Of a DNA stretch of 64,000 bases, positions 1 through 64,000 are shown in pieces. A program made the position numbers and the translations under genes. Origin of the DNA: Gimesia sp. (GTDB lineage Bacteria; Planctomycetota; Planctomycetia; Planctomycetales; Planctomycetaceae); NCBI GenBank assembly GCA_002706765.1, contig PAJV01000022.1:50711-114710 (forward strand). The letters run 5' to 3'. Below the pieces are notes generated by a model. The model was not told the origin of the DNA. It made no database searches and saw only the letters and a program-made list of their open reading frames with translations. The first letter of the stretch is position 1, and each line of letters begins with the position of its first letter.

Positions 1-2
1 TC

Positions 3-1307
3 AAAATCATTGTCGGCGGTTACGTGGATGGCATCCTGGGAGTTGCCTGCCTGAACGTCCTGGAAAAGTCGATCGATAAAGTGTTGATCGCCGGCGTTCC
101 CTCTTACGCGGTTCCCCTGCATTCCGGCGACTGCAAAAATACCAAGATGGACGAACCCTGGATCTGGGAAGTTCTGGAAGAGTACCGTCCGCTGGATCAG
201 CCGCTGACCCGCAGCTATCTGCCTACCATGCGGGCCGCGAATGCACTCTTTGAAGATAACTTCGATCAGATTCTGCCTCCGCTCCGTACCAAAACAGAAG
301 CTGCCGCCCGGACTCCCCTGGGTAAAACCGAAGCCATCTCTTACGACTGGCTCAAGCATGGCGGAAAACGCTTCCGTCCTTTTATCACACTGGCCGCCTA
401 CGATGCCCTCATCAAGGCTCAGCAGTCTGATGAAACTGCAGAGACCACCTATCCGCTGGGTGTGCAGAAAGCCGCCATGGCCATTGAAGTTTTCCACAAG
501 GCTTCGCTGATTCACGATGACATCGAAGACGATGACCAGTACCGTTACGGTCGCGAAACCCTGCATCGTCAGCATGGCACGGGCATGGCCATTAACATCG
601 GCGACTACCTGATTGGCATCGGCTATCGCCTGCTCAATGAAGCGCGGGCAGATATCGGAGCGGAAGCCGCCTCCGACCTGATCGAAAAAATGTCCGCCGC
701 CCATATCAAACTCTGTGAAGGGCAGGGGGCCGAAATGGCCTGGCAGGAAAGTGAGACCTTTGAACTGGCACCACTGGACGCCTTGCAGATTTATGCTCTC
801 AAAACCTCACCTGCTTTCGAAGCGGCCCTGTACGCCGGCATTCGCATGACCGGTTCGGTGGGCAAGTATGAAGCTTTGATCTCCTCGTTCTCGCGTCACA
901 TTGGCGTCGGTTTTCAGATTCTGAATGACCTCAAAGACTGGCAGGGAGACGACAACAACAAACTGATCTCCGGACAGGACGCGCTGGCCATGCGACCGAC
1001 GCTGCTGCTGGCGCTGGCACTTCAGACCGCCGACGATCAGCAGAAAGCGGACCTCAAAGACATTCTGCAGGGGCACTCCAGCGATGGGGCCCGCATCGAC
1101 CGTCTGCGTGAGATCTATCAGGACTGCGACGTCTTCACCAAAGCCGAAGCCCTGGTCGATAAATCACGGGCTCGTGCCGAGGAACTGGCAGAAAACGTCG
1201 AGAACGAAGACTTCAAACAACTGCTGATGTTCTTCTGCGATACCGTACTGGCCGAAGAAACTCCCGAAGCCAAACCCGAACCCCAGGTGCTGATGCCGAC
1301 TGCCTGA
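3..1307 (+). CDS. Polyprenyl synthetase family protein with N-terminal DUF116-like segment (5' partial)
   Basis: The reading frame is open to the left edge, so the gene starts upstream and the internal GTG at base 24 is probably not the true start. From about base 240 it is a trans-isoprenyl diphosphate synthase. It has GKRFRPF near base 360, the first Asp-rich motif DDIEDDD near base 515, and a second motif [10 protein letters not shown] near base 924. These enzymes condense isopentenyl diphosphate onto an allylic diphosphate through Mg bound by the Asp motifs. The preceding 70 or so residues ([11 protein letters not shown], then [10 protein letters not shown]) do not belong to the synthase fold and resemble, from memory, the Cys-containing end of DUF116 proteins. 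Product chain length cannot be read from the sequence. The synthase call is secure; the DUF116 part is tentative. Confidence 0.88.
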
Positions 1308-1515
1308 TGCGTGTAATGCTGGAATATATCTGACGCTTCCCTTGTCAGTTTTCAAAATGTCTGGTTGATGTTCGCGAAAAGTTGCTGCGCCGCGATCAGG
1401 TTCTCTGTCTGTGCGGGCTGTCTTTCAGCTTACTCTGATCGTTTCTCCCATTGGCCTGTCCGGGGTTCGTGTTATGATTCCAGCGAATTTCCGGTCTGAA
1501 AACAGGAGAGAAACG

Positions 1516-2109
1516 ATGTGGGATGAAAAATACAGCGCCGCGCATTACGTTTATGGAGAAGAACCAAATACTTTTTTGCAGGAACATATTGACTGCTTAC
1601 CCAAAGGCAAAATTCTCTGTCTGGCGGAAGGAGAGGGCCGGAATGCCGTCTTCCTGGCCCGGCAGGGATACAGCGTGACTGCCGTCGATGCTTCTGAAAT
1701 CGGTTTACAGAAAGCACGGCGTCTGGCAGGGAAACATCAGACCTCAATCGAAATTATCCATGCCGATCTGGCAAACTATGATCTCGGCGAAAACCGGTGG
1801 GATGGCATCGTATCCATCTTCTGTCATGTTCCCCAGGAGATCCGGAAACGAATTCACTCTCAAATTGCCGCGGGGCTGAAAACGGAAGGCGTTTTTCTGC
1901 TGGAAGCCTACACTCCCCAGCAGTTAGAATATGGCACAGGTGGTCCTCCCGATGTAGAATCAATGATGTCAAAAACTCGACTGCTGGAAGAAGTCTCCGG
2001 GCTGGCTTTCAGCCATCTGGAAGAACTGGAACACGTAATCATTGAAGGTTCCAATCACACCGGCATTGGTGCTGTCGTCCAGGCCATTGGTAAGAAACAG
2101 GATTCATGA
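1516..2109 (+). CDS. Class I SAM-dependent methyltransferase
   Basis: A 197-residue protein with a Rossmann-type SAM-binding core. Motif I is ILCLAEGEGRNAVFLA at about residues 35-50, followed by VTAVDAS, the acidic strand that binds the ribose. The N-terminus MWDEKYSAAHYVYGEEPN is typical of small TehB/UbiE-like methyltransferases whose substrate is unknown. I start at ATG 1516 because AGGAGAG lies just upstream and the family begins MW(D)xxY; the frame stays open further upstream to 1411, but that extension does not look like protein of this family. The stop overlaps the start of the next gene by four bases (ATGA), which suggests translational coupling. Confidence 0.88.
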   Translation: MWDEKYSAAHYVYGEEPNTFLQEHIDCLPKGKILCLAEGEGRNAVFLARQGYSVTAVDASEIGLQKARRLAGKHQTSIEIIHADLANYDLGENRWDGIVSIFCHVPQEIRKRIHSQIAAGLKTEGVFLLEAYTPQQLEYGTGGPPDVESMMSKTRLLEEVSGLAFSHLEELEHVIIEGSNHTGIGAVVQAIGKKQDS

Positions 2110-2699
2110 AAGCGATTCCGGCAACAGTACTTTTGTTCTTGATGTTAATGGGAATGCTCCCCGTTTCTGCAGTGGAGCCAAAATTAAAGCCCCACCCCGA
2201 CGCGGTCGCGAACACCCACGCTCCCGGCGAAGTCGATAAGCCGGAACTCGTGCCTTTCATCGTGGCCGATCCGACGAAGCTGAAAGGCATCGTCGTCGAT
2301 GAAACCCAGGCAAAGCTCATCGGCGTCTGGCAGTATTCTACACACACGCCCCCCTACGTCGGGCTCGGCTATCTGCACGATCAGAAAAAAGGGAAGGGGG
2401 AGAAAGCGGTGATCTTCACCCCCGATCTGCCAAAGGCCGGCCGCTACGAAGTTCGGCTCTCACACTGTTACAACATCCGCAGATCGACCAATACTCCGGT
2501 GACGATTCACCACGCCGAGGGTGAAAAAACGATCCGCATCAACCAGCAGCAGATCCCCGCACACAACAAACTGTTTCGCAGTCTGGGCACTTTCCGTTTC
2601 GATCAGGGCAAATCAGGCTGGGTGAAAATTTCCAACGACGGCACTGATGGCAAATACGTGATTGCCGACGCCGTGCAGTTTTTCTATGTCGGCGAATGA
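2106..2699 (+). CDS. Secreted protein with golvesin C-terminal-like domain
   Basis: A 197-residue protein with a signal peptide (hydrophobic LLFLMLMGMLP, cleavage near VSAVEP). After a short linker comes one domain from about residue 55 to the end. It shows the features of the golvesin/xanthan-lyase-type beta-sandwich: GIVVDETQAKLIGVW, then PPYVGLGYLHD, a strand AGRYEVRLSH, and the hallmark end YVIADAVQFFY. In planctomycetes this domain commonly ends FAD-dependent oxidoreductases and is thought to bind carbohydrate; here it stands alone. It overlaps the methyltransferase by four bases, so the two are probably co-transcribed. The exact ligand is unknown. Confidence 0.72.
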   Translation: MKAIPATVLLFLMLMGMLPVSAVEPKLKPHPDAVANTHAPGEVDKPELVPFIVADPTKLKGIVVDETQAKLIGVWQYSTHTPPYVGLGYLHDQKKGKGEKAVIFTPDLPKAGRYEVRLSHCYNIRRSTNTPVTIHHAEGEKTIRINQQQIPAHNKLFRSLGTFRFDQGKSGWVKISNDGTDGKYVIADAVQFFYVGE

Positions 2700-2773
2700 A
2701 CGTTTCGTGTGGTTTCGTGTCTTTTCGTGGTAGAAAATTTCATTTCAAGTGTTTCATCGGTTCCCATTCCGGG

Positions 2774-2832
2774 GTGAAACGGGTTTCTCCCTCGCCAGGC
2801 GGGCGGACACATGGGTACCGCCCCTACCGTAG
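2774..2832 (-). repeat. REP-B palindromic repeat
   Basis: Read on the minus strand this starts with GTAG, followed by a hairpin around the loop CCATGT (stem GGGCGG/CCGCCC), then the constant CGCCTGGCGAG and a degenerate AAACCCGTTTCA tail. Stem bases differ from the copies at 18991 and 19442 (GGGTCGAC/GTCGACCC), yet pairing is kept. Confidence 0.7.
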
Positions 2833-2869
2833 CAGGTTGGTGACCTGGAACCTGGATGTACGATTTCAC

Positions 2870-2920
2870 TGACAGTTTCCTGTTGTCTGCGACAACCCCG
2901 GATTACATCCGGGGGCACCC
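2870..2920 (-). repeat. REP-A palindromic repeat
   Basis: Minus-strand copy of the two-hairpin repeat. Hairpin 1 has the stem CCCGGAT/ATCCGGG around a 3-nt loop; hairpin 2 is GTTGTC-GCA-GACAAC; the unit ends AGGAAACTGTCAG. Confidence 0.75.
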
Positions 2921-3280
2921 TGTCTTTCTCATGAGCCGTTCAGCGTGAGACGCGGTTTCTGCAGGTCGGGAGACAACCGGAGCTAACGCTCTGCGGCTAA
3001 TTGAGAACGCTCTTCGGTTTATTACACTGCCACCACCCACTTTTACTTTCGTGTCTTTCGTGCATTTCGTGGCGGTAAAAAAGCCCGCTGCAGCAAATTC
3101 AGAAGTGAGTCTGCTAAACGAGAAAGCCGGGTTTTATTGTAAATATGACAAAATGAAATAATTTATCGATCAAAATCCTGTCCCGTACTATAACATGCGA
3201 GTTTGGATCACTCATGCGGAACCCTCTCTCCCAGCTTATTGTATTCTCCTCTCGTTCTGGATCGCATTACAATTAACCAT

Positions 3281-3350
3281 AGCGTCTCTCGATCTATGAT
3301 ACTCCGTCCAAATCGACTTGGAGACGCTACAATAAAACTGGACACAGTCT
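3281..3350 (+). repeat. 70-bp inverted-repeat element, left copy (flanks DUF6268 gene)
   Basis: The element starts AGCGTCTCTC, has an internal inverted repeat (AGCGTCTC paired with GAGACGCT about 32 bases later), and ends with an A-rich stretch and GGACACAGTCT. Its reverse complement recurs at 4427-4496 with roughly 60 of 70 bases identical by eye, so the two copies face each other across one gene. More distant copies lie at 48581 and 51332. Confidence 0.85.
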
Positions 3351-3372
3351 AAACTGATGTCATGGACGACTG

Positions 3373-4428
3373 ATGTTATTGTTACGACTCTTTTTAATCT
3401 GCTCACTTTTCGGATTTGCTTTCAGTATCCAACCGTATCTCTATGCGCAGACTGAAACGCCGGGATATGCCGACGCTTCAGAACCTTCGGAAACCGTACT
3501 GGCGGGATTCCTGCCCCTTGATCGCAGCCTGCGGGTGGAAGATGGCCTTCCCCTGGATGAGGTCCTACCACCGACGGAAGAACCATTTGAGGCAGAGAGC
3601 GATCAACCTTCCTCTCCAGAGCGACCACTAGATTTCAAATCTCTCATGAGACCGCGGTTTGACAGCTCAGCCGAATGGGAACCAGAGGTGGGTGGAGTGG
3701 GAATCAGTTCTTATGACTTGTCGATGAAGATACCCGTCTACCCGATTTTCGGACCCCCGCCTCCGTTTCTCAATTTCGGTTATTCGTTCACGCAGATCGA
3801 CGCTCCCGCCGCTCTGGATTTGCCCCAGAGTCTGAATGAATTTTCGTTCGGCATGTCTTGGATGCGCCCGATCAATGAAAAATGGATGGCCCGTTATATG
3901 CTGAATGGGGCATTCGCGTCGGACATGGATTATACCGGCAGTACTGCCTGGCAGATCCGAGGCGGCATGTTTGCCATGTATCGTCCCAATGAGACCTGGA
4001 ATTTTGCGTTTGGGGCGCTCGCCACCGGTCAAAGTGATCTTCCGGTGTTGCCGGTCCTGGGAGCGATCTGGCAGCCGCGACCTTCACTCAAAGTCGATTT
4101 AATGCTGCCCAATCCAAGAATCTCTCTGCTCGTGTCCGAGTCAGAGTCGCGTCAGCACTGGGCCTATGTTGGCGGCGGATTCTCGGGAGGCACATGGGCC
4201 TACCGACGCGCCAATGGACTGGGAGAGCGTCTCAACTATCGCGAGTTTCGCTTTGTCTTGGGATGGGAAGCCACTCCCCCCAAAAAGCCGGGAACCTTCG
4301 GTTCCAGTGGCACGACCATCAATGCAGAGATCGGCTACGTCTTCGGCCGCAAGTTTGAATTTGACAACAGTGTGCCCGACATCAAGATTGATAACACACT
4401 CCTGCTTCGCTCCGGAATCAGCTTCTAG
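3373..4428 (+). CDS. DUF6268-like outer-membrane beta-barrel protein
   Basis: A 351-residue exported protein. The N-terminus (LLLRLFLICSLFGFAFS, cleavage near LYAQ) is a signal peptide, followed by an acidic, proline-rich linker to about residue 100. The remainder is alternating aromatic/polar beta strands such as LNFGYSFTQIDAP, FSFGMSWMRPINEKW, GGMFAMYRPNETWNFAFG and GAIWQPRPSLKVDLMLPNP, which I associate with the DUF6268 family of planctomycete barrels. No enzymatic residues are visible, so its role in the outer membrane is unknown. The gene sits alone between two inverted 70-bp repeats, and its TAG stop is completed by the first bases of the right copy. No strong ribosome-binding site is visible before ATG 3373. 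Confidence 0.7.
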   Translation: MLLLRLFLICSLFGFAFSIQPYLYAQTETPGYADASEPSETVLAGFLPLDRSLRVEDGLPLDEVLPPTEEPFEAESDQPSSPERPLDFKSLMRPRFDSSAEWEPEVGGVGISSYDLSMKIPVYPIFGPPPPFLNFGYSFTQIDAPAALDLPQSLNEFSFGMSWMRPINEKWMARYMLNGAFASDMDYTGSTAWQIRGGMFAMYRPNETWNFAFGALATGQSDLPVLPVLGAIWQPRPSLKVDLMLPNPRISLLVSESESRQHWAYVGGGFSGGTWAYRRANGLGERLNYREFRFVLGWEATPPKKPGTFGSSGTTINAEIGYVFGRKFEFDNSVPDIKIDNTLLLRSGISF

Positions 4429-4496
4429 ACTGTGTCCCGTTTTAGCGTAGCGTCTCCAGTACCATTTGGAACGAGTATCATAGATTGAGAGACGCT
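4427..4496 (-). repeat. 70-bp inverted-repeat element, right copy
   Basis: Reverse complement of the element at 3281-3350. Its outer end (AGACTGTGTCCC) overlaps the last two bases of the upstream gene's stop codon. The internal stem AGCGTCTC/GAGACGCT is intact; most differences from the left copy fall in the loop and the A-rich spacer. Confidence 0.85.
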
Positions 4497-4604
4497 CCGG
4501 TTAAATGCGAAGCGCTCCTGACGGATCGTTGAAAATTAGTCTCACTTCTCTCTGCATACCATTTCGAAAACAGGTTGCTCACTTCTCTCGGACTATTTAA
4601 CGGT

Positions 4605-6131
4605 TCAATCCACCTGAGGCGGCAGGTTCCCGTATTCCCAGGGATTGTTGTTGAACGCGGGAGCAGCAGGCCGCTCAGCCAGTTTGTCGGGAGTCAGCTG
4701 TTTGGAAAGTTCGACTGCCGCGTCGACCATCTGCGGGCCAGCGGTGATTTCGAGGTTGCTGTAGCTGGAGAGCCGGGTTTCGTAACCCCCTCCGTTTTTA
4801 TCGAACGCTTCTTTCGTGGGCACGTATCCGACACAGCCGTTTGCCAGTGAAACCGGGAACGTGATCGGGAAGGGGCTGCCCTCCTTGATGTCCAGGCCGA
4901 GCTGACAGAAGAATTCTGCAGGGTCGGTTAACAGAACCACGGGCCCTAACTGGACGGCCTGCACTTCGACGTCGGCCACGGGCTCTTTTTCCAGGCGGGC
5001 TTCCAGCAGCAGCGTCTCTTTGGCGAAGATCCAGTTGGTGGCTCCCGCTTTGCCCGGTCCTGCTTTCACCTGTTCCAGCGCTTCTTCCAGATGTTCTTTG
5101 CTCGGTTTGCGACGGGGAATCTTCAGCATTTTCGTTTTGCTGGCGATGGTCTCAAAGTTGCCGCGCGGCATCGAGAGCAGAACCTTAACCGCTTCCGCTC
5201 CTACGCGACCGCCGACAAACCGTGATGAATCTTCACTGGGACGACGCTGATATTTTGAAAGGTTATCGACCTGCGTGACATCTCCCGAGGCCCCCGCCAG
5301 GAAAACCACGACCGTATCTTTTCCAAAGAAACCGCGAATCACCTGTTCGACATAATAAATGTAATTCGCCGAGATACCACCCGGGTTGGTCGTTGCATGA
5401 CAGACGAAGTTGACCAGACAACCTTTCAGATTCCCCTGTTCGTCCCAGACACCGATCACGCCGACTTCGGGATCGACCGGACCTGCCGGTTTGACAATAT
5501 CCGGATTGCCGGGGCGTGGATGAGTGTAGGTGATGCCGTTCCGCATCAGGAACCGGCGGTTAAAGGCGACCTGTTCCTCAATGCCCACACCGGCGCCACA
5601 CTCGGATGCACTCCGTTTCTGGTAGGCTTCACAGATCGCTTCAACTGACTGGTCAACGACTGTCTCCAGGTAGGCGGCGTCCGCATTGGAGGATTTGACA
5701 TAAGCCAGTTCCTGCACGAATTCGGAAGCGTGATCAAATTCGCCCGGAAGAATCATGCCCGTCGGTCCCGAGGAATGGGAATGCGTGGCATGCAGCAGAA
5801 TTGAACTCGCGGGAATTTTGCATTTCGCTTCCACGCGTTTGCGGATTTCTTCAACCGTGACGCGTCGAATGAGGAGCGCATCCAGGCTCACGACCGCAAC
5901 AACGTTCGTGCCATTATCAAAGACAGCTGCCCGTGTTTTACAGGGATCGTGAAAGCTTCGATGAAACGATTTACCATAACCGCCCGGCTGTTCCATGCCG
6001 ATTTCCGGCGTAATGTCACGTTCCGCAAAACCGACTTTGACCTGCGGCGTCTCAGCCGCGTGGATGTGAGTTGCTGTCAGAATCAGAACGCAAAGTGGGA
6101 CAGCTTTGAATAACAGGAGACGTATCTTCAT
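4605..6131 (-). CDS. Neutral/alkaline non-lysosomal ceramidase-like exported protein
   Basis: A 508-residue protein with a signal peptide (LLLFKAVPLCVLILTATHIHA). The mature N-terminus VKVGFAERDITPEIG and the motif LLHATHSHSSGP match the zinc-binding N-terminal domain of neutral ceramidases (PF04734); AGASGDVTQVD is a further conserved block. Characterised relatives hydrolyse the amide of ceramide, but planctomycete genomes carry many paralogues of unproven substrate. The C-terminal immunoglobulin-like domain of classical ceramidases is not evident, so this is the short form. It lies on the same strand as the two exported proteins to its right, but 565 bases of repeats separate it from the nearest. 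Confidence 0.82.
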   Translation of the reverse strand: MKIRLLLFKAVPLCVLILTATHIHAAETPQVKVGFAERDITPEIGMEQPGGYGKSFHRSFHDPCKTRAAVFDNGTNVVAVVSLDALLIRRVTVEEIRKRVEAKCKIPASSILLHATHSHSSGPTGMILPGEFDHASEFVQELAYVKSSNADAAYLETVVDQSVEAICEAYQKRSASECGAGVGIEEQVAFNRRFLMRNGITYTHPRPGNPDIVKPAGPVDPEVGVIGVWDEQGNLKGCLVNFVCHATTNPGGISANYIYYVEQVIRGFFGKDTVVVFLAGASGDVTQVDNLSKYQRRPSEDSSRFVGGRVGAEAVKVLLSMPRGNFETIASKTKMLKIPRRKPSKEHLEEALEQVKAGPGKAGATNWIFAKETLLLEARLEKEPVADVEVQAVQLGPVVLLTDPAEFFCQLGLDIKEGSPFPITFPVSLANGCVGYVPTKEAFDKNGGGYETRLSSYSNLEITAGPQMVDAAVELSKQLTPDKLAERPAAPAFNNNPWEYGNLPPQVD

Positions 6132-6330
6132 GGCAAAAACTCGATCTTGATCAGGTAGGAAAACAGAAGGAACGTTTTCCTCATTGTAAGCAGAATCAAA
6201 ATCAGGTGGCTACTGAAGAAAGTTAAGAAAATTGCGAGTGTGTGAAATTTCTCTCTCAACTGCCGCGTTTTGTTAATAGATAAGTATAGAGAAAGCGAAT
6301 CCAGTTTCCGGGTAAGCTAACCTGCTCAAC

Positions 6331-6370
6331 GTAGAGGTCGACCCATGTGTCGACCCGCCTGGCGATGTTC
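6331..6370 (+). repeat. REP-B palindromic repeat
   Basis: GTAG is followed by the stem GGTCGAC/GTCGACC around a CCATGT loop, then CGCCTGGCGA. It is nearly identical to the copies near 18991 and 19442. Confidence 0.75.
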
Positions 6371-6463
6371 GGATTGGTATCACCCTGCAAAGGAAACAAA
6401 TGAAACCTTCGCAATTGATTTTTCTATCGCGAAAAACACGAAAAGACACAAGAGCAGACAATG

Positions 6464-6514
6464 GGGGCCCCCGGATGCAATCCGGGGTTGTCGCAGACAA
6501 CAGGAAACTGTCAG
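6464..6514 (+). repeat. REP-A palindromic repeat
   Basis: Hairpin CCCGGAT-GCA-ATCCGGG followed by GTTGTC-GCA-GACAAC and AGGAAACTGTCAG. The usual GTAG before the first hairpin is replaced by G-rich sequence. Confidence 0.75.
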
Positions 6515-6556
6515 AGAAAACGCACAATTAAGTTTCACGTTACCGATCTGCCCCGC

Positions 6557-6596
6557 GGCAGGGGCCGATCCATGTGTCGGTCTGCCTGGCGAGATG
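6557..6596 (+). repeat. Degenerate REP-B palindromic repeat
   Basis: The stem is GGCCGA/TCGGTC around the same CCATG-containing loop, followed by TGCCTGGCGAG. Several stem bases differ from the consensus, but pairing is retained with one G-T pair. Confidence 0.55.
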
Positions 6597-6696
6597 CGAA
6601 TCCGATTCGCTCTCCCGCAGGCAACAGTGAAACCATTCGAAAGCCATTTACCAAAAGATCGATACCGCGGAATCGAATACTGCCGAATGTACCGGC

Positions 6697-7989
6697 TTAC
6701 GCCAGTTCGTATGGTTTGCGATATTCTTTCGAGAGCCATTTGGTGGCTTCGGCATCACCCACAATGGTTTCCTGTTGCGGATCCCATTGGATTTTCTTAC
6801 CCGTCCGCACGGCAATATTACCGAGGTGGCAAACCGTTGCGGAGCGGTGTCCGATGCTGATGTCGGCAACCGGCTTCTTGCGGGTCTTGATGCAGTCCAG
6901 AAAATTGTCGACGTGTGCGACGTTCGCATCCCGGTTCACAATCCTGGGCACATCGACTGATTTTAACAGCTCGGGCGGATTGGCAATGATGCCACCGCGA
7001 TAGACGAACAGGCTCCCCTTGTCTCCGACGAACTCGGTTCCCTGTTTTTTACTCGCGATGCCGGGAACCTGTCGACAATTCAGCACGACGCCGTTGTCAT
7101 AAGTGTATTTAATATTGGTTGAGTCGGGTGTTTCGTACCAGCCATCGGGATTAAACACGGCAGAGCCTTCCGCGCTGACGGGGCCACTTTCATCCATTCC
7201 GAGTCCCCATTGAGCGATGTCCAGATGGTGAGCACCAAAGTTGGTCTGCTGGCCGCCACTGTAATCCCAGAAGAAACGGAACAGGTAGTGCACGCGATTT
7301 TTGTTGTAGGGTCGTTCTGGTGCCGGTCCGAGCCAGCGGTCAAAGTCGAAGCCCTGGGGAGGTGCACTGTCGGGAACCGGTTTGCCGGCGCGTGCGATCC
7401 AGTTGGGGCCGGGCAGTGTGACGTTCACGGTATGGATCTTGCCCAGCAGACCTGACTGTACCAGTTGCGTTGCCAAAATGAATTCCTTTCCGCTGCGCTG
7501 CATGGTGCCTGTCTGAACGACCCGCTTGTGTTTTCGAGCCTCATCAATCATGACGGGGCCTTCGTCCACAACGAGTGTCAGCGGTTTTTCACAATAGACG
7601 TCTTTGCCGGCGCGACATGCTTCGACGGTCATCTTGGCATGCCACTGGTCGGGAACCGTGACGACGACGGCGTCGAGGTCTTTGGAATCGAGCAGTCGTC
7701 GATAATCATCTGACATCATTGCCGACTTGTTGGCATTTTTCTTCAGGAAGGCGTCTGCTTCCGCGAGGTAGTTCTGATCGAGATCGCAAAGTGCTTCGAT
7801 GTTGTTGAGGAAGTACTTCATGTTGTTCCGCGGGCCACCCTGATTGCCGACACCGATCATGCCGATCCGCACGCGTTCGCTGGGAGGGACGGCAGCAAAA
7901 GTGGAGCGATAGCTTTTGGCACTCAGCCCCATGAAGAGCCCACCAAAGACGGATTTTTTCAGAAAGTGACGACGTGACAGGCCGGACAT
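6697..7989 (-). CDS. Gfo/Idh/MocA family oxidoreductase, Tat-exported
   Basis: 430 residues from the chosen ATG at 7989. That start gives the N-terminus MSGLSRRHFLKKS, a twin-arginine signal, with GGAG upstream; the frame stays open to 8058, but that stretch is not family-like. The Rossmann motif is IGMIGVGNQGG, and CEKPLTLV supplies the conserved lysine of the EKP motif. C-terminal blocks such as LFRFFWDYSGGQQTNFGAHHLDIAQW are typical of planctomycete members. These are NAD(P)-dependent sugar or inositol dehydrogenases and related enzymes; folding with cofactor before Tat export fits. The specific sugar cannot be inferred. Neighbouring genes also encode exported proteins. Confidence 0.9.
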   Translation of the reverse strand: MSGLSRRHFLKKSVFGGLFMGLSAKSYRSTFAAVPPSERVRIGMIGVGNQGGPRNNMKYFLNNIEALCDLDQNYLAEADAFLKKNANKSAMMSDDYRRLLDSKDLDAVVVTVPDQWHAKMTVEACRAGKDVYCEKPLTLVVDEGPVMIDEARKHKRVVQTGTMQRSGKEFILATQLVQSGLLGKIHTVNVTLPGPNWIARAGKPVPDSAPPQGFDFDRWLGPAPERPYNKNRVHYLFRFFWDYSGGQQTNFGAHHLDIAQWGLGMDESGPVSAEGSAVFNPDGWYETPDSTNIKYTYDNGVVLNCRQVPGIASKKQGTEFVGDKGSLFVYRGGIIANPPELLKSVDVPRIVNRDANVAHVDNFLDCIKTRKKPVADISIGHRSATVCHLGNIAVRTGKKIQWDPQQETIVGDAEATKWLSKEYRKPYELA

Positions 7990-8188
7990 GAAAAGGCTCC
8001 TCGAGCGACTGGACAATAAATTAAATGACCTGAGAACTCCCATTCGTCTCGGGACCATGTAATTCTATAGAGCGATCGTTTATGATAGCATCACCCTGAC
8101 CTGTGTCAAACCGTTTGCGATTGTACGGATCATCGATTTCTGATGCGGTCAGGGACGTCTGAATTCAAATGATGCAATGACTTGCTGA

Positions 8189-9604
8189 TTACTCTTTGAG
8201 CAGGTTATCGATGATCTGGTTATCTTTGCCGCCGACGATCTGGATCGCCTGCGCGTTTTGACTGTCCGGCAGATCGGTACGGATCAGACAGTCTGAAACG
8301 CGGCTGTCGGTCACATTTTTTAGCAAGAGTCCCACGGTAGAATAATCGAGGATAGTGCAGTTCGTCAGATTCATCCGCCGGGAATCGCGAATTTCCACAG
8401 CCGGTGTCTGGTCACCCGTGCCATTAATCAGATTGCCGCTGACGGTAATTCCATCGCAGTCTGTAAACAGCATGCCGACCTGGGCGGTCGCGCCATCTTT
8501 ATAGTGATAGCGGGGATTGCGGTCGAGTACGTTGTTGGAAATCAGAATATTGTTGCAGTCGTGGATGCGAATGTTATGGGTGTATCCTTTCCACATGGTA
8601 TTCCCGGTAACCGTGACGCCCCGCGCGCTGGTGATTTCAATATTGGTCTGCACGTCTGACAGCACGTTGTCGGCGATCGTGATGTTGCCGTCTCGATGTT
8701 CGCTGGAATGCGGGCGGATGTGTGCGTTTTCATTAATACGAATGTTCGCCGAGCCCGGGGCAAAATGATCGTGTTGAATCGTACAGCCCACGATGGCAAT
8801 TTCACCGACCATTGCTTTTTCAGAATCAATGAGTACATTCGCCGTGGGTTCCGAATCTTTGTCACCCATGTTTCCTTCGATATCACAGGTCCCGATCTGA
8901 ATGTTCCGGATATCTCCTTTGCGCACGACCACTCCGCCGCCGGCATTGTAAGAGATGTGACATCCCACAATATTTGACTGATGAATACTGACGTGATCAT
9001 AAAATACGCCAGCTCCCCTGTTTTCATACAGGTGGCAGTTGGAAACAATCACATTGCGGTTGCGTTTGATAAAATGAATCGCATGCAGCGTGCGGCGGAT
9101 GGTGAGCCGCGTGAGCGTGATCTGCATCGTACCGGTCGCTTCGACGCCACAGGCTTCCGGGTGATCGCCGACAATCTCCAGGCCATCCACCATAGGCGAA
9201 CGCTGATTGCGCCAGACATTTTCTTTGACCGTATCCGGGCTGGCGGTTCCTTCGTGTGTGCCGATAAAGCGAAACGCAGGTCCCGCGCCTGCCATGATGA
9301 TGGTGGCGGTGCCATCCGAACTGAGCGACGTCGGACCCAACTGATCCAGATCCACGTTGATTGTTTTTGTGATCCGGTAAACGCCTTTAGGAAATCGGAT
9401 CTGACCGATTTTGGAATCGACGGCACGCTGAAGGGCGGCTGAGTCATCTGTTTTCCCGTCTCCTGTTGCGCCAAACGATTTGACGGTCGTGACCAGCACG
9501 GGTTGAACAGGATTGGGACCGGTTTGTGATTTCGTGTTTTCAGAAGAAAACAGCAGATATCCCAGAACGAGCAGCGTTGAGAGACAGATCAGGGTTCCAC
9601 GCAT
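8189..9604 (-). CDS. Exported right-handed parallel beta-helix (pectate-lyase-like) protein
   Basis: 471 residues. A short hydrophobic N-terminus (LICLSTLLVLGYLLFSS) is a signal peptide or anchor. The mature start VKSFGATGDGKTDDSAALQRA is the classic opening of the Pectate_lyase_3/GH28-like fold, in which a conserved Asp-rich turn begins the solenoid. Then follow many short turns of the type NVIVSNCHLYENRGAGV, GEIAIVGCTIQHD and RGVTVTGNTMWKG, consistent with a parallel beta-helix. No catalytic triad can be assigned, so lyase, hydrolase or pure binding are all possible. It is transcribed toward the Gfo/Idh/MocA gene with about 200 bases between them. Confidence 0.8.
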   Translation of the reverse strand: MRGTLICLSTLLVLGYLLFSSENTKSQTGPNPVQPVLVTTVKSFGATGDGKTDDSAALQRAVDSKIGQIRFPKGVYRITKTINVDLDQLGPTSLSSDGTATIIMAGAGPAFRFIGTHEGTASPDTVKENVWRNQRSPMVDGLEIVGDHPEACGVEATGTMQITLTRLTIRRTLHAIHFIKRNRNVIVSNCHLYENRGAGVFYDHVSIHQSNIVGCHISYNAGGGVVVRKGDIRNIQIGTCDIEGNMGDKDSEPTANVLIDSEKAMVGEIAIVGCTIQHDHFAPGSANIRINENAHIRPHSSEHRDGNITIADNVLSDVQTNIEITSARGVTVTGNTMWKGYTHNIRIHDCNNILISNNVLDRNPRYHYKDGATAQVGMLFTDCDGITVSGNLINGTGDQTPAVEIRDSRRMNLTNCTILDYSTVGLLLKNVTDSRVSDCLIRTDLPDSQNAQAIQIVGGKDNQIIDNLLKE

Positions 9605-9843
9605 GTGTCATCACCTTGTTACAGGGCAGGGGAGATCGTATAAGAAAAGACAGTCTTTATATTCTAAGCGAGTGAACTGCGGAATCACAAACGGGTCGCT
9701 GTAATTCGTGAAAAGAATCCGAGCGGGAATCCACGGTTTGCAGGTTTCAGAAGGGAAGCTGGCAGCAGCGACTTTATTTCCTGCCGGTTCTGGATTATGT
9801 TGTGCAGAGAAGCCCTTTCTTTCTCTGGTAGAAATGTAGCGAA

Positions 9844-10359
9844 ATGATTGATCGACCTGATGACTCTGGAATCTCTCCCGGCGACCGCGACCTGTTGCAG
9901 ATGCATACGCGCTGGATGCGGTTTGCCTTTGATGAAGCGCGTGCTGCTTTTGAAGAAGATGAAGTTCCCGTCGGTGCCGTCATAGTGCACCAGGATCGAA
10001 TCATCGCCGCCGCGCATAATCAGCGCGAAATGCTGAGCGATCCCACAGCGCATGCGGAAATGATTGCCATCACGCAGGCAGCAGAATCACTGGGAACCTG
10101 GCGCCTGTCGGACTGTGTGCTGTATGTGACCCTGGAGCCCTGTCCGATGTGTGCCGGGGCCATCGTTCAGTCACGCCTGCCGCTGGTGATTTATGGAACC
10201 CGCGATGAAAAAGCAGGCGCCTGTCACTCGCTGTTTCAGATTACCAGCGATCCCCGGTTGAATCATCAGAGCACCGTCATCAGCGGCGTGATGCAGGAAG
10301 AGTGCCGCGGCATTCTCCAGGAATTCTTTCGTCGCAAGCGCGCGGAAGGAAAAAAATGA
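9844..10359 (+). CDS. tadA: tRNA adenosine(34) deaminase TadA
   Basis: 171 residues of the cytidine/deoxycytidylate deaminase fold. The zinc site is complete: His70 and the proton-shuttling Glu72 in TAHAEM, and Cys100/Cys103 in [10 protein letters not shown]. The blocks VPVGAVIV and [13 protein letters not shown] are characteristic of TadA rather than of free-base deaminases. It converts A34 to inosine in tRNA-Arg(ACG). The first 18 residues are an N-terminal extension compared with E. coli TadA; another start downstream, such as ATG 9901, is possible. It stands alone, transcribed divergently from the beta-helix gene. Confidence 0.93.
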
Positions 10360-10678
10360 GAACGCTGTGTGTGATGTTTCGATGAAGTTCATCACAAAAT
10401 CAGAACAATAAATCTGCGACAGAATGACATGCAGTTTCAGGATACGGGAGGCGTCTCACTCGTCATGTGAATGCGAAATAAAAATCGTAACTTATTTGTC
10501 AGATACGACGAAATGAATTTTGTCAAGTGAGATTCAGAGAAAAGAAACCTCATTAAAAATCGTTTCAATTTTTGTTTACTTTCAGCTTGTCCTTCTGATT
10601 CGAGTTCGTCAGAATGTGCTTCACAATAACTATTCACAATTCACAGATTCAATTCTGAAATATCTTTGAGGCCAGCGA
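10360..10678. other. Intergenic region between tadA and csrA
   Basis: AT-rich, with no supported gene. A 7-bp stem (TGTGATG/CATCACA, 10370-10396) follows the tadA stop and could be a weak terminator, but it has only a short A/T tail. Confidence 0.4.
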
Positions 10679-10870
10679 ATGCATATTATCTCTCGTGGTG
10701 CGAATGAGAGTATCCTCATTGGGGAACATACCGTTGTTAAAGTACTTGAAGTATGTGAGGATCGCGTCAAACTGTCCATTGAGACACCGGGAGCGGAACC
10801 TGCCTATTGGGAGGAAACGGTGTACCTGGACCACTCTGAAGAATTAGAGTCCCTGGAAATCGGTGGTTAA
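10679..10870 (+). CDS. csrA: CsrA-family RNA-binding regulator (divergent)
   Basis: 63 residues, the family's normal size. The start MHIISRGANESILIG matches the first strands of CsrA (E. coli MLILTRRVGETLMIG), keeping Arg6, Glu10 and the IG turn, and VKVLEV...RVKLSIETP matches strands 2-4. CsrA dimers bind GGA motifs in mRNA leaders and control translation. The distal part departs from the consensus: where canonical CsrA has VHREEIY, with Arg44 needed for RNA contact, this protein has AYWEETVY and no arginine. It is a monocistronic gene in an AT-rich setting. Family membership is good, but RNA-binding ability is uncertain. It is unlikely to be FliW-regulated in the usual way, since no flagellar genes are nearby. 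Confidence 0.82.
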   Translation: MHIISRGANESILIGEHTVVKVLEVCEDRVKLSIETPGAEPAYWEETVYLDHSEELESLEIGG

Positions 10871-11084
10871 GCCCCTCTTCAGCTGAGTTTCTGATCAGAG
10901 TTTCTTCAGAAGCGCCTGTCCTGAATATCAGGTTCGCTTTCTTTCTCTTAAGAAGCTGTGCTTTCCAGCAGCGCAGCCTTGGCGTTTGAGCCGAAATTTC
11001 TCACAATAGGCGTGTCAGAACCAGGTTCTGTGTACGCTGGTTGTTAAGTCAGCGAAACGTCGATTCTTTTGTTATCAATTCACT

Positions 11085-11849
11085 GTGAGGCTGATTGTGC
11101 CCGCCATATCGGAACAGGATGGGGAGTCGCTGGGGCTGGAGTCACAGCAACTGCCACGTCACATCGCGATTATCATGGATGGCAATGGTCGCTGGGCTTC
11201 TCGACGAGGGTTTCCCCGCATCGAGGGACATCGCCAGGGCGTGAACAGTGTGCGCACGGTTGTGGAAGAATCCACACGCCTGCGCATTGAACAACTCACA
11301 CTGTATTGTCTCAGCAGTGAAAACTGGAAGCGGCCAGCGCTGGAACTCAACCTGCTGATGCAGCTGTTGAAAAAGTTTGTGATCGGCGAACGCGAAGAAA
11401 TCATGCGGCAGAATATCCGCTTCACCACGATCGGCCGTCGTGATGATCTGCCCCGCGATGTGCTGGCAGAAGTCGATAAAACGATTCGCGAGAGCCAGGA
11501 CAATACCGGGATGCAGCTTTGCCTGGCATTGAACTATGGCAGTCGATCTGAAATTGTGGACGCCGTCCAGTCAATTGTCGCTGAAGTGGAACAGGGAAAC
11601 CTGAAGCAGGAAGAGATTAACGAAGAAGTGATCTCCGCGCATCTTTACACGGCAGGCATGCCCGACCCTGATCTGGTCATTCGCACGGCGGGAGAAATGC
11701 GGGTCAGCAACTTTCTGTTATGGCAGATCAGTTACGCCGAGTTGTGGGTGACCGAAACTTACTGGCCCGACTTCAATATCACAGACTACTGGCAGGCACT
11801 GCGCGACTTTGCCGCCCGCGACCGCCGCTTTGGTGGTTTGAAAGGATAA
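11085..11849 (+). CDS. uppS: Isoprenyl transferase (undecaprenyl diphosphate synthase)
   Basis: 254 residues of the cis-prenyltransferase family. Motifs in order: HIAIIMDGNGRWA with catalytic Asp32, GHRQGVNSVR, LTLYCLSSENWKRP, and RTAGEMRVSNFLLWQ, which binds diphosphate and Mg, then SYAELWVTETYWPDF. It extends farnesyl diphosphate with cis additions to the C55 lipid carrier used for cell-wall and surface-polysaccharide precursors. The GTG start at 11085 gives a 25-residue N-terminal lead before the conserved core. cdsA follows after 7 bases, the widespread uppS-cdsA pair, so the two are almost certainly one operon. Confidence 0.95.
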   Translation: MRLIVPAISEQDGESLGLESQQLPRHIAIIMDGNGRWASRRGFPRIEGHRQGVNSVRTVVEESTRLRIEQLTLYCLSSENWKRPALELNLLMQLLKKFVIGEREEIMRQNIRFTTIGRRDDLPRDVLAEVDKTIRESQDNTGMQLCLALNYGSRSEIVDAVQSIVAEVEQGNLKQEEINEEVISAHLYTAGMPDPDLVIRTAGEMRVSNFLLWQISYAELWVTETYWPDFNITDYWQALRDFAARDRRFGGLKG

Positions 11850-11856
11850 ACGCAGC

Positions 11857-12768
11857 ATGCTGGGCTGGCGGTTACTCGTCTCTGTGATCCTGATACCATT
11901 CCTGGCTGGTCTGTTTTATCTGGATCAACGCGCGGGAAGTTCTGCTCCGATTCTGTATGGCTTGTGTTGCCTGATTATTTTTCGCGGCTGCTGGGAACTG
12001 ACACAGCTGTTAGCCGTGCGGAATCTGAAACCCGGATTCGCAATCACCAGTCTGCTTTCATTATTGATCTGCACCCTGGCCTGGCTGCCCTACTTCAGTC
12101 AAGCCGATCCAGGCAGCGCACAGGAAAGCTCACTGGCTTTGATGTCGATTGGCTTTTCGGTTTCCATTCTGTTGATCTTTCTGAAAAGTACCATTCTCTT
12201 TCAGGAGCCCGGGCGAAGCGTGGAAACGATGGGCGCGGAAATCCTTACTGTCTCGTATGTGGGCTTTCTGCTGGCGCTGCTGGCTCAACTTCGCTGGGTG
12301 GCAGGACCCGAGACCGGTTACCTGGCATTAGGTTCTCTTATCATCAGCGCGAAAATGGGAGACATTGGCGGCTACACTTTCGGTCGTTTATGGGGCAGGA
12401 AAAAACTGGTCCCGCGTCTCAGTCCCGGCAAAACCTGGGTGGGTGCCTACGGCGCGATTTTCGGAGCCGCCCTCGGTTCACTGCTCTGGTTTCAATTCAC
12501 GCCTGCGCTGTTTAATCCTCTCTGGACCGGCAGCAGCTGGTACTGGGCCATTCTGTTTGGTGCGATCATTGGCCTGGTGGGCCTCGTCGGTGACCTGTGT
12601 GAATCGCTCATTAAACGGGACGTCGGGAAAAAGGACTCCGCAGAACTCCTGCCTGGATTTGGTGGCCTGCTCGATCTGCTGGACAGTCCGCTTTATGCCG
12701 GCCCCGTGGCGTTGATACTCTGGAAACTGCTGCCTCTGATTACCGTGGTTACTGCGACCGGCAATTGA
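11857..12768 (+). CDS. cdsA: Phosphatidate cytidylyltransferase CdsA
   Basis: 303 residues with about eight hydrophobic membrane segments. The CDP-diglyceride synthase signature is near the C-terminus: KRDVGKKDSAELLPGFGG followed by LLDLLDSPL, preceded by LSPGKTWVGAYGA. The enzyme makes CDP-diacylglycerol from phosphatidate and CTP in the cytoplasmic membrane, the branch point of phospholipid synthesis. It lies 7 bases after uppS. Its last 76 bases overlap the 3' end of the convergent kinase gene on the minus strand, so the two stop codons are interleaved. Confidence 0.94.
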   Translation: MLGWRLLVSVILIPFLAGLFYLDQRAGSSAPILYGLCCLIIFRGCWELTQLLAVRNLKPGFAITSLLSLLICTLAWLPYFSQADPGSAQESSLALMSIGFSVSILLIFLKSTILFQEPGRSVETMGAEILTVSYVGFLLALLAQLRWVAGPETGYLALGSLIISAKMGDIGGYTFGRLWGRKKLVPRLSPGKTWVGAYGAIFGAALGSLLWFQFTPALFNPLWTGSSWYWAILFGAIIGLVGLVGDLCESLIKRDVGKKDSAELLPGFGGLLDLLDSPLYAGPVALILWKLLPLITVVTATGN

Positions 12769-13346
12769 TCTGTTCGCAGATTGCACCAGCGCAAAGCAGG
12801 CAGTTGATCGGCGAGTACCGCCAGATAAGCATCCACGGCTTCCGCAGCTGCCAGTGACGCGACTGTTGAGTCAGCGGGTAGATCTTTCGATTTCAATAAA
12901 ATCAGCTCATCTGCCGGCCAGGTCAATGTCACCCAGGCCGCGATGGAATCACTGGTCACTTCCCAGGCAGCGGGTAACGGCTTGAAGTCCTTCGAGATCG
13001 TCTGTCGCAGATAATCTTCTGCGCAGAGGATGGGTATCTGATGCTGCTGCCAGACCTGTTCGGCAGCCTGCTGATTTGAAACACTACAGGCGTCCGGTAG
13101 CAGCTGACACAGCAGTCGTTCATTCAACTTCATCGCTGCAATGGCCAGCCAGTGAGCGGTGGTGGCATCGAGTTGATGAAGGGCATCCCAGTGACGTACC
13201 AGGTCGGCGGACCTGCCTCCCCCACAGATCAGCAGCGGTCTGCAGTCGGTCAGTTGTCCCAGGAACTCAGAGAGCCTGTCTTTCAAATCGGGAAGATCGA
13301 ACAGGCTGCCTCCGAGTTTTAAGACGCAGATCTTCATCCAATTCAA
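12693..13346 (-). CDS. Amino acid kinase family protein, MfnE-like
   Basis: 217 residues. CVLKLGGSLFD and LLICGGGRSADLVR are the phosphate-binding glycine loops of the amino acid kinase fold, and WEVTSDSIAAW is the block I associate with the aminomethylfuran phosphate kinase (MfnE) branch of small 200-220-residue members. In archaea MfnE acts in methanofuran synthesis. Planctomycetes and methylotrophs carry tetrahydromethanopterin/methanofuran-type C1 genes, which makes this role plausible, but no other C1 gene is in the window. It lies 44 bases after hisG on the same strand and overlaps the cdsA tail. The family call is firm; the specific role is inference. Confidence 0.65.
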   Translation of the reverse strand: MNWMKICVLKLGGSLFDLPDLKDRLSEFLGQLTDCRPLLICGGGRSADLVRHWDALHQLDATTAHWLAIAAMKLNERLLCQLLPDACSVSNQQAAEQVWQQHQIPILCAEDYLRQTISKDFKPLPAAWEVTSDSIAAWVTLTWPADELILLKSKDLPADSTVASLAAAEAVDAYLAVLADQLPALRWCNLRTDQLPVAVTTVIRGSSFQSINATGPA

Positions 13347-13390
13347 TCCCGCAAAGAAAGCGGACGGGTTACTGACTCACCGCTTTATCG

Positions 13391-14269
13391 TCAGTCGATG
13401 ATTTTGGAAATCTGGTATTCCACAATGCCACACGCGCCGGCTGCTTTCAGTTTGGGAACGATAGTGCGGACCACCGATTCTTGCATGATCGTACTGATGG
13501 CGACCCAGTCCGGATCGGACAGGGAAGAAACCGTTGGCTTCTGCAATGCGGGGAGCAGATTGAGCACTTTCTCCAGATCGGTGCGGACCACATTCATCAT
13601 CACGCAGACTTTGCCTTCCGCAGCCAGACAGGATTCCAGCATCATCGCGATGTTCTCCAGCTTCTCGCGTTTCCAGGGATCTTCATACGCCTGTTTGTTG
13701 GCGATGAACCGGGTTGTGCTCTGCATCAGCTCTTCGACGATCCGCAGATTATTGGCCCGCAGTGAAGAACCGGTTTCGGTCACTTCGACAATCGCATCAG
13801 CCAGTTTGGGAGGTTTGACTTCGGTTGCACCCCAGGAAAATTCCACATTGGCTTTGACGCCATGCTGTTCCAGGTAGCGCTCTGTCATGCCGACCACCTC
13901 GGTGGCAATGCGTTTACCTTCCAGGTCTTTGACGGACTTGATGGGCGAATCTTCCGGCACACAGAGTACCCAGCGGACCGGGCGACGGCTGACTTTGGAG
14001 AACTGCAGCTCGCAGATTTCCTGTACGTCGGCGTTGGTTTCCAGGATCCAGTCGTAGCCGGTAATCCCTGCATCCAGGATTCCCTGATCGACATAGCGGG
14101 CCATCTCCTGTGCCCGGATCAGCAGGCACTCGATTTCGTCATCATCAATCGTCGGGTAGTAGGAACGGGATGAAAATTTGATGACATAGCCGGCTCGTTT
14201 GAAGAGTTCAGCCGTCGATTCCTGTAAACTTCCCGCGGGAATACCGAGTTTTAAGACCTTGTCGGACAT
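13391..14269 (-). CDS. hisG: ATP phosphoribosyltransferase HisG, long form
   Basis: 292 residues, the length of the HisZ-independent long form. The N-terminus [30 protein letters not shown], and the PRPP-binding block [16 protein letters not shown] are diagnostic. The C-terminal 75 residues ([20 protein letters not shown]) are the regulatory ACT-like domain that binds histidine. It catalyses the first step of histidine synthesis, joining ATP and PRPP. No other his gene is adjacent, so the pathway is dispersed here. It may be co-transcribed with the MfnE-like kinase 44 bases downstream. Confidence 0.95.
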
Positions 14270-14728
14270 GGTTCCTGTTTTTCTGAATTCGATGGTTTAG
14301 TGCGTAATGTGTATGATATTAACAGTTTAAGTATATGATCCATCACCAGCGGGGAATGAAAATGCAGGCAGATTCTCACCAGTCGGTGATTGATTTCTTC
14401 CCGCAACTTATCCCCTGCGCGTACTCTAACAGCTGAAAAACCGCAGTTCCAGTAGCCCGGAACGAGAATGTTCATAGAAAATCCCAATCAGTGGGCTTCC
14501 ATCAAGAGTGCAGTTTCTCTAGGATCGTGCCAATACGCATTCAGGATACCCGATTCCAGCTCGATTTTCACTGCTGGAACCCGCGTGCATTCCCTGGAAC
14601 GCCCCGGTATCCCCCCGGAGATTTGAATCCGAACAGCCACAGAGGCCCACGAAATTGCCTCCGTTCCGGCTTTAAAGATAGATTTCGTTTCCACAGATAT
14701 TTTTTAATGAGTAAGGAGAAATTCCTCG
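14270..14728. other. Divergent intergenic region hisG / cysC
   Basis: Must hold promoters for both hisG (leftward) and cysC (rightward). I see no supported gene and no convincing riboswitch. An AAGGAG ribosome-binding site at 14713-14718 fixes the cysC start. Confidence 0.5.
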
Positions 14729-15343
14729 ATGGCCGAGCAAAAAGCCACTAACGTGACCTGGCATGATCACCGTGTAACTAAAGAAGAACGCTGCAAACAG
14801 AACGGACACAAGGGCGCTGTCCTGTGGTTTACCGGCCTGAGTGGATCCGGCAAAAGTACGATCGCCAATACCGTTGATCACAAACTGTTCGAAATGGGCA
14901 AGCATACGTTTGTTCTGGATGGCGACAACATCCGCATGGGTTTGAACAAGAACCTTGGCTTCTCTCCCGAAGACCGTACCGAAAACATCCGCCGCATCGG
15001 TGAAGTTTCCAAACTCTACACCGACGCCGGTACTCTGGTGATGACTGCCTTCATCTCTCCTTACCGGGAAGACCGCGATCAGGTTCGTGAAATTCTGGGT
15101 GATGGCGAATTCATCGAAGTCTACGTGAAGGCTTCCCTGGAAACCTGCGAAGGCCGCGATCCCAAGGGACTCTACAAGAAAGCCCGTGCTGGCGAAATCA
15201 AAGGTTTCACTGGTATCGACGCTCCTTATGAAGAACCGGAAAAAGCGGAACTGGTTCTGGATTCCGATGGCAAAGGCATTGATGACCTCGCAGACGAAGT
15301 CGTCGCCTTCCTCGAATCAAAAGGCTATCTGACTTACGCGTAA
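14729..15343 (+). CDS. cysC: Adenylyl-sulfate (APS) kinase CysC
   Basis: 204 residues. The P-loop GLSGSGKST (residues 36-44) and [20 protein letters not shown], followed by [14 protein letters not shown], define APS kinase. [13 protein letters not shown] and [14 protein letters not shown] are further family blocks. It phosphorylates adenylyl sulfate at the 3' position to give PAPS, the donor for sulfation and for assimilation through PAPS reductase. It has a good AAGGAG site 10 bases upstream and a clear terminator 30 bases downstream, so it is monocistronic. No sulfurylase gene (cysD/N) is present nearby. Confidence 0.96.
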
Positions 15344-15372
15344 TACGTGATCATGTCAGTGCAATTCAATAT

Positions 15373-15409
15373 AAAACCTCAGGAGGTCCTGCGCTTCCTG
15401 AGGTTTTTT
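15373..15409 (+). terminator. Rho-independent terminator after cysC
   Basis: The stem AAAACCTCAGGA pairs with TCCTGAGGTTTT across a short loop and runs into a T-rich tail. It is placed 30 bases after the cysC stop. Confidence 0.88.
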
Positions 15410-15595
15410 CTATTTTGATCCACGTATTTCAGCAAGTTGTGAAGAAGTATCTTTTGATTTCAAATTTTACGTGCCTGAAAAAATAGATAGATCATGTGGA
15501 TTAACAGTGATATAATTTTATGAGAGCTGGACCCAACGTTTTTCTGCGTCCAGAGACATTTCATTTTGGTTTCTTATACTGCATGAGACTCGTGT

Positions 15596-15853
15596 ATGGC
15601 TCCTAAAATTACTGAAGAAATGCGGCAGGCATTGAACCAGCAGCCTGATCGCCCTCTCAAAATAGAAGACGATCAGACACAAAAGACGTATCTGTTAATC
15701 CCTCAAGAAAATTTCAGGCAGTGGATGGACGACGAATTACGTCGGGAATTACAGATCGGTTTTGATGAAGCAGACGCAGGCCAGGTAGCTGAGTGGAATG
15801 TGGAATCCATTCTCAAAGAAGCACACCTCCGCCACGCAGCAAAGTCTGAGTAA
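15596..15853 (+). CDS. Putative antitoxin of a ParE-type toxin-antitoxin pair
   Basis: 85 residues, charged and without any domain I recognise by name. Its last base is shared with the start of the downstream ParE-like toxin (TAATG junction), the usual antitoxin-first arrangement. The middle (KTYLLIPQENFRQWMDDELRRELQIGFDEADAGQVAEW) resembles small addiction-module proteins with a short beta segment and a C-terminal amphipathic helix that could wrap the toxin. I see no obvious ribbon-helix-helix. Function rests mainly on context. Confidence 0.68.
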   Translation: MAPKITEEMRQALNQQPDRPLKIEDDQTQKTYLLIPQENFRQWMDDELRRELQIGFDEADAGQVAEWNVESILKEAHLRHAAKSE

Positions 15854-16140
15854 TGCCTCGTATCCTTCGTACTCGGCAGGCGAATGAAGATGTCTTGAGT
15901 ATCTGGGAGTATATTGCCACTCATAATACAGGTGCCGCCGATCAACTTGTTTTCCGAATAAACGAAGTGCTGAAGCAACTGGCTGCTCATCCGGGAATAG
16001 GAGAAAAGCAGGAACAGTATCGCAAGGACCTTCGCTGTTTTCCCATCGGCAACTATCTGATTTTCTATGAACCCATTGAGAAGGGAATTCAGGTACTTCG
16101 TGTACTGCATGGTGCCAGACAATGGGAAGATTTGTTGTGA
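15853..16140 (+). CDS. ParE/RelE-superfamily toxin
   Basis: 95 residues. ILRTRQANEDVLSIWEYIATHN at the start and LRCFPIGNYLIFYEPIEKGIQVLRVLHGARQW at the end are the typical ParE blocks: an N-terminal two-helix hairpin, then beta strands with 'Y.I.Y' and 'V.RV.HG.R'. ParE toxins poison DNA gyrase, whereas RelE relatives cleave mRNA; the HGAR..W ending favours ParE. The start overlaps the antitoxin stop, so the pair is translationally coupled. The module sits between the cysC terminator and a convergent sulfatase, with no mobile element visible. Confidence 0.85.
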   Translation: MPRILRTRQANEDVLSIWEYIATHNTGAADQLVFRINEVLKQLAAHPGIGEKQEQYRKDLRCFPIGNYLIFYEPIEKGIQVLRVLHGARQWEDLL

Positions 16141-16175
16141 TTGAATGAGTGATTTTTTAGCTTCGTTGTTCCCGG

Positions 16176-17711
16176 TTAGTCGTCTTTTTTCTTCTCAATC
16201 TTATAAGGCCCCAGCGCCGCGTCTCTCAGGAACCAGTCTTCGGGACGGTTCTTGAGATTCTCTGAATAGACGCGAATTGCCCGTTCGTCCCAGAATTCAG
16301 GAATCGAGGGATCTTCCGGAATACGGCCTTTGTCATCGATTTCTTCCATCCAGGTATTCAAAGCAGATGCCAGTCGCTGCTTTGTCTGCTGGTGCGCCGG
16401 GGAATCTGCCAGGTTATTTGTCTCCCAGGGATCCTGTTCTAAATCATACAGCTCTTCTTCCGGTCGAGTCTCCGCCATCAGCTTGAGAGGCGGCCCGGTC
16501 AGTTCTCCTCTGCTGTGCAAGTCTCTTAAGAGCCCGATTATCGGGTATGACTTCTCCTTGTAGCGATTGATCTGCAGGAACGGACGTTCGGGGTACTTGT
16601 TCCGCAGGTAACGATACTGCTTGTCCCGTACCGTGCGGATGTGGAACACCGTTTCATCGCCTCGATCGCGTCCGCCAAACAGATACTCGCGCGGCGGCTC
16701 GGCCTGTGCGCCCAGGAAGACCTGTCCCTGCATTTTTTTCGGCTTCGTGATGCCGGCGACCGCTAAAGAGGTGGCGCTCAAATCAATCGAAGAAATCAAC
16801 TGCTCGCTTTTTTGACCCCGCTGGTAATGTGCGGGAACAGGCAGGTCTGAGTTTCCTTCGGGCCAGTAAATGATCAGCGGGATATGCAGGCCACTGTCGT
16901 AAGGCCACTGTTTGCCGCGTGGCATTGCCCGGCCATGATCGCCCAGAAAAACTACAATCGTATTCTTGTCGAGTTTGTCCCGCTTCAGCAAATCCAGGAT
17001 GAACGCGACCTTCTTATCGACTGCCATCACGGCATTCAAATACTGCGCCCAGACCCCTCGCGTGACGGCATGATCAGGATAGTAAGGGGGGATCTCAACT
17101 TTGGCAGGATCCGCCTGGTAGCCGATGTGTTCGTGAGATGTATTCCACGCGCCGCCTCGATGCGTTTCCGAAAAGTTGATCTGTGCATAGAACGGCTGAT
17201 GCTGTTTCAATTCGTCCCAGTCCTTCAGGTCAAAAGGCTGTTTGCCTTTGGGGTACGTGAAATTCCAGTCGGTCTTGCCGGTCCCTTTGTAGAACTTTGC
17301 CAACTTTTTATCGTCCGTCAGATTTTTAATATTCGCCGTCGTATAGCCGGCGGAACGGAACCAGTCAGTGATGACCCGCACGCCTTCAGGCAGAGGGTTT
17401 GTGCCATCCCGGTGCGAACGATGGTTCTGAGCGTCAATGGCCATCGCGTACATGCCGGTCATGAAGGAAGAACGACTGGTCGAGCAGACCGGCGTCACCG
17501 TGAATGCATTCTGAAACAACATCCCTTTCTCAGCCAGCTGATCCAGCGTGGGGGTTTTGACTTCGGGCGTTCCGTAACAGCCCAGTTCGGGTCCCATGTC
17601 TTCAGCGATGATCCACAGAATATTGGGCCGCTGCTCTGCTGCCTGCACCGCGTGGCTGTGGCAGAAGTACGAGAGAAAAACAAGACTGAGCGCGAGCAGA
17701 AATCGATGCAT
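16176..17711 (-). CDS. Exported sulfatase (N-sulfoglucosamine sulfohydrolase-like)
   Basis: 511 residues with a signal peptide ending near VQAAE. Metal ligands are seen in NILWIIAEDMG (Asp38) and VVFLGDHGRAM. The activation motif is CSTSR at residues 76-80 (VCSTSRSSFMTGMY), where Cys76 would be converted to formylglycine; threonine replaces the usual proline or alanine at the third position. C-terminal blocks EEELYDLEQDPWETNNLAD are standard. The overall pattern is nearest the heparan N-sulfatase (SGSH-like) type that planctomycetes use on sulfated algal polysaccharides. No anaerobic maturase is adjacent. The substrate is not decidable. Confidence 0.9.
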   Translation of the reverse strand: MHRFLLALSLVFLSYFCHSHAVQAAEQRPNILWIIAEDMGPELGCYGTPEVKTPTLDQLAEKGMLFQNAFTVTPVCSTSRSSFMTGMYAMAIDAQNHRSHRDGTNPLPEGVRVITDWFRSAGYTTANIKNLTDDKKLAKFYKGTGKTDWNFTYPKGKQPFDLKDWDELKQHQPFYAQINFSETHRGGAWNTSHEHIGYQADPAKVEIPPYYPDHAVTRGVWAQYLNAVMAVDKKVAFILDLLKRDKLDKNTIVVFLGDHGRAMPRGKQWPYDSGLHIPLIIYWPEGNSDLPVPAHYQRGQKSEQLISSIDLSATSLAVAGITKPKKMQGQVFLGAQAEPPREYLFGGRDRGDETVFHIRTVRDKQYRYLRNKYPERPFLQINRYKEKSYPIIGLLRDLHSRGELTGPPLKLMAETRPEEELYDLEQDPWETNNLADSPAHQQTKQRLASALNTWMEEIDDKGRIPEDPSIPEFWDERAIRVYSENLKNRPEDWFLRDAALGPYKIEKKKDD

Positions 17712-18220
17712 GGATGAGTCTCTTCACTAAAAGAACCCGGTGAGATTGAGGAACTAAGATTGTATGGTTTATCATCAGCGATCACACAGCGATTGTCAAT
17801 TATTGAGTGGATTTAGATGAACAACAGCCACACGCAGCAGCCTGGAAGTGTTGTTCTCCGCGTCGGTTGGTGAAACCAGGCTCTGCACACCCCTGCTCAT
17901 GTTCGACTTGACACCGCCGCGCCAACAGCGATAAGCACCAAAGTGAGTCGCGCGCGTGACCAGTTTACTGTGCACTGAAACACAAGCCACTTGTTCTGAC
18001 TCTTCACTAAAAATGAGCCTGTTTTTTCCCGATTTGCACTGCCTGAATTCACACCCGTTCGAGATGTAACCCTGCGGGTCGACGCACATCGCAACGCTTC
18101 GTCCCGGCACCGCCCCGACGTCGCAGCAGGTCGGTCCCCTGTCAACCCGTATCGCCACATGATATTGTTCATCCCCCTTGACGCCCCCATGACTTTCCAC
18201 AAAATAATCCAGCATGCAAA

Positions 18221-18256
18221 GAACCACAGAACCACAGAACCACAAAACCACAGAAC
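18221..18256 (+). repeat. Short tandem repeat, 8-bp unit
   Basis: GAACCACA is repeated about 4.5 times, with one unit changed to AAACCACA. There are no spacers, so it is not a CRISPR. Confidence 0.8.
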
Positions 18257-18386
18257 GAACACAAAATCAAACACCAGAATGAACCCCACAACAATAACAA
18301 TATTTCCATGTCCTCTCCCCCGTGCGTGTGGCACCGTTGGCTTACCCAACGGTGTTTTGAATAACCATCCCAACCCAGCGAAACAG

Positions 18387-18437
18387 GGTAGGCCCGAATG
18401 CAATTCGGGCCGAGCGGAGCGAGCAGGAAACTGTCAG
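18387..18437 (+). repeat. REP-A variant palindromic repeat
   Basis: GTAG plus the hairpin GCCCGAAT-GCA-ATTCGGGC, then CGAGCGGAGCGAG in place of the second hairpin, then AGGAAACTGTCAG. Stem positions differ from the CCCGGAT/ATCCGGG type, but pairing is retained. Confidence 0.78.
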
Positions 18438-18548
18438 AGTAATCAATCAATGCAGTTACAGGTATCCAACCCCGATAGAAGAGACACACGGGTTCGTCCC
18501 CTGTTGCTACTGGTAGGGAAATGATTCTCATACTTCAAACATTTACCC

Positions 18549-18599
18549 TGACAGTTTCCTGTTGTCTACGAAAACCCCGAATTACATTCGGGGCCACCC
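18549..18599 (-). repeat. REP-A palindromic repeat
   Basis: Minus-strand copy with the stem CCCCGAAT/ATTCGGGG. The second hairpin is slightly eroded (TTGTCTACGAAAA) and the end is CTGACAGTTTCCT read on plus. Confidence 0.75.
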
Positions 18600-18900
18600 A
18601 CGAATCTGATTTCTCACCTGCCAGATTCTTTCATGATTTTTATAGTTCAACAAACAATCACTTTGATCCCTTCCATTGACCCACCAACTTCCTCGAACAC
18701 GGCCGGACAAGCCGGCCATGGCACCCGGAAACCTGGATATTAAGTGCAATATTTCCTGTAAAATCAGACGAGCGTGTGCCACTGATCGGCTTGCCCGACA
18801 GTGCTGGTATTAACGTCCCCTGACACGTTTCACATCACATTATAAAAGAAGTGCCCCAACCTCCGCAGATGAAAATCCCGAACCACTGAAAACAGATCAC

Positions 18901-18952
18901 GGGTAGCCCCGGATGCAATCCGGGGTTGTCGCAGACAACAGGAAACTGCCAG
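18901..18952 (+). repeat. REP-A palindromic repeat
   Basis: GTAG, then the CCCCGGAT-GCA-ATCCGGGG hairpin, then GTTGTC-GCA-GACAAC, then AGGAAACTGCCAG. Confidence 0.8.
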
Positions 18953-18990
18953 GTCGAGCATCCAAATCAGGGAAACAAAACCAACCCCTT

Positions 18991-19049
18991 CCATGTAGGG
19001 GTCGACCCATGTGTCGACCCGCCTGGCGAGGTTCAACCCGCTTCACATC
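18991..19049 (+). repeat. REP-B palindromic repeat
   Basis: GTAG, the stem GGGTCGAC/GTCGACCC with a CCATGT loop, then CGCCTGGCGAGGTTCAACCC and TTCACATC. Confidence 0.8.
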
Positions 19050-19124
19050 ACAATGGAGACAGATAAAACATCCCCATCAGAATTTTCCACCACGAAACCC
19101 CCAAAACCAGCCATAAGAAAAAAA

Positions 19125-19182
19125 GGGTGAGCCCGAATGCAATTCGGGCCGAGCGCAGCGAGCAGGAGGTCGCAGCTACCAC
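19125..19182 (+). repeat. REP-A variant palindromic repeat
   Basis: GTGA replaces GTAG. The hairpin GCCCGAAT-GCA-ATTCGGGC is followed by CGAGCGCAGCGAGCAGGAGG. Confidence 0.75.
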
Positions 19183-19352
19183 ATACCTTCCGGAACCAGG
19201 CTCCCCGCAGCCATTCGGCACCGTCGGACAAGCCGAGCGGTGGCACGCGCACGTCCAATACTGTTGGACATATTCCAATTATTTAAGAGTTTACCGGTGG
19301 TACAGGACTGGCCCGATGGTGCTGGTACAAACCCGGAGATCCCTCCCGAAAA

Positions 19353-19405
19353 GGGTAGCCCCGGATGCAATCCGGGGTTGTCGCAGACAACAGGAAACTG
19401 TCAGG
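19353..19405 (+). repeat. REP-A palindromic repeat
   Basis: Both hairpins are complete and preceded by GTAG; the unit ends AGGAAACTGTCAG. Confidence 0.8.
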
Positions 19406-19441
19406 GCAAGCATCCAAATCAGAGAAACAACGCCAACCCCT

Positions 19442-19500
19442 TCCATGTAGGGGTCGACCCATGTGTCGACCCGCCTGGCGAGGTTCAACCCGTTTCACAT
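19442..19500 (+). repeat. REP-B palindromic repeat
   Basis: GTAG with the GGGTCGAC/GTCGACCC stem, then CGCCTGGCGAGGTTCAACCC. It differs from the copy at 18991 at only one or two positions. Confidence 0.8.
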
Positions 19501-19575
19501 CTCAATGGGCACAGATAAAACACCCCCATCAGAAATTTCGACCACAAACCCCCCAAAACCAGCCATAAGTAAAAA

Positions 19576-19632
19576 GGGTGAGCCCGAATGCAATTCGGGC
19601 CGAGCGCAGCGAGCAGGAGGTCGCAGCTGCCA
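19576..19632 (+). repeat. REP-A variant palindromic repeat
   Basis: Same form as the unit at 19125: GTGA, GCCCGAAT-GCA-ATTCGGGC, CGAGCGCAGCGAG. Confidence 0.75.
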
Positions 19633-19742
19633 CATACAATTCGGAACCAGGCTCCCTACCCCCATTCGACACCGTCAGACAAGCCGTTCAGACCAGGCAC
19701 ACATTCCAGATAAACTTGTGCTGTGTCCCCATTTATGGAAAT

Positions 19743-19779
19743 AAAAAAAGTCCTGAACCGGATTGGGTTCAGGACTTTT
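19743..19779 (-). terminator. Rho-independent terminator after tRNA-Gln
   Basis: AAGTCCTGAAC pairs with GTTCAGGACTT around a short loop. Read on the minus strand it ends in a run of T, four bases past the tRNA 3' end. Confidence 0.88.
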
Positions 19780-19782
19780 CAA

Positions 19783-19855
19783 GTTGCCCGACTAGGATTC
19801 GAACCTAGACTAAGTGAGTCAGAGTCACTCGTGCTACCGTTACACTATCAGGCAA
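19783..19855 (-). tRNA. tRNA-Gln (anticodon CTG)
   Basis: The 73-nt cloverleaf folds by eye. Acceptor TTGCCTG pairs with CGGGCAA (one G-T), the anticodon stem AGTGA/TCACT holds the loop CTCTGAC with anticodon CTG, and the T arm CTAGG/CCTAG holds TTCGAAT. The CCA end is not encoded. A terminator follows directly on the same strand. Confidence 0.93.
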
Positions 19856-20104
19856 TACTTTGTGCCCGGCAATATTGAAGTTGCCATTTCGTTGATAAGC
19901 TCAGTGGATAGCATCACTTGCAGCTTTCTCTGGCCATTATAGGGATTTTTTTCTGTACGCCAAGTCGATCAGGGAGAGAATTTTCTATTCTTTTCGGTCT
20001 GTTTCACACTTTTAAGCGGTTTGCGAGTATGACAGTATATAATCAGGGCCGGTTCACCGGAAACGGCCTGCCCCTGTTCACTTTTCCCGGGAAGTCAAAC
20101 TTTG

Positions 20105-20950
20105 ATGCGATACTGGATTTTGCGGCACAGTCTCTGTTATTTCGCTGGTCTGGCCTGTGCGCTGGGAACAATTCAGGCAGAAGAACCACCAGTCCCACCC
20201 CCTGCGGACCAGGAAGCTACAAACCAGGAAGCAACGGCCCAGGAAGCCTCAGACCAGGAAACCGCCCGGCTGCAGCTTCAATTAAAACAGTTGATCGCGC
20301 AACTGTCTGAGCAGATCCAGCAGACACCCGGGGAGTCAGCCCTCTATTCCCGACGCGGCGATGCGTTTTTCTTCAAGGGGGATTTCAAAGCAGCGGTGGC
20401 GGACTACAACAAAATGATCGAGCTGAATCCCGCCATCTCAGCCTCTCACTGGAGACGGGGGATCGCCTGTTTTTATGCGAAGCAGTACCAGGAAGCGGCA
20501 AAACAGTTCGAAATTTATCATTCGTTCGATAATGTGGATCGCGAAAACGGCATCTGGCGGTTCTTTTCGCAGTATAAAGCCAAAGGACCCGAGGCGGCCC
20601 AGGCAGGTCTGCTCAAATATGAAAAGGATGATCGCGAACCCTTTCCCGATCTGTATCGGATGTTTCAGGGCAAAACGACGCCGGAAGCCGTTTTGAAAAA
20701 TATTGAGACAGCGGATATTGATGCCGGGGAACGCAACAAACGCTATTTTTATGCGTATCTATATATCGGGTTAAACGAATCACTGCACGGTCAGCAGGAA
20801 CGGGCGCGCCTGTTTCTTAAAAAGTCGGTTGCCAATGAGTGGGGCCCGGCTGCCGGCTTTGGTCCGAATTATATGTGGCATACCGGTCGGCTTGAGTTAC
20901 AATTGCTGACACAACCAGGCAGGAATCCAGAAGCAAATCCGGAAGAATAG
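20105..20950 (+). CDS. Exported TPR-repeat protein
   Basis: 281 residues. The signal peptide (HSLCYFAGLACALGTIQAE) is followed by a repetitive Glu/Gln/Ala-rich stretch containing QEATNQEATAQEASDQE, then a coiled region. TPR motifs begin near residue 80: ALYSRRGDAFFFKGDFKAAV and SHWRRGIACFYAKQYQEAA are two consecutive 34-residue repeats. The rest (residues 150-280) looks like the C-terminal helices of NlpI-type TPR proteins, which act as adaptors for envelope enzymes. I start at ATG 20105; a TTG lies one codon earlier. The next gene, 65 bases on, is another exported TPR protein and is probably in the same operon. Confidence 0.75.
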   Translation: MRYWILRHSLCYFAGLACALGTIQAEEPPVPPPADQEATNQEATAQEASDQETARLQLQLKQLIAQLSEQIQQTPGESALYSRRGDAFFFKGDFKAAVADYNKMIELNPAISASHWRRGIACFYAKQYQEAAKQFEIYHSFDNVDRENGIWRFFSQYKAKGPEAAQAGLLKYEKDDREPFPDLYRMFQGKTTPEAVLKNIETADIDAGERNKRYFYAYLYIGLNESLHGQQERARLFLKKSVANEWGPAAGFGPNYMWHTGRLELQLLTQPGRNPEANPEE

Positions 20951-21015
20951 CCGCTGTCTGTCCTCAAACCAGAGTGGCTGGAATGCCAGTCCTGCGAAGT
21001 ACTTGAAGGGATCCC

Positions 21016-22404
21016 GTGAAGATGAAATGGAACCAGTCCGCCTGCTGTCTGTACCTGTTGCTGGCGATATTGTTCGTCCCGTTTCTGTCCCGGGAAATCT
21101 GTCTGGCTCAAGCCCCCCCATCGGAAGTAAAGCCGGAAAGCCCGTCCGCTGAAACGCTGGAAAAACGAAAAGCAGCATTGGAACATGCACAGCAGGGGCA
21201 GACGCTGCTTAAGCAGAAAGACTGGAAAGGGGCGATTGCTGAATTCGAAAAATCGGTTGAATTACAGCCGGGAATCAGCATGCTGCACTATCTGCTGGGG
21301 ATTGCCTACCTGGAAGATTCCCAGGCCGAGAAAAGCTGGGTGCAGATCCGAAAAGCGGTCCTGCTGGATGCCGAGAACAAACGGGCCATCCAGGATTTCC
21401 TCAAATTCTGGAGTTTTTTTGATCGCAAAGGAATTCTGAATGTCGGGACGCCGGAAGTCGAAGTACTCAAACTCCTGGGAAAACCAGACAGCCAGCGGGA
21501 GAGTAACGGGGAAACCCAGTTGATCTATGGATTCATGTGGCTCAATTTTCGCAATGCCAGCCTGTATGCCGTACTTGATACGCGAGACTTGTCGGCAAAA
21601 TACATGACCGCTGTGAAATCAATGAAATTTCATCTGGGAGCCCCCTGGCGGGAAGGCTACCGCATGATGAATTCCACGAACGCATTGACTGAATATGTCA
21701 CTTCCGGTGAAACCGTACAGGATTACCAGCAGATGTTTTCCACGCAACGACTGTTCAAACTCGGCGAGCAGTTCTCTGCCCGGGAAATGATGAACCGCAT
21801 GAAGGCACAGGTGGAGAAGTCGTATGAACTGGAAGAATGGAATGTGATCGCAGACGGCGAAAATGATATTCTGTATGAATGGCGGGTTGCCCAAAGTGAT
21901 AAAACGCCTGCTCAACATGAAATCAATCGAATGGTGCGCGGCAGTCGCGACATGCACCGCCTGGGATATGTCTCAAGAAAACTGCCTCTCAAACCAGCCG
22001 ATCGTGAGGAATGGATAAACCGACTGAAATCAGCAGAACTGATCCTGGCACATCCCGAAACGGCCGATCTGACCGCAGCCCAGAAACAGGATCTGGCCCA
22101 TCAGCTGAAACTCAAATCGAGAGAAATTATCGAGAAGCAGTTGCAGTTCATCCGTGAAGGTGATGTGGCAGCGATGCAACCTTATTTTACGGAACGCGTC
22201 AGGAAGCTCATCACCAAAGAAGCACTCGAACAGGCAAAAAAACAGGCTGAAACCGCTTCGCTGGAAGAACTCGTTCATGAGATTGAAATCCAGGAAGTGG
22301 ACGGGGTACTCCAGGCAAAAATCAAGATGAAAAATGGCCGAACCCTGACGACACTTGTCCCCGTTCAGGGGAAATGGGAAGCTGACACAATCTGGTTCAA
22401 GTAA
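21016..22404 (+). CDS. Exported TPR-repeat protein of unknown function
   Basis: 462 residues. Signal peptide ACCLYLLLAILFVPFLSREICLAQ. Residues 55-125 form two TPR units: EHAQQGQTLLKQKDWKGAIA, then PGISMLHYLLGIAYLEDSQ. A central region of about 200 residues contains LGKPDSQRESNGETQLIYGF, which resembles SmpA/BamE-like 'lipoprotein' strands, but the match is weak. The C-terminal 110 residues, after a long helical stretch, end in beta strands (IEIQEVDGVLQAKIKMKNGR). The start is GTG 21016; ATG 21022 is equally possible. It follows the other TPR gene closely. Function unknown. Confidence 0.7.
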   Translation: MKMKWNQSACCLYLLLAILFVPFLSREICLAQAPPSEVKPESPSAETLEKRKAALEHAQQGQTLLKQKDWKGAIAEFEKSVELQPGISMLHYLLGIAYLEDSQAEKSWVQIRKAVLLDAENKRAIQDFLKFWSFFDRKGILNVGTPEVEVLKLLGKPDSQRESNGETQLIYGFMWLNFRNASLYAVLDTRDLSAKYMTAVKSMKFHLGAPWREGYRMMNSTNALTEYVTSGETVQDYQQMFSTQRLFKLGEQFSAREMMNRMKAQVEKSYELEEWNVIADGENDILYEWRVAQSDKTPAQHEINRMVRGSRDMHRLGYVSRKLPLKPADREEWINRLKSAELILAHPETADLTAAQKQDLAHQLKLKSREIIEKQLQFIREGDVAAMQPYFTERVRKLITKEALEQAKKQAETASLEELVHEIEIQEVDGVLQAKIKMKNGRTLTTLVPVQGKWEADTIWFK

Positions 22405-22945
22405 GTTCTGGCTACATTCGTAAGTCACCCAGGCTTCCTGAATTGCGGGATCAGGCAAATCGTTACAGGCGACAGTGGCCAAAAGGCCACACATTGTTCG
22501 CTGCTGACCATGATTTTTGCTCCAAAAATATTGATTAATTTTTGCAGCAGATTCCCCGCGCTCCCGCTTTCGAACTGAACAAGATCACTTCTTCTAAGAT
22601 CAATAATTACAAGTGCTTGCGCCTTGTGGATTGCAGTTCGATGTCTCTTCTTTGCTGTGACGTTTTCCAGGCACCCCTGCGATTAGCATATTTCGTCTCA
22701 ACTTCACAATGCGATTATTCCGAAAGATCAGAATAACCGCTTGTATCCGGATAATCGGAATAGTTTCACATCCGACCCGGAATGAGTGGCAGAATGGACC
22801 GGGTTCCACCCGCCTGTTCGCTTCGACCGGTTTTGCACACGGAGGATCAGACATCCTGTGAGTGAAAGACCGGGAGATGTTGAGGAACGAAGTTGATCGT
22901 CTGGAATCGTAAGAGACGAGTAATACATCGACGTTGGAGCATTCG
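22405..22945. other. Long leader region before the beta-helix surface protein
   Basis: No gene is supported. It contains an imperfect inverted repeat built on GATTATTCCG (about 22712-22772). A GGAG ribosome site at 22936-22939 points to the ATG at 22946. I see no recognised riboswitch. Confidence 0.45.
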
Positions 22946-25900
22946 ATGAAGAAATTAAGTGTCAGCCTGGCCTGCTTCTTTTTAGCCTCTCAGTACGTAC
23001 TGGTGTCTGCGTTTGCAGATCCGGCTCAAACTGAAGGTAATCAAACAGAGGGACAAGCGACGATTGGTGAGCCAGAGGGTTCTGCTGTCGTAGGAAACGT
23101 TTCCTCGGGTGTGTTCAGGCATGATTTTATTCCTGATAACACAGTCCAGAGAAATGATGTTCCCGGTTTTACAACCATGAAGGATGTAAGTTACCAGGAT
23201 AACCTGCAGGGGTATGCTCCGTACAAATATCCTGATCCCCGCACGATGGAAGTCAATGAATTCATCGATAACGGCGTGGGCTATGAGCCGATGTATGCCG
23301 ATGCTTTCCATCCGCTGTTCCGCCTGGACAAAGGCATCGGTGGCGGTATTGGTTACGACGATGGTTATTCCAACCTGGGCGTCTTACTGCCGTTCACAAT
23401 CAATCCGGAGCAGAGCATGCTCTTCCTGGATCTGCGGGCCATGATCACGGACATGGGAGCCGGTGGTGTGAACCTGGGTGCCGGGTGGCGGGCCTACAAC
23501 GATAACCTGGATAAGATTTTCACTGTAGCAGGCTGGTACGATTACGATGACGGACACGCCCAGGATTATCACCAGCTCGGTTTGAGTGGTGAAGTCATTG
23601 GCCAGTATCTGACCACCCGCGTGAACGGTTATTTTCCGATCAATAACAACGAGATCATTATCTCCAACAATCTGTCGGGCACTGGTTACTTCCAGTCAAA
23701 TCGAATTTTTCTGAATCGCCTGCGACAGTCGGAGTCTTCTTATGGTGGTGTTGACGCCGAAGTCGGTGGTCCGCTGCCTGTGCTCGGGAAATTCGGCATC
23801 GATGGCTTTGTTGGGGGATACTACTACAATTCCGATCACGACAAGAGTGCTGCCGGTGTCAAGTTCCGTGCAGAAGCAAATATCAACGACTGGTGGCAGA
23901 TGAGTGTCAGCTATGCCAAGGATGATGTCTTCGGTTCCAATGCCTGGATGAATGTGACACTTTCGATTCCGGAAGGTCGCTCCGACAAGTGGATGCGTCC
24001 CAAAACACTGCAGCAGCGCATGTATCAGCCTATGAATCGTAACTACCGTGTTGTTGCCAACGTGAAAGAGACAACCACGAACGAACTCGCGATCAATCCT
24101 GATGACGGCCTGCCTTACACCGTAGCCCACATCGATCCGGACTTCGGTGCCGCCGGCAATGGTACTTTTGAGACGCCCTTTGGTTCTGTAGCCGCCTATA
24201 ATGCATCACCGCCGACTTCCACGACAGATATCATCTTCGTACAGGATGGTAATGAACTGAACCTGGATGGTCAGATCACACTGCTGGATAACGGCGGCGG
24301 TATCGGTGGTGTCACCGGACAGCGTCTGTTGAGTGAAGCAGTGGTCCACAGCTTTAATACTCTGGATATCAATGGAAATATTGTCAGTGCGACTCTGCCA
24401 GGTTACAACCCGGATGCCAGCCGTCCTACGCTCAGCAATTCCGCAGGGGCAGGCGGTGCAGCAGGAGCTGTGGTTGTGGGACAGGGAGGGGCCTGGGAAG
24501 TTTCCGGTTTCAATCTCAGTGGTGTGCGGGCTGGTGGAACGCCGCATAACTATGGCATCTACTCAGCAGGAACACGTGGCTTTGATATCAACCGTAATAC
24601 CTTCGTGCTGTATAACCGTGGTGTCGATGTCGTAAATACTGCCAGTGAAACAGGCATCCTCTCCGGCAATACATTTACGGGAGACGGGGCGAACTCATTA
24701 CATGCTGCCCGCATCACACAGACGGCCGGCACATTGGAACTGTCAGTCCAGAACAACACGGCCACGAACAATCTGGGAGTTGTGCCTCCCGGAACAGGCA
24801 CCGGCTTTGAAATCATTGCCAACGCGGGAAGTTCCATTGACGGGGTAGGTACCGCCGCTGATGGAGTGACGACACTGGGCATCACCGGAAATACGTCCAA
24901 CAGTAATGGCACCGGTATGATTCTGACCGCCAATGGTGGTTCCACGATTGAAACTGATTTCTCCAGTAACACCTTCAGTAATAATACCAATGCCACGACA
25001 GGTGGTCTGCAGGTCAATTCCAATGCGAGTACCGTTACCTTCAACAGCTTTGATACGATCACGACCAGCAACAACGCCGGCTACGGTATCGGCTTTAATG
25101 CGACCGCCGGCGGTACGATGTCTGCCTTATCAAATGGCGTAGACAATCTGGGGATGACCAATATCATTGCCAGCAACAACGGCACCGATGGCTTTGTTGC
25201 TACCTCCGATGGAGCAGGATCAACCATCAATCTGAATATCGGGAATGCCAACTCCACCACAAACGTCTTTAACGGTAACGGGCAGAATGGTATCAGCCTG
25301 AATACCACGAATGACGGTGCTATCGGTGGCAGTATTATCAACAACACCGCCACCGGTAACACACTGGATGGTTTAGCCTTTACTCTGACCACAGGTACGA
25401 TTGATCTGACCGGCTTTGGATCGCCTTCCATCGGCAGTAACACATTCACAGGCAATACCCGGCACGGGATGAGCATTGTGAACAACACCGGCGGTGTCTT
25501 CACAACCTCCCTGATTTCTGAGAACGATTTCAGTAACAATACCGCAGCAGGTATGTTCCTGGGCGGAGAAGCTCTGGGTGGAACTGACACAGCTGTCAAT
25601 ACGCTGGGCAGTATCGACTCGAATAATTTCAATCGCAACCTGACAGGAACCGACGGGATCTCGTTTGATACGAGTGATGTTCGGACAACGGCCTCCATCA
25701 CCAGGAATACCTTTGTCGGTCGCGCTCCGGATCTGCCTGGTGATGACGGTTCTGGTTTTGGTGTCGGAGGTACGGTTGATGGTACAACGACCATCGGCGG
25801 AAATGGCGGGGTGACTCTGGAGTTTGGTGATTTAGCAGCCATTGATAACTCTCTGACCAATACATTCCAGAACAACGGCGATGCCCATATCGGGCTGCTG

Positions 25901-27775
25901 TTAATCGGAAATACAACTAACCAGGTTGACATTGATCAACATAACTTTGATACCACTTTCGATACTACATTAAACAGTGAGTTTAACGGTGAGGGTGTCG
26001 GGTTTATCGTGCGGGATACAGCCACCTTAACGAACAGCACGATTCAGCGGAGCATATTCCAGAACAGTGCGGCATCCGGTCTGTTAATGACCGTGACCGG
26101 AAACAACCTGGGTGACTTTGGTACGATCGACAACATCACGATCGGTGGCAGCTCTTCTGACTTTGGAAACGTGTTCACAAACAACGGCGGCAATGGTCTT
26201 GAAATGGCTCGTACCTCTGATGCTGTGATGACCAATATCGATATCTTTTACAACACCTTTACAACGAACTCACTGGATGGTATTGATTTGACAGCGTCTG
26301 CTGCCAACAAAACGGATACCTACACCATCAACAATAACACCATCACGGATAATACTCTGAATGGTATTGATATGAGAGTGGAATCGGATGCAGTCTTATC
26401 TGCTGATATTGACAGCAACATCATTACCGGTAACGACACCAACGGTATTCGCACCACGGAGCTTACGAATGCTCCTGGGGACGCCCGCGGGATCACCGGA
26501 GACTGGACCCGCAACTACATTGCTGAAAATGATGGCGACGGTATCCAACTGGCGGCTGCCTCTGACGGGCTCGTCATCGGGAACGCAGCAGATTCTGCAC
26601 TGGGTAACATGATCGTGGATAACGGTGTCGACGGTATTGGTATCACAGGCGCTGGTACTGTCACGATCGCCCGCAACTACATTGCGGAGAACGCGGTCGC
26701 CGGTATCGATATGGATCTGCCAGGCTATAACAACATGACCATTACCAACAACGATATCACCCGGAACGGGGGAGACGGTATCGAGTTCATGAATGTCCTG
26801 TCAGGGCTTTATGACCTGAATATTGACGGCAACGTGATCGACTTCAACGGAGGTCGTGGCTTCGATGTCCTGGCCCGACCTGGTCTCGGCGGTTCAGCAT
26901 CTACCATCAACATTGCGTTTAACAATAACATCGTAAACGAAAACCGTCTGGAAGGGGTGTATGTCGTTTATACTGCTTCGCTCACACAGAATCAGACGGA
27001 CCCCTCGACAACTGCACTGGCAGACGACGGAAGTCTCTTCCAGGATGTCTACCTGAGAATGGATATGGATAATAACCAGATCATCAACAACGGTCGCGAC
27101 AGTGGCTTCAGTGCCACAGGTCTGGTCGTACGCGTCGGTACCACTCGATCCTTCACCGGAACTTCTGGTTCGGAATACGGCGGTGGGTTTGCCAGCGATG
27201 GTGCGGGTAACTTCGTGACATCAGGTGTGATCATGTCTGTCACAAATACTACACTGACGGGTAACCTGGGTGACGATGTCTACTTTGAATCGTTTGTCTC
27301 AACGGTTGATCCGGCTGCAACCACCGGAACCTGGGGGGCCACTGTCGACCCGACAGTCATCAATACCTTCCAGTCCGATGCACTCGCTCGACTGGACCTG
27401 TTGTGGGATAATAACACAATTATCTCTGGTGATGTGAATAATGCCGGAGCATATTACGAAAACGCTGATACCTTCAAATCTCGACTGAACACAACCAGTC
27501 CTCCCTTCGATGGACCATTTGTTGATACAGCACGACGTCGAAATGCTCAACGTCTGGCAGCTCGTATCAATGACTTTATCGATCCTGGTGCAGGAGACTT
27601 CCTCTACTCAGGTATGGGGGCCAGTACCTTCCGACTTGACAATAGTGGAGACCTCGGGATCTTCGTCCTGGATGGGTTTCCGTATACTACGACGACAGAT
27701 TCGCTTCCGGGAGTACAGCATCCAGGGTCAGTGTATGGCCAAGGCGAACTGCCTTACGGCTGGGGACAGTACTAA
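22946..27775 (+). CDS. Giant surface protein: N-terminal inverse-autotransporter-like barrel plus beta-helix passenger
   Basis: 1609 residues from the ATG preceded by GGAG. Signal peptide to about residue 25. Residues 110-390 are amphipathic beta strands with aromatic ends (IGGGIGYDDGYSNLGVLLPF, LDLRAMITDMGAGGVNLGAG, FTVAGWYDYDDGHAQDYHQL), like the N-terminal barrel of intimin/inverse autotransporters. Residues 400-1500 are many turns rich in Asn, Thr and Gly (patterns such as NNTATGNTLDGL, ITRNGGDGIEF) that form a right-handed parallel beta-helix. I see no cysteine after the signal peptide. It is likely displayed on the outer membrane as an adhesin or glycan-binding solenoid. A terminator follows. 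Confidence 0.78.
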   Translation: MKKLSVSLACFFLASQYVLVSAFADPAQTEGNQTEGQATIGEPEGSAVVGNVSSGVFRHDFIPDNTVQRNDVPGFTTMKDVSYQDNLQGYAPYKYPDPRTMEVNEFIDNGVGYEPMYADAFHPLFRLDKGIGGGIGYDDGYSNLGVLLPFTINPEQSMLFLDLRAMITDMGAGGVNLGAGWRAYNDNLDKIFTVAGWYDYDDGHAQDYHQLGLSGEVIGQYLTTRVNGYFPINNNEIIISNNLSGTGYFQSNRIFLNRLRQSESSYGGVDAEVGGPLPVLGKFGIDGFVGGYYYNSDHDKSAAGVKFRAEANINDWWQMSVSYAKDDVFGSNAWMNVTLSIPEGRSDKWMRPKTLQQRMYQPMNRNYRVVANVKETTTNELAINPDDGLPYTVAHIDPDFGAAGNGTFETPFGSVAAYNASPPTSTTDIIFVQDGNELNLDGQITLLDNGGGIGGVTGQRLLSEAVVHSFNTLDINGNIVSATLPGYNPDASRPTLSNSAGAGGAAGAVVVGQGGAWEVSGFNLSGVRAGGTPHNYGIYSAGTRGFDINRNTFVLYNRGVDVVNTASETGILSGNTFTGDGANSLHAARITQTAGTLELSVQNNTATNNLGVVPPGTGTGFEIIANAGSSIDGVGTAADGVTTLGITGNTSNSNGTGMILTANGGSTIETDFSSNTFSNNTNATTGGLQVNSNASTVTFNSFDTITTSNNAGYGIGFNATAGGTMSALSNGVDNLGMTNIIASNNGTDGFVATSDGAGSTINLNIGNANSTTNVFNGNGQNGISLNTTNDGAIGGSIINNTATGNTLDGLAFTLTTGTIDLTGFGSPSIGSNTFTGNTRHGMSIVNNTGGVFTTSLISENDFSNNTAAGMFLGGEALGGTDTAVNTLGSIDSNNFNRNLTGTDGISFDTSDVRTTASITRNTFVGRAPDLPGDDGSGFGVGGTVDGTTTIGGNGGVTLEFGDLAAIDNSLTNTFQNNGDAHIGLLLIGNTTNQVDIDQHNFDTTFDTTLNSEFNGEGVGFIVRDTATLTNSTIQRSIFQNSAASGLLMTVTGNNLGDFGTIDNITIGGSSSDFGNVFTNNGGNGLEMARTSDAVMTNIDIFYNTFTTNSLDGIDLTASAANKTDTYTINNNTITDNTLNGIDMRVESDAVLSADIDSNIITGNDTNGIRTTELTNAPGDARGITGDWTRNYIAENDGDGIQLAAASDGLVIGNAADSALGNMIVDNGVDGIGITGAGTVTIARNYIAENAVAGIDMDLPGYNNMTITNNDITRNGGDGIEFMNVLSGLYDLNIDGNVIDFNGGRGFDVLARPGLGGSASTINIAFNNNIVNENRLEGVYVVYTASLTQNQTDPSTTALADDGSLFQDVYLRMDMDNNQIINNGRDSGFSATGLVVRVGTTRSFTGTSGSEYGGGFASDGAGNFVTSGVIMSVTNTTLTGNLGDDVYFESFVSTVDPAATTGTWGATVDPTVINTFQSDALARLDLLWDNNTIISGDVNNAGAYYENADTFKSRLNTTSPPFDGPFVDTARRRNAQRLAARINDFIDPGAGDFLYSGMGASTFRLDNSGDLGIFVLDGFPYTTTTDSLPGVQHPGSVYGQGELPYGWGQY

Positions 27776-27816
27776 GATCAAGACACTTGTCTGATCTGAG
27801 TATCAGTGAAAAACAA

Positions 27817-27851
27817 AAACACCATCCTGAGAAATCGGGATGGTGTTTTTT
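27817..27851 (+). terminator. Rho-independent terminator between convergent genes
   Basis: AAACACCATCC pairs with GGATGGTGTTT across a short loop, followed by a long T run on the plus strand; the A-rich left side also allows weaker use on minus. Confidence 0.88.
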
Positions 27852-27880
27852 TTGTTGTGTCAGTTGAAATCAGTTAACTG

Positions 27881-29080
27881 TTAAGCCGGTGACAGAAACT
27901 GCTCGATGCGGTCCAGGCCGGCTTCGAGGGTTTTCAGGTCCGTCGCAAATGACAGGCGGACATAACCCGGTGCCCCAAAGGCATCGCCGGTCACCAGTGC
28001 CACGTGGGCTTCTTCCAGCAGCGCGGTGCAGAATTCGCTGGAATCGGTTACCACTTTGCCGCCACCCAGCGGTTTATTGAAGTGGGCACTCACATTGAAG
28101 AAGGCATAAAAGGCTCCCCCTGGCTCAGCAAAGCTGATGTCCGGGAATTTGCGCAGGCGTTCCAGCACATACGCCCGACGTTCTTTGAACGCGGTCAGCA
28201 TGTCGGCCACACTTTCCTGGGGACCGGACAGGGCAGCGATCGTCGCGGCCTGGCTGATGCTGCAGGGATTCGAAGTCTCCTGGCTCTGCAGCTTGGTCAT
28301 CGCGGCGGTTAACTCGGGGCTGGCCAGCGTCCAGCCAATCCGCCAGCCGGTCATCGCGTAGGCTTTACTGACGCCACTCACAATAATCGTTAGTGCAGCG
28401 ACTTCGGGGCCGAAAGAAGCGAAGCTGCGGAATTCGGAACCTTCGTAGATCAGCTTTTCATAGATCTCGTCCGAGAGGACCGCCACGTCTTTTTCAACGG
28501 CGACTTTCGCCAGCGCTTCCAGTGTTTCCACCGGGTAGGCGGCGCCCGTCGGGTTACAGGGGTTGTTGAGCATCATCAGTTTGGTTTTAGGAGTAATCGC
28601 GGCAGCGAACTGTTCCGCGTTCATGCAGAAACCGCTCTCTTCTGATGTTTCGACCATCACGGGAGTCGCACCCGTCAGTTCAACCAGGGCACTGTAACTC
28701 ACCCAGTAGGGAGTCGGGATGATGACTTCATCGCCAGGTCCACACAAGGCGGTCAGCACATTATGAATTGAATGCTTGGCACCGTTGGAAACGACCACCT
28801 GGTTCGGCTGATAGCTCAAACCATAGTCACGCTGGTAGGCATCGCAGATCGCCTGTTTGACTTCGGGTGTTCCGGCTGCCGGGGTGTAATGGGTCTGGCC
28901 GGCATCCATGGCATCTTTTGCTGCCTGGCAGATATGAGCGGGGGTCGTGAAGTCTGGCTCTCCCAGGGTGAACTCGTAGACTTTGACGCCGGTACTTTTC
29001 AGTTCCTTGGCTTTTGCTGCAGCGGCAATGGTCGCGGAGGGCTTGAGTTTCTGAACAGTAGCTGAGAGCTGCATCGACAT
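27881..29080 (-). CDS. Class I PLP-dependent aminotransferase (aspartate aminotransferase type)
   Basis: About 400 residues from the ATG at 29080; the frame extends upstream to 29158, but that part is not conserved-looking. The start KLKPSATIAAAAKAKELK and YEFTLGEPDFTTPAHI are typical of the AspB/AspC Igamma branch. The PLP lysine is in SGVSKAYAMTGWRIGW, and NPCNPTGAAYP holds the Asn that contacts the cofactor ring. The C-terminal arginine is in GYVRLSFAT. It moves amino groups between aspartate (or aromatic/prephenate substrates in some relatives) and 2-oxoglutarate. It is monocistronic and converges with the beta-helix gene. Confidence 0.92.
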   Translation of the reverse strand: MSMQLSATVQKLKPSATIAAAAKAKELKSTGVKVYEFTLGEPDFTTPAHICQAAKDAMDAGQTHYTPAAGTPEVKQAICDAYQRDYGLSYQPNQVVVSNGAKHSIHNVLTALCGPGDEVIIPTPYWVSYSALVELTGATPVMVETSEESGFCMNAEQFAAAITPKTKLMMLNNPCNPTGAAYPVETLEALAKVAVEKDVAVLSDEIYEKLIYEGSEFRSFASFGPEVAALTIIVSGVSKAYAMTGWRIGWTLASPELTAAMTKLQSQETSNPCSISQAATIAALSGPQESVADMLTAFKERRAYVLERLRKFPDISFAEPGGAFYAFFNVSAHFNKPLGGGKVVTDSSEFCTALLEEAHVALVTGDAFGAPGYVRLSFATDLKTLEAGLDRIEQFLSPA

Positions 29081-29318
29081 AATGGTGATCTTTGTTCTCT
29101 GAATGGATAAATGTGTGTGGATCTGAAAACCGGTATCAGATCTCGAAAGTTCCCCCACGCAGACACGGGGGAAGCAATTATGTTCGTAAACACCTGATTC
29201 TTTTCACCTGTGAAGACAGCGTCAAGTCTCGGGTGGCATTGTTTGCAAATCGAACGGGAATCCCGCCTGAAATACGGCCAGGCAGAACCGGGGCGGCTTC
29301 TGACAGTTCAGTCGGTCT

Positions 29319-30137
29319 TCAGCGTGAAGCCGGCAGTTCGCTCTCGGCGTTATTCCCCACTTCGTGGGCCGACATGTTCACCTGGATCAGGGATGTCTGT
29401 TTGAATTCGGATCGGGCCTGCGTGCCCCCCTTGGTTTCGCGGGTTATCACGACCGACCATTTCGCCACGCCGAACGGAATTTCGGAGGTCCGCCAGATTT
29501 TTCCCTCATTTTTCGAGCGGGTCGTGGTGCTTTCGCTGAGGAAGGTTCCCTGGTATTGCCGGGCAGAGAACGTTCCCGCCGGTGTTTCCACACTCGCGGG
29601 CTCCCCGACGGAATCCCATTGGGTGTAATGTCCCAGCATGGTGATCATGGGATAGAATCGCAGTACGTTTGTTTTCAGTGGTTCAACGGGACGGTCGCCG
29701 GTTTTCCGATAACCGCGGACGATTGGCAGAAAGGTAACCGGCAGCTCATTTTTCCCGATATTTTCTTTGATCTCTCCGTTCACTGCTTTTTCGGGAACCA
29801 GAACCTTGTAAATCCGCGGGCCGGATACCCCGGGGGCCACACCCGATTCCGTCGATTTTCCGGTGATGCATTTGAACTCCAGCCAGCGGCAGGGGGTCTG
29901 TTCGCCTTCAAATTCTGCCATTTCAGAGCCCACGGAACTGATTACCAGATGCCGCGTCCACTGCAGTTTGATGTTCAGATCGTTGGATTCCGGTCCCGGC
30001 ATCTCTTTTTCATAAGTCCCTTCGAAGCGGACCCAGGAGCCCTCGGCGGGCAGTTCCCAGATCAGTCCCTGTGCCGAAAGGGAGCCTGAGAAGGAAACAA
30101 CGCAGATCAGTGACAGTAGAAAAGTACGTACGGACAT
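29319..30137 (-). CDS. Exported protein of unknown function
   Basis: 272 residues from the ATG at 30137, chosen because it begins directly with a good signal peptide (VRTFLLSLICVVSFSGSLSAQ); the frame runs open to 30254 but adds non-signal residues. The mature part is rich in beta strands and charged residues: LIWELPAEGSWVRFEGTYEK, a conserved-looking core VTFLPIVRGYRKTGDRPVEP, and VETPAGTFSARQYQGTF, which recalls proteins that measure 'loss' of exported substrates (DUF-type beta sandwiches). No catalytic motif is visible. It is flanked by a divergent sppA, so its partner is unclear. I do not recognise the family. Confidence 0.7.
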   Translation of the reverse strand: MSVRTFLLSLICVVSFSGSLSAQGLIWELPAEGSWVRFEGTYEKEMPGPESNDLNIKLQWTRHLVISSVGSEMAEFEGEQTPCRWLEFKCITGKSTESGVAPGVSGPRIYKVLVPEKAVNGEIKENIGKNELPVTFLPIVRGYRKTGDRPVEPLKTNVLRFYPMITMLGHYTQWDSVGEPASVETPAGTFSARQYQGTFLSESTTTRSKNEGKIWRTSEIPFGVAKWSVVITRETKGGTQARSEFKQTSLIQVNMSAHEVGNNAESELPASR

Positions 30138-30458
30138 GTTTGTTAAACCACAGTGAGTACAGGGAACGAAGCAGTGACCGGAGATCACGCGAGAAACCAG
30201 CGGTTCCAGTGTGACAAATGAAACATCCTCTGACAACACTTTTCGGTTTTTCACACAGGAATTTTCTGAAGCAAACAGATTTCAGTGCGTATAACGGGAG
30301 CATCAGTCAACTCTTTCTTGACCGTAGCCTGCCGTACTACTTAGACTGCTTATAGGAGTTAATACGAATTTAACGTTTTTCAGAGTGACCTCTTCCGCTG
30401 CTGCACGCTGCTCCCGGCTCTGCAAACAATACATACGTCCCTGTTATGGAGATTTCTG
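30138..30458. other. Divergent promoter region (exported protein / sppA)
   Basis: No gene. Contains a candidate sppA promoter (30318-30347) and ends with GGAG a short distance before the sppA ATG. Confidence 0.45.
30318..30347 (+). promoter_or_regulatory. Candidate sigma70-type promoter for sppA
   Basis: -35 TTGACC (30318-30323) and -10 TAGACT (30342-30347), spacer 18 bases, 111 bases before the start codon. It is a sequence match only. Confidence 0.35.
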
Positions 30459-32267
30459 ATGTCGATGCCTGTTCATAAAAATCGGTGGTTCCTGGTTGCG
30501 CTGCTGCTGGGCTGTGCGTTCCTTCTGACTCAAAATTTAGCGTCTGCTGCAGAAGAGGATGCCAAACCAATCCGCGAAAACTGGGCTCACATGGTAATCA
30601 AGGGCTCGTACCCTGAAGGTCCGCAGATGCCCGGCCTGTTCGGCGATGTGACCGAATCCCTCTCCAAAGCGATTTCACGACTGGAGAAGGCGGCGGAAGA
30701 TAAATCGCTGACCGGCGTCGTCCTGCATTTCAAAGGGACAGAGATCGGCTGGGCCAAGTTGAATGAACTGCGGCAGGCGATTAAGAAAGTCCGCAAGAGC
30801 GACAAGAAAGTCTTCGCCTGGATTGAATCGGGCATGACCAAAGATTACCTGCTCGCTTCCGCCTGTGATCAGATCGTGATGCCCGAGTCGGCCTCGCTGA
30901 TCCTGCTGGGGCTGCGGGCCGAGGTCAGCTTCTACAAGAATCTGTTCGACATCCTGGACATCAAACCCGATATCCTGCGCGTCGGCAAATACAAGTCGGC
31001 GGCAGAACCTTATACGCGTACGGAAATGAGCGACGCGTTCCGCGAAGAAATGGAAGCGATACTCGATAATTATTTCGGGCAGATTACGGAAATGATCTCC
31101 GCATCACGGGGATTGTCCGCCGAGAAAGTGGAAGCGGCCATCAACGGCGGTCCCTACATGGCAGCCGAAGCAAAGAAGCTGGGGCTGATTGATCATATCG
31201 CCTACGAAGATCAACTGCCCGGACTGCTCACCGGAGATAACAAAAAGAACGACGTCAAGTTCATCAAGAAGTATGCGAAAAAACGTGCCGACACCGATTT
31301 CTCCGGCATCGCGGGATTGATCAAACTGATGGACCTGCTGGCCGGCATCGATTCCTCACAGCGTATCGGCTCCGGTCCGCGGATTGCCGTGATCTATGCC
31401 ACGGGCGCGATCATGTCCGGTTCTTCCGCGCAGGGTGGTCTCATGGGAGGCAATGTTCTGGGGTCAGACACATTTATCAAAGCCGTTGAGAAAGCAGCCG
31501 ACGATGATCAGGTCAAAGCGATCGTGGTACGCGTCGACAGTCCCGGCGGCAGCGCCCTCGCCAGCGATCTGATGTGGCGCGCACTCGAAGAAGCCGGCAA
31601 ACCGCTGGTGGTCAGCATGGGCGATGTCGCCGCCAGTGGGGGCTATTATATCTCCATGGGCGCCGAACGTATTTTCGCCGAGCCGGGCACTCTGACCGGT
31701 TCCATCGGTGTCGTGGGCGGCAAGCTGGCGATTGAAGGTCTCTATAAAAAAATCGGGATCACGACCAGTGTCATTTCGCGAGGCAGCAACAGTGGAACCT
31801 TCAGCCCGCTGAACGGCTTTACGGAATCAGAACGGGTGGCCGTCACAGGCATGCTGAATGCCATCTACAAACAGTTTACCGAGAAAGCAGCCACCGGCCG
31901 CAAAATGGATTACGACAAGCTGGAAGCATTGGCACGAGGTCGCGTTTATACCGGCGAAATGGCGCTGAAACTCGGACTGGTGGACCAGTTGGGAACACTG
32001 GACGAAGCCATCGATCATGCCCGTAAGCTGGGAAAAATCAAAGATGACGAGAAGTTCGAAAAACTGATTCTCCCGCGACCGACCAGCCCCTTCGAACAAC
32101 TGTTCGGGTCCGCTGACAGTGAGACACAACAAAGTCACCAGATCTCCCGTATGCTGGATTCCCTGGCACCCGGGTTGGCTGATCAACTGAAAAGACTGGA
32201 CCTCATCAATATACTGGCACGGGAAAAGTCACTCACAATTATGCCCTTTGAGATTCGCGTCCAGTAA
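30459..32267 (+). CDS. sppA: Signal peptide peptidase SppA, 67K type
   Basis: 602 residues with two S49 peptidase halves, the long (E. coli-like) form. A signal/anchor segment lies at residues 10-28. The catalytic lysine lies in the N-terminal half (GKYKSAAEPYTR, Lys179) and the serine in the C-terminal half (GDVAASGGYYIS, Ser393), the known split dyad of SppA. SPGGSALASDLMWRAL and GTLTGSIGVVGGKLAIEG are further signature blocks. It degrades cleaved signal peptides in the membrane, fitting the very large secretome implied by this window. The VCBS gene follows after 89 bases and may be co-transcribed. Confidence 0.94.
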   Translation: MSMPVHKNRWFLVALLLGCAFLLTQNLASAAEEDAKPIRENWAHMVIKGSYPEGPQMPGLFGDVTESLSKAISRLEKAAEDKSLTGVVLHFKGTEIGWAKLNELRQAIKKVRKSDKKVFAWIESGMTKDYLLASACDQIVMPESASLILLGLRAEVSFYKNLFDILDIKPDILRVGKYKSAAEPYTRTEMSDAFREEMEAILDNYFGQITEMISASRGLSAEKVEAAINGGPYMAAEAKKLGLIDHIAYEDQLPGLLTGDNKKNDVKFIKKYAKKRADTDFSGIAGLIKLMDLLAGIDSSQRIGSGPRIAVIYATGAIMSGSSAQGGLMGGNVLGSDTFIKAVEKAADDDQVKAIVVRVDSPGGSALASDLMWRALEEAGKPLVVSMGDVAASGGYYISMGAERIFAEPGTLTGSIGVVGGKLAIEGLYKKIGITTSVISRGSNSGTFSPLNGFTESERVAVTGMLNAIYKQFTEKAATGRKMDYDKLEALARGRVYTGEMALKLGLVDQLGTLDEAIDHARKLGKIKDDEKFEKLILPRPTSPFEQLFGSADSETQQSHQISRMLDSLAPGLADQLKRLDLINILAREKSLTIMPFEIRVQ

Positions 32268-32356
32268 CGATTCCGGTTATGCTGATCGGATCAGCAGAGC
32301 ACTCATCTATATAAAGATGTTTCGCGGCAGTTTTGAATTTACAGCAAAGGAACAGG

Positions 32357-34723
32357 ATGTTGAACGGCTCCAGCAAATCAATCAGAATTCTCTGCCTGGC
32401 ACTTCTGGCAATTTATTGTGTCACCGCTGATGGGACGCGTGCTTACTCTGAAGAGAAGGCCAGGCTGGCAGATTCCTATGGTTTTAAACCGCTGGAAATT
32501 TTCAAACTCTCCGATCGATCTGCCAACATGCTGGCCCAGGATCTGAACGGGGACGGCTTGAATGATCTGATTCTGATTGATAACAGCAACAGCCGCATCG
32601 ATGTCCTGCAGCAACGCGCACCCGGGGAAAAGGTCTCACCAGATGAGTTGACAGACGAAGTCAACGGGATTCCCAATGATGCCCGTTTAAAACACATCAA
32701 GATCCCCGTCGATGTCTCCATTTCCGCTCTGACTGTAGGAGACTTCAACGGTGACGGCCTGAACGATCTGGCGTACCTGGCGCTACCCGACCGGTTGATT
32801 ATCCGTTATCAGACCAAAACCGGTGAGTGGTCCGACCGCAAACGCATCCGACTGGCTGACCTGCAGCCGACACAGTGGACGATTGCTGCCGGCGATCTCA
32901 ATTTCGATCAGAAAACCGATCTCATCGTGCTGGGGACCAATCATACCTATGTTCTCCACCAGGATCAGAATGGGGAACTGAAAACGCCCCGTTCCATTCT
33001 GAATACGTCTCCCAAACTCGGGCTCGCTGCCATCGCGGATCTGAATGGCGATGGCCGCAATGACTTTACTTACGCCACCCGCGACGGCAAAGATCAGATG
33101 CTCTGTGCCCGTCTGCAGAAACCGGATGGCGACCTGGGACCGGAAATCCGGTTTGAACTTTCGAATCCACGTTCGATCACCCTGGCTGAGATCGACGACA
33201 AACCAGGCTCGGAAATTCTGACGATCGACTCACAGACCGGGAGAATGAGAATTCAGCAGCTGGAAAATTCGTCGACTCAGAATGGCGATCTTTCCAAACG
33301 GCTGACCATGTATGGTTTCGGTGAAGAAGGGTCGGGACGCAATCGCGGCTTTGACCTGGGCGATATCAACGGCGATGGAATTACCGACGTCGTTGTTTCA
33401 GATCCGGAAACCGCACAGATGCTGGTTTATCTCCAGGCGAAAGAGCGTGGCCTTGATCTGGGGCAGACTTACCCCGGACTCCTGGGCGTGGAACAGTTAC
33501 GCACTCAGGATCTCAACGGCGATGGACGGGCCGAAGTGTTTGTCCTCAGCGAACGGGAAAAGATTATCGGCGTCAGTTCGTTTGAAAATCAGCGGCTCTC
33601 CTTTCCCAAAATCCTGCCGATCAAGGGAGAACCCGTTGCCTTTGAAATGGCAGACCTCGACGGCAATCAGTCGGCTGAACTGATCTATATATCCAAGGTG
33701 GAATCCAATCAGTTTAAACTCCAGGCGTTGAAAAGGAATCAGGATGGTTCCTGGTCCGACTACCAGTTCCCCAGCGATCCTCCCAACCTGGAAGCTCCCA
33801 AATCGTTAGTCAAACTCGATGCCAACGGCGACGGGATCTTTGAACTGATGGCCTTTTATGGGCTCTCCCGTTCTCCCAAAATGGTCACTCTCACCCCGAA
33901 ACAGACTCCCCAGCTCATTACACCCTCGGGGGGTATCAATCTGGATGAAATCAAGCCGGAATCGATCTTCATCGGCGGTCCGAAACGGGACTGGATCCTG
34001 ACCGCACAAAACAATTTTGCCCGCAGACTCGTTTTGAATTCCGACAATCAATGGCAGGTGCTCGACCAGTTTAACGCCCCTGAAAGCAAAGCCCGTGTCG
34101 TCGGTGCCGTGAATATTAACCTGGATGGAGAACCCGGTGATGAAATCGTATTGATCGACCTGGGCGTTCAGAAGCTTCGCATCCTGCGAAAAGAGGCAAA
34201 CGTGTATCGCCCCTGGAAAGATGTGGAGATCGGCGAGTTTCCTTTCCTGTCCGCGCATGTCGCTGACCTGAATGGAGATCAACTGCCTGACCTGGTTTTA
34301 TTTGGTCGCGGGCAGTTTGGTGTCCTGTACTCAGGTCAGACTCCCCCCACGTTAAAAGATGTGGGCTCATTTGAATCTCGAATTCCCCAGGCCTATTTCA
34401 CTGACTCTGTCGCCGGCGATCTGAACGGCGACGGTCAGCCCGATGTCATTATCCTGGATTTGCGGACGCATCACGTGGAAATTCTGCATTTCGAAGAAAA
34501 CGAAGGACTGAAGCACGCATTAAACTTCAAAGTATTCGAAGAGAAAACGTTTTCACGTTCCAACCAGTCGGGCGTTGATCCACGGGAAGCAGTCATCGCC
34601 GACCTGACTGGTGACGGGCGGAAGGATCTGATCCTCCTGTGCCACGATCGCGTGTTGCTCTATCCCCAGGATAAAGGCGGCTCTCAGAAAGATGTCGGCC
34701 CCCAGGCTGCCAGCGGAAAGTAA
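32357..34723 (+). CDS. Exported VCBS/FG-GAP repeat protein
   Basis: 788 residues from ATG 32357, which has AGGAACAGG upstream and opens a signal peptide (IRILCLALLAIYCVTA); a TTG at 32333 is less likely. The body is built of about ten calcium-binding turns of the FG-GAP/VCBS kind: DLNGDGLNDLIL, DFNGDGLNDLAYL, DINGDGITDVVV, DLNGDGRAEVFV, DLNGDGQPDVII and DLTGDGRKDLIL, spaced 50-70 residues apart, which predicts one or two seven-bladed propellers. No enzymatic domain is attached. Such proteins are abundant in planctomycetes and thought to mediate surface or ligand contacts. It is probably in an operon with sppA. Confidence 0.88.
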   Translation: MLNGSSKSIRILCLALLAIYCVTADGTRAYSEEKARLADSYGFKPLEIFKLSDRSANMLAQDLNGDGLNDLILIDNSNSRIDVLQQRAPGEKVSPDELTDEVNGIPNDARLKHIKIPVDVSISALTVGDFNGDGLNDLAYLALPDRLIIRYQTKTGEWSDRKRIRLADLQPTQWTIAAGDLNFDQKTDLIVLGTNHTYVLHQDQNGELKTPRSILNTSPKLGLAAIADLNGDGRNDFTYATRDGKDQMLCARLQKPDGDLGPEIRFELSNPRSITLAEIDDKPGSEILTIDSQTGRMRIQQLENSSTQNGDLSKRLTMYGFGEEGSGRNRGFDLGDINGDGITDVVVSDPETAQMLVYLQAKERGLDLGQTYPGLLGVEQLRTQDLNGDGRAEVFVLSEREKIIGVSSFENQRLSFPKILPIKGEPVAFEMADLDGNQSAELIYISKVESNQFKLQALKRNQDGSWSDYQFPSDPPNLEAPKSLVKLDANGDGIFELMAFYGLSRSPKMVTLTPKQTPQLITPSGGINLDEIKPESIFIGGPKRDWILTAQNNFARRLVLNSDNQWQVLDQFNAPESKARVVGAVNINLDGEPGDEIVLIDLGVQKLRILRKEANVYRPWKDVEIGEFPFLSAHVADLNGDQLPDLVLFGRGQFGVLYSGQTPPTLKDVGSFESRIPQAYFTDSVAGDLNGDGQPDVIILDLRTHHVEILHFEENEGLKHALNFKVFEEKTFSRSNQSGVDPREAVIADLTGDGRKDLILLCHDRVLLYPQDKGGSQKDVGPQAASGK

Positions 34724-34747
34724 TCGCGGGAAGTAATCGCAGTGCGA

Positions 34748-35767
34748 TCAGAGTTCGGAGGTCCCGTGCATGGCATACTTCCGCGAAACCGCATCCAGCC
34801 CCCAGATTAAAATGGCAGCCACGATGATCAAGACAATCGAAGTCCAGAACAGGCCGTCAAACGTCGTGGGCCACACATTTTCGTAAATCCGATGTTTGAA
34901 CGAAACCATTTCCGGCGTCTGGTCGGCGGTGTAAGGAGTGACATCCACTTTGAACGGCCAGATGCGTCTGAGTGAGCCCACCATCAGACCGCAGAGCACA
35001 GCCATCGTTAATGTATGATAGTTGTGCAGCAGCCAGCGTAATACTTTGCTGAACAGAATCAGGCCGATCAGGCAGCCCATCACAAACACAAATACGGTCA
35101 AGAGTCCGCTCCAGTCGATGTGACCCTTGAGCAGTTCTTTGGGAATCGTTTTCAGCAGTCCCGTCACGTCGTGATATTTGCCCAGCAGAATCAGAATCAG
35201 GGCACCGCTGATGCCCGGCAGAATCATGGCGCAGATGGCAATCATCCCACAGAAAAAGACATACAGGTTCCCCTCGGGCGGCTGGATCGAATGTTCGCCG
35301 ACCAGAATATAAACTCCCGCCAGCGATGCCAGAAATGCCAGCACATTTAAAACTGTCCAGCGTTTGACCATCTGTCCCACCAGGAAACTAGATGCCAGGA
35401 TTAAACCGAAGAAGACAGAAAGCGTCAGCTGCAGATGATAATCGAGCAGGTAATGCATCAGGCTGGCCAGGCTCACCACACCTGTGAGAATCCCTACGCC
35501 AAGCGGGAGTACAAACCGCAGATCGAGGTGTGTTGCCGCTTCAGACCACTGTCGTTTCGCCAGTAACTGAAACAGCCGGGCATCACAATGGCTGATGGCG
35601 GTGACCAGACGCTGATAGATCCTCAGGATCAAAGCCACGGTGCCACCGGAAACGCCGGGGATGATGTCGGCGCCGCCCATTAACAGCCCGCGACCGACCT
35701 GGATCAGATCGGCTTTCGCAGGGAACTTCGCGGGAGACGGGGGGGCAGGCTGCTCGGAATCTGACAT
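34748..35767 (-). CDS. DUF368 family polyprenyl-phosphate transporter (PopT-like)
   Basis: 339 residues from the ATG at 35767 (the frame continues upstream to 35809). The N-terminal block RGLLMGGADIIPGVSGGTVA is the signature of DUF368 membrane proteins, and a second inverted copy, MILPGISGALILILLGKY, lies at mid-length, as expected for the two-fold repeat. About eight hydrophobic segments are visible. DUF368 members have recently been shown to return undecaprenyl phosphate across the cytoplasmic membrane for reuse in wall synthesis. This fits the window's uppS and polysaccharide genes, although it is not next to them. It converges with the VCBS gene. Confidence 0.88.
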   Translation of the reverse strand: MSDSEQPAPPSPAKFPAKADLIQVGRGLLMGGADIIPGVSGGTVALILRIYQRLVTAISHCDARLFQLLAKRQWSEAATHLDLRFVLPLGVGILTGVVSLASLMHYLLDYHLQLTLSVFFGLILASSFLVGQMVKRWTVLNVLAFLASLAGVYILVGEHSIQPPEGNLYVFFCGMIAICAMILPGISGALILILLGKYHDVTGLLKTIPKELLKGHIDWSGLLTVFVFVMGCLIGLILFSKVLRWLLHNYHTLTMAVLCGLMVGSLRRIWPFKVDVTPYTADQTPEMVSFKHRIYENVWPTTFDGLFWTSIVLIIVAAILIWGLDAVSRKYAMHGTSEL

Positions 35768-35940
35768 CAATAAACCTTGATTTAATGAACAAAAGAATTT
35801 TCGCTGCAATTATTTTTACGCCAGCAATTGAACCGGGCATACGGGATCAGCTATCTTTAGTAGTGTCGAGAGTGTAGTGTAGTCAGGCGATTCTGAAAAG
35901 TGTTGATTTCTGGACCTCCAGTAGCAAAGCGAAGTGAACT

Positions 35941-36423
35941 ATGAAAGGCCCCGGATTAAAGCTGGATCTTGATGTCAGACGGCTCTGGAAGTGCCCCCAG
36001 ACCGGACAGACGATCCGCTTAAGCGGAAACGTCGTTGCCAAACCGATCGAAGTGGATGGTAAAGCGGTCTTTATGCAACTGGTCGAAGAAAAACGCAGTC
36101 AGTATCGGGATCCCTTTCATTTCGAATACTACGAACCGCCGGCTCACGATCAGTCCTCTTCCGAACGTGCTGCCGCTGCCGCCCGTTCCCGGGACGAAGT
36201 GGAAACGCTGCCGGATGATTCGCCAGTCGATACATTGATTGACACACCGGTTGACAATGTCGCCGATCACTCTATAACTGAAGTAGCTTCAGCAACTCCC
36301 TCGCCCGAAGCCGAAGCTGTGCCCCCGACTCCCGCCCGGGCAGAGCCCCCGAAGCCTGCTGAAGCTGAGCCTCAAAAACCTGCTGAAGCAGAGGAAGACT
36401 CATTCGGCGGCGGATTGCTGTAG
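35941..36423 (+). CDS. Uncharacterised protein with acidic/proline-rich tail and FGGGL end
   Basis: 160 residues. The first 70 form a small basic-to-neutral domain (LKLDLDVRRLWKCPQTGQTI, then LSGNVVAKPIEVDGKAVFMQ); the WKCPQTGQ sequence looks like a zinc-knuckle that has lost cysteines, but that is a guess. Residues 75-150 are low-complexity: Ala/Glu-rich, then repeated PKPAEAEPQKPAEAE. The protein ends EDSFGGGLL, close to the DAFGSGIV end of the SpoVG-like protein at 44702, which suggests a shared C-terminal tag. It lies 88 bases before uvrA on the same strand. Function unknown. Confidence 0.65.
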   Translation: MKGPGLKLDLDVRRLWKCPQTGQTIRLSGNVVAKPIEVDGKAVFMQLVEEKRSQYRDPFHFEYYEPPAHDQSSSERAAAAARSRDEVETLPDDSPVDTLIDTPVDNVADHSITEVASATPSPEAEAVPPTPARAEPPKPAEAEPQKPAEAEEDSFGGGLL

Positions 36424-36511
36424 CCCTGTTTTTGAATGCCCTGCGTTCGATTAGATTTCATTCCACCAGCGATTTTCAGCGCGGCGTCAGCCGATTGGTA
36501 TAACGCGGTCC

Positions 36512-39500
36512 ATGTCACAAAAAGATATCATTATTACCGGTGCCCGTGAGCACAATCTGCAGAATGTCAGTGTTCGACTCCCCCGCAATCAACTGATCGT
36601 CATGACGGGTGTGAGTGGCTCCGGAAAAAGTTCACTCGCCTTCGATACCCTCTACGCCGAAGGTCAAAGGCGCTACGTCGAATCGTTGTCCAGTTATGCC
36701 CGCCAGTTTCTCGGGCAGATGCCGAAACCCGAAGTCGATTCGATTTCCGGGCTGGCACCCTCGATTTCCATTCAACAGAAAATGAGTGGCCGCAATCCCC
36801 GCAGTACCGTGGGAACGATCACGGAAATCTACGATTACCTCCGCGTGCTGTTTGCCCGCGTGGGGCAGGGATTCTGTGAAAACTGTGGCAAGCCGATCAG
36901 CTCACAGAGTACCGAGCGGATTATCGATTCGATCGCCGTACTCCCCGAGAAAACCCGGTACTCAATTCTGGCACCGCTGATTCAGCAGCAGAAGGGAGAG
37001 TACAAAGACCTCTTTGAAGATCTGCTCAAACAGGGTTTTCTCCGGGCCCGCGTCGATGGCCGCATCATTCAACTCTCGGACCAGCTGCAGCTCGACCGCC
37101 AGATGCGTCACACGATTGAAGTGGTGATCGACCGACTCGTCGCCGGCAAAGTCAGTCGGGCCCGTCTTGCAGAGTCCGTGGAGCTCGCCTTGAAACTCGC
37201 CAATGGCACCCTGATTGTCGCCACCGAAGTCTCAAAGAAAACAGAGAACAGTGACAGCGAAGAAAGCCTGCAGGACAAACTCTACAGCTCCCGCTATGCC
37301 TGTACCGATTGTGGCATCAGTTACGAACCACCCACGCCGCAGCTGTTCAGCTTTAACAGCCCGCTGGGGATGTGCGGCGAGTGTAACGGGCTGGGCATGC
37401 GTTATGATTTTCCGCTCGACGCGTTGCTTTCCAAAGAGAGTCTGTCGATTCAAAAAGGGGCTTTCGAACTGCTGGGCCCGCTCAGCAAAGTCGGAAAGTG
37501 GCGACGCCACATTTATAACGGCGTAGCACGCTCGATTGAAAACGATCTGAATCTTTCCGAAGACAGTTTCCTTAAAACGCCCTGGAACGAATTGCCAGAA
37601 GCGGCGCAGCAGCAGTTTCTGTACGGAACCGGCGATCGTAATATTACCTTCAGCTGGCGGCATTCCGGCGGCATCTGGAAACATGGTGGCACGTGGGATG
37701 GCTATGTCGAAGAATTGCTGGAAAGCTATCGCAAAACCAGTAATCCCATGCGTCGGAAACAACTCGAAAAATACATGGACTTTGTCCAATGCTCGAGCTG
37801 TCACGGCACGCGTCTGAATTCGCAGGCCCGGCATGTGCGCATCACCTCTGTCAATGAGGCGAACACCAGCAAGCAGACACACAGTTCAAAAACACTGCCC
37901 GAAGTCTGTGCCTTCAGTATTGAAGAAGCCGCCGGTTTCTTTGAAACTCTGGACCTGGACGAAACCGGGTTGCTGATCGCCGATGAAGTCCTCAAAGAGA
38001 TTCGCGGACGACTCGGGTTTCTGCTGCGTTGCGGGCTGAATTATCTGACACTGGATCGAACCGCGCCTACACTTTCCGGGGGGGAAAGCCAGCGGATTCG
38101 CCTGGCCGGACAGATCGGCTGTGGACTGGTCGGCGTTGTCTATATTCTGGATGAACCCTCAATCGGACTGCATCCCCGTGACAATACGATGCTGCTGGAA
38201 AGTCTGTGTGACCTGCGGGACCAGGGCAATACGGTGATCGTCGTCGAACACGATGAAGAAACCATGCGCGCCGCCGATCACATTGTAGACTTCGGTCCCG
38301 GCCCCGGTGTGCGTGGCGGATACATCGTCGCGGAAGGCTCGTATCAGAAAATACTCAAAACGAAGAATAGTGTCACCGGGCAGTTTCTTGCCGGTAAAGA
38401 GAAGATAGAGATCCCCGAAGAACGCCGCTCGCTGGTCAAAAAAGATTCGATTGTGATCAAAGGAGCGAAACATCATAACCTGAAAGACATCACCGCACAC
38501 ATCCCCACCAAAGGGCTGATCTGTGTGACGGGGGTGAGCGGGTCCGGGAAAAGTTCGCTTGTGAATGATATTCTCTGGCCGGTCCTGAATAAAAAAGTGA
38601 ATAAAGGCAAAGGTAATCCCGGCGCCCATCAGAGTGTCACCGGACTGGAACGGATCGACAAAGCCATCGACATTGATCAGTCCCCCATCGGACGTACCCC
38701 ACGTTCCAATCCCGCGACTTATGTCAAGGTCTTCGATCTGATTCGGGACCTGTATGCGAAACTCCCCGATTCCCGCATGCGGGGTTATAAAGCGGGTCGC
38801 TTCAGCTTCAATGTGCCCGGCGGTCGCTGTGAAGCCTGTGAAGGACATGGCGCGAACAAACTGGAAATGGACTTTCTGGCAGATGTCTGGGTTCCCTGTC
38901 CGGTCTGTGAAGGCCGCCGCTTTCATCATGAAACGCTGGAGATTCGCTATAAAGGTGCGAACATCGCCGAAGTGCTGGAGATGGATATTCAGCAGGCGAT
39001 TGAACATTTCCAGAACGTTCCCAAAATCTTAAAACTGCTGGAATCCCTGCATGATGTCGGCCTGGATTATCTGAAACTCGGACAACCTTCGCCAACACTT
39101 TCCGGCGGGGAAGCACAGCGTGTGAAACTGGCCCGCGAACTGGGGAAGCGTTCTACGGGCAGTACCTTTTATCTGCTGGATGAACCGACGACCGGCTTGC
39201 ATTTTGCCGATGTGAAACTGCTGCTCAAGGTCCTGCATCACCTGGCGGATGCCGGCAATACGGTGCTCGTGGTGGAACATCACCTGGATGTGATCAAAAC
39301 CGCCGACTGGGTGATCGACCTCGGCCCCGAAGGAGGCGAAGGGGGAGGCATGATTCTGGTCGAAGGCACACCAGAGGAAGTCGCCGCCTGTCCCTGGTCT
39401 TACACCGGACTGGCACTCAAAGAACAGACCGATCTGGTTCCCGCAAAAACCGTCAAAGGGAAAAAGAAACAGGCTCTGATATTAAACAATCCGCATCTGC

Positions 39501-42500
39501 GCTGGCAGTCTGGTACCACGAAGCGGAACGGAAGGTCCAACGGCGACAGCACACAGATCACGATCCGCGGCGCAGGTCAGCATAATCTGCAGAACCTGGA
39601 TCTGCAGATCACCCGCGACCAGATGAATGTCTTCTGTGGCCCCAGTGGCAGTGGCAAATCTTCCCTGGCCATGGATACGCTCTACGCGGAAGGTCAGCGT
39701 CGCTACGTCGAATCATTATCCGCGTATGCCCGCCAGTTTCTGGGCCAGATGCCCAAACCCAAATTCGAGCACATTCACGGCCTTTCGCCGGCGATTGCCA
39801 TCGAACAGAAAACAACCGGCCATTCGCCCCGTTCCACTGTCGGAACGGTCACGGAGATCTATGATTACCTGCGCGTGCTCTATGCCCGGCTGGGAAAGAT
39901 GTACTGCCCCGAATGTGACGTCCCCGTCGAAACGCAGACAACCGATGAAGTGATCAAACGCATTCTCGCGCTGGATACAGGCACCAAACTGCTGATTCTG
40001 GCACCCGTCGATATCAACGTGGGTCAGGCTTACGAAACGCTCTGGGAAAAATTACGCACGCAGGGCTTCCTGCGGGTCCGCATTGATGGCGTGACGTATC
40101 GCCTGGAAGATGTTCCCGATATCGATCGTCGTCGCCGCCATGAAGTCGAAGTTGTCATCGACCGCATTACCGTCGCTGCCAAAAATCGATCCCGCATTGC
40201 TGATTCGGTAGAATCCGCTTTGGCACTGGGTGAAGGCCTGATGTATGCCTGCTATTGTGACGATGAAGTTCCCGAACAGGAATGGGATTTCGAAACCTTC
40301 AGCCTGTACTACTTCTGCGATCAGTGTGGTCAGAGCTTTGAAGAACTGACGCCCCACAATTACTCCTTTAACAGTCCCCTGGGCTGGTGTGAATTTTGTG
40401 AAGGGCTGGGAACCGAACTCGGTACGAACCTGTCTGAGTTGATTCCCGATCCCAACCTCAGTCTGCAGGACGCCGCCGTCGCGGCCTGGCCTGATCCGCG
40501 AACCAACGCCGAATTCAATAAGACATTAGCGGCGATTGCCAAACAGTTCCGAATTCCCCTGGATGTCCCCTTCAATCAACTGAGTGTGAAACAGCAGCGA
40601 TTTGTTTTGTACGGCGATGAAGATCGCTGGATTCCCCTCGACGAGGCAGGCACGGTCCAGTTTCAATACAAAGGGTTGTACCCGGCTATCGAAGAAGCCT
40701 CGCGCCTGTCGTTCGGCTTTCGCAGTCGTCTGCAGGAAATGACGGGCGAAGTTCCCTGTTCGGTCTGTAACGGGAGTCGTCTGCGCGCGGATGCCGCCGC
40801 GGTCCGCTTTCAGGGAAAAACGGTCGGCCAGTTTTGTGATCTCCCTTTGAAAGCGGCGCTCGCATTTATCAAAACCGCAAAACTCGACAAACGGGAAAAG
40901 CAGATCGCGGGCGACCTGGTCAAAGAAGCCACGAGTCGGTTGCAGTTCCTGGTCGATGTGGGACTCGAATACCTGACGTTGAGCCGACCGCTGCCTACAC
41001 TCTCGGGCGGAGAAAGCCAGCGGATTCGCCTGGCAGGGCAGGTGGGACGTTCGCTGACGGGCGTGCTGTATGTATTGGATGAACCAACAATCGGCCTGCA
41101 TCCCCGCGATAATACGCGGCTGATCAACACGCTGAAAAAACTCCGTGATATCGGCAACACGATTGTGATGGTCGAGCATGACCGGGAGGTTCTGGAAGCC
41201 TCGGACTGCCTGTATGACTTTGGACCGGGTGCCGGCCGCTTTGGGGGCACGATCGTCGGTAAAGGTTCGCCGAAACAGCTCAAACGCAAAAAGAAGTCAC
41301 TCACCGGCCAGTATCTTTCGGATCAGCTCTCGATTCCACTGCCGCAACAACGCCGTGTCATTTATGAAAAACAGGGCAACACGGAAACGCCGATTTCCCC
41401 CACCGGTCACTGGCTGGAATTGAAGGGCGCACGGCAACACAATCTGAAGTCCGTCGATCTGAAAATTCCCCTCGGTTCCTTTACCTGTATCACCGGCGTT
41501 TCGGGATCGGGGAAAAGTTCGCTGGTGGAAGAAACACTGGCCCGGGCGGTGACGAAAAAACTGCACCGTTCCAAAGAAGCACCCGGACCACACGACGATC
41601 TGCTGGGCCTGGAACAGATCAACAAAGCGATTATCGTCGACCAGAAACCGCTGGGTAATACGCCCGCCTCGAATCCGGCGACTTATACAGGCGTCTTCGA
41701 TCAGATTCGCGAACTCTTCTCGCGGCTTCCGGATGCCAAGGTGCGCGGCTATCAGCCGGGACGTTTCAGCTTTAATCGCTCCGGCGGTCGCTGTGAAGAC
41801 TGCGAAGGAAACGGCCAGCGCTGTATCGAAATGCACTTTCTGCCCGATGTCTGGGTGACCTGTGAGACGTGTAACGGCAAGCGTTATAACCAGGAAACAC
41901 TCTCGGTTAAATATAAAGGAAAATCGATCGCGGATGTGCTGGAGATGTCCATCGGAGAAGTCGCCGAGTTATTCAATAACATTCCCGCCATCCGTCGCAC
42001 GATGGAAACACTGTGTGCCATCGGTCTGGATTATCTGACATTGGGGCAATCTGCGCCGACGCTGTCCGGCGGGGAATCGCAGCGGGTGAAACTGGCAGCC
42101 GAACTGGCACGCCCCAGTACCGGCAAGACGCTCTACCTGCTCGACGAACCCACCACGGGTCTGCATTTCGATGATATCGCCAAACTGTTGAAGGTGTTGA
42201 ACAGCCTGGTCGAACTCGGAAATACGGTCATCGTCATTGAACATAATCTGGATGTGATTAAAACCGCAGACTGGCTGGTCGACGTCGGTCCGGAAGCGGG
42301 CAGTGGTGGCGGACAGATCATTGCTGCGGGAACACCCGAGAAACTGGTCGAACATGCCGAGCGTTATCAGAAACAGGGCAAGGCAGCCGGCAAGACAACC
42401 AAAACGCGGAAAACCAGCCAGGCACCGTTGCTCAGATCTTATACGGGAGAGATTCTTCAGCCGATCATCTCGACAGGCAAACGGGTGGAACGCGAAATCT

Positions 42501-43483
42501 TTGACGCACAGAGCCTGGGTGAAAAGCAGGAAGGCGACCTCGATCTCAGGCAGATCGGTCGCGATGCCCAGATGCCGTGGCAGACAGAGGGACGCCGCTG
42601 GCATACCCACGATCATGTCTCCCTGTCAGGAGCCGCCTGTCAGTGGGAAGGGGCCGCCCTGGAAAGCGTGATTGATTTTATCGAAAACAAAGAGGGCTTC
42701 GGCGAGATCAACTGGAATCATCGCAGCATTGTCGAAGTGAATGGCCCGGTGAAAAAACAGGGCTGGTTCCTGCATGCCAATACCGGCGATGAATGGCTGC
42801 TGCGACTGAGCTTTCGCGTAAAACGCAATACGTTCAAACAGGACGAACTCCGCGATCAGCTGGCATTGAAGTCCCTGGACGACCTGGATGAGCTGCCGAT
42901 CTACGGACGTTCCAATCGGGTACGCGTCAAAAATCTGAAAGGACCCTGGCAGGAAGTCAGCCTGACGATTCACTGGCAGGAAGAAATAGCGACGCCCGGC
43001 TTCCAGGAGTTTCTGGAGACCGCCTGCGAATCGTACCTCGGTCTGATTCACCGTGAGGAAATCAAGCCTGAAGAGATCATGCCCTGGAAAGTCTTGAAGA
43101 AGAAATGGCATCTTTCCCGCAAAGGATTCCCCAACAATAAACGGGTCCGCTGGGATGCGGAACTGCTGGAGTCGTTATTTGATCTGCTGGAACAGACTTA
43201 TCCGGAGGCATCGTACCAGTGGGACAGTAAGTCACTGGTCAATCTGTCGCACGCCGGGAAAAAGAAACCGTTTCTTACCGTTCATACCAAACGCCGCGAA
43301 GGCGTGGATCTGACGCTGCAGGGAACCGCGGGCCAGATCACTCTGGGTAAAATTGCTGACCTGGGGGACGAGCGGGAGATAAAAACGGATGCACGGGGGA
43401 AAGAACAGGCCCGGATTCGCTTCACTCAGAAAAAACAGGTCGAGTCAAAATCGTTCAAAGCGTTGCTGACATCAATTAAATAA
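36512..43483 (+). CDS. uvrA: Tandem (double-length) UvrA excinuclease subunit with C-terminal repeat extension
   Basis: 2323 residues, about 2.4 times a normal UvrA. Two complete UvrA units are fused. Walker A loops lie at about residues 33, 674, 1043 and 1662; each ABC module keeps its LSGGE(S/A)QR signature and its DEP(S/T)(I/T)GLH Walker B/His loop. Zinc modules ([32 protein letters not shown]) occur in both halves, as do the damage-recognition and UvrB-binding inserts. UvrA normally dimerises to find bulky DNA lesions and load UvrB, so the fusion makes a covalent dimer. Residues 2023-2323 are two copies of an unknown domain (see the separate entry). Chlamydiae also have double-length UvrA. 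No uvrB/C is nearby. Confidence 0.95.
42571..43483 (+). other. UvrA C-terminal extension: two copies of an unrecognised ~130-residue domain
   Basis: Inside the uvrA reading frame. Copy 1 starts [12 protein letters not shown] (Trp2023), copy 2 [12 protein letters not shown] (Trp2192). Both then show a W followed by LES(V/L)(I/F)D(F/L)(I/L)E, a (N/Q)W(N/D)..S(I/L)V strand, a Lys-rich turn and an H.N/H.K beta strand. The alignment is mine by eye and low in identity, but the order and spacing of Trp, Leu-Glu-Ser and Ser-Val positions agree. Confidence 0.6.
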
Positions 43484-43557
43484 GTGACGCGCTGCGAGAA
43501 CTGCTTGTGGAAACTCCCTGTATGACAGTGGGAAATCACGCCGCCCAGGAAAAGATG

Positions 43558-43586
43558 TTGACGTTTTTTCCATGAACAGATAGGAT
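43558..43586 (+). promoter_or_regulatory. Candidate promoter for ispE-spoVG
   Basis: -35 TTGACG (43558-43563), spacer 17 bases, -10 TAGGAT (43581-43586), 160 bases before ispE. It is a sequence match only. Confidence 0.45.
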
Positions 43587-43745
43587 ACTTCTTGTGGTAA
43601 TAGTCTTAATATTACCTCGTCGTATACAAGTCGAATCTTAATCAGGTCAAGCTGCTCTTTTTTCTCTCACAACTCAAAAGGTGGGGACCTGTTCAATAAA
43701 CGAGGAAAGACTCGTTTTTCAGTAGGAATTTTGGAATTGTGACGG

Positions 43746-44663
43746 ATGCTATTCGCTTACTCCCATCCTGGCACCCTGACGGTTCACGCTCCTGCTAAGT
43801 TAAATTTGTTTTTAAGCATCGATGATAAACGATCCGATGGCTTTCACGAAATTACTTCGTTGATGCTCTCGGTAGGAATATACGACACTTTAGTTTTCAC
43901 GGAGGAACCTTCAGCAGAAGTCGAGTTGCGTGTTACTGAAGCCAATTCACTGTTAACCCCTCTCAAACAAAACCGGCAGCGTATCCCTGCAGGTGAAGAG
44001 AATCTGGTTGTGCGAGCAATCCGGTTACTTCAGGAACAGACGGGATCGCACCAGGGAATTCGAATTGAGTTGATCAAACGGATTCCAGCAGAAGCCGGCC
44101 TGGGCGGGGGATCGAGTGATGCCGCTGCAGCCTTATTTGCTGCCAATAAACTTTGGCGTTTGGGTCTGTCGCTTTCCGAACTGTGTGAAATCGCAGCGAA
44201 ACTGGGCAGTGATATTCCTTTTTTCCTGACAGCCAGTCACAGTGCCATCTGTCGGGGAAGAGGCGAAATCATCGAACCGGTTTCCGTTCCCCAATGTCTG
44301 CACTTTGTTGTTGTTCGACCGGAAACGGGATTATCAACGGCAGACGTTTATCGGCACTGTCGAGTAGGACGCCACGCGAAAAATCAGGTGGAGCAACTTG
44401 TCAGCAATCTGGCTTCTGGTCAATTTCATTCATTATCCAGGCTGATGTTGAATGATCTGCAGGCACCCGCCGAAAAGCTGAATTCCGATATATTAAAATT
44501 AAAAGATTACTTCTCAAAACAGTCCGTTTTGGGGCATATGATGAGTGGAAGTGGGACTGCCTACTTTGGAGTCTGCCAAAACAGAGCACAGGCATCTCAA
44601 ATTGCTGCGCGATTACGATCCACAGTGAAAGGGCATGTATTTGTCGTCCAGAACCGCCTATAG
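43746..44663 (+). CDS. ispE: 4-diphosphocytidyl-2-C-methyl-D-erythritol kinase IspE
   Basis: 305 residues of the GHMP kinase fold. [13 protein letters not shown] at the start and [17 protein letters not shown] (ATP-binding glycine loop) are the IspE signatures; [19 protein letters not shown] is the third block, with the catalytic Asp. It phosphorylates CDP-methylerythritol in the MEP route to isopentenyl diphosphate, which feeds the window's prenyl transferases. A SpoVG-family gene follows after 38 bases. Bacilli also keep ispE near spoVG, so this adjacency is old or recurrent. No strong ribosome-binding site is visible before ATG 43746. Confidence 0.95.
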
Positions 44664-44701
44664 ATGAGCATTTTAAAATTTGGCACAAATGGAGTGAGGC
44701 C

Positions 44702-45370
44702 ATGGAGATCAGTGAAGTACGCATCAAGTTGATGAATGATCCACACGAAAGATTACTGGCGTTTTGCTCAATCACTTTCGATGTCTCGTTTGTCATCCGA
44801 GATCTGAAAATCATCCAGGGAGCAAAAGGTGCCTTCGTGGCTATGCCCAGCCGCAAACTGATGGACCGGTGTCCCAAGTGTCACACCAAAAATCATCTGC
44901 GGGCTTCCTTCTGCAATCAGTGTGGCATCAGGCTTGATGAAAATCGTGCCGACAAAGATGACGCCGGTCGCGCGAGGCTCTATGCCGACATCGCGCATCC
45001 CATCAATTCCGAATGCCGCGAACTCATCCAGGAAGAAGTCCTGAAAGCCTACCAGCAGGAAAAAATCTCGGCGCAGCAGGATGGTTACATCTGTCGCTAC
45101 GACGATTTCGGCGAAGAAGACTTTGCCCGCCTGGGGCCCTACGAGGAAGATTACGAAGAGACACCCGTCGAACAGCCTTCTGCTACCGAGTCGACGCATA
45201 TTCGTAAGAATAATCAGGTATTCCGGATCGATCCTGGCGAGACCGGTTCGGACCGGAGCCGACCACATCACACGGCAGCGGATCAACCCTCCCCGAACAA
45301 AGTCAGCTCAACAGAAAATGAGTCGGGCGGTAAGGGAAAGGGTGATGCCTTCGGATCAGGTATTGTTTGA
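44702..45370 (+). CDS. spoVG: SpoVG-family protein with inserted zinc ribbon and long C-terminal tail
   Basis: 222 residues against the usual 85-100. Residues 1-50 ([40 protein letters not shown]) match the first half of SpoVG and [23 protein letters not shown] its second half. Between them is an insert with CPKC and CNQC, a zinc ribbon (about residues 57-77), which standard SpoVG lacks. After the domain come 110 residues that are acidic and low-complexity, ending GDAFGSGIV. SpoVG-like proteins bind nucleic acid and affect division or gene expression in Bacilli. The ATG is preceded by GGAGTGAGG. It is in an operon with ispE. Confidence 0.85.
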
Positions 45371-45385
45371 AATCAGCCGGGTTTC

Positions 45386-45427
45386 TGATTCTGCTATGCG
45401 GCAGGGGCTGCGGTCATAGCAGAATCA
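45386..45427 (+). terminator. Perfect 13-bp hairpin after the spoVG-like gene
   Basis: TGATTCTGCTATG pairs perfectly with CATAGCAGAATCA around a 16-nt loop, 16 bases after the stop codon. There is no T run after it, so it may stabilise the mRNA 3' end or act as an atypical terminator. Confidence 0.55.
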
Positions 45428-45470
45428 CGTTACGGGTGCACGTCCTCAGGCTGTCTGTCCGGTAAAACTG

Positions 45471-45755
45471 TTACATCATGAATAAGCCGACCACCATGAT
45501 GGTGATGCCGGTGGCTTTGGTTGTCAACATATTCTGCAGTCGATTCAGCACGTTCTCGCTTGGATGGAAAGCGACAATTTCCCGCTTTTCGACTTCTTTA
45601 CGCAGTTCCGCATTCAGCCACTCCAGCACGGAAATGCTCAAGATCTGTCGCTGATCAGCAGTTCCAGGCTCTTCCATTCGCTGTGAGAGAACGGCAGGCT
45701 CTGAGGGGATTGTCTTCAATTCTTCTCCAGGCGGAGAAGTCACTAATTGTTGCAT
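45471..45755 (-). CDS. Small hypothetical protein with C-terminal hydrophobic segment
   Basis: 94 residues. The N-terminal half is polar; a helical middle (ILSISVLEWLNAELRKEVEKREIVAF) is followed by NVLNRLQNMLTTKATGITIM and ends in a hydrophobic tail VVGLFMM, perhaps a tail anchor. No strong ribosome-binding site is seen, and the 300-400 bases upstream are empty, so it would be monocistronic. Amino acid content looks protein-like rather than antisense noise, but I do not recognise it. Confidence 0.45.
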   Translation of the reverse strand: MQQLVTSPPGEELKTIPSEPAVLSQRMEEPGTADQRQILSISVLEWLNAELRKEVEKREIVAFHPSENVLNRLQNMLTTKATGITIMVVGLFMM

Positions 45756-46169
45756 GATAGCCCATTTCTATCCCGGTAAGTTACCGAGGTCGTGTGTGGA
45801 AGACACCGGTCGCCGGGGTCAGTTGGTTTGGTTCTGGTGAGAAACAGTTTTCTGTCAGGCGATTCAGTCAAAGGAGAGTCAGTATTATATATCGGTAGTT
45901 TCTGCGGCATCTCCCGCATTTCTTCATCGTTTTCTGTAGTAAATCTGCAGTGTTGAAGGAAGCTGTATCGATTATAGCTGTCTTGAGAGACTGATGGTGT
46001 GACTGGTTGTCGCATCTCCCGAATTGTATGTCTAAAGTGTCAAAAGCGTTTTGCAGTTTTCGCAACCGCTCTCTTATGTGTTGCCGGTATTGTACGTTAG
46101 AATGTGAATACAAGATGAAGTTATGCTTCAGATAAGAATTTTGTTTGACTTTTCGGAAAGAGACGTTTT
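45756..46169. other. Intergenic region
   Basis: No gene, repeat family or clear promoter identified. It must hold the promoter of the DUF1080 gene to the right. Confidence 0.4.
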
Positions 46170-46889
46170 ATGAAAACCCTGAATCGCCTTATCCCTCTGC
46201 TTTCACTGGCCTGTCTGCTGGCGGCCTGCTCCGATTCCGGTCCGACCGAAGCGCAAAAAAAGAAGGCGGCCGATGAAGTTTCGGCCATCGATATTCCGGA
46301 AAAAACGTTGGAATCGTTATTCGATGTGGAAGAAGGTTTCACCCTGCTCAGTCTGAAAGACTTTGAAGTTTTCAATGAGAAATCAACGGCTCCCTCCGAG
46401 GAGAAAAACTGGAGCGAAGCAGACGGCGTGATTTCCTGCAAAGGGACTCCCCGCGGCTATCTGTATTCCAGCGAGTCATTCGGCAACTGTACGATCCGTC
46501 TCGAATATCGTTTTCCGGGAGCCGCTGAGAAAAATGAAAATCCGAATACCGGATTCCTGTTTTTCATCACGGGCGAAAACCGGATCTGGCCGAAGTGCCT
46601 CGAAGTTCAAGGCAAATTTGCGGAGATGGGCCACATCAAATCGAACAGCAGGGAGATCCAGCTGGATGTGACTGATAACGAATCAGCCAGAGAGAAAGCC
46701 CGCCGTCCCCTGGGCGAATGGAATACCATCGAAGTCGTCTGCAAAGACGGCGCGTTGACATCGGTCCTGAATGGAACTCAGATCGCGACTTCCAAACCCA
46801 CCGAATTGAAATCAGGTTTTTTCGGCATTCAATCCGAAGGGGACGCCGTCGAGTTTCGCAACATCCGCGTGCAGAAACTGACCGATTAA
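46170..46889 (+). CDS. DUF1080 (3-keto-disaccharide hydrolase domain) lipoprotein
   Basis: 239 residues. The lipobox LLAAC (Cys20) follows a hydrophobic signal, so it is a lipoprotein. From residue 70 to the end is a concanavalin-like beta sandwich of the DUF1080 family: NWSEADGVISCKGTPRGYLY, SFGNCTIRLEYRFPG, NPNTGFLFFITGENRIWPKC, the block EVQGKFAEMGHIK, and the closing strands GFFGIQSEGDAVEFRNIRV. Some members hydrolyse 3-keto-glycosides made by Gfo/Idh/MocA-type dehydrogenases; others may only bind sugars. A ThuA-domain gene follows after 91 bases, a pairing common in planctomycetes. Confidence 0.88.
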   Translation: MKTLNRLIPLLSLACLLAACSDSGPTEAQKKKAADEVSAIDIPEKTLESLFDVEEGFTLLSLKDFEVFNEKSTAPSEEKNWSEADGVISCKGTPRGYLYSSESFGNCTIRLEYRFPGAAEKNENPNTGFLFFITGENRIWPKCLEVQGKFAEMGHIKSNSREIQLDVTDNESAREKARRPLGEWNTIEVVCKDGALTSVLNGTQIATSKPTELKSGFFGIQSEGDAVEFRNIRVQKLTD

Positions 46890-46980
46890 CTGTTTTGCTT
46901 TGCATTATTTGAGAGGTTCTCCTTAAAATGGATGTCTGATTTCACGCAACATCAACATACTCAACTGTGGAGCGATCACC

Positions 46981-47838
46981 ATGAGTTATCGATTTATGAC
47001 AGCCTGCTGTCTGCTGATTTGTTCTGTCCTGGCTTTCTCAGCTGACACGTATGCAGCAGAAGGGAAGACCAGGGTGCTGATGCTTACACAGAGCAAAGGC
47101 TTCACTCACGGTTCCGTCAAACGACAGGAAGAAAAACTGGCTCCTGCCGAAATCGCCATGATTCAACTGGGCAAACAGTCCGACCTGTTTACCGTGGATT
47201 GTACCCAGGACGCCGCCGCAGATTTCACCAAAGAGAACCTGCAGAACTACGATATCGTCATGTTCTATACCACAGGCATGCTGCCCATCAAAGAAGAGGA
47301 CATGCAGTATTTTCTGAACGACTGGCTCAAGCAGAAGGGCCACGGGTTTATCGGCTTTCATTCGGCGACCGATACTTACAAAACATATGAACCTTACTGG
47401 GACATGATTGGCGGCTCATTCAACGGGCATCCCTGGAATGCCGGGAACACCGTGACAATCACGGTTCACAATCCTGATTTCCCCGCGATGAAACCGTTCG
47501 GCAAAGAGTTCCAGTTTAAAGATGAAATCTACCAGTACAAAAACTGGCAGCCGGAAAAAGTGCATGTGCTGATGAGTCTCAACATGGAAAAGAGCAATCC
47601 CAAACGTCCCTACCAGGTGCCGGTCGCCTGGGCGAAAGAGTGGGGCGAAGGCAAAGTCTTCGTCAATAACCTGGGACACAATCCGGAAACCTGGGCCAAT
47701 CCCAAGTTTCAGGAATCCGTGATCGGAGCCATCAAATGGATTCGCGGCGACGCACCGGCCGCAGTGCCCCCCAATCCGGAGCTTTCCAAAAAAGAAGACG
47801 AAAGAGCGGCAGCAGCAGCCAAATCGGAATCGAAGTAA
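46981..47838 (+). CDS. Exported ThuA-domain protein
   Basis: 285 residues with a signal peptide (TACCLLICSVLAFSADTYA). The ThuA fold (a glutamine-amidotransferase-like flavodoxin variant) spans residues 30-255: RVLMLTQSKGFTHGSVKRQE, YDIVMFYTTGMLPI, GHGFIGFHSATDTYKTYEPY, and WAKEWGEGKVFVNNLGHNPE. ThuA proteins are linked to trehalose and related disaccharide utilisation and have recently been tied to 3-keto-sugar routes. The tail is Ala/Lys-rich. It lies between the DUF1080 gene and an SDR gene 32 bases downstream, all on one strand, and a sugar-handling operon is likely. Confidence 0.9.
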   Translation: MSYRFMTACCLLICSVLAFSADTYAAEGKTRVLMLTQSKGFTHGSVKRQEEKLAPAEIAMIQLGKQSDLFTVDCTQDAAADFTKENLQNYDIVMFYTTGMLPIKEEDMQYFLNDWLKQKGHGFIGFHSATDTYKTYEPYWDMIGGSFNGHPWNAGNTVTITVHNPDFPAMKPFGKEFQFKDEIYQYKNWQPEKVHVLMSLNMEKSNPKRPYQVPVAWAKEWGEGKVFVNNLGHNPETWANPKFQESVIGAIKWIRGDAPAAVPPNPELSKKEDERAAAAAKSESK

Positions 47839-47870
47839 TCTGACGAACAGCGGAGACAGGGACAGCCAGC

Positions 47871-48554
47871 ATGTCGAAAGTGATTGTCATCACCGGCGTG
47901 ACCCAGGGACTGGGCCGCGCTATGACTCAGGCGTTGATTGCAGCAGGGCACACCGTCGCTGGCTGTGGCCGCTCTGCAGATAAAATTGCGGAACTCACAG
48001 TTCAGTTTGGTGCGCCCCATCAGTTTTCTACCGTCGATGTGTCTGATGACCGCGCGGTCGCGAACTGGGCGACGACGATCATCGATCAACTGGGCCCACC
48101 CGATCTGCTGTTGAACAATGCTGCCGTGATCAATGACAATGCCCCGCTCTGGGAAATTTCGGCAGACGAAATTGATAAAATCATGGACGTCAATATCAAA
48201 GGGACCATCAATACGATCCGTCACTTTGTACCCGCGATGATAGAACGCCAGTCTGGTATCATCGTTAATTTCAGTTCGGGCTGGGGACGTTCGGCTTCCG
48301 CGGAAGTCGCCTCCTATTGTGCGACGAAGTGGGCCATCGAAGGTTTAACACAGTCCCTGGCGCAGGAATTACCATCGGGGATGGCGGCGATTCCCCTGAA
48401 CCCGGGAGTCATCAACACCGCCCTGCTGCAAAGCTGTTTCGGATCGCATGCCGAGCACTATGCGACGGCAGAAGAATGGGCCGAGTCGGCAGTCCCTTTC
48501 CTGCTGAAGCTCTCCGCGCGGGATAACGGTAAACCGCTGACCGCACCTGGTTGA
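47871..48554 (+). CDS. Short-chain dehydrogenase/reductase
   Basis: 227 residues of the classical SDR fold. TGVTQGLGRAM is the NAD(P)-binding TGxxxGxG motif, LLNNAAV the NNAG-like motif, and IIVNFSSGWGRSASAEVASY followed by CATKWA supplies the catalytic Ser, Tyr and Lys. The C-terminus (SARDNGKPLTAPG) is standard. The substrate cannot be predicted; with the upstream ThuA and DUF1080 genes, a sugar or polyol is possible. A copy of the 70-bp dispersed element starts 26 bases after its stop. Confidence 0.9.
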   Translation: MSKVIVITGVTQGLGRAMTQALIAAGHTVAGCGRSADKIAELTVQFGAPHQFSTVDVSDDRAVANWATTIIDQLGPPDLLLNNAAVINDNAPLWEISADEIDKIMDVNIKGTINTIRHFVPAMIERQSGIIVNFSSGWGRSASAEVASYCATKWAIEGLTQSLAQELPSGMAAIPLNPGVINTALLQSCFGSHAEHYATAEEWAESAVPFLLKLSARDNGKPLTAPG

Positions 48555-48580
48555 GCTTATATCGAATCACATTTAACAGT

Positions 48581-48650
48581 TGCGTCTCTCAATCTTTTAT
48601 GCTCGATGCAGATGGCCTGAAGACGCTGCAGTAAAACGGGAACTGGTCCT
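48581..48650 (+). repeat. 70-bp dispersed element (third copy)
   Basis: TGCGTCTCTCAATCT opens the element, AGACGCTGCAGTAAAACGGGA closes it; the stem GCGTCT/AGACGC is kept. It is more diverged than the pair near 3281 and 4427, mainly in the loop and at the right end. Confidence 0.7.
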
Positions 48651-48781
48651 GCTTGCTCTCTGATTCTGCAGTCTTTCGAATCCGGCTGGTGAATGGCATT
48701 TCACGATCGGTTTGAGTAAACTCGTTGCAGTAAAAAAATGAACTTCCGCGATCTTCAACTGCATGCGAAAAGTCTTTCCTC

Positions 48782-50224
48782 ATGGCCAAATATTTCAAGT
48801 ATAAATCTCCCGCCGACGTCGTGGCAGACTCTGAACGCCTGGGCTGTCCGATCCAGGTTTCCGATAACTTTGATGTGCTGTATCAACCCATTCAGATCGG
48901 TCATCTGCAGGCGAAAAGTCGACTGGGAATTCAGCCGATGGAAGGCTGCGACGGAACCACTGATGGTTTCCCTGACGAGTTGACCTATCGACGTTATCAG
49001 CGCTTCGGAGCCGGGGGCGCCTCACTCATCTGGGGGGAAGCCACCGCCATCGGTCCGGAAGCGCGGATGAATCCCCGCCAGTTGATGATCAATGATAAAA
49101 CAGCCTCCTCACTGGAAAAGATGCTGACAGGTTGTCGCGACGCGCATGCGGAAGTATTCGGATCGGCTGACGGTCTGGTGATCGGCCTGCAGTTAACGCA
49201 TTCGGGCCGGTTCAGTTTTGAAAGACCACTGCTGGCCACCCATGATCAGATCCTCGATCCCCGGACAGTAGATAAATCAAGCGGGCGGATCGTTGACGAC
49301 AGTTACCCGCTGCTCTCAGACGATGATCTGAAATACATTGAAGACCAGTATGTGACTGCCGCTAAACTGGCGGAATCGATCGGGGTCGAATTTGTGGATA
49401 TCAAGCAGTGCCATCGGTACCTGCTTTCGGAATTGCTGGCAGCGAAAAATCGTCCTGGCGAATATGGTGGTTCACTGGAGAACCGCACGCGCCTGGTGCG
49501 CAACGTTATCAAGCGTATTCGCGAAGAATGTCCGACGCTGGTGATCGGCACCCGTATGAATGGTTACGACGGGATTCCTTACCAGGGCGCCGGCGATGAC
49601 TTTATCGGCGAACCCTGCCCGCACGAACTGCCGCTGCAAACCGCGTTCGGCACCAATCCCGACGATCATCTCCAGGAAGATCTGACCGAACCGCTCGAGG
49701 TGGCCCGACTCCTGAAAGAGTGGGGAGTTGGTCTGATTAACATCTCCAATGGAAACCCGTATGCGAATCCCCATATTGTGAGGCCCGCGGAATTTCCGCC
49801 CACCGATGGCTACCATGCTCCCGAACATCCGTTGATCGGCGTCGCCCGTCACTTCCGGATTGCCGGTCAGATCCAGGCAGCGGTCCCGGATATTCCCGTG
49901 GTGGGCAGTGGTTACAGCTGGCTGCAGGACTATGCCATGCACGCCGCGGCTGCGAATGTTGAGTCCGGAAAGATCTCCATCGTGGGGATGGGCCGGGCCA
50001 CGCTCTCACAGCCTGAGTTTGCGAAACAGCTTCAGGAAGAAGGCAAGCTCAATCGCAAAACTGTCTGTCGGACGTTTTCGTATTGCACCAACCTCATGCG
50101 CACGAAGGACCATCCCCTGGGACAGTATCCCACCGGATGTCCTCCGTTTGACAAAGAGGTTTATGATCCACTCTGGAAAGAAGCGAAAGCAAAGCTGGAA
50201 GAAAAGCAGAAGGCTGCAGAGTAA
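48782..50224 (+). CDS. Old-yellow-enzyme-type NADH:flavin oxidoreductase
   Basis: 480 residues. A TIM-barrel FMN oxidoreductase: RLGIQPMEGCDGTTDG near the start, RYQRFGAGGASLIWGEATAI, LQLTHSGRFSFERP, GGSLENRTRLVRNVIKR, and GLINISNGNPYANPHIVRP. It stops after the barrel with no FAD/NAD module. The tail has three cysteines (CRTFSYC, then C 18 residues on: YPTGCPPFD), reminiscent of, but not equal to, the 4Fe-4S site of dienoyl-CoA reductases. It reduces activated alkenes or acts in related redox steps. It ends directly against the convergent parA-like gene, the two stops separated by zero bases. Confidence 0.88.
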   Translation: MAKYFKYKSPADVVADSERLGCPIQVSDNFDVLYQPIQIGHLQAKSRLGIQPMEGCDGTTDGFPDELTYRRYQRFGAGGASLIWGEATAIGPEARMNPRQLMINDKTASSLEKMLTGCRDAHAEVFGSADGLVIGLQLTHSGRFSFERPLLATHDQILDPRTVDKSSGRIVDDSYPLLSDDDLKYIEDQYVTAAKLAESIGVEFVDIKQCHRYLLSELLAAKNRPGEYGGSLENRTRLVRNVIKRIREECPTLVIGTRMNGYDGIPYQGAGDDFIGEPCPHELPLQTAFGTNPDDHLQEDLTEPLEVARLLKEWGVGLINISNGNPYANPHIVRPAEFPPTDGYHAPEHPLIGVARHFRIAGQIQAAVPDIPVVGSGYSWLQDYAMHAAAANVESGKISIVGMGRATLSQPEFAKQLQEEGKLNRKTVCRTFSYCTNLMRTKDHPLGQYPTGCPPFDKEVYDPLWKEAKAKLEEKQKAAE

Positions 50225-51049
50225 TCAGGCAGCCTGTCGGATCGGCGATTCTTCCACCTGTTCGTCGGCAATGATTTCCTGCACCAGTCCGCCATAGTCT
50301 TTGGCGCCGGGACAGGAACTGGAATAATCAAAGACCGACTGACCATAGCTGGGTGCTTCGGCCAGTTTGATATTCCGTCGGATCCGACTCTTAAATACTT
50401 TCGCAGACGACCAGGGGGCTTCCGGATCGCTGTGATTCAGGAACGCGCTCAGGTCATCAGTCACGTCGGCTGCCAGTCGGGTGCCGGTTTCATACAGACA
50501 GAGTACCACGCCGGAAACACGCAGTTCCCGGTTCAATCGTCGACGAACCAGCGCCGTGGTTTCGAGCAACTTGGAGAGCCCCTGTAAGGCGAAGAAGTGA
50601 GGCTGCAGAGGAATGATCACTTCACTGGCTGCAGTCAACGCGTTGATGGTCAGCACACCCAGTGAAGGGGGGCAGTCCATAATGATGTAATCGAACGGTT
50701 CGGTCTCTGCCATTTTCCGGATCGCCTGGCGCAGAACGATTTCCCGGTTGTCGGCGTCAACCAGTTCCAGTTCTGTCGCTGCCAGATCGAGTGTCGCAGG
50801 CACGACCCATAAGTTTTTGGCGACCAGTTGCCGGGTTTCGGCGAGCGTTTTAATACCCGAAAAGACATCGTAGGCGGTCGGGACACTGCCGAATGGTTCG
50901 ATGCCCAGGTGTAACGAGGCATGTCCCTGTGGGTCCAGGTCGATCAGGCAGACTTTCTTGCCCTGCATCGCCAGGCCGGCAGCCATGTTCACGCTCGACG
51001 TCGTTTTGCCGACGCCCCCTTTTTGATTCATGATTGCTATGATACGCAT
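50225..51049 (-). CDS. ParA/MinD-family ATPase
   Basis: 274 residues. The deviant Walker A is [14 protein letters not shown] (residues 8-21, with the signature lysine), [15 protein letters not shown] is the A' motif and [15 protein letters not shown] the Walker B. It is a soluble positioning ATPase that forms dynamic dimers on DNA, for chromosome or cargo placement. No ParB gene adjoins, so it may be an orphan (cargo-positioning) ParA rather than the chromosome partition pair. It reads away from a 70-bp repeat copy at 51332-51401. Confidence 0.92.
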
Positions 51050-51398
51050 CGGGAGTCCTTTCCCTCTTTCTCTTTAATAAAGCGGGTCGCTTAATTGTTT
51101 CAAACTCTTGTATGGTTACGCTTTAGGTGAATGGTGTGTTTCTGCCATCCGGGCGGGAAAGACACCAGATTCATGCTGAAGGTGGGGCAGTATATCGGGA
51201 AAATCGAATTTTGGAAACAGGAATTGAGCGGTTGAAAAGCGAATTATTTTGACGGTAATTTCACTCATGTCAGCGAAAATGAAGGACAGGCCGGTGACCG
51301 GCTGCGCTTGAGAGCGCATCACATTTCAACATCGCGACTCTCAATTTATTCAACTCAGGGCAACAGACCCTGTAGACGCGACAGAAAAAGGGACACGG
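51050..51398. other. Intergenic region holding the fourth 70-bp element copy
   Basis: No gene. The only structure seen is the dispersed element at 51332-51401; the rest has no recognisable motif. Confidence 0.5.
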
Positions 51399-51401
51399 TT
51401 A
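51332..51401 (+). repeat. 70-bp dispersed element (fourth copy)
   Basis: TCGCGACTCTCAATT through GTAGACGCGACAGAAAAAGGGACACGGTTA. The stem TCGCG/CGCGA replaces the AGCG/CGCT ends of the other copies, but pairing is kept. Its last bases supply the stop codon (TAA on minus) of the metW gene. Confidence 0.68.
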
Positions 51402-52091
51402 GTGTGTGATGGGCGTGGATTGACCCGTCGAAGTGTGATGGGAGGCAGGGAGTTCTGCCGGTCCTTCCACACGCTGCAGGACATAGAGGACATGCTGTGC
51501 CCGCAGGTTGGCGAGCCAGGCTTTTTCGACAGCCTGGTGATTGATGATCGGAACTTCCTGTAGAATTTCGATGCCCAGCAGGCGCATCAGATCCTGAAAA
51601 TCATGCATCGACATCAGGTGCAGGTTAGGGGTGTTGTACCATTCGTAAGGCAGAACTTCGGTAACCGGGGCGCGGCCCTGTTTGAGTACCTGCAGCCGAA
51701 TCCGCCAGTTCCCGAAATTCGGGACGACGACCAGCGCTTTTTTGGCGACCCGGACCATTTCTTCCAGCAACTGTTTGGGGTGCAGCACCTGCTGCAGTGT
51801 CTGACTCAGAACCACATAATCGAATGCGCCATCGGGGATATCCAGCAGTCCTTCGTCCAGGTCGGCCTGGATCACGGGCACGCCACGGGCGATGGCGGCG
51901 TGATGCTGAGTGATATCAATTTCGATGCCCAGAACGGAAGCATCCCGTTCTTCGCGCAGCCGCGCCAGCAGACGGCCATCACCACAGCCCAGGTCGAGCA
52001 CGCGACTGCCGGGCTGGATCTGTTCCAGCAGCAGCTTGTCGGTCACTTCCAGTGAAGGATCCTGCATACAGTATCGATGTTGAGCACGCAT
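51399..52091 (-). CDS. metW: Methionine biosynthesis protein MetW (SAM-dependent methyltransferase fold)
   Basis: 230 residues. The SAM-binding motif is SRVLDLGCGDGRLLARL, followed by VLGIEID and the block DYVVLSQTLQQVLHPKQLLEEM, both typical of MetW; VVVPNFGNWRIRLQVLKQGR and TPNLHLMSMHDFQDL match the family C-terminal part. MetW partners with MetX in the homoserine acetylation route to methionine. metX lies 17 bases upstream on the same strand. Its stop codon falls inside the right end of a dispersed 70-bp element. Confidence 0.92.
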   Translation of the reverse strand: MRAQHRYCMQDPSLEVTDKLLLEQIQPGSRVLDLGCGDGRLLARLREERDASVLGIEIDITQHHAAIARGVPVIQADLDEGLLDIPDGAFDYVVLSQTLQQVLHPKQLLEEMVRVAKKALVVVPNFGNWRIRLQVLKQGRAPVTEVLPYEWYNTPNLHLMSMHDFQDLMRLLGIEILQEVPIINHQAVEKAWLANLRAQHVLYVLQRVEGPAELPASHHTSTGQSTPITH

Positions 52092-52108
52092 GGTGGAGTT
52101 CCGCTTGA

Positions 52109-53308
52109 CTAAGTCCTGTTACTTTCCGCGAGGCGGGTGGAGTAAGCCTGTTCCAGAAAAGGGGTAATCATTCTATTCAGCTGTTCGATTTCAATCAGAA
52201 AGGAATCATGTCCGAACGGGCTCTTGAGTTCAATAAACGAGACATGTTTTCCACACTCAATCAAAGCCCTGACGAGTTCCTTGCTCTGGCTGGTCGTAAA
52301 CAGCCAGTCGGAATCATAAGAGGCGATCAGGAAGCGTGCTTCTGTTTTTCCCAGCGCATTGACCAGCGAACCATGCTGGGATACCAGGTCAAAATAGTCC
52401 ATGGCCCGCGTCAGGTAGAGATAACTGTTCGCATCAAAACGCTCGACAAACCGCTTGCCCTGGTAATGCAGATAACTCTCGACCTGGAACTCCACTTCCG
52501 GCAGCATTTCGTAGGTGAAAGTATCGTGATCCTGCAGACGCCGGCCGAATTTCATTTCGATCGACTGGTCGGACAGGTAAGTGATGTGTGCGATCATGCG
52601 CGCCAGGGCCAACCCATAGCGGGGACCGGCACCGGTTTCATATTCGCCATCTTTGAATTCCGGATCGGTTTTGATGGCACGTCTGCCGACGGCGTTGAAG
52701 GCAATTCCCTGTGCCGAAAGTTGAGCGGCGGAAGCCAGACAGATGGCGCCCCGCAACTGGTCAGGAAAGCGGGCGGCCCATTCCAGGACCTGCATGCCTC
52801 CCAGGCTGCCGCCAATGACAGCCAGCAACTGCTCAATGCCCAGATGTCTGGTGAGGGCCGAATGTACTTCGACGATATCGCCGACGGTAATAAATGGAAA
52901 TCCGAGTCGGTACGACTGGTTGGTTTCCGGGTTGATGCTGCCTGGCCCCGTTGTTCCCTGGCAGCCTCCCAGAACATTGGCACAAATCACATAATATTTA
53001 TCCGTGTCGAGCGTACGCCCCGGGCCGATCAGATCGTCCCACCAGCCCGGCTTGGCTTTCTCGTCATCGTCTTCATAATAACCGGCGGCGTGAGCATCTC
53101 CTGTCAGGGCGTGACAGATAAAGATGGCGTTGTCTTTCGCAGGAGTTAATTCACCATAGGTTTCATAGGCAACCTGAATGGGCCCGAGTTCCCCTCCCCC
53201 TGCCAGCTTGAGCCAGTTGGGAGGCGCAAACAGAGTCGCCAGTCTGGTCTGTACAATACCTACCCCTGAATCCTGCCGGGTTTCTGATAGTTCCTGTTGT
53301 GTTGCCAT
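52109..53308 (-). CDS. metX: Homoserine O-acetyltransferase MetX
   Basis: 399 residues of the alpha/beta-hydrolase fold. The nucleophile serine is in VIGGSLGGMQVLEWAARFPD; GWWDDLIGPGRTLDTDKYYV and CQGTTGPGSINPETNQ are acyltransferase family blocks, and the Asp and His of the triad are in ASYDSDWLFTTSQSKEL and SPFGHDSFLIE. It transfers acetyl from acetyl-CoA to homoserine in methionine synthesis. metW follows after 17 bases, forming the common metX-metW pair. Whether the acyl donor is acetyl- or succinyl-CoA is not settled by what I can see. Confidence 0.94.
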   Translation of the reverse strand: MATQQELSETRQDSGVGIVQTRLATLFAPPNWLKLAGGGELGPIQVAYETYGELTPAKDNAIFICHALTGDAHAAGYYEDDDEKAKPGWWDDLIGPGRTLDTDKYYVICANVLGGCQGTTGPGSINPETNQSYRLGFPFITVGDIVEVHSALTRHLGIEQLLAVIGGSLGGMQVLEWAARFPDQLRGAICLASAAQLSAQGIAFNAVGRRAIKTDPEFKDGEYETGAGPRYGLALARMIAHITYLSDQSIEMKFGRRLQDHDTFTYEMLPEVEFQVESYLHYQGKRFVERFDANSYLYLTRAMDYFDLVSQHGSLVNALGKTEARFLIASYDSDWLFTTSQSKELVRALIECGKHVSFIELKSPFGHDSFLIEIEQLNRMITPFLEQAYSTRLAESNRT

Positions 53309-53623
53309 AGAATAAATGCTTTTCAGTATTCCCGCAAATTCATCAGCTGTCTGTCATTCAGTTCATTATACTTCTCATGGAATTTCCCATGCTCCTGGTT
53401 CGGTCTGGGCAGAGACCCGGTCAGGCAGGATCGGTTTTCCATCGTTCAGACAGTATACCCGGGCTTGTTAAGAATTTCGACACGCTCTGGATCGAAAGAC
53501 CCCAGATCCTGCTGCATTTCAGGCGGAACTCCGGACAGATCCGTCATGGAAACAGCATGATTCAGTCAAACAGGGCTTTTTTCGGTAAAGACACGGGTTT
53601 TAAGCATAATGTCATCTCAGGGT
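53309..53623. other. Intergenic region upstream of metX
   Basis: No gene. I looked for a SAM or T-box leader before metX and see no convincing one. Confidence 0.4.
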
Positions 53624-55438
53624 TCAGTCTGCCAGTTCCAGGAACCGCTCGACGCGGCGGTCGATAATGTCAATACTTTTGTTCCAGAACTCCGCTTCTC
53701 CCAGATGGTAGCCAAATGTATTGGACACTGCGTCTTCAGTTACCTGACAGCCGGTAGCAATCAGGAGTTCACGGTATTGGTCCGCAAACTCTGACTGATC
53801 GGCAAAGGTATCAGCCAGGGCATAGACGCCCAGGGAGAGCAGATAACCGAACGTATAAGGAAAATTATAGAAGGGCAATTCACTGATATAGAAATGGAGT
53901 TTGGAAATCCAGAATGAGGGATTCCAGCCGGAATCATCCAGGGCGCCGGCGTAGGCTTCTTTTTGCGCCTCAAGCATCAGTTCCGAAAATCGCTCGGGCG
54001 TCAATTCCCCAGTTGCCCGCTCCCGATGCAGGCGGTCTTCGAACAGGAAGCGGGTATGAATATTCATCATGAATGCCACGGAGTCTCCCAGCATGCCATC
54101 CAGGATCTGTAATTCTTCATCGCGGGACTGAGCGGCTTTAAGGCGTTGCTCTCCGAGAACGGCTTCGGCAAACGTGGAAGCCGTTTCTGCCAGGTTCATC
54201 GGGTAATCGCTTAAGACAAACGGCACATCCTTCAACACATAGGAATGATAAGCGTGTCCCAGTTCATGGGCGAGTGTCGACATGCTGTCAGCCGAATCGG
54301 TATAGGTCATGAATATCCGGGACTGTTTCTGATGGGGGAAAGTGGTGCAGAAGCCTCCCTGACGTTTGCCCTGTCGATTTTCCGCTTCGATCCATTGTTC
54401 GCGGAGTGCTTTCTCTGCAAACTGGCTCAGGTCGGGACTGAACTTTTCAAAGGAATTGACGACCAGATCACAGGCACGGTTGTAACTGAGTTCCGGAGAT
54501 TCCCCGCCTGAAAGTGGCAGTGGTGCATTCAGATCGTACCAGCAGAGTTTTTCGAGTCCCAGCAGTTCCGCTTTCTTTTCGAGAAACTGGACCAGCTTCT
54601 GTTTCCGCTGGGAGATGACCGACCACATGGTATCCAGGGTGCCGCGCTGCATGCGATTGTAAACTAACGGTGCGTCCAGATGATCTGTAACGGGCAGATG
54701 ACTGTAGAGTGTCAGCCTGGTTCCTGCCAGGTGATTCAAGGCATCCGCGCACGAATCGGCAATCGTATCCCAGGCTTTGTTGGCTGCATAGAAATTATTC
54801 TGGCGCACGAAGCGTTGCGGCGAATCGAACTGGACTTGTCCGGGCGAGCGTTCTACCAGTTCCCCTTTTTCCATCAGCTGAATTTTGAGATCACCTGACA
54901 GCCGATCATAAAGTCGTCCCCATGCATGCAGTCCATCGACGGCCAGTTGCGACGCCAGGATCTCCTGTTCCTTAGGCAGCCGTAATGTCGCGTTCCGTTT
55001 CGAGTCTTCCAGGAAAAACCGAATTTCCTTCAGGCGGGAATCCTGTTCTGTGAATTGCTGAAGTGTTTCGTCAGGGATCTCCCGGATGGTCAACTGCAGC
55101 TGGGTTTCGATATTCTCCCTGAGGGGGCGAATACTGGCCAGGCGTGCCAGCAATGTTTGAAAGCGTTTGTTGTGTGCGTCTTCGGCACAATAGCATTCCA
55201 GAAAGGCAAATAACCCTGACAGCTCCGCGACCGCATTTTGATAATCAGTCAGAAAGTCACCCCAGAGTGAGGCATGCTGCCCGGGATCGGTCGACTGAGA
55301 TAATTCCGCAACGCGTGTCACCAGGTCTTCGAGTGACATTTTTATCTGCTGCAGACAATCCTCAAACGCGGATTGCTCGGGATGCGGGTACAGTGAGGCC
55401 AGTTCCCAGGTCAGCGGATATGCGGTCGTCTCAGTCAT
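53624..55438 (-). CDS. pepF: Oligoendopeptidase F (M3 family)
   Basis: 604 residues of the M3B metallopeptidase family. The zinc site is STLAHELGHAYHSY with His-Glu-x-x-His, and the third ligand (Glu) follows about 30 residues on near NLAETASTFAEAVL. Other blocks: WYDLNAPLP, RQGGFCTTFPHQKQSRIFMTY and PFYNFPYTFGYLLSLGVYAL are standard for PepF. It cuts short peptides in the cytoplasm and may help to recycle peptides from secretion. It stands alone, transcribed away from the DDAH-like gene. Confidence 0.94.
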   Translation of the reverse strand: MTETTAYPLTWELASLYPHPEQSAFEDCLQQIKMSLEDLVTRVAELSQSTDPGQHASLWGDFLTDYQNAVAELSGLFAFLECYCAEDAHNKRFQTLLARLASIRPLRENIETQLQLTIREIPDETLQQFTEQDSRLKEIRFFLEDSKRNATLRLPKEQEILASQLAVDGLHAWGRLYDRLSGDLKIQLMEKGELVERSPGQVQFDSPQRFVRQNNFYAANKAWDTIADSCADALNHLAGTRLTLYSHLPVTDHLDAPLVYNRMQRGTLDTMWSVISQRKQKLVQFLEKKAELLGLEKLCWYDLNAPLPLSGGESPELSYNRACDLVVNSFEKFSPDLSQFAEKALREQWIEAENRQGKRQGGFCTTFPHQKQSRIFMTYTDSADSMSTLAHELGHAYHSYVLKDVPFVLSDYPMNLAETASTFAEAVLGEQRLKAAQSRDEELQILDGMLGDSVAFMMNIHTRFLFEDRLHRERATGELTPERFSELMLEAQKEAYAGALDDSGWNPSFWISKLHFYISELPFYNFPYTFGYLLSLGVYALADTFADQSEFADQYRELLIATGCQVTEDAVSNTFGYHLGEAEFWNKSIDIIDRRVERFLELAD

Positions 55439-55651
55439 GGTGTTAAATCCATTTCGGAAAAAGAGAAGTGATTTATCTGTACTGACTGTATTGGATCAGG
55501 AGTCATTTCGTCAATTTAAGCGTGTTCTGATTTGAAATCCAGTATGCGAGGCAGGAATTCTTCCCACGCCCCAATCCCGGCTGTGGTATAATAATGATAA
55601 AGAGAATACCTGGCGCATTTTCCAGAGGGAACCACAGAGAAAGGCAGTGCA

Positions 55652-56479
55652 TTGATTTATGAGACCCCGGCGATCCTGATGTGTCCTCCCGATTTCTATG
55701 GGATTGAGTACGAAATCAATCCCTGGATGAGCCGCAGCAAACAGAGTGATCCGGCAGTGGCGCGGCAGCAGTGGGAGTCGCTGTATCAACTGCTGCAGGA
55801 ACAGGAGGCCCGGATCGAACTCTTGACGCCCATCAAGGGACTGCCCGACCTGGTGTTCACGGCGAATGCCGGCTTGATCTGGAAAGACCGCGTATTTCTT
55901 TCGCTGTTTCGTCATGAAGCCCGGCAGGGAGAGACGCTGCTGGACCGCCAGTGGTTTCAACAGGCCGGGTTTGAAACCATCGACATGCCCGATGGCTTTT
56001 ATTTCGAAGGTGCCGGCGATGCGCTGTTCTGTGGCGATACACTCTTTGCCGGCTATCTGATTCGCAGCGATGTCAGGGCGCTGCAGTGGGTGGGCGGAGA
56101 GATGAACTGCCGCGTGATTCCCCTGCAACTGGTGGACGATTTTTATTATCACCTGGATACCTGCTTCTGTCCGCTAAGCGAAACCGAAGCAATTTACTAT
56201 CCCCCCGCGTTTGATGAATATGCACAGCATGCCTTGAAAGAGTATATCCCGCATCTGATTCCCGTCGTGAAGGCAGAAGCGGAGCGATTTGCCTGTAACG
56301 CCGTGGTGATTGGGGAGACTGTCGTCATGAATACGGGCTGCCCGCAACTGGAAGCTGATCTGCAGCAGCGCGGTTATCGAACTTTGAGTACACCGCTGGA
56401 TGAATTCATCAAAGCGGGAGGCTCGGCCAAGTGCCTGACGTTAAGGCTGGATGGTGAACGGGCGGCTGTATGGCCTTGA
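55652..56479 (+). CDS. Dimethylarginine dimethylaminohydrolase/amidinotransferase-like protein
   Basis: 275 residues of the guanidine-modifying (GME) fold. LPDLVFTANAGLI, FEGAGDALFCGDTLFAGY (acidic residue for guanidinium), YYHLDTCFCPL (catalytic His) and GGSAKCLTLR (Cys261, the nucleophile) are all in place. Members hydrolyse methylarginine, arginine or related guanidines, often to ornithine/citrulline plus amine. I use the TTG start at 55652, which has AGAAAGG upstream; the conserved start (ILMCPPDFYGIEYEINPWM) begins 9 residues later. Its last 39 bases overlap the convergent gene's end. Confidence 0.88.
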   Translation: MIYETPAILMCPPDFYGIEYEINPWMSRSKQSDPAVARQQWESLYQLLQEQEARIELLTPIKGLPDLVFTANAGLIWKDRVFLSLFRHEARQGETLLDRQWFQQAGFETIDMPDGFYFEGAGDALFCGDTLFAGYLIRSDVRALQWVGGEMNCRVIPLQLVDDFYYHLDTCFCPLSETEAIYYPPAFDEYAQHALKEYIPHLIPVVKAEAERFACNAVVIGETVVMNTGCPQLEADLQQRGYRTLSTPLDEFIKAGGSAKCLTLRLDGERAAVWP

Positions 56480-57643
56480 AGGTCCGTCGAGTTTGAGCCG
56501 ACTTGTGCGCGAGATGCCGGCCGACGTTGTTTCGCCCGGAAAGAATCGGGTCCCGGTCGTGGCCAGTGAGGAATCCCGGTTGAGGGAGACGTGTTTCAAG
56601 GGAACTGCGGGAGTCGAGGCGGCGAAGGTGCCTTTGCCGGGAGAGATCAGGGTGACCTGTACTTCTCCCTCCGCGTAAATATTCAGATTGTGTTCGGGAA
56701 TTTGCGGGAAGAGTTTGACAATCCAGGTCTGATCTGAAACCTGACCGGTGCCGAACTGATTTCCTGCCCGGGGAGCCTGCGCCAGGGGAGTTGTGGCACA
56801 ATTGCGGGTCCACTGCCCCAGTGTCATCGTTTCCTGAGGGACAGCGGCAAAGCGTTGATCCCAGACCGGTAACAGCATTTGTCGCTGACCGAATAACTGG
56901 ATTTTTACATTTCCCGTTAACGCAGCAGGATTGCCCACGCGGTCCATTCCCTGTACGCGTACAGCCAGGGCGTTCCAGTCTGCTTTACCCTCAGTATTGA
57001 TGGGGGTGGCCTGAACGCTGATCCGGGTTAATTTTCCCAGCAGCGGTTCGGGGGCAGGCGGGGGAGGGATCGCGCCCGGAACAGGGCCATAGCCCAGCGC
57101 CTGTTGGGTCACGGCGGCACGCATCAGCCCCAGGGCATATCCGCGTTCCAGTGTAGGTACGCCATGGGGGTAGTACTGTTTCAACAGAGGCTCGTAGGCA
57201 CTCAAGGGGTCTTCGTGGACGCCGAGGATGATTCCCCGACTGCAACTGATGTCGCAGGGAGCAGGGTAAGTTGGCATTGGTTGCATGGGCACATACAGGG
57301 GGCGCTGGTAGACGGGGACAGGCAGCGAGGAATACTTCTTGTGTTTATGGAACGCGAACTGGACCGACTGGCCCTGGTAGTATTGGTCTGCCGCCAGCTG
57401 AATGGTTTCCTGATCGTAGACGGAATTCTCAATCTTCAGACGTTCGATCTTATTGAGAGAGAGGGAGCGGGGGTGTTGATTTTTCTGTTCCAGAATCAGA
57501 GTGGAATCGGGCCCCCATTGGATACTGTCTGCATGAAGCGTGTTACCGGAGTTCAGGGTAATTTCCACATCAGCACGGGAGAGAGTCGTGGAAAACAGAA
57601 CGAGAGGCAGGATGAAAAGTACGAAATTGAAGTGGCGTTGCAT
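56441..57643 (-). CDS. Exported protein of unknown function
   Basis: 400 residues from the ATG at 57643, which opens a signal peptide (HFNFVLFILPLVLFSTTLSRA); the frame continues to 57673. The first mature part (VEITLNSGNTLHADSIQWGP, NKIERLKIEN) looks like a short beta domain as in LSM-like or hook-associated caps. The middle has a proline/tyrosine-rich stretch (PVPVYQRPLYVPMQPMPTYP) and PVPGAIPPPPAPEP, and the C-terminal third is beta-rich (NLNIYAEGEVQVTLISP). No known domain. It overlaps the DDAH-like gene at its 3' end. Surface or periplasmic location is likely. Confidence 0.6.
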   Translation of the reverse strand: MQRHFNFVLFILPLVLFSTTLSRADVEITLNSGNTLHADSIQWGPDSTLILEQKNQHPRSLSLNKIERLKIENSVYDQETIQLAADQYYQGQSVQFAFHKHKKYSSLPVPVYQRPLYVPMQPMPTYPAPCDISCSRGIILGVHEDPLSAYEPLLKQYYPHGVPTLERGYALGLMRAAVTQQALGYGPVPGAIPPPPAPEPLLGKLTRISVQATPINTEGKADWNALAVRVQGMDRVGNPAALTGNVKIQLFGQRQMLLPVWDQRFAAVPQETMTLGQWTRNCATTPLAQAPRAGNQFGTGQVSDQTWIVKLFPQIPEHNLNIYAEGEVQVTLISPGKGTFAASTPAVPLKHVSLNRDSSLATTGTRFFPGETTSAGISRTSRLKLDGPSRPYSRPFTIQP

Positions 57644-58402
57644 GACAGTCCCCGGTTGAACAGACAGTCTCAATCATGGTGTTGTGATGAGATGAAGTTG
57701 GTCCTACAGCAGAGAAAGGCAAAGAATGCGCCCGAAGCGAAGGATGTGACTGCGGCTGCCGCTGGTGGAATGGATTCTGCGGTCAGGAGCCCTGTCAGCA
57801 GGGGAATGAGAGTGGCAGATGTAGTGTCTGTTTCTGTCTTTACGAATTCGAACCGGCTGGATACGAAAGGCGGTTTTATTTCATGAAAACAACTCAGGTA
57901 GCTCAACGAGCTGTTTCAGTTTCTTAACACAATTTGCCGGTCGTTGTCTGAATGTCTTAACAAAATCCGGTTTCAGAACAGGCGGAGAGGGGAGGCGTGA
58001 AAGTGCCTGGAAGGTTCGATTTCGCTTCAGAATGGGGTATTTTAACATTCTGAGACTGCGAGATTACACAAAGTGTGCTGAATATGGCACTTAGACCCTT
58101 AGAATCCGGCAAACAATCTTATGAATATGCTTGACAGCAAGGAAAGAAAGCGTGATGATCATGCAATACCGGGGACTTGTGGTCCTCATTCAAATTGATG
58201 TTAGTCTATCGGGAATATCTGTTTAGATAATTTCCTTTTCCAGATTAACACGTATAATTTGATACTTGATTCAATTCGTTTTATGATCGATTCCGATCGG
58301 GCCAGGCAGTCGTCGATACGCTTTATCTGCGATAATGGATTCACCGGGAAAACATGTGCCTACGTCGGGTTTTGTCTTTTTAGAAGAGGGTGGGCTGGAA
58401 TT
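57644..58402. other. Long intergenic region
   Basis: No gene I would support: one minus-strand frame (57670-57906) begins only with TTG and has no ribosome-binding site. A TATAAT at 58253-58258 could be the -10 of the STAS gene, but its -35 is poor. Confidence 0.45.
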
Positions 58403-58759
58403 ATGGCAGCTGGTCACCGTCGTGTTGACATCGAGGAAGTATCGGATGTCACCATTGCAAAATTTATTGACAAGAAAATTCTTGATGAAGGAAACATCCA
58501 GATCATCGGGACACAATTATTTGGACTTGTTGATGAAGATGGACGCAAGAAGATCATTCTTGACTTTTCCAACGTGGAATACCTTTCCAGTGCTGCACTG
58601 GGCAAGTTGATTACGCTGGATAAAAAAGTGAAAAAGGCAAAGGGGAAATTGAAGCTGTGCTCAATTCGTCCTGATATTTACGAAGTATTTGCCATTACGA
58701 GACTGAATCAACTGTTTGACATCGCCGAAACACAGGAGGCGGCTCTCGAAGGATTTTAA
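58403..58759 (+). CDS. STAS-domain anti-anti-sigma factor-like protein
   Basis: 118 residues from ATG 58403; the frame is open upstream to 58259, but the extra part looks random. The STAS fold is shown by VTIAKFIDKKILDEGNIQII, KKIILDFSNVEYLSSAALGKL (with the serine that is phosphorylated in SpoIIAA/RsbV-type antagonists) and LKLCSIRPDIYEVFAITRLNQLFDI. Such proteins release a partner from a kinase-type inhibitor when dephosphorylated. A HATPase_c_2 protein follows 191 bases downstream, which supports a partner-switch pair. No sigma factor or phosphatase gene is adjacent. Confidence 0.88.
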   Translation: MAAGHRRVDIEEVSDVTIAKFIDKKILDEGNIQIIGTQLFGLVDEDGRKKIILDFSNVEYLSSAALGKLITLDKKVKKAKGKLKLCSIRPDIYEVFAITRLNQLFDIAETQEAALEGF

Positions 58760-58950
58760 CTTTGGCTTGGTAATTGCAGATGACTTAACCCTCTGCGAAG
58801 ACCAGTTCTGAGTAAGGTTCTTTGAGAACAATGATTGTGAGAGGTTCAAACCGGGGAGACTGTTGTAAACGCAGCCTGCTCGGAGTGAGTTTGAATGCTC
58901 TTTGAATTAGTTACTGGATAAACACCAGAAATCGTGTGCTGGCCAAATTC

Positions 58951-59394
58951 ATGTCATCGGACGAACACTTTGAAGTAACGATACCCAGCGATACCTCGGA
59001 AGGTCAGGCTGTTCAAGCCCGCATCGTCGAGGCTCTCGAGGTACGTGAATACCCTGATAAAGATGTTTTCTCCGTGCGCCTCGCACTGGAAGAAGCATTG
59101 GTGAATGCGATTAAGCATGGTAATCGCATGTCTCCTGATAAAAGTGTCGAAATCAACTGCTGGATCAGCGATGAGCGGGTCCGCGTTGAAATCCAGGATG
59201 AAGGGGAAGGTTTCGACCGCAGTCACGTTCCCGATCCGACCCTGCTGGAAAATCTGGAACGACCCTGTGGCAGAGGGATCATGCTGATGGGAGCCTTCAT
59301 GAATCTCATCGAGTATAATGAACAGGGCAACAAGGTGGTCCTCGAAAAGATCAAAGGGGTTGCCCCCAAACCACCAGACACCGAAGCCGAGTGA
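58951..59394 (+). CDS. RsbW/SpoIIAB-like anti-sigma regulatory kinase (HATPase_c_2)
   Basis: 147 residues from ATG 58951 (a GTG five codons earlier is possible). ATPase motifs: N box LALEEALVNAIKHGN, G1 box VEIQDEGEGFDRSHV, and G2-like CGRGIMLMGAFM. This GHKL fold binds ATP and phosphorylates or holds a STAS partner. With the STAS gene upstream it forms a partner-switching module controlling an unidentified target, possibly a sigma factor or a PP2C-regulated enzyme encoded elsewhere. Confidence 0.88.
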   Translation: MSSDEHFEVTIPSDTSEGQAVQARIVEALEVREYPDKDVFSVRLALEEALVNAIKHGNRMSPDKSVEINCWISDERVRVEIQDEGEGFDRSHVPDPTLLENLERPCGRGIMLMGAFMNLIEYNEQGNKVVLEKIKGVAPKPPDTEAE

Positions 59395-59549
59395 ATTAAA
59401 ACAGTTACGATTCTTACAAGCCGGCAATATTCTTAAATATTTTGCCAGAACCCCGGCGGTTCCTGTTAAACATCGGTTGACTTCATTGATTTCTCACAAT
59501 ATGTTATACGCACTCAGTGGTTGGGAGTTTTCCTGAATCACATCATTGA

Positions 59550-59622
59550 TCCTCGATAGCTCAATCGGTAGAGCGAGCGGCTGTTAACCGCTAGGTTCAA
59601 GGTTCGAGTCCTTGTCGAGGAG
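59550..59622 (+). tRNA. tRNA-Asn (anticodon GTT)
   Basis: The 73-nt cloverleaf folds by eye: acceptor TCCTCGA/TCGAGGA, D arm AGCTCAATCGGTAGAGC, anticodon stem GCGG/CCGC with loop CTGTTAA, T arm AAGG TTCGAGT CCTT. Anticodon GTT gives Asn. CCA is not encoded. Confidence 0.95.
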
Positions 59623-59650
59623 CTTGTTTTCTCAGAAAACACAATTCAAT

Positions 59651-59688
59651 CAGACCCGGTATCGCAGTGTTGATACCGGGTCTGTTTT
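59651..59688 (+). terminator. Rho-independent terminator after tRNA-Asn
   Basis: CAGACCCGGTATC pairs with GATACCGGGTCTG, followed by TTTTG and further T. Confidence 0.9.
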
Positions 59689-59975
59689 GTTTCCTTCCAG
59701 CATTTCGCAATGAAAGCTGAAGTTCCTATCTTATTCAGTGCATGCAATGCACGCTCTCCCCCCCAAAAAACGAAAAAGACCGGGATTTCCCATATTTCTG
59801 TTTTGAATAGCAGAAATCAGGTTGCTTTATTTTCGGAAATTCAATACCAAACGCTGGTTCTGATAACGGATTGCCTGTCTGGATTCTGCATTTGAAGTCC
59901 ATCTGCATAGTTCGTCTGGAGAGAGGTTGCGTGCATTTTTCTCAGCAGGGACGCTCTGACGTCCCGGGCGTTTTC

Positions 59976-59995
59976 ATTATTGTCTAGAGAATAAT
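59976..59995 (+). promoter_or_regulatory. Inverted repeat upstream of rfbA
   Basis: ATTATT, 8 bases, AATAAT. It sits immediately before the GAGG ribosome site of rfbA and could be an operator or a leader hairpin. Confidence 0.3.
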
Positions 59996-60007
59996 CGAGG
60001 ATGACAG

Positions 60008-60895
60008 ATGTCAAGAAAAGGAATCGTTCTGGCAGGAGGTACGGGAACCAGATTGCATCCTGTAACGAAAGTGATTTCGAAACAGCTTCTTCCCATTTAT
60101 GATAAACCGATGATTTATTATCCGTTGTCATCGCTGATGCTGGCGGGAATCAGAGAGATTCTGATCATTTCCACCCCGCATGACCTGCCGATGTTTCAGG
60201 ATTTACTGGGCAGTGGCGAGCAGTGGGGTGTGAGGTTTGAATATGCAGAACAACCTTCCCCCGATGGACTGGCCCAGGCATTTCTGATTGGTGAAGACTT
60301 TATCGGAAACGATGATGCCTGCCTGATCCTGGGGGACAACATTTTTTATGGCCATGGATTTACAGACAGCCTGAAATCAGCGGCGGCGCGGGAATCGGGT
60401 GCGACCGTATTTGGTTACCAGGTACATGATCCGGAACGATTTGGGGTTGTGGAATTCGACAGTGAGCAACGTGCGATCTCCATCGAAGAAAAGCCGGTCA
60501 AACCCAGATCGAACTATGCAGTAACCGGCTTATATTTTTACGACAATGATGTCATCGAAATCGCGAAAAATGTGAAGCCTTCTGCGCGAGGCGAGTTGGA
60601 GATCACGTCTGTCAACAACGCCTATCTGGAACGGGGCGGGTTGAATGTCGAATTACTCGGCCGCGGTCACGCCTGGTTCGATACGGGGACTCACGAAAGC
60701 CTGCAGGAAGCCAGCCATTTCTTTCAGACCATCGAAAAAAGGCAGGGACTGAAGATCGCCTGCCTGGAAGAAATCGCGTTCCGGAAAGGCTGGATTAACA
60801 CAGAAGAGCTGAAAGCCCAGGCGGAACAACTGGGTAAGACCAACTATGGCGAGTATCTGATGCGGATTGTAGATGATCTTTCACTAAACAAATAA
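60008..60895 (+). CDS. rfbA: Glucose-1-phosphate thymidylyltransferase RfbA
   Basis: 295 residues of the nucleotidyltransferase fold. The signature [17 protein letters not shown], then [16 protein letters not shown], is at the N-terminus; [12 protein letters not shown] holds the metal-binding Asp, and [20 protein letters not shown] and [15 protein letters not shown] are family blocks. It makes dTDP-glucose from dTTP and glucose 1-phosphate, the first step to dTDP-rhamnose and other deoxysugars of surface glycans. The ATG has GAGG upstream. It leads a rightward polysaccharide export cluster (wzm, wzt). Confidence 0.96.
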
Positions 60896-61079
60896 TTCTA
60901 ATATAAATCGTTGCTCTAAGCTGTTTTCAATTACAGAGATGAGTTTTAAAACAGATTTAGGGGGGAGGGCATAAAACCGTCCTCGTTTCATTTAATTCAT
61001 TATTATTACTGAATGAAGTTTGCCGACAGGATGTTAAAAATAAATTTATTACAAGAGCCGAAGTCTGAGGGGCACTGAA

Positions 61080-61907
61080 ATGAATCCATATAATTCAGTG
61101 TCAATTGCGCCTCGGCAATTGTTGAAAAGTCTGATGATTAATCGACGATTAATTTACCAGATGGCGAAACGAGAAGTGATAGGCAGGTATCGAGGATCGG
61201 TACTGGGGCTGGCGTGGTCGTTTTTTAATCCTCTGATCATGCTGGTTGTTTATACCTTTGTTTTCAGTTTCGTCTTCAAATCGCGCTGGCAAACCGGTTC
61301 TGACAGCAAAACAGAATTTGCGCTGGCACTGTTTATTGGCATGATTGTGCATGGTTTACTGGCAGAATGCGTCAACAGAGCGCCCAGCCTGATTGTGGGA
61401 AATGTGAATTATGTCAAGAAAGTCATTTTCCCTCTGGAAGTGCTGCCCTGGATTGCGATGGGAGCCACGCTCTTCCATACACTGATCAGTCTGGTGGTCT
61501 GGGGGCTGTTTTTTGTTCTCGTGAATCAGACGTTTTACTGGACCGCGTTGTTTCTGCCGCTGCTGTTCTTACCGCTGATCCTGATTACGATGGGACTGAC
61601 CTGGTTTCTCGCCTCATTCGGCGTATATTTGCGGGATGTAGGGCAGATCACGGGCGTGTTTACCATGGTCCTGCTTTTTATGTCACCGGTATTTTATCCG
61701 ATCTCAAACCTGCCAGAATCCATTCAACCTTTAATGTATGCAAATCCGCTGACATTTTTTATCGAACAATCGCGTGCCGTGCTGATGTGGGGCCAGTTTC
61801 CGAACTGGGGAGGACTATTGATTTCATTGCTCATCAGTATGGTTGTTGCCTGGATGGGGTTCGCCTGGTTTCAGAAAACACGTAGAGGATTTGCTGATGT
61901 CCTATGA
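61080..61907 (+). CDS. wzm: Polysaccharide ABC exporter permease (Wzm type)
   Basis: 275 residues of the ABC-2 permease family. LKSLMINRRLIYQMAKREVI and GRYRGSVLGLAWSFFNPLIM are the signature of O-antigen/teichoic export permeases, and MSPVFYPISNLPESIQPLMYANPLTF is the conserved C-terminal loop. Six membrane segments are predicted. It moves undecaprenyl-linked glycan across the cytoplasmic membrane with Wzt. The wzt start overlaps its end by 11 bases, so translation is coupled. The flanking sequence is more AT-rich than most of the window. Confidence 0.93.
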   Translation: MNPYNSVSIAPRQLLKSLMINRRLIYQMAKREVIGRYRGSVLGLAWSFFNPLIMLVVYTFVFSFVFKSRWQTGSDSKTEFALALFIGMIVHGLLAECVNRAPSLIVGNVNYVKKVIFPLEVLPWIAMGATLFHTLISLVVWGLFFVLVNQTFYWTALFLPLLFLPLILITMGLTWFLASFGVYLRDVGQITGVFTMVLLFMSPVFYPISNLPESIQPLMYANPLTFFIEQSRAVLMWGQFPNWGGLLISLLISMVVAWMGFAWFQKTRRGFADVL

Positions 61908-63279
61908 GCCGGTTGAGAACCAGGAACTTGCAGTGAATCTGGAGGGGGTCTGTAAATACTTTCAGATTTATGAAAAGCCTCATCATCGGCTTCTGCAGGG
62001 AATCTACAGAGGTCGGAAGCAGTTCTTCAAGGAATTCAAAGCCTTGGATGATATTACCTTCCAAATCCGCAAAGGTGAGACAGTGGGCATCATTGGCCGA
62101 AATGGTGCTGGCAAGTCGACCCTGTTGCAGATTATTTGCGGTACGATGTCTCAGAGCGCAGGGAAGGTTGAAGTCAATGGCCGGATTGCTGCACTGCTGG
62201 AACTGGGCTCGGGATTTAACCCGGAGTTTACCGGTCGAGAAAATGTTTATATGAATGGCACGATTCTGGGGCTGTCGCGCGAAGAACTGGATGCTCGTTT
62301 TGATAAAATTGCAGCCTTTGCAGATATCGGCGAGTTTATAGATCAGCCGGTAAAAAGCTATTCCAGCGGGATGTATGTCCGCCTGGGGTTTGCCGTGATC
62401 GCCCATGTGGATGCTGATATACTGGTGATTGACGAAGCGCTGGCTGTCGGAGACGCTTATTTCACACAGAAATGCATGCGGTTTCTGCGACAGTTTATGA
62501 AGAAAGGAACCTTGCTGTTTGTCAGTCATGATAATTCTGCTGTGACCAATCTGTGTCAGAACGCGGTCTGGCTGCACCAGGGTCAAGTGAAAATTGCTGC
62601 CGATGCGAAGACGGTCTGTGAACGGTATTTTGAAGGACTTTATTCGGAAAATCAGCATGTGGAACAGAATACAGAGTCAGACGAGAAAGCGGCAATTGAT
62701 AAGACGAGTTCGAAGGTCAAGTTTGAGAACGAGTATGTAGATGGGCGGCTCGCATATCTGAATTCGACACAGTACCGCAACGATCTTAAGATTTTTCAGT
62801 TTGATCCTGATGGAGATAGCTTTGGAGCCGGAGGAGCTGAAATCCAGGGCGTGAGTCTCTGCAACATGCAGGGAGACAAGCTTTCCTGGATTGTGGGAGG
62901 GGAAATGGTGAGTCTGGTCGTCAATGCAATTGCCAGAGAGAGAATGAAATCACCCATTGTAGGTTTTTTCGTCAAAGATCGTTTGGGACAGAATTTATTT
63001 GGTGACAATACATTTATCACCGGCGCACCTGATTTATTAGCCGAGGATCACTTTTCTGCTCGATTCACTTTTCGAATGCCGTTACTACCATTGGGAGATT
63101 ATTCCATAACTATTTCCGTGGCAAATGGCACACAGACAGACCATGTTCAACATATCTGGATCCACGATGCTCTTGTCTTCAGATCTGAAGCCAGTAGTAC
63201 CGTCCATGGATTGGTAGGTGTTCCCATGCAGTCGATCAAGGTGTTAAAAACGAACTCAAAAAAACACTCTGATAGATAA
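61897..63279 (+). CDS. wzt: Polysaccharide ABC exporter ATPase with Wzt C-terminal domain
   Basis: 460 residues from ATG 61897. Walker A GRNGAGKST (residues 67-75), signature YSSGMYVRLGFAV, Walker B DILVIDEALAVGDA. Residues about 290-440 form an additional beta domain of the Wzt C-terminal type (GAEIQGVSLCNMQGDKLSWI, LGDYSITISVANG), which in Wzt binds the modified end of the O-antigen chain before export. It overlaps the permease gene by 11 bases. It energises glycan export for the locus that continues to the right. Confidence 0.94.
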   Translation: MSYEPVENQELAVNLEGVCKYFQIYEKPHHRLLQGIYRGRKQFFKEFKALDDITFQIRKGETVGIIGRNGAGKSTLLQIICGTMSQSAGKVEVNGRIAALLELGSGFNPEFTGRENVYMNGTILGLSREELDARFDKIAAFADIGEFIDQPVKSYSSGMYVRLGFAVIAHVDADILVIDEALAVGDAYFTQKCMRFLRQFMKKGTLLFVSHDNSAVTNLCQNAVWLHQGQVKIAADAKTVCERYFEGLYSENQHVEQNTESDEKAAIDKTSSKVKFENEYVDGRLAYLNSTQYRNDLKIFQFDPDGDSFGAGGAEIQGVSLCNMQGDKLSWIVGGEMVSLVVNAIARERMKSPIVGFFVKDRLGQNLFGDNTFITGAPDLLAEDHFSARFTFRMPLLPLGDYSITISVANGTQTDHVQHIWIHDALVFRSEASSTVHGLVGVPMQSIKVLKTNSKKHSDR

Positions 63280-63473
63280 TACAAGATCTCAGAATGGTTG
63301 GTTTGAAGCAGATAGGGTGTTTTGTATGTAATAGGTCAAAACTCATCCGTCCTTAAATACATGAAGAGCAGGTGATTAAGTTCGAATCTGTGATATGTGG
63401 GGGCAACCAGCTTAGTATACAATCGCATGAAAGTCATTGAGAAAATTGGGCAACAAACTTTAAGGTTTATTTG

Positions 63474-64000
63474 ATGAATAAGCTAGATGTTCAGATTAGT
63501 CGTCTTGGTGCTGAGATGGCTATATGGGTTAAGAAAGAACGCTATTGGTTAAGCTATCTTTTTGTGTTGTGCTTTATCTCTTTTGCTTATGAGCTGTTCA
63601 ATTTTACGTTAACAATCGATGAAGAATTTTATGCAGAGCGGTCCGGATCTTCTGCTCATCACTGGTGGGCTAAACAGGGACGCTGGTCGATGTATCTTCT
63701 GAGTTTCTTGTATCCCGTAAATCCCATTATTCCATTCGCCCCTTTGTGTTTGACTCTTTTGTGTGCAGCATTGTCTTTCACGTTGATTGTCCGGGTTTGG
63801 TCAACAGAGCGGACAGTTAAAGATTATATCGCCGCGCCTCTATTTATGGCATGTCCGACTCTGTACTATGTCTATAGTTTCAATTCTTTGAACTTTGGGA
63901 TTGGTATTGGTTTTTTAGCTGGTGCTTTAGCTGTTTATATTTTTTCTTACGGGCAGGGAATAATCAGGTGGATTATTCCTGTATTATTAATCGCCTTCTC
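63474..64000 (+). CDS. GtrII-like glucosyltransferase-domain membrane protein (3' partial)
   Basis: Runs off the right edge after about 175 residues. The start MNKLDVQISRLGAEMAIWVK is soluble; membrane segments follow (YLFVLCFISFAYELFNFTL; PLCLTLLCAALSFTLIVRVW; further on IGIGFLAGALAVYIF). Between the first two, TIDEEFYAERSG and HHWWAKQGRWSMYLLSFLYP fit the Glucos_trans_II (GtrII) family, which adds glucose from lipid carriers to O-antigen outside the membrane. It lies 194 bases after wzt on the same strand. The sequence is distinctly AT-rich. The end is missing, so the call is provisional. Confidence 0.7.
   Translation, partial: MNKLDVQISRLGAEMAIWVKKERYWLSYLFVLCFISFAYELFNFTLTIDEEFYAERSGSSAHHWWAKQGRWSMYLLSFLYPVNPIIPFAPLCLTLLCAALSFTLIVRVWSTERTVKDYIAAPLFMACPTLYYVYSFNSLNFGIGIGFLAGALAVYIFSYGQGIIRWIIPVLLIAF

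Follow-up and report, generated by a model that had tools for sequence, protein, structure and literature searches.

Two separately inserted copies of a probable IS630-type MITE flank a DUF6268 gene in Gimesia

In a Gimesia genome a gene for a DUF6268 protein lies between two inverted repeats, and the arrangement raises the question of whether gene and repeats belong together as a unit. The original prediction, made from the 64,000-nucleotide stretch of DNA analysed here (the window), was of a mobile cassette moved by a transposase acting in trans, or else of an invertible segment. The inverted repeats are real: 3281-3350 matches the reverse complement of 4427-4496 at 60 of 70 bases, repeat finding in the window gave arms at 3256-3351 and 4426-4521 that are 81% complementary, and the left copy (91 bases), used as a query against its own genome, recovered the right copy with an E-value of 3.8e-19, so that the pair is not due to chance. 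The repeats had, however, been given as 70 bp long; each copy in full measures 94 bp, with 76 of 94 positions identical between left and right (18 mismatches). The right copy had also been described as abutting the stop codon of the gene; this is correct but understated, since the stop codon, TAG (4426-4428), is formed by the first three bases of the copy. It is highly probable that the two repeats are copies of a non-autonomous IS630 (Tc1/mariner-type) MITE of about 94 bp that inserted separately, and that the gene between them stayed where it was. The features concerned are given in Table 1.

Table 1. Coordinates of the gene, its neighbours and the repeat elements in the window
Feature	Position	Strand	Remarks
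DUF6268 gene, 351 aa	3373..4428	+	PF19783, E 7.5e-9; resident of the locus, not cargo
Upstream neighbour, Golvesin_C domain	2106..2699	+	Synteny marker; adjoins the gene in 3 of the 4 sister loci fetched
Downstream convergent neighbour, ceramidase-like (below Pfam's cut-off)	4605..6131	-	Synteny marker; adjoins the gene in 4 of the 4 sister loci fetched
Left copy of the probable MITE, 94 bp	3258..3351	+	Ends TG (decayed TA) and TA; 21 bp upstream of the ATG at 3373
Right copy of the probable MITE, 94 bp	4426..4519	-	Outer TAG is the DUF6268 stop codon; far TA now CT
Left terminal inverted repeat of the left copy	3258..3288	+	Family consensus TAGAGCGCATCACATTTAACCATAGCGTCTC; end common to the intact IS630
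Right terminal inverted repeat of the left copy	3321..3351	+	Consensus read inwards TAGACTGTGTCCAGTTTTACTGTAGCGTCTC; 21/31 like the left one

The element was described from 152 records taken from 131 stretches, two of the records repeating the window's own pair. It is short and non-coding, and 144 of the 152 records fit a 94-position model without net gaps. Its terminal inverted repeats are imperfect, being 31 bp long with 21 of 31 bases identical between the consensus ends, and across the family the right end is better conserved than the left (mean 0.95 vs 0.91). TA is present at both ends in 91 of the 152 records; among those 91, the TA is preceded by C in 91% and followed by A or G in 91%. 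The target is C-TA-R, with the TA duplicated on insertion. Each copy of the window's pair has kept TA at one end and lost it by decay at the other, which counts against reading them as MITEs. Each copy is also an imperfect palindrome, and in the left copy TAGCGTCTC pairs with GAGACGCTA. An Rfam scan of 2500-5500 returned one sub-threshold match and none above a family's gathering score.

It is clear that the element is abundant. With a covariance model, 150 out of 150 scored candidates passed in the own genome (worst E 2.1e-8, from 2,392 first-look candidates), giving at least 150 full-length copies, and the 150 listed copies are divided into 75 per strand. A search of the same genome with the left copy gave at least 40 scored matches among 177 candidates, and the consensus pattern, with up to 3 mismatches allowed, occurred at 53 places and the reversed pattern at none. 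Two more, more diverged copies are present in the window at 48,557-48,650 and 51,309-51,402. When the covariance model was applied to 40 genomes (the own genome, 16 more of the genus and 23 others), the element was found in 17/17 genus genomes and 0/23 others, at 1 to 56 copies in 14 of the genus genomes and at least 105 in three. Among named records, an exact match to the conserved right end was found in one contig of an uncultured Gimesia MAG and in four of the Planctomycetaceae MAG HKST-UBA69. For the 150 listed copies in 7.9 Mb, 4 pairs of neighbouring copies within 1.2 kb were seen (2 of them inverted), against 3.4 expected. Close pairs therefore occur at chance frequency, and the bracket around the gene is likewise due to chance.

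Other arrangements of the element were seen elsewhere in the genus. Locus L148 of genome G014 (about 1200-1490) holds three head-to-tail copies with a 92-bp period and the TA shared; this tandem perhaps arose by insertion at an element's own end. A half element, consisting of the right end only, is present in loci L233 and L234 (about 1471-1512 and 1494-1532), from genomes G012 and G005, and the one in L233 is located at the stop codon of a 402-aa ORF.

The past of the locus was read from sister genomes. Orthologues of the gene are present in four genomes of the genus, at 91, 87, 83 and 81% identity, and gene order and orientation are conserved. At the position of the left copy all four sister genomes aligned (G008, G014, G016 and G013) have an empty site with continuous flanks; they carry AA where the window has the target TA, which counts against the MITE reading. 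G008, the nearest relative, has the right copy. In the other three its site is empty, and the gene terminates in TTC TAA (G014), TTC TAG (G016) and TTT TAG (G013). These empty right sites carry a single TA, in relatives without the element, and the bases behind them resemble the window's flank well in G014 and less so in G016 and G013, as judged by eye. Since the right copy is shared with G008 and the left copy is in none of the four, the right copy predates the split from G008 and the left copy postdates it. The two copies are separate insertions made at different times, and the gene was not moved with them. Depending on the species, the gene is found with two, one or no repeats, and thus the ends and the gene are not present or absent together.

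Remoter DUF6268 matches from five further genus genomes (59-64% identical, L036-L040) have no element in the stretch fetched. In locus L060 of genome G007 an element (about 1264-1356) occupies the TTC TAG terminus of a DUF6268 gene only distantly related to that of the window (27% identity); this is an insertion apart from the window's right copy. Other repeated sequence is also present near the locus. Another dispersed repeat, ACAACCGGAGCTAACGCTCTGCGGCTAA, lies at 2973-3000 and occurs at 12 places in the genome including its own (up to 2 mismatches), the reversed pattern occurring at none, and a stretch like it is visible in sister loci. The TTTCGTG-rich stretch TTTCGTGTCTTTCGTGCATTTCGTGG lies at 3047-3072, with similar sequence near 2703-2730 and in sister loci; when its pattern was searched for with as many as 3 mismatches allowed, the window gave one match and shuffles none.

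The sister genomes bear directly on both readings first proposed for the locus. If the DUF6268 gene and both repeats moved as a composite unit, served by a transposase in trans, then two like elements in inverted orientation with one gene between them would be the expected arrangement, and this is what the window contains. Against this, the gene keeps the same orientation and neighbours in four sister genomes, none of which has the left repeat, the repeats differ in age, pairs as close as this are expected by chance, and the 1.2-kb unit has no second copy in the genome, where the only other DUF6268 matches are 29% and 25% identical. Nor is the unit as a whole absent from sister genomes: the gene is in place in all four, of which one is without the left repeat and three are without both. 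Repeats conserved in place with no empty site are not what was found either; empty sites exist, for each element alone and not for the gene. For the past of this locus the cassette is ruled out by the sister genomes, and as an account of the locus it is very improbable. What stands of that prediction is the mobility, which the empty sites demonstrate, and very probably the action in trans; the gene as cargo does not.

The alternative of an invertible segment, in which recombination between the repeats would flip the gene as an on/off switch, draws on the inverted repeats at both sides of the gene and on the position of the left repeat between a conserved upstream block and the ATG. However, the gene has one orientation in the window and in all four relatives, with no inversion seen, both repeats are missing from three of these relatives, and the copies differ by 18 mismatches. 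On the evidence of the sister genomes we regard inversion as having hardly any chance of being correct.

If the element is a MITE, it would need a transposase from elsewhere, and two intact-looking IS630-family copies were found, in G016 and G001. Each measures 1,025 bp from TA to TA, is flanked by C...G and has open frames of 122 and 223 codons. In the G016 copy two overlapping frames encode an HTH protein (111 aa, matched by HTH_Tnp_IS630 and further HTH models) and a DDE_3 protein (213 aa). Each end of the IS agrees with the left end of the MITE at 24-25 of 27 bases and with its right end at 16-18 of 27, the second comparison counting against the relationship. The own genome has five DDE_3 matches, and two of these loci, 99.9% identical to each other over 1.8 kb, lie in truncated IS630 copies; the truncated IS has a left end like that of the MITE at 16/17 bases and diverges from the intact IS before the right end. 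The first reading frame of the own-genome IS630 has relatives in 11 of the 40 genomes. No IS630 with the right end of the MITE was found among the places examined in a pattern search of 7 genomes, or on scanning of the DDE_3 loci; of the three right-end pattern places fetched, one was a MITE and the other two, from different genomes, were the same partial element. An end of intermediate type, differing from that of the IS by 5 mismatches, is carried by a relic in the own genome (L063). Two further results count against the partnership: G008, despite its 105 or more copies of the element, lacks any DDE_3 match, and in G014, whose copies are the most uniform of those sampled, that IS is represented only by broken pieces. 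Another DDE_3 gene in G014 is without such ends in the fetched stretch. Judged from sequence, the element is, or was, very probably mobilised in trans, with a transposase of IS630 type as the putative agent.

Two derivatives of the IS were also noted. Locus L067 of G008 holds, at about 1420-1937, a 517-bp IS630 derivative with the middle deleted and both ends kept, and this intermediate between IS and MITE illustrates how such an element would shrink. The own genome and two others of the genus have in common, at 98.9% identity, a 2.4-kb stretch comprising the truncated IS630 and its flanks (L065, L068 and L069), a finding suggestive of a mobile island that they share.

A palindrome of the REP/BIME type, spread by a REP-associated tyrosine transposase (RAYT), would also be high-copy, mostly extragenic and hairpin-forming, and the consensus of the Gimesia element has GTAG and CGTC. 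As described in PMC3733652, REPs tagged with GTAG or CGTC are abundant extragenic palindromes, mostly downstream of coding regions, and the GTAG-tagged kind is reported from the Planctomycetes superphylum. The Gimesia element is likewise an abundant extragenic palindrome, but it is 94 bp long with terminal repeats and a TA target, whereas REPs are 20-40 bp, and one of its ends is common to IS630. Of the 2 Y1_Tnp matches in the genome, neither had a copy of the element in the 3.2-3.3 kb locus fetched, so that no link with a RAYT was found and this origin is unsupported; we consider it most improbable, and the IS630-type MITE remains the preferred reading.

Insertion contexts were classified for 128 of 150 non-duplicate records (61 from the own genome, G000, and 67 from G014), 22 being dropped for their ends, edges or length. 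The sites sampled are those of better conserved copies, from 70 fetched loci of G000 and 60 of G014; ORFs of at least 100 codons were called by a simple script, not a gene finder, with the flanks joined around one TA. The element was found in the TA of a stop codon at 29 sites, between ORFs at 88 and inside ORFs at 11. Outside ORF bodies, the proportion in stop codons (29/117) compares with 112/2,914 when every TA site of the stretches concerned is counted (p 1e-14). Relative to CTAR sites (24/279) the excess is 3.5-fold in odds (p 3e-5), and relative to TCTAR sites (14/109) it is 2.2-fold (p 0.017). Much of the stop-codon excess thus follows from the target motif and a modest part remains; with this fall, a claim of general stop-codon targeting is weakened. 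Both ends of the element begin with TAG, so that a stop codon is restored whichever way round the element goes into a TAA or TAG.

When 10 of the 29 stop-codon genes, picked partly by their ends, were scanned, 6 were found to encode DUF1559 pilin-like proteins. The element lies exactly at the stop codon of such genes in loci L010, L013, L026, L111 and L113 of G000 and L146 of G014. Among the 150 listed own-genome elements, 9 start 54-63 bp behind a DUF1559 domain match; the set comprised 135 matches, partial ones included, and the 9 include one remnant that scores below the cut-off and has an internal stop. A CTAR stop is present in 11 of the 30 best DUF1559 matches (two with the element), compared with 4 among 37 long ORFs of the window, and the frequency of such stops in DUF1559 genes would account for much of the association. 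It is tentatively possible that, with TAG at both ends and a C-TA-R target, stop codons serve the element as safe harbours: it would spread from stop to stop, the conserved ends of genes of the very large DUF1559 family (...GEF or ...GEY, then TAA or TAG) would be recurrent landing sites, and many genes would acquire the same new 3' hairpin. Among the papers listed in a literature search, judged by titles and the openings of abstracts, none dealt with a Gimesia MITE or with MITEs that target stop codons.

The stop-codon excess that survives the strictest motif control could also mean that the element is retained because it benefits its host, perhaps by supplying a promoter, or a portable hairpin placed before or behind genes. 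As DNA, the left copy folds better than its shuffles (z -3.3), whereas the value for the right copy is only z -1.9. A promoter-like TTAACC-16 bases-TATGAT is present in each copy of the pair, at 3273-3300 and 4504-4477, the left one pointing at the DUF6268 gene; over the region promoter-like matches number 4, two of them in the elements, against 1.3 in shuffles. No intrinsic terminator was predicted in either copy. Furthermore, the CTAR motif together with selection against insertions inside genes accounts for much of the excess, and the presence of the element varies between close species. A host benefit is therefore unlikely, and any effect on the DUF6268 gene would be hypothetical.

The MITE family of Gimesia is new, and its kind is known, with RUP of the pneumococcus as a direct precedent. 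As described in PMC2229807, RUP of Streptococcus pneumoniae is 107 bp long, has 108 copies, is intergenic and has a TA target, and its terminal repeats are like those of IS630-Spn1, which is proposed to move it in trans. The Gimesia element is also short and many-copy, with a TA target and a terminal repeat like that of an IS630. The hosts are unrelated, however, the imperfect terminal repeats are about 30 bp as against 9 in RUP, a close match to the IS found is limited to one end, and many of the Gimesia insertions are in stop codons. For ISY100, duplication of TA on insertion is reported in PMC2170065, and the title of a reference therein gives the target preference of IS630 as TA within CTAG, a site that resembles C-TA-R. 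The Gimesia IS is like IS630 and ISY100 in having its HTH and DDE_3 proteins in two reading frames; the Gimesia element differs in being geneless, and must borrow its transposase. MITEPsy1 of Pseudomonas syringae, a 100-nt MITE with CTAG or YTAA as target according to PMC3189936, is similar in size and target but makes a four-base duplication and has another suggested parent, the IS5-type ISPsy2.

The locus very probably arose as follows. An IS630-family transposase made elsewhere would bind the terminal repeats and excise the element, which would be joined at a TA, preferably within C-TA-R, and the TA duplicated. A first copy entered the TA of the DUF6268 stop codon before the split from the nearest relative, and a second later entered the leader of the gene, at what was probably a CTAA, its opposite orientation being a matter of chance. 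An insertion in TAA or TAG that leaves a stop codon would be harmless to the protein and, being presumably neutral, could persist.

The striking look of a gene bracketed by inverted repeats is thus ordinary chance in a genome full of one MITE. The locus provides an ordered pair of insertions and a candidate IS630 partner for a planctomycete genus. The habit of inserting in stop codons would be a simple way for a transposon in compact bacterial genomes to spare genes, and it predicts the sites at which new copies may be found.
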